In this document: piece by piece, positions 1 through 59,169 of the stretch
Layout: each line of letters begins with the position of its first letter
Position numbering within the stretch: the first letter of the stretch is position 1
Source of the DNA: Dissophora ornata
Lineage: Eukaryota; Mortierellomycota; Mortierellomycetes; Mortierellales; Mortierellaceae
Length of the DNA stretch: 59,169 nt
Direction of reading: 5' to 3'
Assembly: GCA_025201705.1 (NCBI GenBank)
Contig: MU616673.1
Coordinates: forward strand, 1-59,169
The notes under the pieces: model-generated
What the model was told of the DNA's origin: nothing
What the model saw: the letters and a program-made list of their open reading frames with translations, nothing else
Database searches by the model: none
Made by a program: the position numbers and the translations under genes

Positions 1-810
1 TATGCGCGTACCATTGACAGTGATGTCTTTGCTCAGGTTGAGGTTCTTGACGGTGCGGCCGAGAGCCTTGACATTGAGCTTGCCCTCAAGGTGCCACACA
101 AAGGATTCGGCATTAAGCATGTAGCTCGAGAACTCGGCGAAGGCAGTGGAGTTGGTGATAGCTACGCTGCTCTGAAGGTTCAAAGTACCGTGTCCACCGC
201 TGTGGAGAGAAGAGTAGTGTCAATAGAATGGCAAGCGCAGAGAACAGACATTTGGATGAGAAACGTGGTGTAAGGAAGTTGAAGGCGATTTTGGATTATG
301 TACAACAGCTGACAGGCGTTACTCACGATGCAGTGCTGGTGCCTGGAATCTCAGTAGTACCGAGCTCGATGCCATTCCAAGAGACTGTGACGGTGCCTGG
401 AAACGAGATGTCAGCGTGGAAAGGGCCAGTATGCTGCATGTCACCTTGCATCACAACGTCCATGGAGGTAGGCGAGGGATTGGTGATGTCCTGAAGATAT
501 ATACAAAAGAAATTGTTAGTACATAAAATGTCCATGGAGATGCACTATCCTCTGTCATGAACCTGGCAGGACTTACAATCTGCGAGAAGTTGATAGTGGC
601 CTTATTCATCAGACTCTGGGCAATCTTTGGCATGATCACATATAGGGCTAAAATGACAGCCACGATGAGTGCGATGATTGCATTGGGAATGCAAAAGTAC
701 CAGAATTTGCGGCGTTTATAGAACTTTGGAGGAGCAGGCTGCTTGACATCCTCGTACTCGTCAAACTCCTCGTGTTGAGTGTCATCCTCTTCACGGATAT
801 CAAAGGCCAT
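1..810 (-). CDS. DUF3712 / LEA2-like single-pass membrane protein (3' part beyond window)
   Basis: Proposed exons on the minus strand are 577-810, 327-490 and 199 down to the window edge. Donors GTAAGT and GTGAGT and both AG acceptors keep the frame open across the joins. The protein opens with an acidic cytosolic tail of about 30 residues, then a basic KRRK stretch and one transmembrane helix (about residues 38-60). After it comes a beta-rich extracytosolic region, with stretches such as FHADISFPGTVTVSWNGI and HGTLNLQSSVAITNS, typical of fungal DUF3712 proteins, which have an LEA2-like fold. Members are vacuolar or plasma-membrane proteins of mostly unknown job. The C-terminus lies outside the window, so total length is unknown. 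Family membership is by recognition of the pattern; function is not known. Confidence 0.8.
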
Positions 811-3120
811 TTTAACGAAGAGTGTAGGGGAGGGTGGAAAGGGACGTCGAAAGCGGAAGGGAGAGCGAAAGAGGATATGTGATGGGAGGGGGATGAGGTG
901 GAAGGTGGTGGAAGGTAGACAAGGCTAGTGGACACCGACGAAGGAGGTCAAGTCAAAGAAGCGAAGTGACAACTACATATGTTGGTTTGTTGAAGTCTTT
1001 ATATATATTCTGCTCGGCACTTGCCAGGAAGTGTTCTTGATGCTTTAATCCGAGTAGAGTGCGCTTGTCTGTGTGCCCTGACTTTCATGCCTAAGTAGTC
1101 ATCCGATATCCTCTTTGTTTGTCTGTTCAAGAGGAAAAACAAAGCATTTGTGGCACAAAAAATTACGCCGCCCGAATTGTTTGCTCAACGGTTTTCAGGC
1201 GCTCGATATTTTCATCGTCGCCTCTTCTCTGCACTTGAGTTTGAGTCTTCTCGATCACATTAACCAACAACTGACCGAAGCGCACGCGAACTACAGTCTC
1301 TGTATCCTAATCTTACAGTGGACACTATGCCCACCATTATAGCACATATCTCCATCTGGCATACGTCTACTTGTCTGCATTCGTCGACGTGTGAATCTGC
1401 GGAGCTGAATAAAATGCTGCCTGTGCTTATTGTTGAAGAGCGTACAGGATGCGTTGGCTACGGTGTCCGATCACGTCCGTCTCGCCTTCCTGTATTTGTT
1501 TATTTTGGAACCTTAAAAAATATTGAAAGAATACTCCTTATTGTTTATTCTCGGATTCAAGTGATGCGTCGTTGCCATTGTGGGGTCTCCACTCTCTAGT
1601 CTTCCCAGCTCGATTCATGTATCCACAGCGTATAGTCTTGTTCTCCTGCACTGCAGAAATATGAGATTGATGTCTTCATATCAGACCCAATAAAACACTA
1701 GTATGAATGGGCGTCCATCAAGTCAGAACTTGCGCGCTGCATGTGCTATATACTTTAACACAATCCCCACCCACGACGCAAAATTTCCCAAGTGGACACG
1801 GTCTGCTCAATGTCCTGCAAGTAAACAAACAAAAGAAAGTTCTGTCCTCTCCATTCCCTTAGTCCCGCAGGAAATGCATAAAGTGCAACGTACAAGTATG
1901 TAAAGTAATACACCAGGCAATGCTGCATGAGAGCCAGCGACAAGAAAAGAGTGAGAGTAAACAAGAAAATAAAAGTGTGGTATATCGACAGTATGGAATG
2001 GGGCCATGTTGGGTGAAGAAAGGTCGTCAGCAACATATTAACCTGAGAGCCTTTTTCCACCATCTCTATGAAATGTGCGCTGTGCGACTAACAGATGGTT
2101 TGTGCTGCAAACATCAGGAGGTTCGCTAAAATGCCTGAACAAAAGGATTCTCCTCCACACTTCCAGCTTCAACACGAATAATCACCAACTGTGCAGCTCA
2201 GAGGTGGCGAGAGCAAAATTCACCTCTCCGCGCCGTTCTACATGGAAAGCACTAAATGGTTTGTTTCTCTTCTGGCGGTCATCGAATTGGGAGCCTTTGC
2301 TTGTCACTGACTGTTGTCGGCATGGGAGCATTTCTCAGATGCGCGCAGCAGGATTATAAGCAGTATCCCATTATGCTTATGATCGACACCATTCAGTGTC
2401 CAAATATTTGCATTCTTTCATGCGACCCGGACTTCGACCTCAGACATTCATTTACCATCCAAACTACTTTAAGCTGTGTTGTTCAATGTGGCGTCAATAG
2501 ATTTTATTCAGGAGGCACATTTTCACCACAACCCAAAACGTTTTCTTAATTCCAGCTGCAAGACGCGTGACCCAAGTGCCCAAATTCGCGTTATATCTCA
2601 ACTAAAGCACGCGAGATGCCGAAAATTACAATCGTAGTTTAGGTAGAAAGCAAGCCAACGTATCCCGTCCATGAAAAAAAGGGAATCATGGTCCTGGAAA
2701 TAATTATTCATTGTGATTGTGGACGCGACCTAGGGGCTGAACAATTAAAAACGACTTATGGGATCATGGCTAAGGGGCGGGATATTGTGTCGAATTTGTC
2801 GTCGGTGTGAGGCTCGTTGCAACTGCGGTGAAGATGGTGATGAGGATTGGATTAAAGAAAGTCCCTCATTGTAGGAAGAGGAGACGCCATCGTCAATGGC
2901 GATGTGGCTGCAGGTAGTTGAGGCCGGATAGTTCGTTTCCACGTAAATGAAACTGGTGCCTAGCAAAGGTTGATGTGCGCGAGATTTGCTACTATGGTCA
3001 CAGTTGGCGCCAATTGTCAATAGAATGGGACGCTTCTATGCAAGACTTGGACTACTCAAGTCGGTCATAAAGGTACGGTGTTGCTGTCGCCATAGTTCCG
3101 GCTGTTTTTGCTTAGATACG

Positions 3121-3530
3121 CCTTTGCATCAAGGTTGACCGGATTGAAGGGTAATATGAAAGTTAAACTTGACGTCCTCGACCTCAACCTTACCGAGAGA
3201 CTTTAAACCGAAGACCGAAATGTGCAGCAGCAATGATCTGACAGTGGCATCAAACTACGGATCTACAGGCGCAACAATGCCTTGCACATCCAACTCTGGA
3301 GCGACACTGAACAAGCACGCTTCTGGAGCTCTTGTAGTTGCATTACTACTTCTGAAGGCTTATCTGCGTCTGAACTTGCTTACGGATGAACCAACATTGT
3401 TTAGAGACGCGAAACTAATCAAAGTCTCTGCGCCATATTGCACTAGGCTCCCAAAGCGATATCTACAACGGCATATCCATTCTTGAACTTTTCGGACATC
3501 GTGGCAGTTTTCATCAAATCTAATGAGATT
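3121..3530 (-). pseudogene. decayed reading frame of unknown family
   Basis: Read on the minus strand, this stretch gives protein-like segments broken by stops: one opens with ATG near 3500 (MSEKFKNGYAVVDIALGA, then a stop), and a later one contains LFSVAPELDVQGIVAP and ISVFGLKSLGKVEVEDVKF. A one-base shift near 3150 would extend the last segment by about 25 more codons (around NPVNLDAKAYLSKN). The alternation of hydrophobic and charged residues and the near-continuity across stops look like an eroded gene rather than random DNA, but the family was not recognised and chance cannot be excluded. Confidence 0.3.
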
Positions 3531-5507
3531 CGTCATGGCTCGTGGCGCGAGTGTTGATTTCGGTGGCGATCAATTTCAAGCTTAGATGTTCAGACGCATC
3601 TAAGGTTAACTGAGCATGGACTATGGCACCCCTGCTTCACTGGCCGAATGTCACATATGTAGTAATCGCTTGTCCTGAATGCGCTGTCGAGCGTACCATC
3701 ACTTCATCGTTGCGGAATTGGGACTACGCTTACTGGTCTATGATAAATCGACAAAGAAGTTCCCTAGGGCCAGGAACGCATCGATGTTGCAACACCCGTA
3801 TACTGCGGTCTCTCGTGAGAACTGGCGCGACATTATAAGCTCCGCCTTCTTAGTTTCCTCGGATACTTAGACTTTTCAGAGATCCGTGACGAAGCACGAC
3901 CGTAAACTACGCGAATAAGTGGATGAGCAACAGTAGTAACGTTATAGCTGCACAATAAATGCATCTGTCTTTCAATAATGACGCCCGAATTCAAAGACAT
4001 GTATGCGCACGAGTCATTGCTAATCCCAGAGAGCGATATTCGGCAAAGATAATTTCTCATGGTTACCTGTTAATTGTACTGAGCCCAAACTGCCCCCATC
4101 AAGGGAATTGAAATCGGCTAACTGTGCGACCATCGGATGGGTTGTGCTACAGATTTTGGGAGGAATCCTGGCCTCTCCTTGCCGCACCTTGAGCGCACTC
4201 TAAAGGGTCAGATTTGCTCAGTACAATACCCATAGTCCTTAACGTGGTTACCTGGATAAGACACATCGCGCCATGGGTATCTGCCACACGTTCATGTCGC
4301 GTTAGTATATGGTGTCTGCGTGTTGACGTGTAGCGCCAGTATTCTGATTGCTGGCGGCTAAACTGGCGCTGATGATGTAACTAGAATCAATCGTGCTTCT
4401 ATTTCTGTGTCGCCAGTCGAAGTAAAATTAAAGACAGAAGGCACCTGCTTTGTGGTGTATTGGTAAATATGTTTACCAACCAGGAATGGGGGTTTGTTGT
4501 TTCTGCTCTTTTGCTTTTAGCCTGTTTGTAGTTTCTTTCTTCTGCTTCTTTGTTTATTCGTTTGTTTGTTTTGATTGTGGAATGAACCTTGTACAGTATG
4601 CTCTTCGATGTGGGTGCTGTGAATTTTCGTCTAGAGCTCTTGTTGTGCAACCATGTGCGATGGGCGAATAGGATTCTACCCAAGGTGCACAAAACTACCA
4701 CAACAACAGCAGTCGTGTTGATGCTTTACGCCTCTGCTCTGTATATTTCCCCGACTCGGCCGTCAACATGTAGTGCCATTGCTCTTGTCTCCAAACTACG
4801 CATTTCGCATTAGTAAACGTTATTACACAGAATTCTGCCTGGACGCCCTACGACGACTGTATTGTTCATTAGGCTAGACACCGCATTGTGTATGTACAGT
4901 TCAGCGCCCTACCAGAGACCGATGGTTTTGTGCTCATGAGTTCATGTACCCTTGTGCTCCTTACCGTACACGGGACTTTTATTTTATTCAGCATACAAGA
5001 ATCCTACCGCCGAACTTTGTTGTTTTCCTGCGAGCGTGGAGAAATAAGATCGAACCATCCACCACCCCCCACAGGAGCGTGCCTGGCGCTGAGCATGTTC
5101 TTGGATGAAGATGGTTGTAACTCCGATCCAACACATCAAGTCCACACAGTCGACTTGAGCCTTGCACCGCTACATTAAGTTCTTAGAAGTATTCTTAGTA
5201 GGCACTCCAAAAAGACCATGCACCGGCTGAACTGTTCTGAAAAACATCCATAGTCGAAAAGCGAATGGCTACCCGCACTTGAGCTGTCTACTTCAGCAGG
5301 TTACTTTACGAAGAACATGTGTCGAACATGGGATTTATCTTGCTCTTCTGTGAACCTTACTTATCCAACCTAGCATGATCGGCCAAAGTCGCATTCGGAA
5401 ATATGTATTGATTGGTTGTCGTAAGTTGAAAACTAGCGCCGCCAGGTTGGTTTGGTTGCTTCTCACAACAATCCTTAGTCGTGCATGTGCGCTCACGGCA
5501 AGCATTA

Positions 5508-5526
5508 AAAAAAAAAAAAAAAAAAA
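5508..5526. repeat. poly(A) tract
   Basis: An uninterrupted run of about 20 A residues (T on the minus strand) lies in the gene-poor region. It could be the end of an old retroposed sequence or simply a microsatellite; no coding remnant of a retroelement was recognised on its 5' side. Confidence 0.7.
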
Positions 5527-5661
5527 ACGCGTGTGGTAGTAAAAATAGTCAGGCAGGTTTACGAATGTCAACCTGGAGATGATCCGTGTCTTACTCACCC
5601 AATGTAGTCAGCATTGACATTCTCGAATCAGAATCCCGTAGCTCATTAGAAGGAGCTCCTC

Positions 5662-5689
5662 GCCATTCCCGGGATGCCATTCCCGGGAT
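5662..5689. repeat. 14-bp tandem duplication with SmaI-type palindrome
   Basis: The unit GCCATTCCCGGGAT occurs twice in immediate succession. Each unit carries the palindromic core ATCCCGGGAT apart from one flanking base, so the pair could form a small hairpin. No function is evident. Confidence 0.75.
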
Positions 5690-6749
5690 TCTGCTTCAGA
5701 AGCTTCCATACACTTCACACCAAAGGATACCCTCGCCTGCAGCGCAGGACATTTCTCTCACACCTCCACGTCTCTGTGTTGTAAAATTTGTCGGATTCCT
5801 GCGAATGCCACAATGCCAGACGCTCGGCCTGGCTTGCGCCGAACCCAAGTGGCTATTGAGGGCGGACAAACAGGTCGTCGACAAGGAGGATCAGTTCATT
5901 GAGGGTCATGCACCTGAATCAAAATCCAAAATGCAGGAGTGCTAGGCCAAAGACAAGGTAGTGATCCTGACATATTTCGAAGGTCTAGAGATCTGTAACG
6001 ACTGGAGACGGCCTGCCTTGTTTCTGGAGCACGATATGGTGATGCTGGAGAAGTATTCAGTCTTACATATCCGTCTTTGTAAAGAATTGCAGTAGAAAGG
6101 AGTAAGGCAGTCAAACGCTTTCATCCGTTGCAGCTCTTAGGCATCGCGAACAAGGTTATCGCTGCTATCTACTGACCTTAGTCTTCGACGACTCCATGCG
6201 AGAGTTCATTTCCTCACAGCCATTAGTCTTTTAATAATCCCGATTTTTGTCTTTTTGCTCCGCTTTTTAGACTTCATCGCTCAGCAAGGAAAACGATCAA
6301 ATAAAACACTCTCCGTAGGCGCACGACATTCCTTGGGCAAGTCCCTATATCAAACATACTGTGGAGTCTGGTGATAGCGTTTCAAATGGCGGACAAAATC
6401 CTAGCAGGTTACAAAGGACACCCGATGCCCTGATAACGTCTCAAAAAAGGGATCCGTGCTGACGACGCCATAATGGAGCCTTCAATTCTGATGTCGCTCT
6501 TGTCAGCTCTGCGAGTAGGGACCTACACAGGGATTCAGTATAGAGTAACCTATGGAGACGGTCGAAGTCATGCCACAATTATCGTTAACTATGTAAGCAA
6601 CCACACGAGACGCAAAATCGTTGTAGATTTATATGTTGGCGTTCGAGCTGCACGCGCAAAAGGTCTCTTGGATTAGTGTGAAAACAAGATTGTATTTGGG
6701 GTTCATTATTTACATGCTCCTCATGGAAGTTCATTCCCACCGATATCTA

Positions 6750-9116
6750 CTACTCTTGGCGACAGATCTGCACATGTGGATAAGCTTCCTCGAACCACTT
6801 GAGCAACTCGTCCGATACGTTGTACTTTTCAGCATCGATGCGGCACAACTCTGGAAGATGTTCAACCAGCCACTCGAGATCCTCTTTCTTGAAGGCCTGG
6901 TAGAGCTCCAGAACATGCAGCCGCTTCACTGATCGGAACCCATTGATCAATTGGTTCTGTGTGGCGCACGTGAGTTTGGCCCCAGCGCCCATGAGACCCA
7001 GATATTGGATATTGCAGACATCTTGAATCGGGTGCAATGGATGTCGCATCACAACGTCTACGTCAGTTTCATTAAAAGTTTGATCTGCTGTTGCGGCGGG
7101 CCCCATCGAGTTAGTTGTTGGGTCTGGTGCTGAATTCGCAGTATCACTAAGACTGTTCCTGATCTCACGAAGGGTTGTCGCAGGAAATGCAATCGCGTCT
7201 TGAGGTCGCTTCTTATCATTCCCGACGTTGTCCACTGCCATATATGTAGATGAAGATGACTCGCCGGTCTGTCCGGATATGCTCGAATTGTTGGTGTTCT
7301 CATCAGAGCCACTTGCCAACGAAGACATCCTACTAGGCATCGGAGATCCGACCAGGCCGATATGAACGAACAAGATCTGCAGATTCGTGCATGTCCACTG
7401 GCGCCAGTCGAACGACTCAGGCTCAATGTTCACGCCCGAAGCTTCAAGATGTCGGAGCGAAGTGCCGCAATGGCTTAAGAACTGATGCAGCCCATTAGAG
7501 GTGATCTGGGTGCAGTACTGGATATCCAGTCGCGCGACCCTCTTGCAGTTCTCAGCCAGTAGTAACAGTTCCTCGTCAGCTACTTTTGTTCCTGATAAAT
7601 TGATCACTGTCAGTTGCGTGAGGGAGGAGAAGAGAGTACTGAAAGTCTCTCGGTCGATTCTTTTGCAAGATCCAACGTCCAGGGCGTAGAGTCTCGGACA
7701 AGATGCCTTCATAGTGAGGATCATGTCAGTAGTGATTGGCAAGTTCTCGTTCCTGGCCAACGACAGCTCCAGGAGCGCAGGACAGTTCTTGATCAGCCCT
7801 GCAAGATAGGCCGATGACACCGAAATCTCCTTTAATGCCAGATACTTGATTTTGGTAACCGTTGGGCCAACGTCTTGTGAGCTGAAAATGTTATCCAACA
7901 CCAAATTCCCGCTCACACCGTCATCACTGCCTTCATTGATATCGCCATCCAACGATTGTAGCTGGACTCTTGAGAGCGACAAGAATCCAAGGTTTTCGCA
8001 GTCGATCAAAATCTCCGCGAGTTGTCTTCGTTTCAAATTCACGTTGTGCAGCTTCAGTGTTGTAAGATGGGTCAGGTTACGAACTGCCTTGACCGTGTCC
8101 GCCGAGAGTACAGAGCACACCGAACTGAGGACGAGAGATGTGAGCGTCTTGCTGGCCTTGGCCAGAACCTTTTCCTTAATCGCCATCTGTTCCTTGCTTC
8201 CATGAAACGCGATAGCCTTCAATCGCGGGAGGTCACAGAGCAACATCTCTTCGTAGTCGGTCTTGTCTTCGCACTTCATGGTTCGAATATAATGTGCCTG
8301 TGAACGAATAGAGGCGTAGAACCGACCATCGCGCCAATGTTTGTCCACGACATGTTTCCACAGCAACGGCGTGCAGTGAGTTGCCCACATCCTCGAAACA
8401 CGACAGCTGGCTGCAAGAGAGGGCTTATCCAAAAACTCGGCAACGCACCGAATAATCTCAGGAATGTCGAACATCCGATTTTGAACAAGAGGATACATGG
8501 TGGCGCCCTGTGTGCACGGGTCGTTGTCACTGTAGCCTGCCGTACCTTCTTCAGAGCCATCATTCATCGTGCCCGCCTTTGTAGGGTCCTTGTCAACATC
8601 CAAGGCCATGACTGTAGTCTCGATATCTGTAGTTATGTCGCTTTCCTGGCGTCTCTTGTTAGGTCTGGTGAGCGTTGTTCTTGTGGTTATGGTCGATGTC
8701 TCGTGTTGGTGGCTTCTCGAGGCGGTCTTGTTATATTCGGCAGAGGCGCCGCTGACGTCCTCGCTGCTCTGGGATCCACACGTGTACGCTGGCGGCGAGA
8801 GTGTCATGGTGGAAGAACACGCACTGGAAGAAGAGGCCGAGGAGGAAGAAGAGGCTGAGGCGGAAGACGAGGTCGGAGTAATGGACATATCCTCCGCCTG
8901 GGCGGTTGGCAACGTAGTTCCTGAGCTCATGGATTCCTCACTGGTGGCAAAGGCAAAGTTGGTCATCATACGTCGACCGGCGAGTGCCTTCAGGATGGAG
9001 TTGAAGATCCCCATTGGAGTTCCTATATGTTTATGAGCAGGCGGGCCTATTGACGTTCCGTAACGTGTTCGTGCTATGGTTGAATTGTGACGAATGGAGG
9101 GGTTTGAATCAGACAA
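6750..9116 (-). CDS. F-box / leucine-rich-repeat protein, 788 aa
   Basis: A single-exon gene. An N-terminal Ser-rich region (about 60-200) precedes an F-box at about residues 215-260, with the core MFDIPEIIRCVAEFL and a later LLWKHVV. The following 300 residues contain LRR-like repeats (LTTLKLHNVNL, LLELSLARN, LYALDVGSCKRI, LTVINLSGTKV, VARLDIQYC), the pattern of Cys-containing LRRs as in Grr1/FBXL. F-box proteins bring substrates to SCF ubiquitin ligases through Skp1; the LRRs would bind the substrate. The start is uncertain: an internal ATG 34 codons in (9014) gives MGIFNSILKAL and could be the true start. The next gene upstream on the same strand is another F-box/LRR gene, which suggests an old local duplication. 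Confidence 0.85.
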   Translation of the reverse strand: MSDSNPSIRHNSTIARTRYGTSIGPPAHKHIGTPMGIFNSILKALAGRRMMTNFAFATSEESMSSGTTLPTAQAEDMSITPTSSSASASSSSSASSSSACSSTMTLSPPAYTCGSQSSEDVSGASAEYNKTASRSHQHETSTITTRTTLTRPNKRRQESDITTDIETTVMALDVDKDPTKAGTMNDGSEEGTAGYSDNDPCTQGATMYPLVQNRMFDIPEIIRCVAEFLDKPSLAASCRVSRMWATHCTPLLWKHVVDKHWRDGRFYASIRSQAHYIRTMKCEDKTDYEEMLLCDLPRLKAIAFHGSKEQMAIKEKVLAKASKTLTSLVLSSVCSVLSADTVKAVRNLTHLTTLKLHNVNLKRRQLAEILIDCENLGFLSLSRVQLQSLDGDINEGSDDGVSGNLVLDNIFSSQDVGPTVTKIKYLALKEISVSSAYLAGLIKNCPALLELSLARNENLPITTDMILTMKASCPRLYALDVGSCKRIDRETFSTLFSSLTQLTVINLSGTKVADEELLLLAENCKRVARLDIQYCTQITSNGLHQFLSHCGTSLRHLEASGVNIEPESFDWRQWTCTNLQILFVHIGLVGSPMPSRMSSLASGSDENTNNSSISGQTGESSSSTYMAVDNVGNDKKRPQDAIAFPATTLREIRNSLSDTANSAPDPTTNSMGPAATADQTFNETDVDVVMRHPLHPIQDVCNIQYLGLMGAGAKLTCATQNQLINGFRSVKRLHVLELYQAFKKEDLEWLVEHLPELCRIDAEKYNVSDELLKWFEEAYPHVQICRQE

Positions 9117-9480
9117 AGGGGCGGTGCATCACGCAACTCTTTTATACGCAAAGGAAAAGCGAAGTCCATAAGAGTCGACCAGTCACGAATGTGGCACACA
9201 GGCCAAATGTTTGCCGACAGCGTTGGCAAATTGCTTCGAACGTTCCAAGGCTGCAACGCGAATCGTTGCATACAGGAGCCTTGCGTCAAATGAGCAAGAC
9301 GCTCAACGCTCAATCGGCTATGTATTGGATACATCTATTTTTCACCAATGTTTCTGTTGCCACTGCTCTGCATCCTTTTCACCACAAGGGCGCAGCACAT
9401 CAGCTCCGTCGTCACAATGGTGTACTTTGGTGGCGTCTTTGAGGTTTAAATTAGAACTCAGCGAAATGACTTTGAACAGT
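9117..9480. promoter_or_regulatory. spacer: promoter of F-box gene 1 and 3' region of F-box gene 2
   Basis: A 364-bp spacer between two genes on the minus strand. No coding exon, RNA gene or strong repeat was seen; it should hold the promoter of the downstream F-box gene and the terminator of the upstream one. Confidence 0.5.
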
Positions 9481-11544
9481 TTATTGATGAAAGCTGTACT
9501 CCTCCTCACAGCAATCCGTCCGTTCGAAGGAGAACTTCAGGTCAGGTCGATGTTCCCGGAACCAGTCATTCATTTCCTTGTCCAGTGCAGCGTTGACCTT
9601 TTGGCGTCTAACCACCACTTTTTTGAGGTTGCCCTTTTCTACCGCCGTATCCACAGCATCTCCTTGCCCGTGATTGGTATCGCAACCACGTATCGTCCAC
9701 ATCATGTCCACAGGCTTGATCGGGATTGGGTAACATGTAGTGAAGACGACCTCCTCCAGACCCTTTAAATCTTCTAGAACGTCATACTCGCGTCCAGCCT
9801 CAAGCACCAGTCCCTCTTTAATGCAGAGATGCTTGAGATTTTGGAGAGACCTCAGGAACGCGAACGTATCCTTCGATCGCTTGGGTGGGTCCGCAAGGTT
9901 TCTCCAGGGCAGATGTGCAAAGCGGACGACGAGTCTTTCAAGATGCGTACAAGCCCATTGGCGGGTGAGCGGAGTTACAGAAACAGAGGGAGGATCATCA
10001 GTAGGAGTGTGAGACTCTCCTGACATCGGTGGAAGACCAGTCTCGGGTATATTTTGATGGTCCTTAGTAAAGTTGGGCAGTCTTGTTCTCAGTGGTGCGT
10101 GATTCTCCCTGACAGCTATGTCTCTTGTTTGCTGCATCTGATCGACGTAAAGAGTCGTGTTGTATGCGTAAAATTCTTTCAGGTACGGAGTCCAGCAGAG
10201 ATAGTCATGTATCGCCTGACTGACTTTTTCGCTCGAGCAAACATTCATGATGCAAAGGCTGGTCAGGGACATCTTTGTGAGAGCAGAGTCGAGTTGAATC
10301 GTCTTGATGGCGTCCATGGTGACTTTGGTGCAGTCCCAAGCTGGGAGGCCCAGCGACTGCAACCTTGGAAACGACGTCAGTGTTTCACGAATGGAGTCCA
10401 GGTGGAACCCTCCCTGTTGCAGTCCAATGTGGAATCGTTCGACGCTCGAGCATGATTCGGCCAGAGTACGAGCAAGACTCCTTGGCTCTGTCAAAGCGGC
10501 TGATTGATGCTCCGCAACTTGGTTCGATTGCTGCTGCTGTTGTGGTCGTGCTTTCCATAGCGCTCCTGGACTGCAGACTGACTGGAACTCGATCAGATTG
10601 GGACACCGCGCAGCAACGCCCTCCAGCTCTTCACGACCAATCTTCAGATGTTGGATAGTGAGGGACAGAAGAAAATAATGTGTAGCCCCCGCGTAATGTG
10701 CGGTGGCCGTCGTCGCGGATCCCTCGGTCTGCTCGGCATGCTGACTGTTCACGAAAGAGCCATGTGAATGGATTACCAAGTGCTCGAGTCGAGTCGCAGA
10801 GTCCAAAATAAGATGAATGTCCACAGCTGAACTAACTGAGGGCCGAATATCAAGACGAGTCAAGGTTGGGATGCTGAAAGAGACATATGTTGGAAAGGGG
10901 CCAGAGCACATCGCAATGGACTGCAAATCGAAATGGCCCTTGAGATAGAGATGATGAAGCCTTTTCCTAAGCACGGGCCATCGATGCGATGTATTTGACG
11001 ATAACCTGCCATTGTGGTCATGATCGTTATTTGGTGACTGCATTGTGATCAACGAGCCATCGAGGGACTGTACAGACAACTGGCTGTCAACAAAGGATCG
11101 TAGCAATGATGATGAGTCGACGTTGCTAGTCCCAGCTTGAGAGTGGAACATGCAACGCAGTGTCCTGATGCGATGCGAGTGAAGTAACATCATGCTCTCT
11201 TGAGTTGAGTTCTCCAGAGTGTTGTCCCAGTCTACAGTCTTCCAGACAACATGTTGGCCCGTGTGGTACCAAAGACGAGAGATACGAAGTGAGACGCAGA
11301 GAGAGGATCGGTCGAGGTGTTCTTGGATCAACAAGACGATCTCAGGGATACCCAGTACCCTGTCAGTCCAAGAATGGGACCGCGGTATCCGCATTGGCTC
11401 CAAGGCATCAACTGGCAGGCATGTTGGCTCCAAGGAGGAGGAAGTGTTGGACACAAGCGCGTCGTCGCTTTGGAACTGCGACGGTGAAAGAGGGAAATGG
11501 TGTGACGGCGGTTTCAAACCCCTCCACGCAGTCATGGCTGTCAT
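9481..11544 (-). CDS. F-box / leucine-rich-repeat protein, 687 aa
   Basis: A single-exon gene. The F-box lies at about residues 63-106, with the core VLGIPEIVLLIQEHL and closing VVWKTVDW. Degenerate leucine-rich repeats follow (LKHLCIKEGL, LEHLVIHSH, FPRLQSLGLPAWD). The likely role is as a substrate receptor of an SCF ubiquitin ligase. It shares layout with the next gene on the same strand (F-box near the N-terminus, poorly conserved LRRs, a C-terminal charged helix around DKEMNDWFREHRPDLKF), so the two are probably distant paralogues. Such F-box families are large in Mortierella-like fungi. The substrate is unknown. Confidence 0.85.
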   Translation of the reverse strand: MTAMTAWRGLKPPSHHFPLSPSQFQSDDALVSNTSSSLEPTCLPVDALEPMRIPRSHSWTDRVLGIPEIVLLIQEHLDRSSLCVSLRISRLWYHTGQHVVWKTVDWDNTLENSTQESMMLLHSHRIRTLRCMFHSQAGTSNVDSSSLLRSFVDSQLSVQSLDGSLITMQSPNNDHDHNGRLSSNTSHRWPVLRKRLHHLYLKGHFDLQSIAMCSGPFPTYVSFSIPTLTRLDIRPSVSSAVDIHLILDSATRLEHLVIHSHGSFVNSQHAEQTEGSATTATAHYAGATHYFLLSLTIQHLKIGREELEGVAARCPNLIEFQSVCSPGALWKARPQQQQQSNQVAEHQSAALTEPRSLARTLAESCSSVERFHIGLQQGGFHLDSIRETLTSFPRLQSLGLPAWDCTKVTMDAIKTIQLDSALTKMSLTSLCIMNVCSSEKVSQAIHDYLCWTPYLKEFYAYNTTLYVDQMQQTRDIAVRENHAPLRTRLPNFTKDHQNIPETGLPPMSGESHTPTDDPPSVSVTPLTRQWACTHLERLVVRFAHLPWRNLADPPKRSKDTFAFLRSLQNLKHLCIKEGLVLEAGREYDVLEDLKGLEEVVFTTCYPIPIKPVDMMWTIRGCDTNHGQGDAVDTAVEKGNLKKVVVRRQKVNAALDKEMNDWFREHRPDLKFSFERTDCCEEEYSFHQ

Positions 11545-12432
11545 GGGAATAGATGAAGGATGAGAAGTAATGGAGTTGTGGGGAAGTGATGTCGGGCGAG
11601 AAGAAGGTCGGAGAAGTGTAACAGGAGCTGAGCAAGGAAGAAGTAAAGCGTGGAGGGTTTGGGTCCGACTTTTATAGTATCTAAGCGTCCAAAAACGAGA
11701 TTATCAAGCTGTGTACTGGACGAGCGAGCAGATGGAGATAAGCTCAACGCAACGAGTTCCACGCACTCACAACGCATACGCACAAACAAACAAACAAACA
11801 AAAAGTTTACCTGCGTGCCCCTCGTAGCTGAGCGATATTATTGCACTCACCAGAGGTTCTTGGGATTTGAGGCATTTTGGCGCGCTCCACCTCCTGACTG
11901 CATTCACAAAATTCGACCGTGTTGCGCCTTTTTCAGAGAACGATTTTCGCGCATTTTAGCGTTGTGTCAAGCAGCATTGAGTGATTTCTTTTTTGCGTAT
12001 CAGTGCTTCAAGGAAAAGCGAGAAGGGGACGTGCATAAAGTAATGTAGCACATCTAAGGGGGAAGAAACGAGCGTGAGTCAAGATAAAATGGCCATTTAT
12101 TTTCTGAACCCGTTCTACGGGACTTCCGCTTCAGGCACACCAAAAAAGTGGAGTCCGATTGTGGCCAGAACAGGTGTCATTGCGTGCTCGCTGACTCTTG
12201 ACTAAATTATTACTGCATCAGTTGTACGGGTGATATGCTCGTGTTGACTTCAACCGCGTCAATGACACAGTCGACATGTTCCACACTTTTCAACAGCTTG
12301 AGATTACGATGCTTTATTTTATATGAAATGATGATGATGCTAGATTGACGAGTAAAAAAAGAAAAGAATGCAAAGAATATCGGGGGACAGAATAATGGAA
12401 CTCCTGTAAGAGACTTCTCTCTGTCTCCTCCT
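11545..12432. other. 888-bp spacer with (CAAA)n microsatellite
   Basis: No gene was seen. It should hold the promoter of the F-box gene at 9481-11544 and the 3' untranslated region of NOG1. A (CAAA)5 microsatellite lies at about 11782-11801. Short frames here lack coding character. Confidence 0.5.
11782..11801. repeat. (CAAA)5 microsatellite
   Basis: Five uninterrupted CAAA units upstream of the second F-box gene. A simple tetranucleotide repeat with no visible function. Confidence 0.85.
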
Positions 12433-14609
12433 TTACCTCCAGTCGGTCTTGCCATTGCCACGCTTGTTCGAGAACAAGTGCTTGGGCATCTTTGTTTGTA
12501 CAGCTCTGTCGGACTCTCCTCTCTTTGCAAATAAGTTGGGCGTGCGCTGGGCCAATTTGCGAACCTTCTCCGACTCCAGCTTCTGTTTGACGTTGCGGAC
12601 TCCCGACATGGTCCTGTCCCGCACAACACTTGTCTCAGGTCTGGCCATCGATGCCGAACGAGCGATGCTCTCACCTCGGCTCGAGGAGCGGGCACGCTTG
12701 ATGCCACGGCTGCGGGCACGTGCTTCAGTCGAATCCAGACCCAGGTTCTCCAGATGATCCGACATGTCCGAGACCGTACGCTTAATAGCCGTCTTGGGCA
12801 GGGTAGGTCTGTTCTTAGTCGTCTTCAGGCGGGCTTGGATGCGGGTCAGGCGGTTGTGTTCCGTAATTGCGTTGGCAGTCGCCTCCAGAGCCTCATCCTC
12901 AGAATCCATCTCCTCTGACTCCGACTTGTAGAATCCCTCAGCCTCAAGTCTCTCTTCTTCGCGCTCGAGCTCGTCCAGCTGCTCTTGAATGTCAGCGTCA
13001 ATGAAATCTGCCACGTTCTTACCCTGCCAGATCTCTGGAATGACATCATACTTCCATTCAGGATTCTCGAGCAGATACTTCTTCTTGAGGTCCACATTGA
13101 ATACACCGGCACCTCCATTCTCAGCTTCGAGATCGCGCTCCAACTGGATACGGTTGGGGTCATTGGTGTCGTACTTGGGCTTGTTCTCAGCTGCAGCGGG
13201 TATGTGAGGAAGTCGGGGGTTGTCGTCACGGGCGACAGGCTTTGTGAGATGAATCTTGTTGAGGATATCGTTGATCTTGTGGCCTTTCATCTTGGAGTCG
13301 ACGCGAGCTTGCAAGAGGCGGTCGCATGCAGTTTGCTTGACGTTCATGACACCTTCCTCTGTATAACAGGACATGCCTAACATCTCAACCTTATCATTGT
13401 CGACAATCAGGTCAAGGAGGGCGCGATCCTCTGTGCTGATATCTTCAATCTTCATGGCGTCAATCTTGTTGATGACCAACATCACAGGCTTGTTGGCAAA
13501 CAGAGGCTTAATGCTGTGGAAGAGCGAGACCTATGGATACGAGTTCTGGGTTAATTTACGTTCCACTTGCTTCTAGCTGACCGATAATCAACTGCGCCGC
13601 ATTTACCTGCTCTTTAATACTGTAGCCGCAGCGCTCTGATAGATCGATGAAGTAAAGGACAGCGCAGCGCAAATGAGCCAGTGCGGTGATGGACTGCATT
13701 TCAATGGTGTTGCGGTTCTCAAGAGGGTGGTCCAAGATACCGGGGGTATCAATGACTTGCCAGCGCAAGTACTTGTAATCCATGTGACCGACAAAGAGCG
13801 ACTTCGTTGTGAAGGCATAGGGCTGAACATCTACATCCGCACGGGTGATCTTGTTCATGAAGGATGACTTTCCGACGTTGGGGTAACCGCAGACGAGCAA
13901 TGTGCGAGTGTTGGGGTCAATCGAAGGGAGACGCGCCAAATGCTGACGGACTTGCTCCAAGTATGCGAGCGAATCCTTCTGACGGCGCATGATAGTTGCC
14001 ATTCTTCCCATGGCGGCTTTCTTGAGCTGCTTACAGCGGTAGAGCGAATCACCAAACTTCAAGAGACGGACGTAATCCTTTCCGACCTGGTCGATCAAAT
14101 GGCGAGCTGTGTTCATCTGTCCCAATGCCAGCTTGTAATGGTCCTTGTCATAAAGGACGTTCATCAAATCGGCGTAAAAGGGGTGGATGTCCTAATTAAA
14201 AAGCGTTCGTAACGAAGGTTAGCTCACCGGTTGAGCGCCGCTATGAGACGTAGACAGGAATCATCTCTGAGCATCAACGGATACTTACATCGAGCTTGGG
14301 AAATTCATCCAGAATGCCCTTCAAACGCTCATCAAAGTTCTCCTGTGTGAACTTGACCTTACGCATATAAAAGTTGCGGATACGGCTGATGGCAAAGTTG
14401 GCATGAATGACCTATTGGTACAAAGGGACGCAGGGGATTATGAGTATCTGAGCCGACACGAGGGCTTTTTTGTTAGGCAATAGATATGAAAAGTCAAGAT
14501 CATATCTTACGGTGGGGGTCTTGCGCTGGGTCTTTGAGAGGACGATGTCCAAAAAGTCAGAGCCAGTGGGTACTGGGGTGATCTTTTTGAAGTTGTAAAT
14601 GGAGGTCAT
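12433..14609 (-). CDS. NOG1: nucleolar GTP-binding protein 1 (60S ribosome biogenesis)
   Basis: Four exons (14511-14609, 14289-14411, 13607-14191, 12433-13530) give 634 residues; all introns are GT-AG in phase 0, and the length is close to yeast Nog1 (about 650). The N-terminal helical NOG1 region precedes the GTPase domain: G1 GYPNVGKSS at about 176-184, G3 DTPGILD, and G4 NKID near 292. The C-terminal half is charged, with a conserved [14 protein letters not shown] segment ([14 protein letters not shown]) and a basic tail. Nog1 binds pre-60S particles in the nucleolus, inserts its C-terminal tail into the exit tunnel, and is released by Drg1 before late cytoplasmic maturation. It is transcribed divergently from SSZ1, so the two may share promoter elements. 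The identification is secure. Confidence 0.97.
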
Positions 14610-15012
14610 GACTGCAGCGCGTTAGGTCGATGCTGGGAGAGGAATGAATGCGGCCCTGGTGAGTTTCGTATATTTCACCGAAGACAGGGGTATCAAGGAA
14701 TGAGGGTTGGCGTAAGATGGCGTTGACAGAAAAAGAAAGATTGGTCCAAAAGTGGTCGAAGAAAAAAAAAAAAAAAAAAAAAAAAAGCAAGACTGCTTGA
14801 TTGTTTACTTTGCCTCGGTTTGTCGCACAGACAATCCTGTGCAAGACTTACGATGGCTAGCCCATTCGGTGAACTAAAATAATCACGTGCTCAAACGATC
14901 ACTTCTATTTTTTTTATTTTCTATTTTCTATTTTTTTTTTGGCTACATGTGGCAACGATGAGGTCGATTTGCACATTCAACCCTTCCTCGTCTTTGTATC
15001 ATATTCACCACA
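14610..15012. promoter_or_regulatory. divergent NOG1 / SSZ1 promoter with poly(dA:dT) tracts
   Basis: This 403-bp spacer separates two genes transcribed away from each other. It contains a run of about 25 A (about 14762-14786) and T-rich blocks at about 14908-14940. Long poly(dA:dT) tracts exclude nucleosomes and are common in promoters of fungal ribosome-related genes, which fits the products on both sides. No specific factor site was assigned. Confidence 0.6.
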
Positions 15013-16915
15013 ATGGAGTCTGTACGTCACATGCTGTCTGCCACTCCGTCGTTGTCGTGTTGTCAATGTTCCCTCGTTTCTCTTGCTTCTACTCGCTTGC
15101 TGTCTAGGCATGATCTGACTGCTCACATTCAAATTGTCTTTGCTCTCGAATACAATCACAATGGTTGTAGGTCGTTATTGGAATCAACTTTGGAAGCACC
15201 AACAGCTCCATCGCCGTCTTGGCGCCCAATGGACACTTCAACGTCATTGCTAACGCCGATGGTGAGCGTATGGTCCCCTCTGTCGTCGGTTTTTCGGGCG
15301 ACGAGGAGTTCTCTGGAACCCAGGCTCTCCAGCAGGCCGTCAGGAACCCAAAGAACACCCTCGAGGGCTTCCGCAAGCTGATCGGCAAGAAGTACGTGTT
15401 TTCATCTAATCTTCAGTTTACTATGCATTGCATTCATCAGGGTATATATATACCTCGGCAGCTCTGAATGTTTAAGCCGATATTGACAATTTCTTTCAAC
15501 AATAATATAGGTTTGAGGAGATCAAGGTTCCCTCGGATGTCACTCATCCCGATATGGTTTCGAAGGATGGCACCCCTGCTTACAAGGTCACCTTCAAGGA
15601 TCAGGAGCACATCTTTACAGTCCCTGAGGTTGTCACCAAGCAATTGAAGCATATTCTCGAGGAGGCTGAGGCTTACCTTGGAACCAAGGTCACTGGTGCT
15701 GTTCTTGCTGTCCCCACTTACTTCTCTGAGCACCAGCGCGAGGTTCTCGCCAAGTCTGCTGCCGATGCTGGAATCAATGTCTTGCAGATCATTCAGGAGC
15801 CCGTCGCCGCTGCCCTCGCCTACAATTTTGGACAGAATCCCGCCAAGGGCGATGCTCAGGATAAGACGGCCTTGGTTCTCGACATGGGGGCCTCTTCGTT
15901 TGATATCACTGTCCTTTCGGTCCGTAGCGGCATCTACACTATCTTGGAGACTGCTCATGATGAGGCTCTGGGAGGCGAGGCCTTCACTGAGGAGTTGGTT
16001 CAATTGGTCGCGCAGGAATTCAAGAAGAAGACCAAGGTCGATGTCACTGGCAACAAGAAGGCTCTGCTCAAGATCAGGACCGCTGCCGAGATCACCAAGA
16101 AGCAATTGTCGCGCTCTGCCTCTGCTCCTTGCTCGGTCGAGTCTGTTGCTGAGGGTCTGGATTACCACGGCTCTGTCAACCGTCTCCGTTTCGAGTTGGC
16201 CAGCACCAAGCTGTTCGCCAAGTGCAATCAGCTCATCGAGCACATCTTGGAGAAGGCCCAGTTGACTGCTGGTGCCATTGATGAGATTCTCTTGGTTGGT
16301 GGTGCCACCCGCATGCCAAAGTTCCAGTCCAAGCTTCGTGACATCTTCCCCGAGACAACCATGCGCCTGGAACAAGAGTCTGACGAGGCAATCACTGTTG
16401 GTTGCGCTGCCCAGGCTTCGCTGATTGCTGGATTTGAGAAGGAGGACATTGCTGCTTCCACCAAGGAAAACATCACCGTCACGCCCCACACTGTCAAGCC
16501 TATTGGTGTTGTCGGCGCCAACGACGAGTTCTTCACCGTCATCCCCAACCATACTCCTCTTCCCGCCAAGCGCGTTTTTGAGTTTGGACAGGCTGCCGAT
16601 GGCCAACAAGAGGTTTACTTTGCCCTGTACGAGGGTGAGCAGGACCCTCTCCCCCCTAAGAAGGAGAAGGTCGAGAAGGTTGATATCGGATCGGACGATG
16701 AGGACGAGGAAGAGGAGGAGGAGGAGCTTCCCGCCAAACCCACATATCACAAGACCACACTCTTGGCTGAGGTTGTTCTCAAGGACCTCCCTGCTGGCAC
16801 CAAGGCCGGCTCGCTCAAGATTGAGGCCACTGTCCAGGTCGATGTTTCGGGCAAGACCATCATCACCCTTCGTGAGAAGAAGAGCGGAAAGCAGGTTCGC
16901 GCCGAGAGTGCCTAA
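15013..16915 (+). CDS. SSZ1: Hsp70-like ribosome-associated chaperone Ssz1
   Basis: Three exons (15013-15021, 15171-15391, 15511-16915) give 544 residues; yeast Ssz1 has 538. Exon 1 is only nine bases (Met-Glu-Ser) followed by GTACGT. The ATPase motif GINFGSTNSSIAVL follows, then IANADGERMVPSVVGF and the QALQQ/RNPKNT stretch typical of Ssz1 rather than canonical Hsp70. The substrate-binding region is shortened, and an acidic loop (about DDEDEEEEEEE) lies near residue 470. Ssz1 pairs with the J-protein zuotin to form the ribosome-associated complex that stimulates Ssb on nascent chains at the tunnel exit. Neighbours NOG1 (divergent) and a HYPK-like gene (same strand, 135 bp downstream) also act on ribosomes or nascent chains. 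Confidence 0.95.
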
Positions 16916-17050
16916 AATCGTACAGTCTCGAAGTCATAGAATAAAACTTTAGTTCAAAGCCACTAGATCTGAAAAACACCTGCAACAAGTATTAAAACAT
17001 TCAACATTCAAACATTCTCGCGTCTCTCATCACATACACATTAGTCCGCC

Positions 17051-17811
17051 ATGTTGAACTCTCTCAAGAAACCGGCAGCCGGCAGCAGCGCCACTGCAAC
17101 CAAGAAAACGCTCACGCCCGTAGAGCGAGCCGAGGCCGTCGCCGCTGCACAAGCCGCTGCACAAGCCGCTGCACAAGCCGCTGCACAAGCCGCGCAGGCT
17201 GCCAAGAAAGCCGCCGCCGTCAAAGCCTCAGGAGCAGGAGCAAAGACGGCAGCATCGACATCATCAACATCACCAGCAGCCTCTAAAACAAACGGAAAAG
17301 AGAGCAAAGATAGCAAGGACAACAAGGAGAATAAGGACAACAAGGAGAATGGTGACGAGGGCGAGAACGGAGGGGCCGATGATAAGGATGACGAAGAAGA
17401 GGAGAAGGAAACGGAAAAGGGGCAGAGCGCGGAAGCCAAGGCTGCAATGAAGAACATGACAGGGTACCAGCAAGATGTTGAAAAGGAGGGTGTAGATACT
17501 GACAAACTTGAGAAGGTAGGCGGCTGCACAATACCAACATGCTTTGTGGATAAACATGTGGCCGGCTTCTAAACTACGGATTCTTAATTCCTTAACTACC
17601 CTAGGCAATGACTCTGATCACGGACGTTGTCAAGAAGCAAAAGGCAGACAAAGCAGCAGCCCAAAAGGAGGTTGAGAAGTTGGCTCTGTCCAAGGAGGAT
17701 GTTGAGTTGGTGATGACAGAATTTGATCTCCCCAAGGCCCTTGCAGAAAAGCATCTGAAGGAACATGGTGGCGACGTGGCAAGGACATTAGATGCCCTTG
17801 TGTCTGCTTAA
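17051..17811 (+). CDS. HYPK-like protein (NatA-associated, UBA/NAC-alpha-like C-terminus)
   Basis: Two exons (17051-17515, 17605-17811) give 223 residues. The C-terminal 68 residues match the HYPK pattern: a helical stretch AMTLITDVVKKQKADKAA, then KEDVELVMTEFDLPKALAEK and LKEHGGDVARTLDAL, a UBA-type fold also found at the C-terminus of NAC-alpha. In other eukaryotes HYPK binds the Naa10/Naa15 N-terminal acetyltransferase and regulates it at the ribosome. The N-terminal 155 residues are Ala-, Lys- and Glu-rich and much longer than in animal HYPK (about 129 residues in total), and include a perfect 12-bp repeat. NAC-alpha itself is less likely because no NAC domain is present. Confidence 0.8.
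17141..17188 (+). repeat. four perfect copies of a 12-bp coding repeat
   Basis: The unit GCCGCTGCACAA, encoding Ala-Ala-Ala-Gln, occurs four times without a mismatch inside the HYPK-like gene, and a partial fifth unit follows. Perfect identity at the DNA level suggests recent slippage and likely length variation between strains. Confidence 0.9.
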
Positions 17812-17979
17812 AGGTCTGCCTACACTGTTATTTTCTCTGATTCTTGAAAAGCTGCTTGACTAAAATCAAACGCACATCCAACGTGTTTGTGAGAAGATTA
17901 TTATGGCAATTTATTGCGTCTGCTACAAGAATGTGTAATATGTACAGCTCGGCATTCATTTGTATTGTGCACTCTTGTT

Positions 17980-18345
17980 CTACAATCCACTGTCCGAGGA
18001 CTTGGGATTTGGATTGCTGGATGGAAAGCTGGCAACGTTGGCGGCCTGAGTGGAGCTGTCAGCGTTGAACTGGTTCACGTCTGCAAATGCATCGTTGCTG
18101 GTCTGCGAAGCAGGGTGGGTGCTAGTCGTCGAAGACTGCTGCTGATGCTCCTTTGGCTCATGGGACGTAGCACTGGAGGTCATGTGAGCAGCAGCCTGGT
18201 TCAACTTTTCGTGAGCCTGGTGAAGAGCCTCATGACCCTTGGTCATGGCCACATGGACGTAGCCCTTGATGGTATCGGTCACGGAGCCAGAGTCACCAGC
18301 AGCCTCGCTTGGGTTGACAGGGTTGTTGTTGTCTTTATTGCTCAT
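17980..18345 (-). CDS. small hydrophilic protein, 121 aa, unknown
   Basis: A single-exon frame with consistent C-ending codons and a pyrimidine-rich leader ending in AACATG. Residues 18-58 form a likely amphipathic helix (TIKGYVHVAMTKGHEALHQA, then HEKLNQAAAHM); the rest is Ser/Asn/Gln/Thr-rich and disordered. Hydrophilicity plus a helix of this kind resembles small stress-related LEA or hydrophilin proteins, but no family was recognised, so no function is given. It is convergent with the HYPK-like gene (168 bp between stops) and divergent from NF-YA. Confidence 0.6.
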   Translation of the reverse strand: MSNKDNNNPVNPSEAAGDSGSVTDTIKGYVHVAMTKGHEALHQAHEKLNQAAAHMTSSATSHEPKEHQQQSSTTSTHPASQTSNDAFADVNQFNADSSTQAANVASFPSSNPNPKSSDSGL

Positions 18346-19595
18346 GTTGAAAGGCGGGGGAAGCTTGAGAGTATCGCTGGTGCTTTTGAGGAAAAAGACG
18401 AGAGTTGAGTTTTTTCATTTTTCCAAGCGAGGCAGGAGAGATTTTTATAGTAGCGTGTGGGAGCAGTGATGCTCCCCCAAACGCTGCAGAGAGCCTACAA
18501 GCGCCGGGATCATGCGCCGCGTTTGTACCGCAGGCGACTCAAAGGCTAGTTCTCGATAAAGCACCGACCATGCTAATCGACACGCCCTTCAGTGTCATTC
18601 AAACACGAGTGGTCGTGTGGCCGACCGCGAAGGGGTTCAGTTTGGTGGCGCTCTGGCTTCTGTGAACGTCTTTGATAGGGTCTAGGACTGACTTTGACGA
18701 CCACTCGACAAGTGTTACAACCAGCAGCAACAGATATGTTTCGGCGTCTGGGTCTAGGCCAATGGTAGCGTTGAACCCTGCACGTCGAGGTCTCTCTTCT
18801 TGCATAGGCCGCGTGCGGCGTGTTCAGTGGAAGACAGGGGCGGGGACTTCCTTGCGGGGATCTTGAGGGAAAGAGTTGATGTGATGATCGAAGAGAATGA
18901 GCCAGAACATTGCAAGTTGTGCATGCATCAAATCAATGACGGGGACTTGCACAGCGTACAACGTCTATTCTTGTAAACACACCCGCAAAAAAAAAATCTT
19001 CTCGGCGGATTTCATTTTACGAGCGAGTGCAGCACTCACAGGAAAACCGACTACGGACTGAGTGTGGGAATTCAACTGATGAGGAAGATAACCTCCGCCC
19101 CTTCATGGGTTGAGCCGAGTCCATCTTCTCTCCTGCCACATCCCTCAACTCCACTTTCGATCAATCTGTCATCATTCCATCATCGCCCCCTCGATCTCCC
19201 TGCATCCAATTGAATTTGCAGAGGATTAAGAATCGCTGACTATTTTTGTTTTTACGAAGAGACGCTCACTCCACCTGCCCGTATCGCTTGCGTCGCTTTT
19301 GTTTGGCTGCATCCTCTCCACCAACCACAGGGCTTCGATCCATCCGCACACCCCTTTTGTCCCGTCCATCCATACTCTGGCCGTCGTTGGTTCTTTGATC
19401 TTGTCGCACAAGCACAGCTCACCCCACACCACCGTCCCTTTTTTGTGTCTTCTCTTTTCCACGCCCTCATCGCATCCTCTCTTGGAGGAGCCAGTGGACA
19501 TCGATCCTCGAGAGTAGAAAATCACTCCTCGCCTGCCATCTGACCATCACCCCGTCATACGCACGCCCGTTTGAGCGCACACGACAATAGCAGCC
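18346..19595. promoter_or_regulatory. 1.25 kb divergent spacer upstream of NF-YA
   Basis: No coding exon was supported. The part nearest NF-YA (about 19130-19590) is C/T-rich on the plus strand, as in long fungal 5' untranslated leaders, so the NF-YA transcript probably starts well upstream of its ATG. An unassigned imperfect inverted repeat (GAGTG-CAG-CACTC) lies near 19024-19036. Confidence 0.5.
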
Positions 19596-21209
19596 ATGGA
19601 GGACCATCATCAGCAGCAACAGCACCCATACCAATCTGGCCTCGTCTACGGGCACCCACAAGGTGTAAGTAGGAGATCCTTGGCAGCACGTCCCACACGC
19701 CTATTCCGTCGGCAAGGTTTACTAATCCAAGACTACATTTGGTTTTATTTGGTTTATTTGACATTGAAAAGCATGATGACCATACAAGATATCAAGGGTA
19801 CCAGCAATCTTTTCAATCATTGGTAAACAACCATCTCAAAAATTATGTGCAAACACTGCATCTGCTTTGATCTTTCGATCGGGAACATGTGTTGTTGGCA
19901 TTCTTGATAGAATCTCCGAGACTCACACGCTTCTGCCGTTTTGTTAGCCTGGAATGATGCCTCCTCAAAGCCCAACGGGATCTTCGCCAATGTCTTCGCA
20001 TTCTCGATTGGCCAATGATCAGGATGTGCAGCAGCATCAAGCAGGATCATTTCAACCCGATATTGGACAAGTACCGCAGATTGTTGGTGCCGACGGGTCT
20101 ATGGGACAGGCCGCCCAAGTGGATGAGGAGCCGCTCTACGTCAATGCCAAGCAGGTATGAAAAGCAACTCGTGGAAGAGTCGATCAATATCAAGGACATA
20201 GAACTCAAGATGGGTCATGCGATATCCTTTTGTCTCCTGTTAGTACCACCGGATTCTTAAGAGACGCGCTGCAAGGGCCAAGTTGGAAGAACTGAACAGG
20301 ATGGCCAAAATCCGCAAAGTACGCCGTACACTACCTTTGCGTGGTAGATTCGATTCATGCCAAAATGACTCAGCGACACCCCACCCCCTAACTCAATTCA
20401 TTTGTTCTCTCTCTCTCCCCCCTATGTTTCATGCTTGGCTCATTTGACTGCAGCCATATTTGCACGAGTCTAGACATAAGCACGCTATGCGTAGACCCCG
20501 TGGACCAGGAGGCCGCTTTTTGACCTCGCAGGAAATCGCCGAGATGGACCGCCTCCAAGCCTCATTCGAGGCTCAGGGTGGTGTGGGCCCCTTGGGCGGA
20601 GACATGCATCTGGCTCATCATCAGCATACACCGGAGCAACAGCAAGCGTTTATTCAACAACAAATTCAACTTCAACGCCAGCAGCAGCAATCTCAACCTC
20701 CCCAACAGCAATCTCAACCGGCCCAGCAGCAACAGCAACAACCACAGCAGAATCAGCTGCAGGGTCAGGGTCAAAGTCAGGGCCAGTACCAGCAAGATGC
20801 GCAGATTGCAATGCCGCTACAACACTCGCTGCCTCCGCAGCAGCAACATGCCTCTTTCCAGATGCATCCCGCTTCAGTAATGCAGCAGCAGCAGCCGTTC
20901 CAGCAGGACCATCAGCGGTATCATCCTGATCAGTACGCATCGAACCCTCAAGAGCACCACTCGTATGTGACGAACAATCAAGCTTTATACGATCCTTCGA
21001 ATGCAGTCAAGACCGAGCCCCATGAGAACCATCATATCCACCAACAGCAGCAACAACTGAACCCTGGCTCTGAGTATCAACATTACCAACAGCATCAACA
21101 GCAACACCACACGCCTGGGTCAAGTACGAATGATCCCGTAGGAGACGAAGGTGGCAAGAATGGTCAGAGCACGTCTCCAGGAAATGGCCATGACCAGACT
21201 GGCGTATAG
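19596..21209 (+). CDS. HAP2: NF-YA / HAP2 subunit of the CCAAT-binding factor
   Basis: Four exons (19596-19664, 19948-20154, 20244-20318, 20454-21209) give 368 residues, with all introns in phase 0. The conserved core is unmistakable: EEPLYVNAKQ then YHRILKRRAARAKLEE (A1 helix, binds NF-YB/NF-YC), and KPYLHESRHKHAMRRPRG then GRFL (A2 helix, contacts CCAAT DNA). The core is split over exons 2, 3 and 4. The C-terminal 220 residues are very Gln- and His-rich, a likely activation region. The protein acts in the nucleus as the sequence-specific subunit of the heterotrimeric CCAAT factor, which in fungi controls respiration, iron and nitrogen genes. No separate HAP4-type partner was seen in the window. 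Confidence 0.97.
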
Positions 21210-21655
21210 TTTCATGGTGGGATGGCGATCTAAGTTAGGATGGGACATCTGAGGAAATGGGGATAACAGAGTCGATACTGGGAGGAGAAGCAGTATGCTA
21301 TTTTTCTTCAGCGACTTGTACATTTTATTGATTTCTTTTATTTTACAGCGATCGTCGACAGTTTGTTCAGCTCTTGTAATTGCATCCTCCTTCTCGATCT
21401 TTTTTCTTGGGAACTGGAGACTTTTAGAAAAATAAAAGGAAGAAAATCCAATGCATCCCCTTGCGTTACCAGTGTTCGCGAATCTAGTTGTATTGAACTC
21501 ATTCAATACTTTTCCACGCCTTCCTCGCCTTTCGAATAGCCAGAACCCTAAGTGAAGTCCTGATCAATACCTTCGCCGCCACAACTCACAAGACAGCGAT
21601 GGTAGTCTGCTCTTTGGAGCACTTGCGTCGTCTCTTGGATCGGGCGCTGGATACC
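21210..21655. terminator. convergent 3' ends of NF-YA and HOP1
   Basis: A 446-bp spacer between two genes that end towards each other. It is AT-rich in the middle (about 21300-21440, including AATAAAAGG near 21432), as expected for a 3' untranslated and polyadenylation region. No gene was seen. Confidence 0.45.
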
Positions 21656-24073
21656 TCATCGCCCAGTCGAATGGCTGAGTATGGTCTTGAAGTCTTTCCG
21701 TAGAAATTGGACACAATGTTCACGCGTCAACGTTGCGAAACGTTCAATCTCAATCTGAGGGTTGCTTGCCTGTTTACCTTTGATTTCAGTCTGCCGCTTG
21801 CGGCAGATGAAGTATTCACTGGTGACACAGCTGTATCCGTCTTGGTCCAATTTCCCTGACTTGAGCTCAAGGACGTAATTGCACCACTTGACGGTCTTGT
21901 CTTCTCGGATCCCGTCACCACCTCGGATTCAAGTCCAGTGCCAATGGTTACTTCCAGCGGTTGCATGAGTGCCCTCAGTTTAGTGCGCGCGACAGAGTTC
22001 CTGACTACAACCCAACCGTCGCGAGAGACGCTGGAGCGCGCTCGGATTGACGCTCCATTGCTACTCGATTTAGGCGCAATAAATCCTTCTAAAATCAAAT
22101 ACCTCTCCAATGAGCTCGCTTGCTCCTTTGTATTGAGGTTTAGGCGCAGAAATATGTCGTGACTCCCACTGTATCCCTCGAGCCAAACAACCATCAATCC
22201 TCGACGTCTTCTAGCCTGAATGGCCAAGGATACAATATCCACAGGTTTTCTAGAAAAACGTGTGCTCTTCTGCGCGAGGCAGTCCGCACAGACATGGCGC
22301 TCAGGAATGCGAGGGTCTTCAAAGGATGTGTAGCCATAACACCACAAATGCGACCAGTGTTCACACACATCGCATTGGACCTTGTCAATGTGCGACATGA
22401 ATATGAGCACCACAAAGACAAAAATGTTAATTTTCTAACGAACTGCCATTCACCAAATACTATTAAAATGCTTTTTACCTGTTTGGCTTACCATATCCCC
22501 GTCATCTTCTAAAGTGCCACAAACGCAAGAGTTAACACCTTCTGCATCGGCACCATCGGCAGCAGAGTATGCCTTGCTCTTTCGCTTCGATCTTGATTTC
22601 CTTGATTTCGTACTTGGTCTCTTTGTATGTTGAGATGAGCTACCGCTTTGAGATGAGCTAACCAAGACAAAGCTGCGTTCCTTCCACGTGGATTTCTGCC
22701 TGTCGATGTCGGCTGCTGAGTCGAATTCCACTGGGTTCCGCACGAGCTGCGCGGTTTCTTCCGCATCTGTTTTTGCTGACAAAATTGAAGTTTCGAGAGT
22801 CACACGCGCCACAGGATCTTCGATGGGCGAGTTGATCGGTCGTCTTGGATGATCTTCAGTACTGGTTTCGCAAGGACTAGGGGTTGTACGGATACGGTCA
22901 TCTTCCAGACCGTCGGGTAATTCTTCCAAAGTGTTTAGTACCTGCGTTTGAAGAGTTGATTCCTGTGCAGAGATGACATTTGCGTTACAGGTATTAATAG
23001 AATCGCAGAGCGTCTCAGCGTTCACATTCATATGCTAACGCTACGAAGTTTACCTGTCGACTATCGACTACGGCTGCATGCTGACTACGAATGCCTAGAT
23101 CATCACTGATACCATGTGGAAACTCTGGCATAGGACTCGAATCTGGTACCCAGATCTCAGAATCTCCTTCTTGCGGCTCGACTTCCAAGTTCCTGTCGAT
23201 CGCCTCGATTTGCATATCCATACTAAAGATAAATGAAATTCAAACTGCTCAAGATCTAAGTTCTTATAAATAACGATCATGCGTGTGCTAATGCCAGGCC
23301 CCTACGTATGGAATGGTGTTTTGAGCTTTCCAAAGGAGACAGCTGTAGATTCAGACTCGAGGCGGAGCTGGTTCTCGGGCTCATCTGATGCAGACATGAA
23401 GAACTGTGGCTCGTAATCCAATGGTGTAGCATCATCCCAGTAGTAGATCCTTGCAGTGATGAACTTGTTTGAAGGAAGTGACTACCAGCGATATTGGACA
23501 GGAAGTTTGCATGTGTATCCGACTGAGAAGTTTTTTTTTGCCATGAGTATGTTTTACCTGCAGTGCTTGCGTATAGAGAATTATACGCCGCATCATTAGC
23601 TCCACGCACTTCTTAACCTCCCCTACAGTCTTCGAAACAGGAACCTCTCCCAGCACAGCAATCTTTTGCCTCGAACTGGCTGTACGCCAGTCTTCCTCCC
23701 GTCCTGTCCCAAATCTTTCAGTCTCAATATGTTGGAGGAATGCATGTCCATCGTTGTAAGCTACATGAAACGTGTATTTTTCAACAAGCACCTGAGGCCT
23801 CCGTTCGTCTAGAAAGATTCCAAATTCCACGGTCTTGAGGTAGTTCTTCACCAGCGCATCGAAGATACCACCCTCTAACCAATTGACCAGCGAGTCTGCC
23901 TCCACAGAGTAGCCGCGCTTGACGATTTTGACCCGGACATCACCCTCTTTGCCATCCTCAAAATTCTCTTCAGGAAAGAAGTTGCGGAGGTAGGCGATGC
24001 AGCCGAAGGAAGTACGGAGCAATTTCTTGGTGATAGAGAGACTTTGTTGCTGGTTGAAAGTCGTAGTCGCCAT
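21656..24073 (-). CDS. HOP1: meiotic chromosome-axis protein, HORMA + PHD + winged helix (Hop1/HORMAD)
   Basis: Six proposed exons (23558-24073, 23306-23481, 23054-23222, 22492-23034, 21952-22380, 21656-21895) give 690 residues. Residues 1-230 are a HORMA domain: QQSLSITKKLLRTSFGCIAY at the start, the WLEGGIFDAL region, and YYWDDATPLDYEPQFF near its end. After a disordered linker comes a PHD finger split by an intron (CVCGTLEDDGDM joined to VQCDVCEHWSHLWC, then CADC), followed by a winged-helix-like stretch (LEGYSGSHDIFLRL, GWVVVRNSVARTKLRALM). This is the chromatin-binding layout of fungal Hop1. The last intron (21896-21951) is inferred because coding bias changes frame there. Hop1 assembles meiotic axes and directs recombination between homologues. 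Confidence 0.88.
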
Positions 24074-24454
24074 GGCCGACCTCGGTACCAACTAAATGTT
24101 ATTTATATTTTTGATAGCAAAAGTAAGGGCAACGCATTGCGGACGTTAAGGTAGCCCAAAGTGTCGCACAGTAGATCATGAGTAAACATTGGAATAAGAA
24201 AAGACGAACCTGCGAGAGGTGCTTGGGCATGGCTGGTGGCGAAATGAAGAATAGAGGGAGTAAAAAAGTCAATTATAAGAGAGATGCAAGGAGTAGAGAG
24301 AGCTTATTTCAGAATTTATATAGGGCAAAGAAAGACATTGCAAACGGAAAAGAGAAGAAAAAAAAACATAAAAAAAAAGTTCTTCCCAGTGGTTGCACCA
24401 TGCCAGCGGACCACGTTATGGTATATTCTTTATTACATCATTTATTCATGAGGT
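24074..24454. promoter_or_regulatory. HOP1 upstream region with A-rich tracts
   Basis: A 381-bp spacer on the minus strand between HOP1 and the BTB-TLDc gene. It has interrupted A runs at about 24355-24379 (T on the coding strand of HOP1). No gene was supported; the plus-strand frame here is Lys-rich because of the A runs. Confidence 0.45.
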
Positions 24455-26623
24455 CTAGCTTCCTGTGGCTGTGACCGATGAATTGGATGGCGACTGAACT
24501 AAAAAGACTTCGTATTCTTGAACTCTGAAATTAGACGACCCTGCCAGCGCAACTGACGAAGCTCCCGTGCCATTATAGGACGATGGCATAGTCGATGAAG
24601 ATTGGCAGCTCAAGTTGCAGTTCTATCCTCAACGTAGCCCGAGAGAATATGGAGTTAAATCACTGGGCAAGCAATTTCAGCTGGTGACGAAAACGACCCA
24701 TTATCAATTCTTACCGATGCCAAATAAAGGTCATGTCCAATTCCAAACGTCGGCCCAAAGCCCGCCTTGTTATATGCAGCCGCATTGCCATCTCCTATGA
24801 CATTGAACATGACATTCTCTCTTGATGGATGCTCTCGATTCTTCAGAGCAAACAGGAAATTGACTCGCGAACTCGAGTATACGCCAGACGGATGACTCGA
24901 CCAGGATGAACTGTTGTATCCACCAAAAATCACCCCTGTGTCTGTACGCACAACCGTCAATGTTGGGCCGCGCTGATCACAAGCCGCGTGGAAGTTGGCG
25001 GCGTCAAACCCATCACGACTCGCTCGGTATTGAAGAATGAGCCTTGGCTGAGGTAATTGCTGGCTCTGGATAGAATGCCGCTTCGGCTGCTGTTCAGATG
25101 GTGACATGGCATCACCACCCCCAGTTCGAGTTGGCCGGTTGGTAGTTGGCGATGAGACAGTAAATCCACGTGTGAGTAGGGGTGAAGGTAATGGCGTGTT
25201 CATGGTAGGTGGCGGGAATACTGGGGGAGAGATTGATGGCGTGCTGCTGGAAGGTATATCGCTTGAAGAATAGTAAGCAATGGGTAAAAGAGATCCTGTC
25301 GGGGATGAAGCCACGTATGGCGGGTTATTGTATGCATTGCTTCTCCTCCGCCACGCGCCATTGGAAGTGGATGGTACTGACTGCCATCCATGTACTGACG
25401 CTTGCAGCCACTCGAGGACGACTTCCTTGTTCTCTTTACTCATTATCGTCGAAAATGCCATCCGCCGTCGCAGCGAGGTCTGGTATGGGTCTGCCATAGA
25501 CGGCACAGAGTGGTATCGGTATACTTTGGCACACAGGTGAACAGGGAGTAGACCAGTGCCCTCTATGAGACGCAGAAAGTCAACGCTCGATATTCGCATG
25601 AACCGAATGGCCGACAAAACAGGTGCAATCTGTTTACGGAGATCCTCGTGTACTGAAGCTGACAGCTGAATCACATTGTGAGTCGGCGCTTGCTGAAAGA
25701 CAGACGCTGTTGGTTGGAATCCATCCTCGTCAAAATCGTGCTGCCGACCTACGTGGACATCTGTTCCGCGCAGAGGAACTTGCGCGTCACCAAACTCGTC
25801 ATCCGACCCATCGAAGCAATCGTCTTCGTCGTGGTTCTGGTTTCCAGCGCCATCGTCTGTCAATGTTTGGACAATGACGCATCCCGACCCCTTAGGAAAT
25901 TCCAGCAGTGGACATCGATCCCACTCTAATCCTTGCTGATAATACGCCCACCGCACCGCAATCTTCCAGATCTCGAGTTCGTTAAGGTCCAGTTGGTCCA
26001 ATGAGAGAATGTCCTTAAGGACATCCGCGTCCAACGTCAGGATAGCTTTTCCTCGTTTAAGATTATCAATATTATTCGCAATAAACTCAAGGCACTCTGT
26101 CTTGAGTTGGCACAGGTTGTGTTGTGAGGCCAAATGGACCATATCCAAGACATTTCCACGGCGAATTGTCGACAGGGCATGTCTTTCACATCCGTGGAGC
26201 AAATCCTCCAAGCACAGCTCATCTGCGGCCTTTATCAACTCCATTACCGTCTCGTCGTCGATCATCAGTCGGCCTCCGTAGATGTACTGTAGGATCCTCT
26301 CAAACACAGGCGGTGTGATATTCGGCTTGTGGATGATGCCTTGGTTGGCTTCCTTCCAGTCGCTGTTGAGTGCTCGGGCGAAGTAGGAACTCCTTGCCTG
26401 AAGGATAAGAGAGTGCGCGTACATGACCACCTGTTCCTCCCCTATATCGTTCATGCAAGTTTGTACTTGTTAGCAAATTAGGGGCAACCGCATTTTTCTT
26501 TCGTGCTGTGTTGCCAACCAAGTTATTATTACCAACAACTAGACGAACATCTGAGCCGATAGGGGAGTTGACCAGACGCAGGAAGTCATCACCGAGGATG
26601 TCTGGGTTGGAGTAGACTGGCAT
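24455..26623 (-). CDS. BTB/POZ protein with BACK-like region and C-terminal TLDc domain
   Basis: Three exons (26533-26623, 24715-26441, 24455-24622) give 661 residues. The first intron splits the BTB core: SDVRLVVG joins to EEQVVMYAHSLILQARS, followed by YFARALNSDWKEA and FERILQYIYGGRL. A BACK-like helical part follows (LLHGCERHALSTI, LCQLKTECLEFI). After an acidic insert and a Pro/Ser-rich linker, residues about 480-655 are a TLDc domain: LILQYRASRDGFDAANFHAA, GVIFGGYNSSSWSS, and in the last exon SSNFRVQEYEVFLVQ. BTB domains dimerise or bind Cul3; TLDc proteins are linked to oxidative-stress resistance and, in animals and yeast, to V-ATPase regulation. A Cul3 adaptor role is likely but not shown; the substrate is unknown. 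Confidence 0.9.
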
Positions 26624-27491
26624 TTGTGACGAATATCAAGGGAATCTATCAGGGCTGTTGGCAAGCGGTGTTCTCTGTGCCTCGCTGAATAACGCTTCAG
26701 TGATGCTGTGAAAGAAGGCGAGTCTTTTGCAGGTTCGTGTATGCAAGTCGAGAAGGCTGATAGAGGAAGCAAAGGTTGCAGTGGAAGGAATTGAAGTTGA
26801 ACGCAGCTGTGTTTCGGAGTCGATGCAGTAAAAAGATAAGACAAAGGACACCGCGGCAGAAACAGAGCTTCGCCTCGAGGGCCATTACTGCATGCCTCGA
26901 ACACTCACAGCATCTTGTCTCAGCTGACCCAGAGCAGTGGCTGGAATGTGGTTACTTTCTGGCACAAACGGCTGCATGGTCATTCCGGTCAGCGCTCTCC
27001 CTTTTCAAGGCGTCAGCTGATGCACATGGGTGCATGCGGGTGTGTCGCGTGAATTACACAAGCATTACGTGCTTGAGATGTGTCTTGGGAAGCAAAGTTG
27101 GGCTGATGAATGCATTCGCATGTGTTATTGGTTATTTCCAATGAGCATGAGATGATGACGCTTTCACCATGTCAATCTGGAGGAGTCTTTGGGGCTTCTA
27201 TTCGGAACCCGGTCTTCTTGTCCAGAGGAAACGTGCTCATACTGCTCTCTCTCGGTCCGTGCGCAACGACACAGCTTGGATTGAATGGTCAAAGGGCCAT
27301 GCAGCATTCCAGGCACCATTTCGGTGAATCCAAACCATGCAGATGAGGATGATCGCACGAATTCAGGGTATCTTGTCATCTAAAAATAAATGGATGCATG
27401 ATGATCATCATCCCTCTTTGCCACCATTTCGGAACGCGCCTCGAATTTCCTAGGGACACGTGATTTATTTCTTCGAACGCTGTATTTTGAT
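26624..27491. promoter_or_regulatory. 868-bp spacer: promoter of BTB-TLDc gene, 3' end of ankyrin-PH gene
   Basis: No coding exon or RNA gene was supported on either strand. The open frames are short, overlap each other and do not connect by splicing. Confidence 0.5.
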
Positions 27492-30400
27492 CTACCTGTC
27501 GCCATGCATCCAGTACGGTCTTTGTGGCCGATCTCGACAGCCCGCCATCAGTGCAGCGACCCATGACTGTGCCTCATCCTGTGAGTCAGCATAGAAATCT
27601 TGTACCCCGCTCTCATGTACTCGCAGCCGTAACCTAAATCCGTGTCGTACAGGGTAGAATGGCTCATCCTCTTGAGTTTCCAGCTCGCAGAATAAACCCT
27701 TGGGATTATCGCCACCATTCTCGGAATGCCACGGCCCTTGCTCTTTTTCGTATGTCTCCCGCGCTACCGCATTAAAGATCCCATGGTTCGTCTCTATCTG
27801 TCGCACGTTCTCCAAGTACAAGCATCTCAGCCTTTCCAAGCCGGATGTGGCCGATGTTTGCGGCGTTCGACAGTGCCAAAGTTTAGAACCTGCGATGCAG
27901 AACCATCCCTGCTTCCATGTGCGCTGCTCTGTCAAATAGAACAGCGATCCTTGGAACCTCGGTAGATCTTGCCAATGGAAATATTCCAGTCCCGTCTGGC
28001 ATTCAACCAAATTCTGGGGCTCCGTTGGGACATAGTTTTCGTCTTCATATATCGCCGCTTCGGGGTCCAACTCGGGTCCTGGGATAAAGCAAATTAAAGT
28101 TTTGATCCTTCCTATTATAGATTCGTCGCCAGTCAACATGTCATTGCCATTGGGATGGTCCTTGGGCAGATCCCTTGGGATTGGTGATGTGCTTCCAGGC
28201 GAGGCACAGCCAGAGCGGAAAAGGGTCGTCGCATGTGCGTAATCGCTCAGGTCAACCCAGTTGTTGGTGGTCTGGAACTCGACAGGAATGATTTGATTTT
28301 CGCAGGAAGACTGAATGGCGCTAAAAGCGATGTCACACCGGGCAATACAGAGCTCATCCTCAAATAGAATATGGCGCGAGAGGATCTGAAGAGGCGTCTC
28401 TGTCTGTTGTAGCACAGAAAGGCTTATCTGAGGAAGTTTGCTAGAGTGGGGCTGTGGTGAATTGATAAGTAAAGGATGGTTGTTGAATTTCTGTACACCC
28501 TGTGGTTGATACTGGGATGGAAACGATGTCTCGTTTGGATGCTGTAAACGTTGTGTTGAGGAAATGTTGTGAATAAGCCTGATTCGCTTCTTTAACTTGA
28601 AAAAAACATTCTCCTTCGTTGACGACGAGATTGACGATACGGAGGTAGTTGTTGATGACGGATCGATGCTCTGACGAGAGGCCGATCTCGAAGGGTTAAA
28701 GGAAGTTCCACTCGACTCCGATTCAGATCCAGAACGAGAACTAACTCCCGGCTGCCTTGAATGTACTTCCATCGCGGACGCAAGGGTAGTGCGTGATTCG
28801 CCACTGTCGGGTGTGCTTCGTACAGAATGTCGTCTGAAGAGTGGCGGCAGGAGAGGCCTCCTTTTGCGGTCGAAAGGCGTGTTGGTTTTGGATGGAATAT
28901 TCGGCGCATATTGAGATCCAAGAATGGCGTTCCCCAAGCGCCTCAAAGTTCCCTTGGAAGGAGATGGTATAGGGGATGTAGGTTGTGGTAGGGGCCGGGG
29001 CACCAGATAGGGAGCCTGCATGAGGTGCAGCGTCAGGGTGATCTTTAGATCGGGTGTCACAGGCCTGCATATTCCGAATGAAAAATCGGTGTTGGAGTCT
29101 AGACATCGTAAGCAAAACACAATACATCGTGATGAAAATGACTTACAAGCAAAACTCTTGGTTGAAGAGAATGTTGATATCTTCTAGCGGCACATACTCC
29201 GTATCGACCTTTTCGTGCCCAGTATCAACGCGGATAGATACCATTGTATTCTCCTCAGGGATGGGCAGTTTGAAGTCACATACACTCTTGACTAGACATT
29301 TGCAAACATTTGGTGAGATTTTGAAGAATCGGGCAATTGCAGGCTCAGGCATTTCTTACCCCTCATGTACAGTACTCCTGTGTTGGTGGTCGACGGCGAT
29401 GGGCAACTAGACAAAGTCTTGCGCAGAGACTGTGCGTCAATATCGGATGCACATTTCCAGGTGGTGTTCTTGAACGTGGCGAGCGGCGAATCCGAGTTCT
29501 TAATCGCGTTCAAAGTTGAATATCTTGTCGTGTCGCTGCCAAAACTCTCGAATGTCCTCGCCTGTTGTGCGATATGGCCCTGCACCTATTTTAGTGCAAC
29601 AAGCTATTAGGTCTCATGTCTGCAATAGTACTGTCCCCCTGTCAGCCATTTGACTTCCTTTCGTGCGTGCTCCTTGCTAGAAACCACAGCATATCCAAGA
29701 ATAAACAACTTTTTAGAACATACATCAGTAATGTCTCCTGTCAGGTTGACCTCTTTTTCACAGGGAGTCGAAGTCGTGGGAGTGGTCGTCTGCATGGCAC
29801 AGTGAATGTTTTCAATCTTGCTTGAAGTCTCATGGTGCTTAAAAAAAGGAGAAAGGAGTATAAGGAAGGCCTGAATACTCGTTTTTCTGCATATCACTGA
29901 CCGTCAAGCTATAACTTACCCATTCCACACTGGGTGACATTGGATCGAATCCTGCTGAGCGTTCTTGGTCGGAAGTTACTGCCATAGACATCACTTTTTC
30001 CATCGAAATATGACTTGTAGGTATCACGACCTTGACTTCCTTTCGCCTCTTCCAAAGGGCTTGCTGCGTAGCGGAAAGGTTGGGTTTCTTGTGGGTCAGT
30101 CTCCCTTTCCCGACAGGATGCTCACTTTCATTATTGCTAAGTGTGAGGCTTTCAGCCGCCATTTCATGCATACTGCCGCAGTATCCTCCAAGCAACGCCT
30201 TGTCGGGCGGAGTACCAACTGGCCTGTTCGAATGTGGCTGTGGGGACCGAGTCGATTTCCGAGCGAACAGCGTGCTAGCTAGTGGTGAGGTAATCCTGGG
30301 GAGACGAAGACCCACGTGGAGGGCGTCGAAACTACTGCTAGTGCGTGGATTTGGACCTGGAAATGTGAAACTGTTGATAGCAGCATTGAGCACTGGACTA

Positions 30401-32623
30401 GGTGGCTCTGAAAGTGAGCTGAAAGGGAATATGCCAGGTAGTGACAAAGATAGCGTTGGCGGCGGAGAGAGGGATGGAACAGCAACTTTGTCTTTCAGCG
30501 TAGAACTCAGACTCGATAACACTTTTCCAAACGGTGAGTCGGATCTGAGGTCAGACGATTTCGATGCGGAGCTCTTGAAATCCTCTGTATTGTTATCATT
30601 TCTCGAAATGGGACCAGACGGTAATCCTGCGCCCTTCGACAGTCTCGACAGCCATTGTGAAGTCTCATAACTGGATGACGACGAGACTCTTCGAGGCGGT
30701 GATGAAGTTTCGACCTGTGGCTCGCCTGCAGAAAATAAAGGTGCAGAGAATGATTTTTTCAGAGGCTCCGAGTCCTGGCTTAACCTCTCAACGTCCGATC
30801 GCTTGAAAGATTCACTCAGAAGAAGCCGAGGCGGAGGATTAGCTGATCGTTTGAGAGCTCGTCGCTCTGTCCAACAATGCTTAGCTGCTTTGTTTGAAGG
30901 AATCTCAGGCAACGGTCGGCCATATTTCGAAGCAGATGATTGCATTCCACCTGCATTGAGATCAAGTCTGCTGCTGTTGAATTGCTGGTAATGACCCATG
31001 GATCTGTAGATACTGGTGCACTGGGGTTGCGAAGGCGCCTCAGATCCCATCGGAATGTAGGGTGCCGTTGGAGAATCTATGTCTTCTTGGACAGGTTCTT
31101 CGTAATCCTCTAGAACGGGCGGACCATCGTCTAGATTTTCATTATCACTCATTGGATTTATGTGGCGGCGATATACGCGTACACTTTTGACTGTATCCCA
31201 CTGAACTGACTTTCCCCTAGAAGCTGGTTCAGGGTCCTCGGTCTCTGCAAGCGGTGGAACGAAAGCCTTGGATTTTTGTCGAAGGTGTAGTCTAGAGATG
31301 TAAGCCTGGTAGTCCTGGAACTCTGGTGGTGGCTCCTTACCATTCTCCAGTATCGGCAGTGGATATCGGTTTTTCAAAATCGAATAAATCGGTGGAACTG
31401 GGGGTCGTTTCAATGAAGTGCGGTCGTAGTTGACCAGATATTGATGAAGACCAACATCATTTCCAGAATCGAACTTGTCCGAAACATCGCTGCCGGACCG
31501 GCATGAAGAGTGCTGTTGCTGCTGCTCGATATCAAGCCTTTGTTCCAAAGAGCACGTCAAATCCTCATCATATTCGGGGTCTTCATCTCCGTCAAATACT
31601 GTGCCGTCAAAGCTCTGAGATTGACAACTTTGATACTCGGTGGCCTCCATTAAGTGCATGGATGTGAGATCGTTTGAATCACTGCCAGAGGTAGGCTGAC
31701 GAACCTGTAATCCATCCCTGATCTTCACTTCCGGCGAACAGTAACCCATTGAACCATTGGAGACCTTGTCTTGATTCGTAGACGAGAAACCCGGACATGC
31801 AGTGCCATTCTTATGGATCTGTAGCGGAGACACCTTAACTATTGAGGGAGCTGGGGCCATCGTCTCTGTTGTGGCTCCTTCAACTTCAGGTTTGTGAGAA
31901 ACTTCTGTCGCCTTCTGCTCATAAACGCTGGCCTTTTGTATCGAATGGCCGTTCGCATCGAACCACTCAGTTCTCACAGCGTGAAAGATATCGTACGCAT
32001 TCAGTCCACATCCGTTATTAATCAAAGGGTCGCCGCCGTGAGCAACCAGAAGGTCGAGCGTGGACGTCATGTTCAACAACGCAGCCAAATGGAGGACGTT
32101 GCTCTTGTTCCCAATGCAACTGCCATTGATCTCTGAAGGTGAAAATTCCTATACAAAATTGCCACAGGGGGATCGATTGTCAAAATATTGTATTACGCGA
32201 GCAAAGTCTCCCCACTTCGAGTTTTGCGCTCCCACAGTTATGTTATACCTCAACGAGCATCTCTATGACCTTTTCACGCTCCTCTGTATCAGAAGTCAGA
32301 CTTGTGTACTGCGACAACACGCTGAGCTGAAGGGCCGTAATGTCCATGAGCCTCGATAGGCGTCTCGAGTCTTCGAATTCAATCCCTAGTAACGCTGTAG
32401 CCATGCGTCTCATTGGACTTGGTATGCATTCCACGGATACTTGCAAGATCGGGAGCAAGTTTGTGGGGGTGCGGGTGGAGCTAGTCATATCGGTGACGAG
32501 AGCAGTATCTGCGGCAGCAGCGCGGGCTTCTCTGAACTGAGTTATCAGATTATCGATGAGCGTTATGTCTGGGCGCTGAATGAGTTCAGTCCACAGTTCT
32601 GCCGATTTGTAAGGGATATTCAT
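27492..32623 (-). CDS. large ankyrin-repeat and PH-domain protein, 1553 aa
   Basis: Six exons (32249-32623, 29920-32148, 29724-29837, 29360-29585, 29147-29291, 27492-29064) keep frame through phases 0, 0, 0, 1 and 2. Residues about 100-180 contain ankyrin-like repeats (NVLHLAALLNMTSTLDLLVA, HGGDPLINNGCGLNAYDIF). A disordered Ser/Pro-rich region of about 600 residues follows. Exons 4-6 encode a beta-rich module (VKSVCDFKLPIPEENTMVSI, PDLKITLTLHLMQAPYLVPR). A C-terminal PH domain spans about 1399-1541 (FQGSLFYLTEQRTWKQGWFC to QSWVAALMAGC). The layout suggests a membrane- or cortex-associated scaffold binding phosphoinositides. I do not recognise a named orthologue, and exon 3 is the least certain. 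The TMEM42-like gene follows upstream on the same strand. Confidence 0.78.
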
Positions 32624-32925
32624 TGCAATTAGCTGGAATGAAGGTAAAATGGCTGGAATGGTCGAAAGGACGCCGCCGGTAGAACGAAAAAGAATGAAAG
32701 GGAGAAGAGCTGGGGAGAAGGGACGACGAGTTGAATATGGAAGGGGAGGTTGTTCTAAAAGCTATGCAGTAGAGCGAGAGTGCAAGCAAGCCTTTGTCCA
32801 CGAGCGGTCGAGCACTGCATAGATCTGTATCACCGTGGTCCAGGGGTATATACGCGCTCTAATTTTATGGCATTTTAGTCTTTCAGTGTTTCTGATGCGT
32901 TCTTGTTTATTTTTAACCATTTTTT
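32624..32925. other. 302-bp spacer
   Basis: This spacer lies between the start of the ankyrin-PH gene and the stop of the TMEM42-like gene, both on the minus strand. It should contain the promoter of the former; no other feature was seen. Confidence 0.45.
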
Positions 32926-33717
32926 TTATTCCTTCTTTTGTTTAGGAGCATCATTGATCTCGTTTGAACTAACAAGGACACTTCCCAAGACAATCAAGCT
33001 CGCGCCAAACCACCACTGCATGGCTAACGGCTCGGAAAACAGCGCGTATCCAAGAACAGCCTGTATGATGTTGAAGAACAGATCAACATGTCAGCGCGCT
33101 ATGTTCGTATCATCTTTACAACGGGGACGCGCAGCAAGTTTTGCATTACCGTAAGGCAAAAGTTGGCCGCGCTGTTGATTACAGTCACCGTGGCCGAAGA
33201 TTTTGATCTGTTGAGGGCCTTCGTGAACAGGGTCCACATGGCAGCATTGCAGATAAAGATGAGAGCGAAGCATGCAGATCTCACTGCAACAACAACCTGT
33301 AGTTTTTGATGTCCATCCCCATCGAGAAGTGTAGATTATACGCGTTAATAACGGGCTGCAGAGCACAACCATTCTACAGGCGCTCCATGTCAGATGTCCT
33401 GATTAAACGAAGGTGTTGCGAGCAAGAGATACGAAAGTATGATGCCAAGACAGACTCCTTACAGGACTCGTTTCGCCCTCCTTGGCAATAAACAACGAGG
33501 TGCAATACGGCGTAGTTGGCGCAATGAACGTGTTGCAGGCGTATTGTAAAAAGTCAATCGTCCGGGCATCCAGTGTTAGCTTTGCAAAAACAGATGCCAA
33601 CGCAGCAAAAGTTCCTGCGAGGAGTGCAGTTGGAACCGCAGACGCTGAGCTGGATCCCGAGTCCGCACTGCGCTTTCTAGTAGCGGCAGTGGTTTTTCTG
33701 GGGCGGTAACCAGACAT
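32926..33717 (-). CDS. TMEM42-like membrane protein of the drug/metabolite transporter fold
   Basis: Three exons (33463-33717, 33150-33296, 32926-33060), all joined in phase 0, give 178 residues; human TMEM42 has about 160. The pattern matches that family: ALLAGTFAALASVFAKLTLD near the start, NAAMWTLFTKALNRSKSSAT in the middle, and a last helix pair LGYALFSEPLAMQWWFGAS and LIVLGSVLV. It is a four-helix, EamA-like half-transporter with a basic, Ser-rich N-terminus and a short Lys-rich C-terminal tail (PKQKKE) reminiscent of a dilysine ER-retrieval signal. TMEM42 has no established substrate. The acceptor of intron 1 was chosen because it restores a hydrophobic helix (VVVAVRSACFALIF). It shares a 261-bp divergent promoter with NUP54. 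Confidence 0.83.
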
Positions 33718-33978
33718 TGATGGTTTGGAAGAAATGGAATAGTGAGAACTTAAACGAAAGCCAGCGTGGTTTTTGATTTTTCAGACTCGATGTCGACGTC
33801 ATCGACATGGTCTGGTACAGGACAGAATCCAAGAGAAAATCGCTAGATCCAACAGATCATCGCCCAGCGATCCAGCCTTGTTCAACCTACTGATCAGGAC
33901 TCTCCAGTAAAAGCACGCTCAAAACATACTTCGACGACCGTTTTTTTCTTTCATTCACCTTACTACGCCATCACTATA
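33718..33978. promoter_or_regulatory. divergent promoter between TMEM42-like gene and NUP54
   Basis: A 261-bp spacer separates two genes transcribed in opposite directions, so both promoters must lie within it or overlap the genes. A T-rich block (about 33940-33955) precedes the NUP54 start. Confidence 0.5.
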
Positions 33979-35955
33979 ATGTCTGGATTCACATTCGGAG
34001 CACCCGCTGCGCCCGCTGGAGGATCTCTATTTGGTGCAGCACCAGCTGCCTCGGGAGGAGGAAGTCTCTTTGGTGCTAAGCCTGTGGCCCCGGTAACTGG
34101 TGGTCTCTTTGGGGCTTCAACATCACAACCTGCGGGAGCAGCAGGAGGCCTTTTTGGCCAGCCAGCTATATCAACTGCAGGGTCTGGGCTTTTCGGTCAG
34201 CCAGCTACACCTACCGCAGGGGCTGGTCTCTTTGGTGGGATGGCGGCCTCTACTGCACCTGGTTCAGGAGGGTTGTTCGGAGCGCCAGCAGCACCCGCCG
34301 CAGGGGGATTCTTCGGAGCTCCTGCTTCATCGGCTGCGCCTTTCACCGGTGGACTGTTTGGAGGGGCAACATCGACCGTGCCTGCTGCGGGAGGACTCCT
34401 CGGCGGTGCGCCTGCTTCAGGAAGTCTCTTTGGACCTCCTGCCCCAGGCACTGGGATGTTTGGATCCAAGCCAGCGACAGCTACTGGAACTCCTTTTTCC
34501 TTTGCAGGAGCATCCACAACTGCAGCACCAGGCATGTTTGCGTCAGCACCAGGCATGTTTGCGTCAGCCCCAAAGCCATTCGCATCAACGGGGCCGGGTT
34601 TCGGTTTAGGAGCTACCTCCACAACAGCTGCATCGACTGCACCTAACTTTGCAGCTTCTTTGGCATCGGGACAGAGGCAACAGTATGTCATGTGTAAGTA
34701 CATAGACAATGTGCTTCTATCAGAGCATAATGGCACCTTAATTCGGGATGAACGCGAACCACTGCCATCTTGAGATTGTATTAACTTCAACGGATCAAAT
34801 CGCACCCAATAGCAAATGTTAAACCCCAAATCCCTGTATGGCAGAAGCTCATGTACATCAAGAACTCTTGGGACCCTACGCACCCCAACTGCCATTTCAG
34901 AGTAAGAGGCCGTTGTTTATTAGAAAGCTGTATTCTTCGCGCGGATATGCAATGTTGCCAGGCACTTAAGTCGTCTTATGTTCATTTTGATAGTACTTTT
35001 TCTATAACTTTGTACACCCGGACGATGTCAACAAGTATGGGCAACCGCCGAACGTTGATGCTTTCGAATGGCACACAGCTTTAGAGAAGTGTCCGGACCG
35101 AGAATGGTAAGTTTGAGGGTCTGGAATGCGTAACCACATTCAATACGAGTTCGCCTAGAACCAGCGAGATCACTTGGCTGACAGGTGTCTCTTTGTTAGC
35201 ATGGTTCCTACACTGGCTGTAGGATTCGAGGACCTGAAAAAGAGAATGGAGAGTCAGAATGAGATGACAGAGATGCAAAGGATAAAGCTTGACGAAATCG
35301 AGGCCAAGATGAATGTTATTATGGAATTCCACTTAATACAGACGGCTGCAAAGGTCAGGGAATTCAAGCGGCGCCATATTCAACTCGCACAACGCGTTCT
35401 TACAGTAGGTCCCTGTTGTATATTTGTATGTTGTTGATAATATTGCAGCTTGTCTGCGGAGTCCATTATTGACTTTTTTTTTCTCCTCACGTCCCGCAGC
35501 TGATGAAGCGAGTGCAAATCTTGAGGAACAGGGGAGTTCCAATCCGTGCAGACGAAGAGATGCTCAGAGTACGGCTCGAGAACGCGCTGGAGCAGTTGCG
35601 GAATCCTGCGCATTTCAGAGGCAAGATCACGGAACTTTGGGCTCAAATCCAAATATTGAAGGACTCAAAGCGATTACATCCCTCTGGAAACTACGGAGCT
35701 ACAGACGAGGCGCAACTCGAAGCAATTGGAAAGGTATGTCTTTTTTTACGGTCATCAAGGTATTGATGGAAGAGAGGGTTGCTCTTGACAAATGGCAGAA
35801 TGCTAACTGTCGTAAATATCCCCTTTCTGCTGTAGTTTCTTCAAGATCAACAGGCTGGATTGAAGCATGTCACCGATGTTCTGCAGAGGGACATGCAGGA
35901 TATTGAGATACTGCAGCGCAAGCTTGAGGACATTGGATCGAGTGCGAGGGTGTAG
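33979..35955 (+). CDS. NUP54: FG nucleoporin Nup54 (yeast Nup57)
   Basis: Six exons (33979-34693, 34813-34901, 34994-35106, 35200-35404, 35500-35733, 35836-35955) give 491 residues. The first 230 residues are an FG-repeat domain rich in GGLFG, GSLFG and GGFFGAP motifs with Ala/Pro/Thr spacers. The rest is the helical Nup54 region: MYIKNSWDPTHPNCHFR, YFFYNFVHPDDVNKYGQPP, then coiled coils (EDLKKRMESQNEMTEMQRIK, VREFKRRHIQLAQRVL, LQRDMQDIEILQRKLEDI). Nup54 joins Nup62 and Nup58 in the central channel of the nuclear pore, where the FG repeats form the permeability barrier. The second exon uses the AG at 34811-34812; the nearer AG before AAGCTC would create a stop. Confidence 0.95.
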
Positions 35956-36490
35956 TGGTGTCTATAGAAAGCATGGATGGCCACAAAATAAACTACATCC
36001 GGCCTCGTCACGTGCGATCGATATATACCTTAAATACCTGTATACTGGGCTACAGGGGCGAGGTCGCCTCCCACTGATTACTCACTAATTCCGACCTGCA
36101 TCACCGACTAGATCTAGCCATCTGCATCCTTTGTAATCTATTGCCGATCAATTCATCCTACCGCGGCTACATCGCGTTCTTGTCCCTGCGGAGGTAAAGT
36201 TCAAGGCATGTTCCTGGATCCAGAGCCAAACAATAGAAGGGGGCGCAGGAGAGCCTGTGCAACTCCACTCGTTTTAGTTTATTTTATCAGTAGCTGTTGC
36301 ACTATACGAGCGAGTGTGGGCCACCATCATATTGATCAGGGTATCAAATAAGACGAGCTGGGTTAGATGTCCATCCGCTTTTCAGCCTCTTCTATCTCCT
36401 CTTCCTCGCCTCTTGCCCTAAGCGACGTGCTCCTTCCACATCGCCTTTCACAACGCTCCCCCACCTGTATATCATCCTTGGCTGGCCAAT
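35956..36490. promoter_or_regulatory. 535-bp spacer after NUP54
   Basis: The 3' region of NUP54 is followed by the promoter of the next plus-strand gene. From about 36365 the plus strand is C/T-rich, as in many leaders in this window. No gene was seen. Confidence 0.45.
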
Positions 36491-38907
36491 ATGCTCGACG
36501 CTACCGCCAGCAAGTGGGCGCGTAGGCGCGACTCGCACACAGAATCAACTCCACCTTCTTCCAATGCCTCTACGGCTGGTCACCAAGAGATAGTATCATT
36601 GCAACCCGTTGCTTGCCTCTCAAGCTCTGCAACATCCACCGTATCCTTTACCCCATCTCGGTCCGATCTTACCTCGAAATATCGACCAGAGCTACTGATC
36701 TCGACAGCATCTAACCGTCCGTTCATGTCTATGCCGTTGCTTATCCCCGACGGCCCTATTCAGCAAAATTGCCCCATTTCCTGTCCTCAGTCTAGAGAAA
36801 GGCCCATTACTCTGACCAGAGGGTTTCGCGTGCGTAACCTTGCCCCGCCACCGGTGACCACGACCCAGGCTACCGCATCTTCATCTGCCTCCACTGCCAC
36901 CGTCACAGTGCTTCATAAATCATCGCGAATTACTACCCCGGTGTACTCTGACTCGACTCTTTCTACGCCGACTTCACCAGAAATCTCGGCCAGAATCTGG
37001 GCTAGTGACTCTGAGGACAAAAATTCGAGTGTCAAAACACCTTTCGAAGAAAGATCAAGTCTAAGCCTTTGCATCCGAGGAAGAGAGCTTGTTCCAGGGT
37101 CTGTAGAGCTTCTAGCGAAATCACAGGCAATAACGAAGGGAGACGCTGGAGAGGATACTTCCCAGCTTTCTGGACTGTACTCTTCGCCAGATCTCGGATA
37201 TACCGCAGAAAAGGCTTTCGCGCTATCCGCCCCGCTCTCTCCACCACACTCTCCGCCATACTCTCCACCGGATCTCGGAAACACTTCAAAAAGAGCCATT
37301 AAACCATCTGAACTGACTCTTTTGGACGGAAGCAACACCAGACGCGGGCCTCCATCAGATCGTAGCAACAACACACTGCCTATCAACTTTCGAATCGCCG
37401 TGTCAATGCAAAGCATAAACGACCGCGGCCAGCGGGATTCAAACACATCGAGACCGAACAGCACGGTCAACCCCTATCAAAACTTCGTCAAGCAACATGA
37501 TCCAGATAACGTCCTGGATGATGGCCGATCCTATGTTGGTCGAGCGAGCCATTATGTTGACAAGCCGGTAGGACCCCCAAGCCGGATTAATCCTCTTCAG
37601 TCTGCGCCGAGGCAGACCCCAACTCCACCTGTGTCGAGACCGGCACCTTCTCGCGAGCTGCGCCAAGGAGACTATAAACAAAGTCCCCAGCCTGCCCAAC
37701 GATTTACTCCAGGGTCAAAGGCGCCACCCAAGCAGCCGTAAGCCATGTTTGATATGTCCGTATTCCTAACGCGTATTGTAAAATAGAAAGGAAGGATAAC
37801 AAACACAATTTTACGTCCAATTCCAGACCCGGTAGATATCCAGATAGGGACCCGACAAAGTCCCGTTGGTCTGGACAGTCCCTTGCGACGTCTAGCACCC
37901 TGCCACCTGATTTCTTCAGTACTGCAAAACCACTTGCGACTACGACAACGCTACCTCCGGATTTTCAACGTGCTGAGTCCGAGATGCGAGTTACCAGCCC
38001 ATCTCAGGTTCACGCCTCTGCAGCATCTCAGAGGTACATCACAAGTAACGTCCAAGCTAGGCGACAGACTGGTAGCGTGATGACCCACATCCATCACGCT
38101 CCGAATGCAAGCGCTGAGGGCGATCCGAGGCCGACACAACCTTCAATGGCGCAATCACAACCTTCAATGGCGCAATCGCAACCGGGAATGGATAGGAGAC
38201 AAGGCACATCCCCGCCAGGCAGCTGGCAGCAGCGTCCGCCGGAAACAAATAACGCCCAAGCCAGGCGACAGACTGGTAGCGTGATGACCCACATCCATCA
38301 CGCTCCGAATGCAAGCGCCGAGGGCGATCCGAGGCTGACACAACCTTCAATGGCGCAACCACAACCTTCAATGGCGCAATCGCAACCTTCAATGGACAGG
38401 AGACAAGGCACATCCCCGCCAGGCAGCTGGCAGCAGCGTCCACCGGAAACAGGGCGGGGAGACACATCCTTTACAGATAGAGCAGAGTCCATGGGTACCA
38501 GAGGCTACTCTGAGGATGAAGACGAACGCTGCGGAGATGGCGAGGACGATGGCGAGAGGACGACTGTCAACACCACCAGTACGTCAACCTCATCCCCGGC
38601 CATTCCCCGCGAATACCGAATGCCGTCCCACGACTCTGGCAGGAACAACGGACCTCAGATACTGAGGACGTACCCGCAAGATGACCAGTCTTTGGGCGAC
38701 CCACTGTTCCTTCAGTATCCAATAGGTGATGGCTGCCATATGGTAGTCGCAATGTATGTGGAGAAAGATGCACAGTCGGCTTCGAGGAGATTCCCGAACA
38801 TAGCGCGCGCTCGTCTGGAGTCGAGCAACAGGACCAAAACGCCGGAGGAGGTGGCTGTGATTTTTAGAGAGGCCCTCGAGGACGAGAAGAAGAACGTGAC
38901 AGGATGA
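36491..38907 (+). CDS. Ser/Pro-rich disordered protein with 68-residue tandem repeat, unknown
   Basis: Two exons: 36491-37737, and from either 37791 or 37827 to 38907; both acceptors keep the frame. The product is about 760-775 residues. Most of it is low-complexity Ser/Thr/Pro/Arg with short patches such as SPPHSPPYSPPDLG. The second exon contains two near-identical 68-residue units (about 38051-38254 and 38255-38458), each running from RRQTGSVMTHIHHAPNAS to DRRQGTSPPGSWQQRPPE. Only the last 80 residues look ordered (QDDQSLGDPLFLQYPIG, HMVVAMYVEKDAQSASRRF, TPEEVAVIFREALEDEKKN). No family was recognised. Codon use and intact frame over 2.3 kb support a real gene. Confidence 0.7.
38051..38458 (+). 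repeat. two tandem copies of a 204-bp coding unit
   Basis: The same 204-bp unit occurs twice head to tail, with only scattered substitutions and in frame (68 codons). For example, GCGACAGACTGGTAGCGTGA starts at 38061 and again at 38265. Inside each unit a shorter unit of about 18-20 bp encoding PSMAQSQ is itself repeated two or three times. Confidence 0.92.
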
Positions 38908-39490
38908 GAATACTGGAACGTCATATGCTAGCGCTGAATGGTACTGCTCTTGGAGTGGATGTAGTTGCGAACTCCATTGATCCTGTTGAACAAGTATCAA
39001 GTTGTGGGGTCTTGCGAAGGAGCATGAATGTGCCTTTTTTTTTTGCTTGAAATAAAAGATTGTTCATGGGCTGCCATTATATTTCGCTGACGATAGCCAC
39101 TAACCCTTGTGATGTGTGGATGTGCATACAACGCTATGCGTGATAGGAGTATGGCGTTTGAAAGTATGTCAGCGTGGGCACCGAAGCGCATGAAAAGTGA
39201 TCTGTTCATTTCTCCACTAATCAATAAAAAAAACGAAACGAAAACTGGCACCCTTGTCGTATTTTCATGTGTCAAAATACAACCCATGCTATGGATATAG
39301 ACTGGGGTGTACCTCTCATCAACGCTCATCAACACACAATTAAAAATTCTCAACGGACCTGCCACCCCTTACTCAAGTAGCATGCTACAATCGCATAACT
39401 TGTAAATGTTGACCCAAAGTACCTACATTGGGTCGAAGTCAGGCAACAAGATAGACTATGTCATTTTCTCGCAAAGTTTATTGCTCACGC
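38908..39490. terminator. convergent 3' regions
   Basis: This 583-bp spacer lies between the stop of the disordered-protein gene (plus) and the stop of TGS1 (minus). It contains an AATAAAAG-type polyadenylation signal near 39050 and A-rich stretches near 39225-39245. No gene was seen. Confidence 0.45.
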
Positions 39491-41181
<1,691 letters not shown>

Positions 41182-41333
41182 CTAATGAGTCGTGTAGGAT
41201 TGGTGTGTGTCATGTCTTTGGGAATGTTGAAAAAAAAGTGCCTGCGCTCAGACCAACGAAATTTGTTGTGCTGTGACTGCCAGAGGTCCAAAAGAAAATA
41301 AAAGGCGGGCGCGTATTTTTCAGGCACCAGGAT

Positions 41334-42197
41334 TTATTGAACATTCATCCCGCAAGTCCTCCGAGGGGTACCGGACTGTCGCTGGGGACCCTCGCCACGC
41401 GTCTTGCACCTCTGTGGCTTGAACTTTACTTCTGTCTCCCTCTCTTCCTCCTCCTTGTTACAGGTTGTCATAGCCCTCAAGAACACGTTCACTGTAGCCT
41501 TCTCAATAAAGTTTGCAATTTCATCCGAATAAAAGCTGATATACCTCCCCATCACCAAGTACGACGACTTCGTCAACGACGCCACTTGAGGGTCGATCAC
41601 TGCCTCCCCTGTCACTGCGTCTCTTGAGATCGTCAGTCGGACGTGCGCCAAGTCGAATGTGATCTCGTCAGAGTCTTTTGGCTTATAGATCGTGACCAGA
41701 CTTAATACCCATCGTCTCCAACCTGGGTCCTCAATCGACTTAGGAACCAACTTCCTAAATGCCTCCCGGATCTCTCTGGCCGCGTTGTCGGTCTCAAGCT
41801 TCCTGCTGACCCTCACTCCTTCGCGACCATAATATTTTTCCGCAATCTGATCCAGCAGCTGTTCTGAACCCCCATTCCTCAGTTCCAACATATACTGTTC
41901 GTCCTCCACCCCCAAATATCGAAACGCCGGGAAACTGGTAGCTTTTTGCAGATAGTTGAAAAATGCTTCGGGTTGGGTATGAACACCGCACGCACTAGAA
42001 GGATAGAATGCTGTCTCTTTGGCACTGTAGAGCAAGATCGATGCTACAGCGTCGGCATGGTTTCTGAAATCTTTAAAGACACTGATGCCATCGGCATCGG
42101 GAGCTGCGGTATTGACGCCGTCAAACAGAGCTCCAGAGACGAGAGCGTCGTAGTGGTCATCTTGAGAGGCGATTGTCATTGAGACTGAGAGAAACAT
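41334..42197 (-). CDS. unrecognised 287-aa protein
   Basis: A single-exon frame with strong C-ending codon bias, so probably real. The first Met (42197) gives MFLSVSMTIAS; the second (42179) is an equally good start. The first half is helical with aromatic residues (SVFKDFRNHADAVASILLYS, FFNYLQKATSFPAFRYLG). The second half has a beta-like alternation (WVLSLVTIYKP, DEITFDLAHVRLTISRD, KSSYLVMGRYISFYSDEIAN) and ends in an Arg/Lys-rich tail. There is no signal peptide or clear membrane helix. No family was recognised, so no function is offered. It lies 176 bp upstream of TGS1 on the same strand and is divergent from an F-box gene. Confidence 0.65.
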   Translation of the reverse strand: MFLSVSMTIASQDDHYDALVSGALFDGVNTAAPDADGISVFKDFRNHADAVASILLYSAKETAFYPSSACGVHTQPEAFFNYLQKATSFPAFRYLGVEDEQYMLELRNGGSEQLLDQIAEKYYGREGVRVSRKLETDNAAREIREAFRKLVPKSIEDPGWRRWVLSLVTIYKPKDSDEITFDLAHVRLTISRDAVTGEAVIDPQVASLTKSSYLVMGRYISFYSDEIANFIEKATVNVFLRAMTTCNKEEEERETEVKFKPQRCKTRGEGPQRQSGTPRRTCGMNVQ

Positions 42198-42946
42198 AGC
42201 GCATGAAAAAAGGTGTCAGATGGCGCGAGTCTTCTGGAGGCAGTCGTCGAGTTGATGGACCCTTATTTTTTCAACGGAACCCACCGAGATATAACAGGAA
42301 AAGTATCAGTACGGCTCTGGTCATGGTGCAAACTGCCACTGCGAAGGTTGGAGGCGCTGTAAATGGGCTGTGGATTCAGATGCAGATGGGGGTGAGGGGG
42401 GAGGGGGGAGAAAAAGGCTTGCGAGGGTGAGGAAATTGATGGCCTATTTATACCATTTCACATTTTTCTGCAGAGCGGAAAGCATAGTGCATGAGAGTAC
42501 CTCAGCTTTCGCCTCGGTCAATGGTGCTCGCGTACAAGCACAACCAATCGCATTTTCACACCGAACGTTGCGCATTGTACTTCTTGCGACACGGAGTGAG
42601 AGCTGCAACTCTGTCTCCAGACCGATGGTCAACTGAACCTGCACAATTTCCCCTGAGCTGTTCAAGCATCAAAAGCTGCGTGGAAAGTAAAGCGCAACTC
42701 GTGCCTCAGTATCAGTAGCGTAGTCCTCAAAATGCACTGTGCTGCAAGGGGCTAAAGTTGCAAGTTAGAGCTAATCATTCAACCACCAGGGTCTCGGCCA
42801 GCTCAGGCGCGGACGACAAGCACAACACATGCACTGGGTTAAGTTTCTTTTCTTTTTTCTTTAAACCCCTCCACCATCCTTGCCGCTCAATACTCTTCTT
42901 TCTCTGCGCGAACCATACGCGGTACTCTTACCCCCTTTTCTCGAAA
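42198..42946. promoter_or_regulatory. 749-bp divergent spacer
   Basis: This is the promoter region shared by the unrecognised gene at 41334-42197 (minus) and the F-box gene at 42947 (plus). A G-rich block lies at about 42385-42412, and the last 100 bases are C/T-rich on the plus strand. No gene was seen. Confidence 0.45.
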
Positions 42947-43951
42947 ATGCCGCTGCATCTACACCCTCTCCTCCTACCAGAGATCCTCGGACGCATCAGC
43001 ATCTACGTGCCCGCCTGGACCCCCTACCATCACTCGGATAACCGCATCAGCTACTATTACCACCCCCAAGACCTTGTCGCCTGTTCTCTCGTCTCCCGTA
43101 CTTGGTACCATATTTTCTACCACCAACTTTGGACCGTCTTTGACGGCGAAGCCATGTCTGGGAAACTCGCCCACGGTAATGATCGTGACGCCAATAAAAC
43201 CCCTGTTGTGGTGCCTGAAGAGCTCCTAATGGCCCATTCTCCTCGATTCCTCATCTTTACAAACTACAACGGCCGGATCGGTGGGATCTTTCAATGCCGT
43301 CAACTCATCGATCTGACACTACACAGAGCATGCCCGCGGGCACTTCATTTAGTGAGGATGAACCCGGGCCTGAAGCGATTGACATGGTACGGCGCAATCC
43401 CATATTCGGGTCAACTCTCAGATCTAGAATCATACGCACTTTCGTGCTTGGATCAACTCAAGGAATTGACGTTGGAGCAGTGGGATGTCTCGAAAGGGAG
43501 GCTGTTGCAGACGTTACGAAAGAATTCCAATAGTCTAGTAAAGCTGACCCTGAGGAGAATTCAGGGGCTGGATATATTGACCGAGGAGATGGACGAACAC
43601 ATCGAAGACAGGACTACAGGAAAAACTAGTGATGATGACGCGGAGAAAAAAGGCCAGGGTTTGGTTCTGGGACAGCTTGTGGAACTTACGGTGGATTGTG
43701 AGTGGGCCGAGAATCGCGCACTTCTGGACTTGATCACACGATGCTGCCCCAACATTGAGCGATTGCAGCTGAGTGATGAGTTGGTGAGCGATACCTGGAT
43801 GATGAGTCAATTGGAACCGGCTTTGGCAGAGACACATCCGATGCTGAAAAGAGTCGACTCTACTTTCAACCCGCGGCGATATTCATGGGGTGTCCAATAT
43901 CAATCTGTGGCAGGCCACCAGTACAGCGAAGCAACGGCTCTGTCTAAATAA
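42947..43951 (+). CDS. F-box protein with short LRR region, 334 aa
   Basis: Single exon; the start is the ATG at 42947 after a C/T-rich leader and CGAAA. An F-box lies at about residues 8-65: LLLPEILGRISIYVPAW, an insert, then HPQDLVACSLVSRTWYHIFY and LWTVFDG. Short leucine-rich segments follow (LIDLTLHRACP, LKRLTWYGAIP, LKELTLEQWDVS, LVKLTLRRIQGL, IERLQLSDELV). It is much shorter than the two F-box genes at 6750-11544 and not obviously their recent copy. An upstream in-frame ATG (42758) would add 63 residues of leader without protein character and was rejected. The likely role is as a substrate receptor of an SCF ubiquitin ligase. Confidence 0.85.
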   Translation: MPLHLHPLLLPEILGRISIYVPAWTPYHHSDNRISYYYHPQDLVACSLVSRTWYHIFYHQLWTVFDGEAMSGKLAHGNDRDANKTPVVVPEELLMAHSPRFLIFTNYNGRIGGIFQCRQLIDLTLHRACPRALHLVRMNPGLKRLTWYGAIPYSGQLSDLESYALSCLDQLKELTLEQWDVSKGRLLQTLRKNSNSLVKLTLRRIQGLDILTEEMDEHIEDRTTGKTSDDDAEKKGQGLVLGQLVELTVDCEWAENRALLDLITRCCPNIERLQLSDELVSDTWMMSQLEPALAETHPMLKRVDSTFNPRRYSWGVQYQSVAGHQYSEATALSK

Positions 43952-44040
43952 AAAACATCACTTAATTTGCGCTAGCCCACATCTGTGCAACAGCAACGCT
44001 AGAGCTTAGTAGGTAACGGCGCCAAAGCAATTTTTATTTT

Positions 44041-45908
44041 TTATTCGTCATCCGAGTCGCTCAGTAAGATGGCGCGTCGTACCCTCGCCGGCCTTTGCCT
44101 GCTCAGCAGGTTATCGTCGTCATCCTCACCGACATCGCCACTCCGCAGACCCTCTGTCTCGTTCGCGCGATTACTCTTTGCCGGAGAGTTCATAATCTGT
44201 TCCATGTTCACATCCCCCTCCGATAGAGCTGGGCTGTCCTCTCGCTCCTTCGAGGATGCGCTCTTACCATGACCTTCTAGCGCCTTCACACCTCCCATCA
44301 TCTGAAGCGCACGGTGTGTAAACAGTGGCGCCTCCTCTTCCTCCTCTTCGTCTTCAACGTCGCTATTATAATTATCCAGATCGATCTCATTCTTCCGCGT
44401 CATTTCCTGTGCCCACTCATTGTTCTCATAGCCTCCGCCGTCTTCGGCAGCATGTATTTGTGATATCCGAACGTCGCTAGCTCGATTGTCAAGGTTCATC
44501 GAAGTCCTCATCCTATCCAGAGCTTCCTCGTAATCCTGCTGGCCATCTTCATCGTCATCCGACGCAGCTAATCGCATTGCAGCAGAAGGATTGTCAATCG
44601 CCTTTTCTTTGCCCTTCCTAGATGCGGCTGGCCTTGGTCTCGGCTGCCGAATTGGTTTTGAAAGGACAGCGGAAGAGGAAGATGAAGCGCCATATACCCT
44701 TGTGGAAGATGGTGTTGATGATGAAGGCTCGCCATTGTGTGCTATATCGTCATGAACCATGGCTTCGGCAGATCCAAGTGCCATCTCCTTTTCATGCTCT
44801 TCCCAAACCCCGTTCTGTCGATCCTGCGATTCCTGTTCAGTCCGGTCAGCCTCCTCTTTAGAGTACTTCTTCGCCCTGACCTCGCTCCAGTAAGCATCTC
44901 GCCACCCGTCCATAGTCGACTGCGGTAAAAATATATTATTGGGCGTCAGCTCAAGCTCATCTTGTCCTTAAGAAAACAAGGAAAAGGTGAGAAATATCAC
45001 ATTACCTTGATCTGTCTGTCCTTGCATTTTGATTCTGCCTGCGTGATGAAGTCTTTGAACGTGGCCTTCGGAAACAAGTTGTGCGCCCAGGTCTGATAGA
45101 GGCGCATCAAGTCTGCCAGGTTTTGTCTCTGAAAACGGTGCCACAAAAAAAGTTCATCGTAAAAGTGAGTCAGGACGAGTGCACTTGAAACAATTTTTTT
45201 TCTCGCCTCGAGTATTTCCGTCATTAACAGATGCAGCTTACAGAGTTCGAATTCTTCTCGGCAGTGTCCTTATACTTGTGTCGGATCTTGAGCCTCTTTC
45301 CATGGCTCATCAGCAACGATAATCCCTGCTCGCTCAGTAACCTATCATCAGCGTGTAGAATAGCAAGCAGCTTTAGGACAAAGAAGTCGAGTTGACTAAC
45401 TAATACAAGCTACGACAGTTCTGAGCCAACTTTACCTGTCATTATCCAATGTGACCTGTTTGACTCGCTTCTTGGTAATCTTCACCGCCGCTAAATCACC
45501 CGTCGTTCCATCATCTCCAGTGTCTGTAGATCCAATAGGTCGACTGCCACTACCGCGGCCGGCACCTTGATTGCCTTTTAGCTGCCCCAAAACCTGTCTC
45601 CGGGGCTGTTGCAGTTGTTGTTGCTGTTGCAGTTGCTTTTGATGTTGTTCGCGCACCCTCTGAAACTCTTGCTCCGCCGCTTGAGCCTCGGTGTGGAACA
45701 TTCCCAAATAGTCGCGCTGCTGAGGAAGAGCACCGGATGAGTTCGAGTTCTCTGCAAAGGCCCTGGGAACTGATGCTGACGCCGATGTTGAGGCAGAATT
45801 AATCATAAGCTGATCCTGTCGCTCGGCTTCTTGCATCATCTGGTCAGCGTAGTCTTCATAATCGTCAAAGGGTTCGAAGGGCTCATCTTCAAGGCGGATA
45901 TCGTCCAT
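44041..45908 (-). CDS. CSM3: replication fork protection subunit Csm3/Swi3/TIPIN
   Basis: Four exons (45436-45908, 45242-45341, 45006-45128, 44041-44919) give 524 residues. An acidic start (MDDIRLEDEPFEPFDDYEDY) and a Gln-rich stretch lead to the Swi3 domain at about 145-232: KKRVKQVTLDNDR, LLSEQGLSLLMSHGKRLKIR, then LADLMRLYQTWAHNLFPKAT and FKDFITQAES. The WAH-LFPK-x-F-x-DFI pattern is the family hallmark. Csm3 pairs with Tof1/Timeless to stabilise paused forks and signal to the S-phase checkpoint. The C-terminal 290 residues are acidic and disordered, longer than in yeast (317 residues total), with EDEEEEEEAP and a DDDDNLLS segment near the end. It is convergent with the F-box gene, with 89 bp between them. 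Confidence 0.92.
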
Positions 45909-46998
45909 GGCAGTGTTCCGTTGCTTGTTTTATAATATACAGTGATTGATTTAATATTAGACGGAGATCCTGCTTGCTTGTTGGGTAATGAAGAGCATGG
46001 AAATGGTGAAGTGTAGACTAGACAATGAGAGGGCGAGAGAGCTCAGGAACGCGTTGTTTGTTTTTCACTTTAATTAAACACGACAGCAAGTCACGCAAAC
46101 GAAGAAGAACGCGTTCGAACTTTGCAGCTGCCAGAGTTGAGTGGACCAGGTTTCCAGGCGACACTGAATAAGCGTCGTTGGAGCACCTGATGAACATTGC
46201 ATGACAAGGGCCGCGCAAATACAGGAGGAGCAAGACAATGAAAAGAGAAAGGTAAGAGCGAATTTGAAAGGAAAGCGAGGAACGACGTGGGCCTTAGAAC
46301 AAAGACATAAACTGTCGACTCTGTCAAAAGGAAATCCGTGCGAAAGGAGTTAAAAGAATTGATTGCTGGTCCCGACCCAACGTAGACGATTTTGAGCCAC
46401 ATTGCGTTTTGTTCACCTATACACATTTTACGCTATACGCCATTTGCTCCCTTTCGCTCCATTGCGTATCAAGCCGCCTACTTGCCCTCAATCCTTGTTT
46501 CCATATAAAACTTAGCAACGCCACGTCAGAAAAGGTTGATATCGCGATCAGTCATCTATCTGTACTGGATGCCACTGCGACGGATCCATGGAACAGAAGT
46601 TGATACCCTGGCAGATATCATCCAAGCTAAAGTTCAATGTCTAACAGTCAAAGAACAGCTCAGTTGAACTGTCCAGTTTTTATTTTAGAGGGGAGTGTAT
46701 ATGTCGAAAGGGAAACAAAGAGAAAAGAGACACGAGAGAGCGAGAGAGGGGCGTTTTTAAAAATGCGTGATGTTGTTTATATCGATTTTCCAGGTAGGTG
46801 GGCTTTTCTTTATCGCATCATCTTCCACGCCAAAGGGGATCGGCGCGGAATTATAAAGGAAAAAAAGATAATTTAGATGGCCTCTATTACAATGGAAAGC
46901 AGCATGGTAAGAAATACATCGTTAGAATTGAAGCGTCCATCACTAATGTCTATCAAGACTCCCGACAGGGATTCCACTGCGATGCAATTTCTACATGA
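45909..46998. promoter_or_regulatory. 1.09 kb spacer upstream of CSM3
   Basis: No coding exon was supported. It contains the promoter of CSM3 (minus) next to 45908 and the 3' region of the ATP synthase gene next to 46999. Short frames in it lack coding bias; no tRNA was found. Confidence 0.45.
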
Positions 46999-48406
46999 CT
47001 AACCGTGAAGCAACTGGTTGAGCTTGTTCATCTTGGAGGAGACGGACAAGTCAATGGTCTTGTCACCGAACTCAACAACCAAACCACCGAGGATGGAAGG
47101 GTTGACCTAGAAAACATCCGCGTGCGAATCGAATAGTGTGAGCGACAAAGTCTTTCAAATCAAATCCGACGGGTAATCGATGCCGATTAAACAGTAAATT
47201 ACCTTGTTGGAGACAATGAGGGTCTGCTTGGGGGTGACGAAAGCAGACTTGGCGAGGTAGCCCTTGATCTTGGCGACCTCCTTGGCATCCAACTCCTGTT
47301 ATGGGCGCCATCAGCATATAGAATCATGGTGTGAGAACTCCATTAAAATGAATACCCCGGTGTAAAAGCTCCATGACTAGCACCACGTCCATTCTCCAAC
47401 GCGAAAAACACGGTACCTTGGCGGAGGTGATGGTGACCTGGACCTCACCGCGGTAAGCGCCCATCAAGGAACCGTACGAGTTGATGATCTTGATGGTATC
47501 GTAGAGACGACCGTTCTCGGCCAAGGTGTCGAAGAAGTTCTTGGTCAACTCGGTGTACTTGCCAGCAGCGAGCATCTGGTTGACACCGTTCTTCTTCTCC
47601 GTACGGTTGATGGTGGGGTTCTCGAGGAACTCGCGCAACTTGGTGTCCTTCTCGACAACACGCTTGACCTGCTTCAAGTCAGTCTCAACAGCGTCCAAAG
47701 CCTGCTTCTTGGCAGCAGCAGTGTACAAGGCAGTGGCATAGCGACCCTCAATGCCGTGGAGGACGAGGGGAACCTGGGATTTACACGGTAGGATTTAAAA
47801 AAAAAATCGGGTACGGTTAGAGGGGAGATGGTGCCGTAAAGTTTCGCAGTCGTTGCAGCTCCCGGTAGTTCATCGGTTCCTGAAGAGTCGTGGACGGGTT
47901 TCGACAACGAGATGAACGCTCCAGCCTCCTGAATCCGTGTTTCCTGCAAGGTGAAAAGGCGCGATGCTGGACAAGGTTGATCACTAAGGCGATTATCGAC
48001 GTGACGATCGGATCCAGATGTTTGGTCGATAAATTGTCGGGACGTGATTCAGGAGAAATGACGTTCAATAATTACCTGGACGTTAGCGGCGGTGGAGTAG
48101 CCACGGGTAGCCTAGATGATTCAGGAGCAGGGGCGAGAGGCGAATTGAAGTTAATGCGAGTTGCTCCAGGGGAAAAATGGACAAATTGATTGAATGATTG
48201 AATTGGGAGGAATGCGGTGTAGGGGTCTGAAAGCGTGAGAGTGCAGAAGAATTGGCGTTTGGCGAGGTGTGGGATCAAAAGCGTGTAGTGAATCGGGTCA
48301 TAACTGGACGGGGAGCTACGACGAGAGGTGATTGGTACATGAATGTGCTGAGTGTGAGGGCGATGAATTAGACATTTACTTGAAGGGCACGGCGGGCAGC
48401 GAACAT
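46999..48406 (-). CDS. ATP5: mitochondrial ATP synthase OSCP subunit
   Basis: Five exons (48380-48406, 48076-48111, 47417-47773, 47203-47295, 46999-47106), all introns in phase 0, give 206 residues; yeast Atp5 has 212. The first two exons are only 27 and 36 bases and encode a mitochondrial targeting sequence ([21 protein letters not shown]) with Arg/Ala/Ser and no acidic residues. The mature part follows the OSCP/delta pattern: [46 protein letters not shown], and at the end [24 protein letters not shown] sits on top of F1 and joins it to the peripheral stalk. The gene is divergent from the zinc-finger gene at 48775 across 368 bp. Confidence 0.97.
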
Positions 48407-48774
48407 GGCGATGGAGATTGAGGGGATGATGGTGAATGGAGAAGAGGGGAGAAAAGCGCTGATCGGGAATAATAAACAAAAAGGGCGGCTCGTCCCGCGC
48501 TCGTTGTCCTCGACTTCCGCACTGTGGCACGGGAATGGGGCATATCACGTGAAATTGGTAAACCATCACCGAGGACTGGACGATCGCGCGTCCAACAGGC
48601 TCTGGAGACAAGAGTATTGAATGCATGCACCATTCTTTTTGCTTTCCCTATTTCGCTTCTTTCATAGCCCCATCTAAACAACACCACGAGCAATCACTAC
48701 CTGGAGGCCGAACAAGGACTGGAATTAGGAAAAGGGCTGGACAACTGTCCCATCAACTCTTCCCATCTTCAGCA
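48407..48774. promoter_or_regulatory. divergent promoter between ATP5 and the Iec1-like gene
   Basis: A 368-bp spacer between genes transcribed in opposite directions. An ATG at 48625, in frame with the zinc-finger gene, would add 50 residues; it was not chosen because the added part has no protein character. Confidence 0.5.
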
Positions 48775-50403
48775 ATGTCCTCGCACTCAGAAGCTTCACA
48801 GCCGTCATTGTCCTCTACTGATCAGGTTTCTCAGGAACCGCACGCTACTATGTCCTCCGCGACACGACCTGACAGCCAAGACACAATATCACATCCTCCA
48901 CCTCCATCTTCGCCAGCCCGGGAACCGACCCTCAAACAAGAGGATTCTGCAGACAATCAAGGGGGGGACTCACATCTACGTGTGGATACTGACCATGGGG
49001 AGGATGGCGACAGTGAAGGTGATGGCGGCGAGGATGAGCACTCGGATGCTGACAACGACGAGCAAGACCATAACAGAGACAATGGCAGCAATGGCCGAAA
49101 AGGGAATGCAGGTGGAAGGGAGGCCATGGACGAAGATGGCGAACTGTCACTATCCTCGGACAATGACGAGGACGAAGACGCCGCTTTGATTCACCCTAAC
49201 GACGAGGAATACAGCAACTTGCCCGAGGAAACAGTATGTCGTTGGAAAGACTGTAGCAAAGTGCTGCCATCACTAGCGGCTCTCGTCATTCACCTATCAG
49301 ATGAACATATTGGATGGAAGAAGACGTCATACACCTGCGAATGGCAAGGTACGCTGGGGCAACATCGAGATGAGTTGAGCATGGGTATGGATATGTAAGG
49401 CTACCTGATCAACTCACTCTCTATAACTTTGTTATTTCCGTGGATGTTTAGGCTGTGCTAGGAGGCCCATAGCTCAGACAACACGCTTTGCGCTGATCTC
49501 CCACATGAGGAGCCATACCAAGCACAAGCCATATGATTGTCCAGTGCCAGGTAGAAATTTCTCCTCAGTCAGTGCAGTGGATAAATGGATTGCTTGGTGC
49601 AGTGGAAGAACGGCAGTCTAATTATGAATTGCATTTTACGGTACTTGAACCTAGAATGTGACAAGAGCTTTAGTCGCTCAGAGTAAGTACTCCGGCGACT
49701 TCATTGGTGAATTCACGCGTTATCACTCTCTAGCCTACACTGCTTGCTTATGTTGTATCTTTAATACTGCTCTAGCGCAATGGCAAAGCATTTGAAATGT
49801 CAACATGGCGATGTTCCTGAGCGATTCACAGGCCGCAAGTCTAGAGGTCGATACACAATGAAAGATCCTGCAGCATCCTCAACTCTACTCCCGTCGTCCT
49901 CGTTCGGCGCCAAGAAGCGGCGGCACCACGAATCCTCTCGATCCGACGCAGAGATGTCCTCTCTTTCTATGAGGCTGAATCCAGCAAAATTGCGGAAACT
50001 GGGGAGTGATGGTAATGGTGACCATCGGCATTATCATCGCAGGATTGCGGACAGCCTGCTACTGCAGAACCTGGATCATTCGAAACGAGGGGGACGCCGG
50101 CATAAGGATGACGACGATATGAACTTCTACCACCAGGATGGGGAAGAAGACGAGGATGATGACGCAGAGGACTCTGATTTCGCGGTCGACAATGGTCAGA
50201 CACCTCGGGAGCGATATGGGATCCTGAAAGCCAAGTTCCAGTATATAAACAATGAGCGCGAGTCCCTGGAGGCTGACTACGAGGATCTTAAAAAGAAGCT
50301 GACAAGGTTGCGGGTCGAGAGAGAGCTACTGCTAGATGCGCTTTTGACGACCGAGCAGGAATATCAAGACCCAGCACTTCAGGATATTGAAGATAGCGAC
50401 TAG
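48775..50403 (+). CDS. C2H2 zinc-finger protein resembling INO80 subunit Iec1
   Basis: Four exons (48775-49348, 49452-49550, 49655-49682, 49776-50403) give 442 residues; exon 3 is only 28 bases. An acidic, disordered N-terminus is followed by three fingers: CRWKDCSKVLPSLAALVIH with a following HIGWKK; CEWQG-CARRPIAQTTRFALIS with HMRSH; CPVP-ECDKSFSRSDAMAKH with LKCQH. The unusual HIGWKK linker and the split finger order resemble Iec1, a zinc-finger subunit of the INO80 chromatin remodeller in fission yeast. The C-terminus has a coiled coil (FQYINNERESLEADYEDLKK to RVERELLLDALL), which also suits a complex subunit. The family call is by recollection of pattern; GLI/ZIC-type fingers were considered, but the linkers fit less well. 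Confidence 0.72.
49591..49652 (+). other. tRNA-like sequence inside an intron
   Basis: This lies within the 104-bp second intron of the Iec1-like gene. It reads like a degenerate elongator tRNA: TGCTTGGTGCAGTGGAAGAA resembles the acceptor 5' strand and D-arm (A box), CAGTCTAATTATG resembles an anticodon arm, and GGTACTTGAACC resembles a T-arm (B box). The matching 3' acceptor strand is missing, so it cannot be a working tRNA. It may be a tRNA-derived relic or a coincidence. Confidence 0.35.
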
Positions 50404-50567
50404 CTCTTCGGAATCCTTAATATCTCTCGTGAGTTTGCTGCTTCCATATAAATGTATACTAGAAAAAATAAACCTCATCGGGCATGTTCGCTCACCCAGC
50501 TTACAACATACTTTTATTTACCAAAAAGATACGCATAATGCGCACGGTCGCTGATGTCTCCAACGTT

Positions 50568-51971
50568 TTACTTGCCGAATCCAGAAACAGCAGCTGAAGA
50601 GGCAGAGGATGGAGGCAGGGTCTTGGGTCTAGCTTCATGATCTGCTATTGAGCGCAAAAAGATTTGATCTGGTGGGTGATCCTTCTCGCCCTCCTCAAAG
50701 GTATACGAGCTCGCCACAGCCAATGTCTTCCCATCGCACGACCATGCCAGGGATGAGATAGAGGTTGGATAAGGGTTATACTGTCGTAGCCGCTTCCTGT
50801 TGAATCCATCCCATAGGGTCGCCACGCCATCTGATCCACCCGACGCAAATGTTCCATGGCTATTTGAAAAAAAATCACAAAGAAACTGGTTAGATGGCTT
50901 ATCCTTCGATCATGCGTCATTTTACTCCTTTTTAGCACCAGTCGCTGAAGATCAACTTACATTGGGTGATATGCCAAAGCGTTCACTGGGTAAATCATCT
51001 CCACTCCATCAATTGTCTTTCTATGACACTTAAACGCATACTTCTTTGACTGGCTCTCCGGACTCGGGTCAAAGAACTCGACAGCGACTCTTCCTTCGAT
51101 CGACGACGACGCGTACCCAAGCCCATCTCGCATACATCTCACCATCCTCGTTTGGTATTTCAGAGAGCTTTCTCGACGCTGTAATGTTTCCTTCATGTTG
51201 CGAAGGTCATAAATAAACACATGCCGACCAGCCATTGCGACCACGAGCTTTTGATCACAAACATCCAGCGAGAAAATCTTTTCCGGTTGGTTATATTTCC
51301 CGAGGTTGTGGCCGTGCTCTACTCCACCGGCACGATGGTCCCAGGTCCCAATGGTCTTATCCCACGATCCTGTTACCAGAAAGTCTGCAAATATAAAGAA
51401 TAAGCGTCAAAAAATAGAAAGCGAAAAGGCGACGAAGACGAAAACATACTAACAATAATTAGGATCAATTGGTAAGCCTCTCTCAAGCTGACAAAGAAAA
51501 CGCATGGAAAATGACTAGAAAACGTTACTGTTGGCAGTGCTGAAGGCCATGGCCCGCACGGAATCATCATGGGAACCCATAACAATATCCTTTCCTGTGG
51601 CAAAATCGTGCATCCTGACTTTCCTGTCCAATCCTCCACTGTAAGCCTCCATGCCCTCTCCAAAGCAACAGTCGAGAACTGCGGCGTCATGGCTGTATTT
51701 CGCAGTTTGCTGGTTCTTCACGATATCATATAATGCCACGGTCTAGATTCATGCGTGAATAAAGAAACATTTGCCGTTAAAACTGCCTGTTCGACGTTCA
51801 CGGAAGTCGTGGACCTGAATTGCCAGATCGCTGTTGAGATCTCAATCAAAAGAATGTGCTTTGTACCTTGTCCCAAGACGACACCATCAGCACCTCGGGT
51901 TTTGAGGGATGGAAGACCACAGAGGAGATGCCATCGTTTGGTGGTTCAAACAGTTCATATTCAGCTGCCAT
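50568..51971 (-). CDS. BUB3: mitotic checkpoint WD40 protein Bub3
   Basis: Four exons (51867-51971, 51529-51742, 50961-51384, 50568-50859) give 344 residues; human BUB3 has 328. The protein is a beta-propeller with recognisable blades: [19 protein letters not shown] at the start, [15 protein letters not shown], and the family-specific stretches [40 protein letters not shown] and [11 protein letters not shown]. The last exon has [20 protein letters not shown] and [20 protein letters not shown]. Bub3 binds GLEBS motifs of Bub1 and Mad3/BubR1 and phosphorylated MELT repeats of Knl1 at unattached kinetochores. Its start is only 136 bp from the stop of the XPG-Fanzor gene on the same strand, so its promoter must be short or overlap that gene. 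Confidence 0.97.
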
Positions 51972-52107
51972 TGTTGAGGTGGGGTTGGAAGATCTACAAA
52001 CTTTGCATCGGACTACGATGATGTAGCCGAGCTCACGTGACCCGACACTATGCCTGTCTAACTATGGATGATACGGTGCATCTTGCAACTTGGTGAGACT
52101 CCTGTGC
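51972..52107. promoter_or_regulatory. 136-bp spacer between the XPG-Fanzor stop and the BUB3 start
   Basis: This short spacer must hold both the 3' end of the fusion gene and the BUB3 promoter. In known Fanzor and TnpB loci the guide RNA overlaps the 3' end of the gene, so this segment and the last exon are where one would be expected. No stable fold was established by eye. Confidence 0.35.
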
Positions 52108-54064
52108 TCACTTTTTTGCTTTTTTCTCGATGCGGGTGGATGAAGAATTTGGTGCATCAGTCGTAGGATCGACGTCGGTGTTGGGGTCCTCCACGGAGAC
52201 GATCGAAACGCCTCTCTTTCTGGCTATTGCTGCTCCCTCACCACTACCGCCTGCTCCATCTCCACTGCTGTCCATGGCCTCAGCTGATGGTCCGCCAGCT
52301 TCTCCTCCACCACCACCACTACCGCCACCAGCAGCGACATCCACCCATGGGTAAGATCCGTCTTGACGCCGAGGTTGGAGGTAGAGCGGCCGCCGCTGGT
52401 GGATCAGGTGGTCCTTGATGGCATTGTTCATGTTCCCGGAGGCCATCACATCGCGCTGTTGGAAGCGTTTGCACGTCTTGCAGTAAATGGTGCGCCAGTC
52501 CGATGTCGCGCAGACAAAGTCATGGCAGATTGGGCATCTCTTTGACGAGTAGTATTCGTTGATACCAATGACTAGGTAACCCAATGACCGAGCCTAAGTC
52601 AACAAAAAGAAAATAAAGGAGGCATTGTTAGTATGTCGCTGTAAATGATTAACCCTGCCGAACAGTCGTCGCAACAGTGTGCCCTACCAGGCGGACGAAA
52701 AACGCCTGGAACGTGCCGTTGAGTGATGGCGGGCCTTGTGAAGCAGTAAACTTGGCCAGACCGACCGCGATCACGACATGTTGGTGCGGCATCCTTGGCC
52801 GTCCGACAGATCCACCGATCATGTTTAGCAAGCCCTCGGCGACCTTGTAAAACTCCTCCTTCCGACAAACTTTGGCATCCCATTGGTGCTTCCAGAAGTT
52901 GGTGTTATTGTAAAAGTCGTTCAAGTCGCTCTCAAAAGCCCTACGCGCCGCAACGTACTCGCAGAACGAGGCACCTTCTCCTTTGAGCGGTGGCAGGGCA
53001 GACTCTAGATCCTGAATGGTCCTGCCGGTAGATGCTCCGGTGGTGCTCTCCTTCCAGTCCTCAAGCCAGCTGGCAAAGCTGCCCGTTGGCTGCGATACGG
53101 CCTTGCGCTTGACCACCAAATCAAAGTACCGAGTCGTCTGAGGCTGTTTAGCCAGTTTGCGCGCCTTCTGCCTAGCCCTCCGCCGCTTCCTATCCCCAGG
53201 CTTCCGCTTGCCTCGCCTTGCTTTCTTCTTTTTTTCATCGCCCTCCTTGCCGTGGGGTCGCATCAATGTTGCAGGGGTCTGGCCAGGCGGGAGCGAGACA
53301 GTGGCGCCGACGATACAAGAGATTCCCAAATCGAGCGACAAGACTGAGACCTGACTCGGGTCAGCAGCCAACAGGCTCTCCACAGCTGCAGATGTGGAGA
53401 AGACATTGCGGGCCTCGGTTAGGTAACTGTTCGTGCCGCCAATGGTGTTGACGAGCGGGTTGGGCAACTTGTCTTCGGGAACACGGCGGTACCGGACAGA
53501 TTGCAACTCCTTCAGATTGAACGCCAGCAGCTGCAGCAGACGGCCATCGGTCCGGATCGAGCCCCTGAGAACATAACCCTTGCCGCGCCACTCCATGGGG
53601 TCAAACGTCTCAGCTCGCAGATACCCGAGGTGTTCACGGAGCCCTACCTTGCCGTCCTTGCCGTCCAAGTCCATGACTGTTGTCATCTTGCGGTAGCCCT
53701 TGTCATGCTTGTTTGGCGGGAGACCGACATCCGTCAGGAAAGTGGTGACAAAGCGGCCAGGCGTTGTCTTGACCAGCCAGTCCAGAGCGTCAGCCAGCGC
53801 GGGAACTATGGCTGGATCCTGAAAGTAGCGATCCTCGGCCATCATACGCCGGATCTTTTCCTTGAAGGTCGGCCAGTGCCAGAACAGCGGGAGCACCTGC
53901 CGCTCAGAGAAACCAATGTAGCGAGCTGCCAGAGGTGAGAGAGGCGCAATACGTCTCGATCCGCCACTGGCCTTGTTCAGAAGCAGGTAGTTCTCAATGG
54001 CAGGAAGCTCGGGGTCGATCATTGGAAGTACCGCGGCAGGTTGGCCATCCGCTTGTGAGTTGAT
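52108..54064 (-). other. Fanzor/TnpB-like RuvC and zinc-ribbon module
   Basis: Exons 4 and 5 of the fusion gene. RuvC-I is LSLDLGISCIV (Asp codon at 53330-53332). Where bacterial TnpB has a Glu after a hydrophobic strand (RuvC-II), this protein reads VVIAVGLAKF without one; a Glu occurs about 38 residues later in INEYYSSKRC (about 52555-52557). The zinc ribbon is CPIC...CKTC, and RuvC-III is the Asp of RDVMASGN (about 52450-52452). Loss of the canonical Glu with a substitute before the zinc ribbon is what has been reported for eukaryotic Fanzors. The intron between FFVRL and ARSLGY sits inside the module. Confidence 0.8.
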
Positions 54065-56490
54065 CTATTGTAAAGGGGAAAAAAAAGATATTGATTCGAA
54101 ATAAGTTTTGATTAGTGCTGCTCTCTTCGCATTTCGTCCGTGACAAAGCTTGGATTAACAACATCACATTACCTTCTTCTCAAGGGCGACCGAGCCGTTG
54201 CGATACATCATCTTGATTGAACGGTAGAGTTGCTTGGTGCTCGACTCGAGCAACCCGGCGGTTGGGTAGGAGACGTTGCGTGGAGGAGCAGGGGGCAAAG
54301 TGATGCCCAGGGAGGTGGCACGTGCAACCAGCTGGCCGACTTGCCGCTCGGCAACAGTCTTGGACTTGATCTTGCGGGAGTAGATATGCGCCAGAAGAAT
54401 CTGGTAAAAGGCGATGAAGGGTTTGTCCATTGCGGACGGCTCGGCATCCTCGTCACCATCATCCTCTGCGTCTTCCTCGCCTTCATTCTCAGCGGGAGCG
54501 CCAGCGGAACTGCTGCTGCTTGCCTGAGAATCCTGGTTGGGTTGAGGCGTCACACGGATCTTGGACTTGACGGCGGGACACAAAGAGTACATGATGGTTC
54601 GGTCGTTCTCGGTCAGACCACGCTCAAAGACAGTCTCGATGAACGCGCCCAAAAACTCCTGTGCGTGTCTCCTCGTCACGCGAACTTGCCCGACAATGTC
54701 CAGGATGCAGGCAGAGACCTCTTTCTGCTGAAGTTGCTGTTGCTGCTCAGACGAGAGGAGCTGATTGGCGTCGGTGGTGGCTGCTGCCGCTGCCCGCTTG
54801 CTATTAGCTTTGACTGTGCCAATGGTAAGAAAGACATGGGGATGCCCCCACGCCATGGCATTGATCAGCTGCCTCTTGTCCATCTCGTCGATCTTGAGCG
54901 GTGGCTTCTTGGCTAGGTCCTGCTCCTTCTTGAGCCGCCGAGCCTCCCGTTGCCGCTTCATCTTCGCCTTCTTCCTCGTGGCCTCAGCTATCGACTGCCA
55001 GTACCTTTCCTCTTGCTCCGCCGTGTATGGCTTCCGCTGGTATTGTTTGCAGATCGATGGTTGCTCGTGCTGCTGCGGTTCTGGGCGTGCCTTGTACGAA
55101 AACCGCGGCCGGTGCACCTGTCGCGAGATTCCAGGCTGGTGAGCTGGCCGGTCAATCACACGGTGCCTTCTAAATTCCCTGTGCCTGCCTTGCCGATTAG
55201 GTTTGGCGTTGCTGGAGCATGACGAAGAGTGCGATAATAGGCAAATAATGTGTTAGACTGTTTGCAAGTGATGGGAAAGCCATATTAGGGGTTATGTGAG
55301 AGAATTATATTGCACCTAATGTGTTACCTATTGATGCTCAAGTTCCCTTGGCGCTTCCGTTCCTTGGCTCTGTCATGCTGGTCCTTGACCAACTTGTATT
55401 GCTGACAGAGCAGCTCGTAGGACAGGGAAGGTACAGGGGAGGCCACCAAAGGCGTCGCAGACTGTGAGGACGGCGACGAAATAGAGGATACGCCCTCTGG
55501 AGCAGCAATCTCCTGGGTCATTGTAGTGAACACGAGAATAGAAGCCGTGAAGTCGATGTCTTCCTGGTTGCAGACTACGAGTGGACTTTCGAGATGCTCC
55601 TCCACCAGGAGCGGCACGTCTAATAGAGAAAGAGTCATGATGAGTCTGGTCATGTCCACGAGGAACAGAGGCGATATGAGCATGCCGGCAAGACATTTGT
55701 TCTTACCTGCATCGGGTAGATCCTTAATAATGCTGTAGTTGGTGGCAATACCCATCGATGGGATGTTCTTGTTCTGGTCATTGCTTGAGACGCATGCCAG
55801 GGCAGTGAACTTGGTGGTCAACAGTCCTGTCTGGGCCAGCACCGCCGCTCTCTTGTATTCGAGGATCTTGACCTCGTCCCACTTGCCCACAGGACGCCAG
55901 ATCGTCGTGACCGAGTCGTAAGCGAAGAAGTCAGAGTCTTAAGACAGAACAATGTCTTGGGGTTGGCACTCTGCAGCGATATCAATGTCGGCCTCGGTTC
56001 TGCACAGGCGCGCATCGAGCAGCTGACCCTGCAGAAAATGGACGAAGTCCTCCCGATCTCGGAGAGACCACTTGAATCCTCCATAGAGACTCTTCTCGAC
56101 ATTCTTGAACATCTGCCTGGTGGGCTGCCTGCCTTGACTGACGCAGTCGCTGAGCGTCTCGAAGGCGGTCTTGGCGGTCTTGAGGGCCTTGACTCGCTTG
56201 TTGTTTCGCTCGCGGTGAGTCTCCTTCTTCTCGAGAGCAGGGGCGCCGTCGACATAGAACGCCATACGCGAGGGGTTGCCGTACTTCTTGAGAAGCTCAA
56301 ACAGAATGGCATGTGCCTTTGTCTTGTCTTCTGCATGCTTGGTGTAGATCCTGCGAATTTTATTGTGGAAGGACAGAACATCTATGCGAATAATGGCATC
56401 GTCAGGCAGGTGGTGGTGCATTGGTAGACGAAGCGTGGGATGGTAGCCTCTTTTCTTGCGGAGCCAAGGGTAGAACCCCTTCAGTCCCAT
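52108..56490 (-). CDS. XPG/FEN1-like nuclease fused to Fanzor/TnpB-like RuvC protein; one in-frame stop
   Basis: Five exons (55707-56490, 55328-55619, 54173-55211, 52688-54064, 52108-52593) with GT-AG borders and matching phases (1, 2, 0, 0) form one frame of 1325 codons, broken only by a TAA at codon 184. Residues 1-261 resemble the XPG-N and XPG-I parts of FEN1-family nucleases. Residues about 360-700 are helical, with coiled coil, Gln-rich and acidic segments. Residues about 720-1325 resemble Fanzor: RuvC-I SLDLGISCIVG (Asp about 950), a basic bridge-like stretch, the region VIAVGLAKFTASQG, INEYYSSKRCPICH, a CKTC zinc ribbon and RDVMASGNMNNAI. A Gly/Ser tail ends in a basic, NLS-like EKKAKK. 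It lies between GPI16 and BUB3 with 108 and 136 bp spacers. No terminal repeats were recognised. Confidence 0.82.
55707..56490 (-). other. XPG-N / XPG-I-like nuclease module
   Basis: This is exon 1 of the fusion gene. Motifs in FEN1 order are: N-terminal MGLKGFYPWLRKKRGY (the Gly at position 2 is the FEN1-type processed end); RIDVLSFHNKIRRIY with the first metal-binding Asp; AFYVDGAPALEKKETHRER with the second; RTEADIDIA with acidic residues; DSDFFAYDSV with two Asp just after the stop codon; and a helix-turn-helix-like stretch TALACVSSNDQNKNIPSMG carrying the last Asp. All acidic positions expected for a two-metal flap-type nuclease appear present apart from the interrupting stop. The assignment is by motif order; the overall sequence is divergent from canonical FEN1. 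Confidence 0.8.
55939..55941 (-). other. in-frame TAA stop in the XPG module (codon 184)
   Basis: The TAA lies between IVLS and DSDFFAYDSV, where related nucleases have one ordinary residue before the conserved acidic pair. The frame is open for 183 codons before it and continues without shift for over 1100 codons after it. No intron can remove it without also deleting the acidic motif. Confidence 0.9.
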
Positions 56491-56598
56491 GGGAGGGGGC
56501 GATGTGTGAAATTGAGACTGACTTTTGCAGGGGCGAAAATATCTGAATTGGTGGCGCTGGCCTACATTTGCTTTATTTCATTGTCATCTCCGTAGCCC

Positions 56599-58961
56599 TC
56601 ACTTGCTTTCATCGCTCTTTTCTTTACCCTTTCCACCCTTGGCCTTCTTGGGCGTCGTTGGCTCTGCCACCTCGAAGTTCCTCGTCATGAGGTTGAACAT
56701 CGACCCAAAGAACAGCGCGATAACCGTACAGGTCAGCGTAATAACATTGTATGGCATCGAGAAATCCGGCGTAGGAAGACTGACCAATAGCGTCTCTGTG
56801 TACACTCGGATCTTGTCCTCCTCACTCTCTTCGCCGTGACTGATCTCGCCTCTAGATGGATGGCGAACCTGCACAAGGCCAGCGTCGCGTTCCTGGTAGA
56901 TCCTGAGGTGGTCAAGCCCTCCATATCCGATCTGTCCCTGTTGTCGTGGCAAGGGAACCGTAAGTACTGCATAGCCCACATCGAATCCACGGTTTGCGTC
57001 AGGAGGGTGTTCCGTGTACTTCAAGAACACTTTGTCAAATGACATTGAGAACTTGACCATTGAATTTGCAGGCAGGGTCAAAGCTAGCTCCAAAACGGCA
57101 GGTCTAGACCTGTCAACCGCTTGCTGGTAAAACATCTTCTTTACAACATCTGCACAGTTTAGCATAGAGTGTTAGCTGTTCGGTAGGCTTCAGTCATATC
57201 GACAATGAGATCCCCATTTCGCTATACCTTTCTGATTCTCCAGCGGCTTGCCGTTCACCTCGATGCTGAACGTGTGCAGATAAAGCTTTAAGTACCAAGG
57301 CAAGGTGTCAAGCAAAACAGCCTCTGTGTCCTGCAAGTTGCTATTTCGGACTTCAATTACCAGTCCCCCGCGCTCTTGGCCATAGCCTGTGAAGTATCTG
57401 TGCGCCACGACTCTAGGAGAAACAGGGAGTACTACCAACAGAGAGGAATAAGAGGTAAATCAAGAGGCCGGATGGTTAAACAACAAAATAAAAGGTTGCG
57501 CTAGAATCTGTGCATTTGCTTTAAACATACCGGATTTTGGCCGCGAGTTTTCCCAACGTAATGAGAGCTGGAATGGTGTCGAGGATTCGTTTCCATGCGT
57601 CGCTTTCAGATCATACACGGCGACTTCTTGCCTGCCATCTTCCGATCCGACAGTGTATGTTCCTTGAGCAGGTTGTGGAATAAGTTCATACTGATTAAGG
57701 TATTCCGTTGTCTGGGGAAGATGCATTACGACTTTGGAGGTGGAAGCCAAAGGACAGGCCTGTGTTATCTCGCGCTCAAACAGCCCTGAGAGTGTCCAGT
57801 CGTAACTTCCATCACGTCTCGCGACATCAAATACAGTCGTGATGGTCTGAGTCAGCTCCAAGCTCTTGACCCTGCACAGCTCGTCCTAGTACGAATCCAA
57901 TTAATTCACATCACTATTAGGTTGTGAACATGCACCATATGCCGCTGCCTTTGCTTTCATGCTACCTATTTACCTCGCACACAGGTCGGACATGGACAGC
58001 CATTGAGTAAAAACGGGTGTCGAAGAGCTTATGAGATTTGAGTAATGAGGCAATACCAGCCTTGGATTTGCATGGCAGTAGTTTGATCCAGGGTGTCAAG
58101 TTCTCAGTACAGACATTTTCGTGCGGCAGTGATCCATATCGCAATCGCTGGGGTCCAGACGTAGAGTTGGTTCTGGAATGAACATTGTACAATCCTTCGT
58201 TCCTGAACGACATTTTGGGCTCGATGCTGATGGTCTCATCAATGAAGTTGAGGGAGGCACAAAACAGGCCTGACAAAGTATTGGTCAACCCTTTCCAATT
58301 GGCATCCGTTCTAGATATGAAATAGGTCGACACAATGTCGAGTAAGCGTATGTAAAAGGATGGCGCCGCATATAACTGGCGGTTGCTCATCGCAAGTTAT
58401 ACGTTACTGTTGTGCGTCGTCGTTTAGCCATGCCCAGAGTTCTACGCCAGTGCCTGCAGAAGGCGCAAGAGGGTAACCCCAGTCGCTATATTGCCACCGT
58501 CCTTGCGTGAATGTTAAATGCAGTTCTTCAACTTCAAAACTGTGTAGGATCTGTCCAATGGATCGTGGGAACAGGTTGTAATGTGTAACTAGATCCACAC
58601 GATAAAATATACAAAGATCAGTCCTGTAGAAAGAAGCTCTTGTAGAAGAAGTGTCCAGGAGAGAAACGACAACGTGGCGTTCAACCTGCAGTGCCTTACA
58701 GAGATTAGATGCAGCGCCATCAAAGTGTTCCTCGTCCATCATGGTCCCGATGTGGGTGGTGAATTGGAAGTGGCTATAGAGACTCCCATCGTTCATGGGT
58801 TTGAGGACGAGTTGCTCATGGAAGGCCTCTGGTGCCTTTAGGATGGGTATTGTGTCTCTTGCAGCGAATGTGTGGTGTGGCTGCTCCGACGATGACGCGG
58901 CTGCTGAGAGGCAGAGCAGTGCCCCTGAGAGCAGAAGCACTCGTTCTGAGAAAGATCGCAT
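56599..58961 (-). CDS. GPI16: GPI transamidase subunit Gpi16 / PIG-T
   Basis: Five exons (58408-58961, 57974-58310, 57531-57885, 57228-57431, 56599-57149) give 666 residues; yeast Gpi16 has 610. An N-terminal signal peptide (RVLLLSGALLCLSAAASS) leads to the lumenal domain with family landmarks: PLLVLKP-like QLVLKPMNDGSLYSHFQF, EELHLTFTQGRWQYSDWGYP, LSGLFCASLNFID, RYFTGYGQERGGLVIEV, DTLPWYLKLYLHTF, and LPANSMVKFSMSFDK before YTEHPPDANRGFDV. One membrane helix near the C-terminus (about 617-638) precedes a Lys-rich cytosolic tail. Gpi16 is bound to the catalytic Gpi8 in the ER transamidase that attaches GPI anchors to proteins. The identification is secure; it is 108 bp upstream of the XPG-Fanzor gene on the same strand. 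Confidence 0.96.
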
Positions 58962-59169
58962 ACTCCTGTGTGATGTCCTTGCTCCTGCTGTAGGATGGAC
59001 TGTCGTGCAGGGAGTGGTTGATCAGAGAATGAGAGAGAACGTCAAGTGATGTTTGTTCCTCCTGCAATGCCCTCATACGCTATTTGACCGCACACACGTC
59101 ACATTTGGCGACAAGAACTAGGACAATGGGCGCGAAAATTCGCTGATTGGCCAATACACTGTAGACTGG
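58962..59169. promoter_or_regulatory. GPI16 upstream region (window end)
   Basis: The last 208 bases contain the promoter and leader of GPI16 on the minus strand. An inverted CCAAT (ATTGG) occurs at about 59147-59151, which could be an NF-Y site. No gene was seen. Confidence 0.45.

Follow-up and report, generated by a model that had tools for sequence, protein, structure and literature searches.

A gene of Dissophora ornata joining an EXO1/FEN1-like nuclease to a Fanzor1 nuclease, and its relatives in MULE transposons

The locus and its interrupted gene

The window analysed here is the whole 59,169-nt stretch of Dissophora ornata contig MU616673.1, and the gene of interest runs along its minus strand from 56490 to 52108. 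A frame of 1325 codons was rebuilt exactly from five exons separated by four GT..AG introns, all in phase, in agreement with the initial annotation of this DNA. Exon 1 (55707..56490, minus strand like all features of the gene) carries the start codon and most of an XPG/FEN1/EXO1-like nuclease, and exon 2 (55328..55619) the end of that fold and a linker. Exon 3 (54173..55211) encodes, judging by alignment to a model of P0019, linker and the N-terminal part of the Fanzor half, exon 4 (52688..54064) the RuvC part including the RuvC-I residue D950, and exon 5 (52108..52593) the alternative RuvC-II glutamate E1177, a C4 zinc ribbon, the RuvC-III aspartate, a low-complexity tail and the stop codon. 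Intron A (55620..55706) lies where the frame of a paralogue in the same genome, C298, also breaks, and intron B (55212..55327) is the join that had been stressed before, across which the orthologue proteins are continuous; introns C (54065..54172) and D (52594..52687) likewise have GT..AG splice borders. The GNLSIN-S-NAKPNRQ join reads as previously described, the frame breaks of C298 fall at places corresponding to the introns of the window gene, and orthologue proteins read through the same exon joins.

The open frame that this model had implied is interrupted: an in-frame TAA at 55939..55941, which had been missed, stands midway through the XPG I-region as residue 184. The remainder of the 1325-codon frame is open, and intact copies are known in other species. 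The stop falls within a 90-nt GT..AG stretch (55938..56027) that is a predicted intron in the gene model of P0001, from another D. ornata record, which is identical to the window gene across 260 aligned residues of the N-terminal half; the P0009 model has the same joint. Splicing out this stretch would skip 30 codons including the stop, yet also E166 and D168, two catalytic acidic residues.

The gene sits between a WD40-repeat gene, ~136 bp away, and a PIG-T gene whose best matches carry PF04113. A BUB3-like label for the former was dropped, as the domain test gives a WD40-repeat protein only. By locus tags, PIG-T adjoins the fusion gene only in the D. ornata record (BGZ58_009201, BGZ58_009202); in Mortierella sp. 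14UC, the tags of the two genes are far apart, with a PIG-T contig of only 6.2 kb. No transposase match was found in the 59-kb window and no terminal inverted repeats (TIRs) around the gene, the sole exact TIR terminus lying at 59120, beyond PIG-T and facing away. The plus-strand segment that begins there (59120..59169) matches the end of another genomic element, C237, at 50 of 50 bases with an exact 14-bp terminus, and runs to the contig edge; it is the left end of a related MULE, and a transposon starting at this point probably ended the contig.

Two nuclease halves

In the N-terminal half, D37, D81, E166, D168, D185, D187, and D238, all in exon 1, correspond to the catalytic positions of the family. 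The acidic active-site residues of XPG/FEN1/EXO1 nucleases are present in the family, and the window encodes every one of them, in a frame that breaks off at residue 184. Among 51 database gene models, only 10 have the full complement of ten catalytic positions. The XPG-like module that had been assigned to this end was recovered in part. Against the PDB, a profile built from the window clade recovers Rad2/XPG (E 9.9e-6), while the window's own pieces give no XPG domain in Pfam because the stop splits the domain, and exon 1 as far as the stop, used as a PDB query, gave no significant match. Among relatives, Pfam XPG_I is above the cut-off in P0010 and the C298 exon, below it in P0002, P0004, P0007, and P0014, and absent in P0008, whose gene model is without that part; XPG_N was not reached in any protein scanned. 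In the structural models this half is predicted to adopt the XPG/FEN1/EXO1 fold, with DNA flap and end nucleases as the closest folds, in a comparison whose VIA-align rows are mostly taken up by the N-terminal domain. Identity to the EXO1, FEN1 and XPG (Rad2) 5′ nucleases is ~15%, and the family differs from them in that its nuclease is fused to a Fanzor.

The zinc ribbon of the C-terminal half proved real, with a significant match to Pfam TNB (PF07282, E 8e-9). The Fanzor motif set out in extracts of PMC3627910, D-X(125,275)-[TS][TS]-XX-C4 zinc finger-X(5,50)-RD, is found in the window as D950, 229 residues, SSKRC... and RD. According to passages of PMC10711439, the alternative catalytic glutamate of Fanzors sits six residues ahead of the zinc ribbon; E1177 and the first cysteine at 1184 have this spacing in the window gene, as do the corresponding residues in 32 of 36 aligned database proteins. 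The same passages give DPG at RuvC-I 'near exclusively' in Fanzors, a usual but non-universal feature; the window gene has DLG there instead, and the aligned genome copies have DLG, DGG, DAG, and, in one case, DPG. The models predict a Fanzor1 fold with its WED, REC, RuvC and TNB parts. Compared with SpuFz1, GtFz1, and PpFz1 (PDB 9ceu, 9cer, 9cf0), the family adds an EXO1/FEN1-like nuclease of ~300 residues and a linker at the N-terminus, and its RuvC-I is mostly DLG or DGG rather than DPG. PpFz1 is also a fungal Fanzor1 with an added domain, but its FRI domain, described in parts of PMC11423790 as binding cyclophilin, is an insertion in RuvC, whereas the addition here is a second nuclease at the N-terminus.

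Relatives, co-inheritance and MULE linkage

When the read-through protein, with X in place of the stop, was searched against protein databases, 14 matches emerged among the best ~8,000 candidates scored, including D. ornata P0001 (97% identity), Linnemannia elongata P0002 and Mortierella alpina. P0002 is a single annotated protein with 74% identity over its whole length, and related proteins have 57-80% identity in several species and 99% in D. ornata. The spliced C298 paralogue gave 62 matches among its best ~8,000 candidates, 61 of them named, all from genera that we take to be Mortierellales. In P0024 and P0028, XPG_I and TNB occur together, so proteins with both Pfam domains are already public. 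These searches reach only proteins of 0.55-1.75 times the query length that share exact words with it, which favours fused proteins, and we therefore claim nothing on where the fusion is absent. Among viruses, 33 stretches fit the peptide pattern and tblastn confirmed none of them.

Trees built from each half of 46 proteins have 17 of 43 splits in common, whereas 200 label permutations averaged 0.175 and never gave more than 2; the window gene forms one clade with nine database proteins in both trees. The XPG-half and Fanzor-half trees disagree in eight pairs of well-supported splits, so local exchange or noise is present. These data support one old fusion whose halves were inherited together. 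The fusion proposed in the initial annotation finds support in the domains, the folds, the orthologues and paralogues, and the co-inheritance of the halves, and the fused orthologues by which it was to be checked are found as annotated single proteins in several species. P0067 was considered as transcript evidence for the fusion and dropped, as it ends short of the XPG half.

Within the D. ornata genome, the whole-protein search, in which 35 of 200 candidates were scored, matched at least 61 stretches, and there are 59 TNB matches, 54 of them above the curated cut-off. The 50 XPG-half matches merge into 41 loci, including weak ones (down to 22% identity) that are possibly ordinary FEN-family genes. 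At 12 of the 41, more than chance would give, a same-strand TNB follows within 6 kb downstream, and no other arrangement occurs within that distance; the divergent pair C20b and C228 has the same XPG-middle-Fanzor order. Among the matches listed, no other stretch of the genome besides the short zinc-ribbon exon exceeds 41% identity to the window protein, and the window clade has a single copy. Many copies carry stops or truncations. In seven exon comparisons between other copies, dN/dS is 0.21-0.53, with two comparisons using only 54 codons and three further ones, which were without an open frame, left out.

Several of the paralogues are linked to MULE transposons. In C21, transposase exons lie upstream of the fusion gene in the opposite orientation, with a SWIM zinc finger above the cut-off (E 3.5e-7) and a MULE match below it (E 1.4e-4). 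At this locus (L010), a 25-bp perfect inverted repeat (545-569 / 7849-7873) encloses both genes, and the 9-bp direct repeat TCCAACCAT stands one or two bases outside it on both sides; the fusion gene itself has a TGA in its XPG half. C21 alone combines TIR, a perfect duplication and a transposase; the other copies tested yielded no perfect TIR with duplication. A divergent transposase lies ≤3 kb upstream at 9 of the 41 XPG-half loci, and other arrangements within 3 kb do not occur. The C237 copy, with no transposase match, is flanked by AGGACAATGGGCGC ends 4.7 kb apart; its 15-bp ends match, and its best 9-bp duplication has 3 mismatches. The 14-mer AGGACAATGGGCGC occurs 81 times in the genome, against 0 for a control in which the pattern was reversed but not complemented. 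Several inverted AGGACAATGGGCGC pairs 720-865 bp apart resemble miniature elements.

Among the closest precedents are the MuDR-type Fanzor1 elements ROr-4, PBl-3, and MCi-4 of Mucorales (Bao and Jurka 2013, PMC3627910), which likewise have a Fanzor1 inside MuDR-type TIRs and 9-bp target duplications. In the extracts of that paper they are reported without a transposase and XPG is unmentioned, whereas the family described here has both a MULE transposase and an XPG half. Titles and abstract beginnings in the literature searched gave no account of a Fanzor-XPG fusion, and no paper there linked Fanzor to XPG, or Fanzor or TnpB to Mortierella, although an earlier mention is possible.

Finally, a hairpin of the form GTGTGT-loop-ACACAC, picked by eye, stands between the stop codon and the right end in 13 of 32 downstream regions. 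Across the 13, 93.6% of cells pair and three of the six pairs have changed on both sides. Three of five measures, including the covariation score, were reached by 0 of 500 shuffles, and the other two are unremarkable (reached by 70/500 and 463/500); a strict pattern fits 5 of the 32 regions compared with 25 of 6400 shuffled ones. For other Fanzor1s, passages of PMC10711439 report guide RNAs in which TIR and target duplication are included. In our reading, the hairpin is a candidate part of a guide RNA. No family-type hairpin follows the stop codon of the window gene, which says little alone because 19 of the 32 regions are without one.

A probably stranded gene and its possible mechanism

We favour the reading, to which we give a probability of about 0.55, that the window gene belongs, as a stranded copy, to a Mortierellales family of EXO1/FEN1-like 5′ nuclease-Fanzor1 fusions, whose mobile form is an accessory gene of MULEs and acts by a guided cut followed by resection. 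It builds on the fusion, the conservation of both active sites, both modelled folds, the MULE linkage and the 3′ hairpin. Counting against it are the single complete element, C21, whose own fusion gene has a TGA, the small number of gene models with every catalytic position, the choice of the hairpin by eye together with its two unremarkable measures, the conflicting splits, and DLG in place of DPG at RuvC-I. In the mobile form, the fusion is carried head-to-head with the transposase, and a guide RNA transcribed from the element's 3′ end, comprising the hairpin, the right terminal repeat and flank, would direct the Fanzor half to an empty site that it matches or to a sister copy. RuvC would cleave this target and the attached 5′ nuclease would resect or trim the 5′ ends, which would steer repair to homologous copying, by which the element would be restored or spread. 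A role in transposition or homing, as first guessed, is supported for the family because relatives are MULE cargo; the window copy has neither transposase nor TIRs around the gene.

The strongest competitor, which we consider quite possible if not favoured, is that the gene is simply decayed transposon cargo with no present function in the window strain. The in-frame stop, and the stops and truncations of many other copies, point this way, and the first of these speaks against a functional XPG half in the window strain. Against this, the rest of the window frame is open, dN/dS is below 1 in all seven comparisons between other copies, and other species have intact proteins. The glutamate/aspartate pair equivalent to E166/D168 is kept in 4 of 12 gene models assigned to the window clade versus 32 of 39 others (Fisher p 0.0026, a value that ignores relatedness and annotation errors), which points to possible decay of the XPG half in this immobile lineage. 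As the window copy is without transposase and hairpin and its XPG half is interrupted, at most the Fanzor half or an exon-skipped form likely acts in this strain.

It is rather unlikely, in our view, that the window copy instead serves the host as a functional, domesticated gene, with repair or transposon silencing as examples of its role and with the stop stretch spliced as an optional intron or read through. The single clade copy, the relatives in several species at 57-80% identity, the lack of a nearby transposase and the in-frame predicted intron shared by the P0001 and P0009 models are consistent with the domestication that the initial annotation had offered as an alternative; the stop in the XPG half counts against it. 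The skipped form would be without E166 and D168, most clade models do not keep that pair, and adjacency to PIG-T was seen only in the D. ornata record among those compared by locus tags.

Less likely again is that the 5′ nuclease half does not resect targets but matures the guide RNA or the excised ends of the element, working with the MULE transposase. FEN-family enzymes act on several kinds of 5′ ends, a guide would need to be freed from the 3′ portion of the transcript, and the head-to-head linkage with the transposase would suit such a partnership, yet the closest folds are DNA flap and end nucleases. That XPG and Fanzor are instead separate genes lying side by side in one transposon, and never form one protein, is very improbable: the join rests on splice predictions, and no genomic copy whose frames were listed has a single open frame from XPG to RuvC, but the C298 frame breaks at matching places, linker sequence shares exon 2 with the C-terminal end of the XPG fold, several species have the fusion annotated as a single protein, and the halves are co-inherited and share order and strand at 12 XPG loci, with no other arrangement within 6 kb.

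In summary, our data favour a stranded gene of a MULE-borne nuclease-Fanzor1 family. We propose, tentatively, that this family is a natural RNA-guided 'cut-and-resect' enzyme in one polypeptide, which MULEs would use for healing vacated sites and for homing, and whose resection half would decay once a lineage becomes immobile, as in the window. If the halves cooperate, programmable DNA cutting and end processing would be joined here in nature, a combination that genome-editing groups otherwise have to engineer to promote homologous repair. One autonomous eukaryotic element joins a transposase with an RNA-guided-type nuclease, and the disputed role of Fanzor in transposon upkeep is therefore testable in soil fungi.

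A MULE end at the contig edge and a similar stretch near the fusion gene

The window closes on a MULE end (59120-59169; 50 bases, after which the contig stops) that is identical to the end of the element on C237, which holds a paralogue of the fusion gene, and the start codon of the neighbouring PIG-T gene lies ~160 bp downstream of it. Directly upstream of the fusion start codon, the stretch 56527-56557 appears by eye to be similar to the GGGCGCGAAAATTCGCTGATTGG part of this MULE end (59120-59150), a sequence likeness that could represent either a promoter-type motif or an old remnant of an element end.

Relatives of the fusion and of the MULE transposase

Two loci, L051 (C20:5000-12500) and L052 (C228:36000-42074), form a second XPG-Fanzor subfamily, which is far more divergent, with about 20-37% identity, and has DPG as its RuvC motif. 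At L053 (C275:14500-22500), a MULE transposase relative is present and an XPG-Fanzor partner was not detected. The public entry for P0034, a family member and fusion protein from Actinomortierella ambigua, bears the name 'Elongation of fatty acids protein 2', apparently a misannotation.

A partial copy and possible miniature relatives

Directly outside the C21 element, the Fanzor half occurs a second time as a partial copy (L010 8019-8858), which shares 95.5% identity with part of that element's own Fanzor half. The 14-bp TIR terminus of the C237 element occurs as inverted pairs, spaced 720-865 bp apart, at six sites in the window's genome (C7:112191-112988, C60:49575-50440, C75:25617-26398, C77:10291-11129, C242:23231-23951, and C465:20614-21420). 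These pairs look like miniature non-autonomous kin of the MULE transposon.
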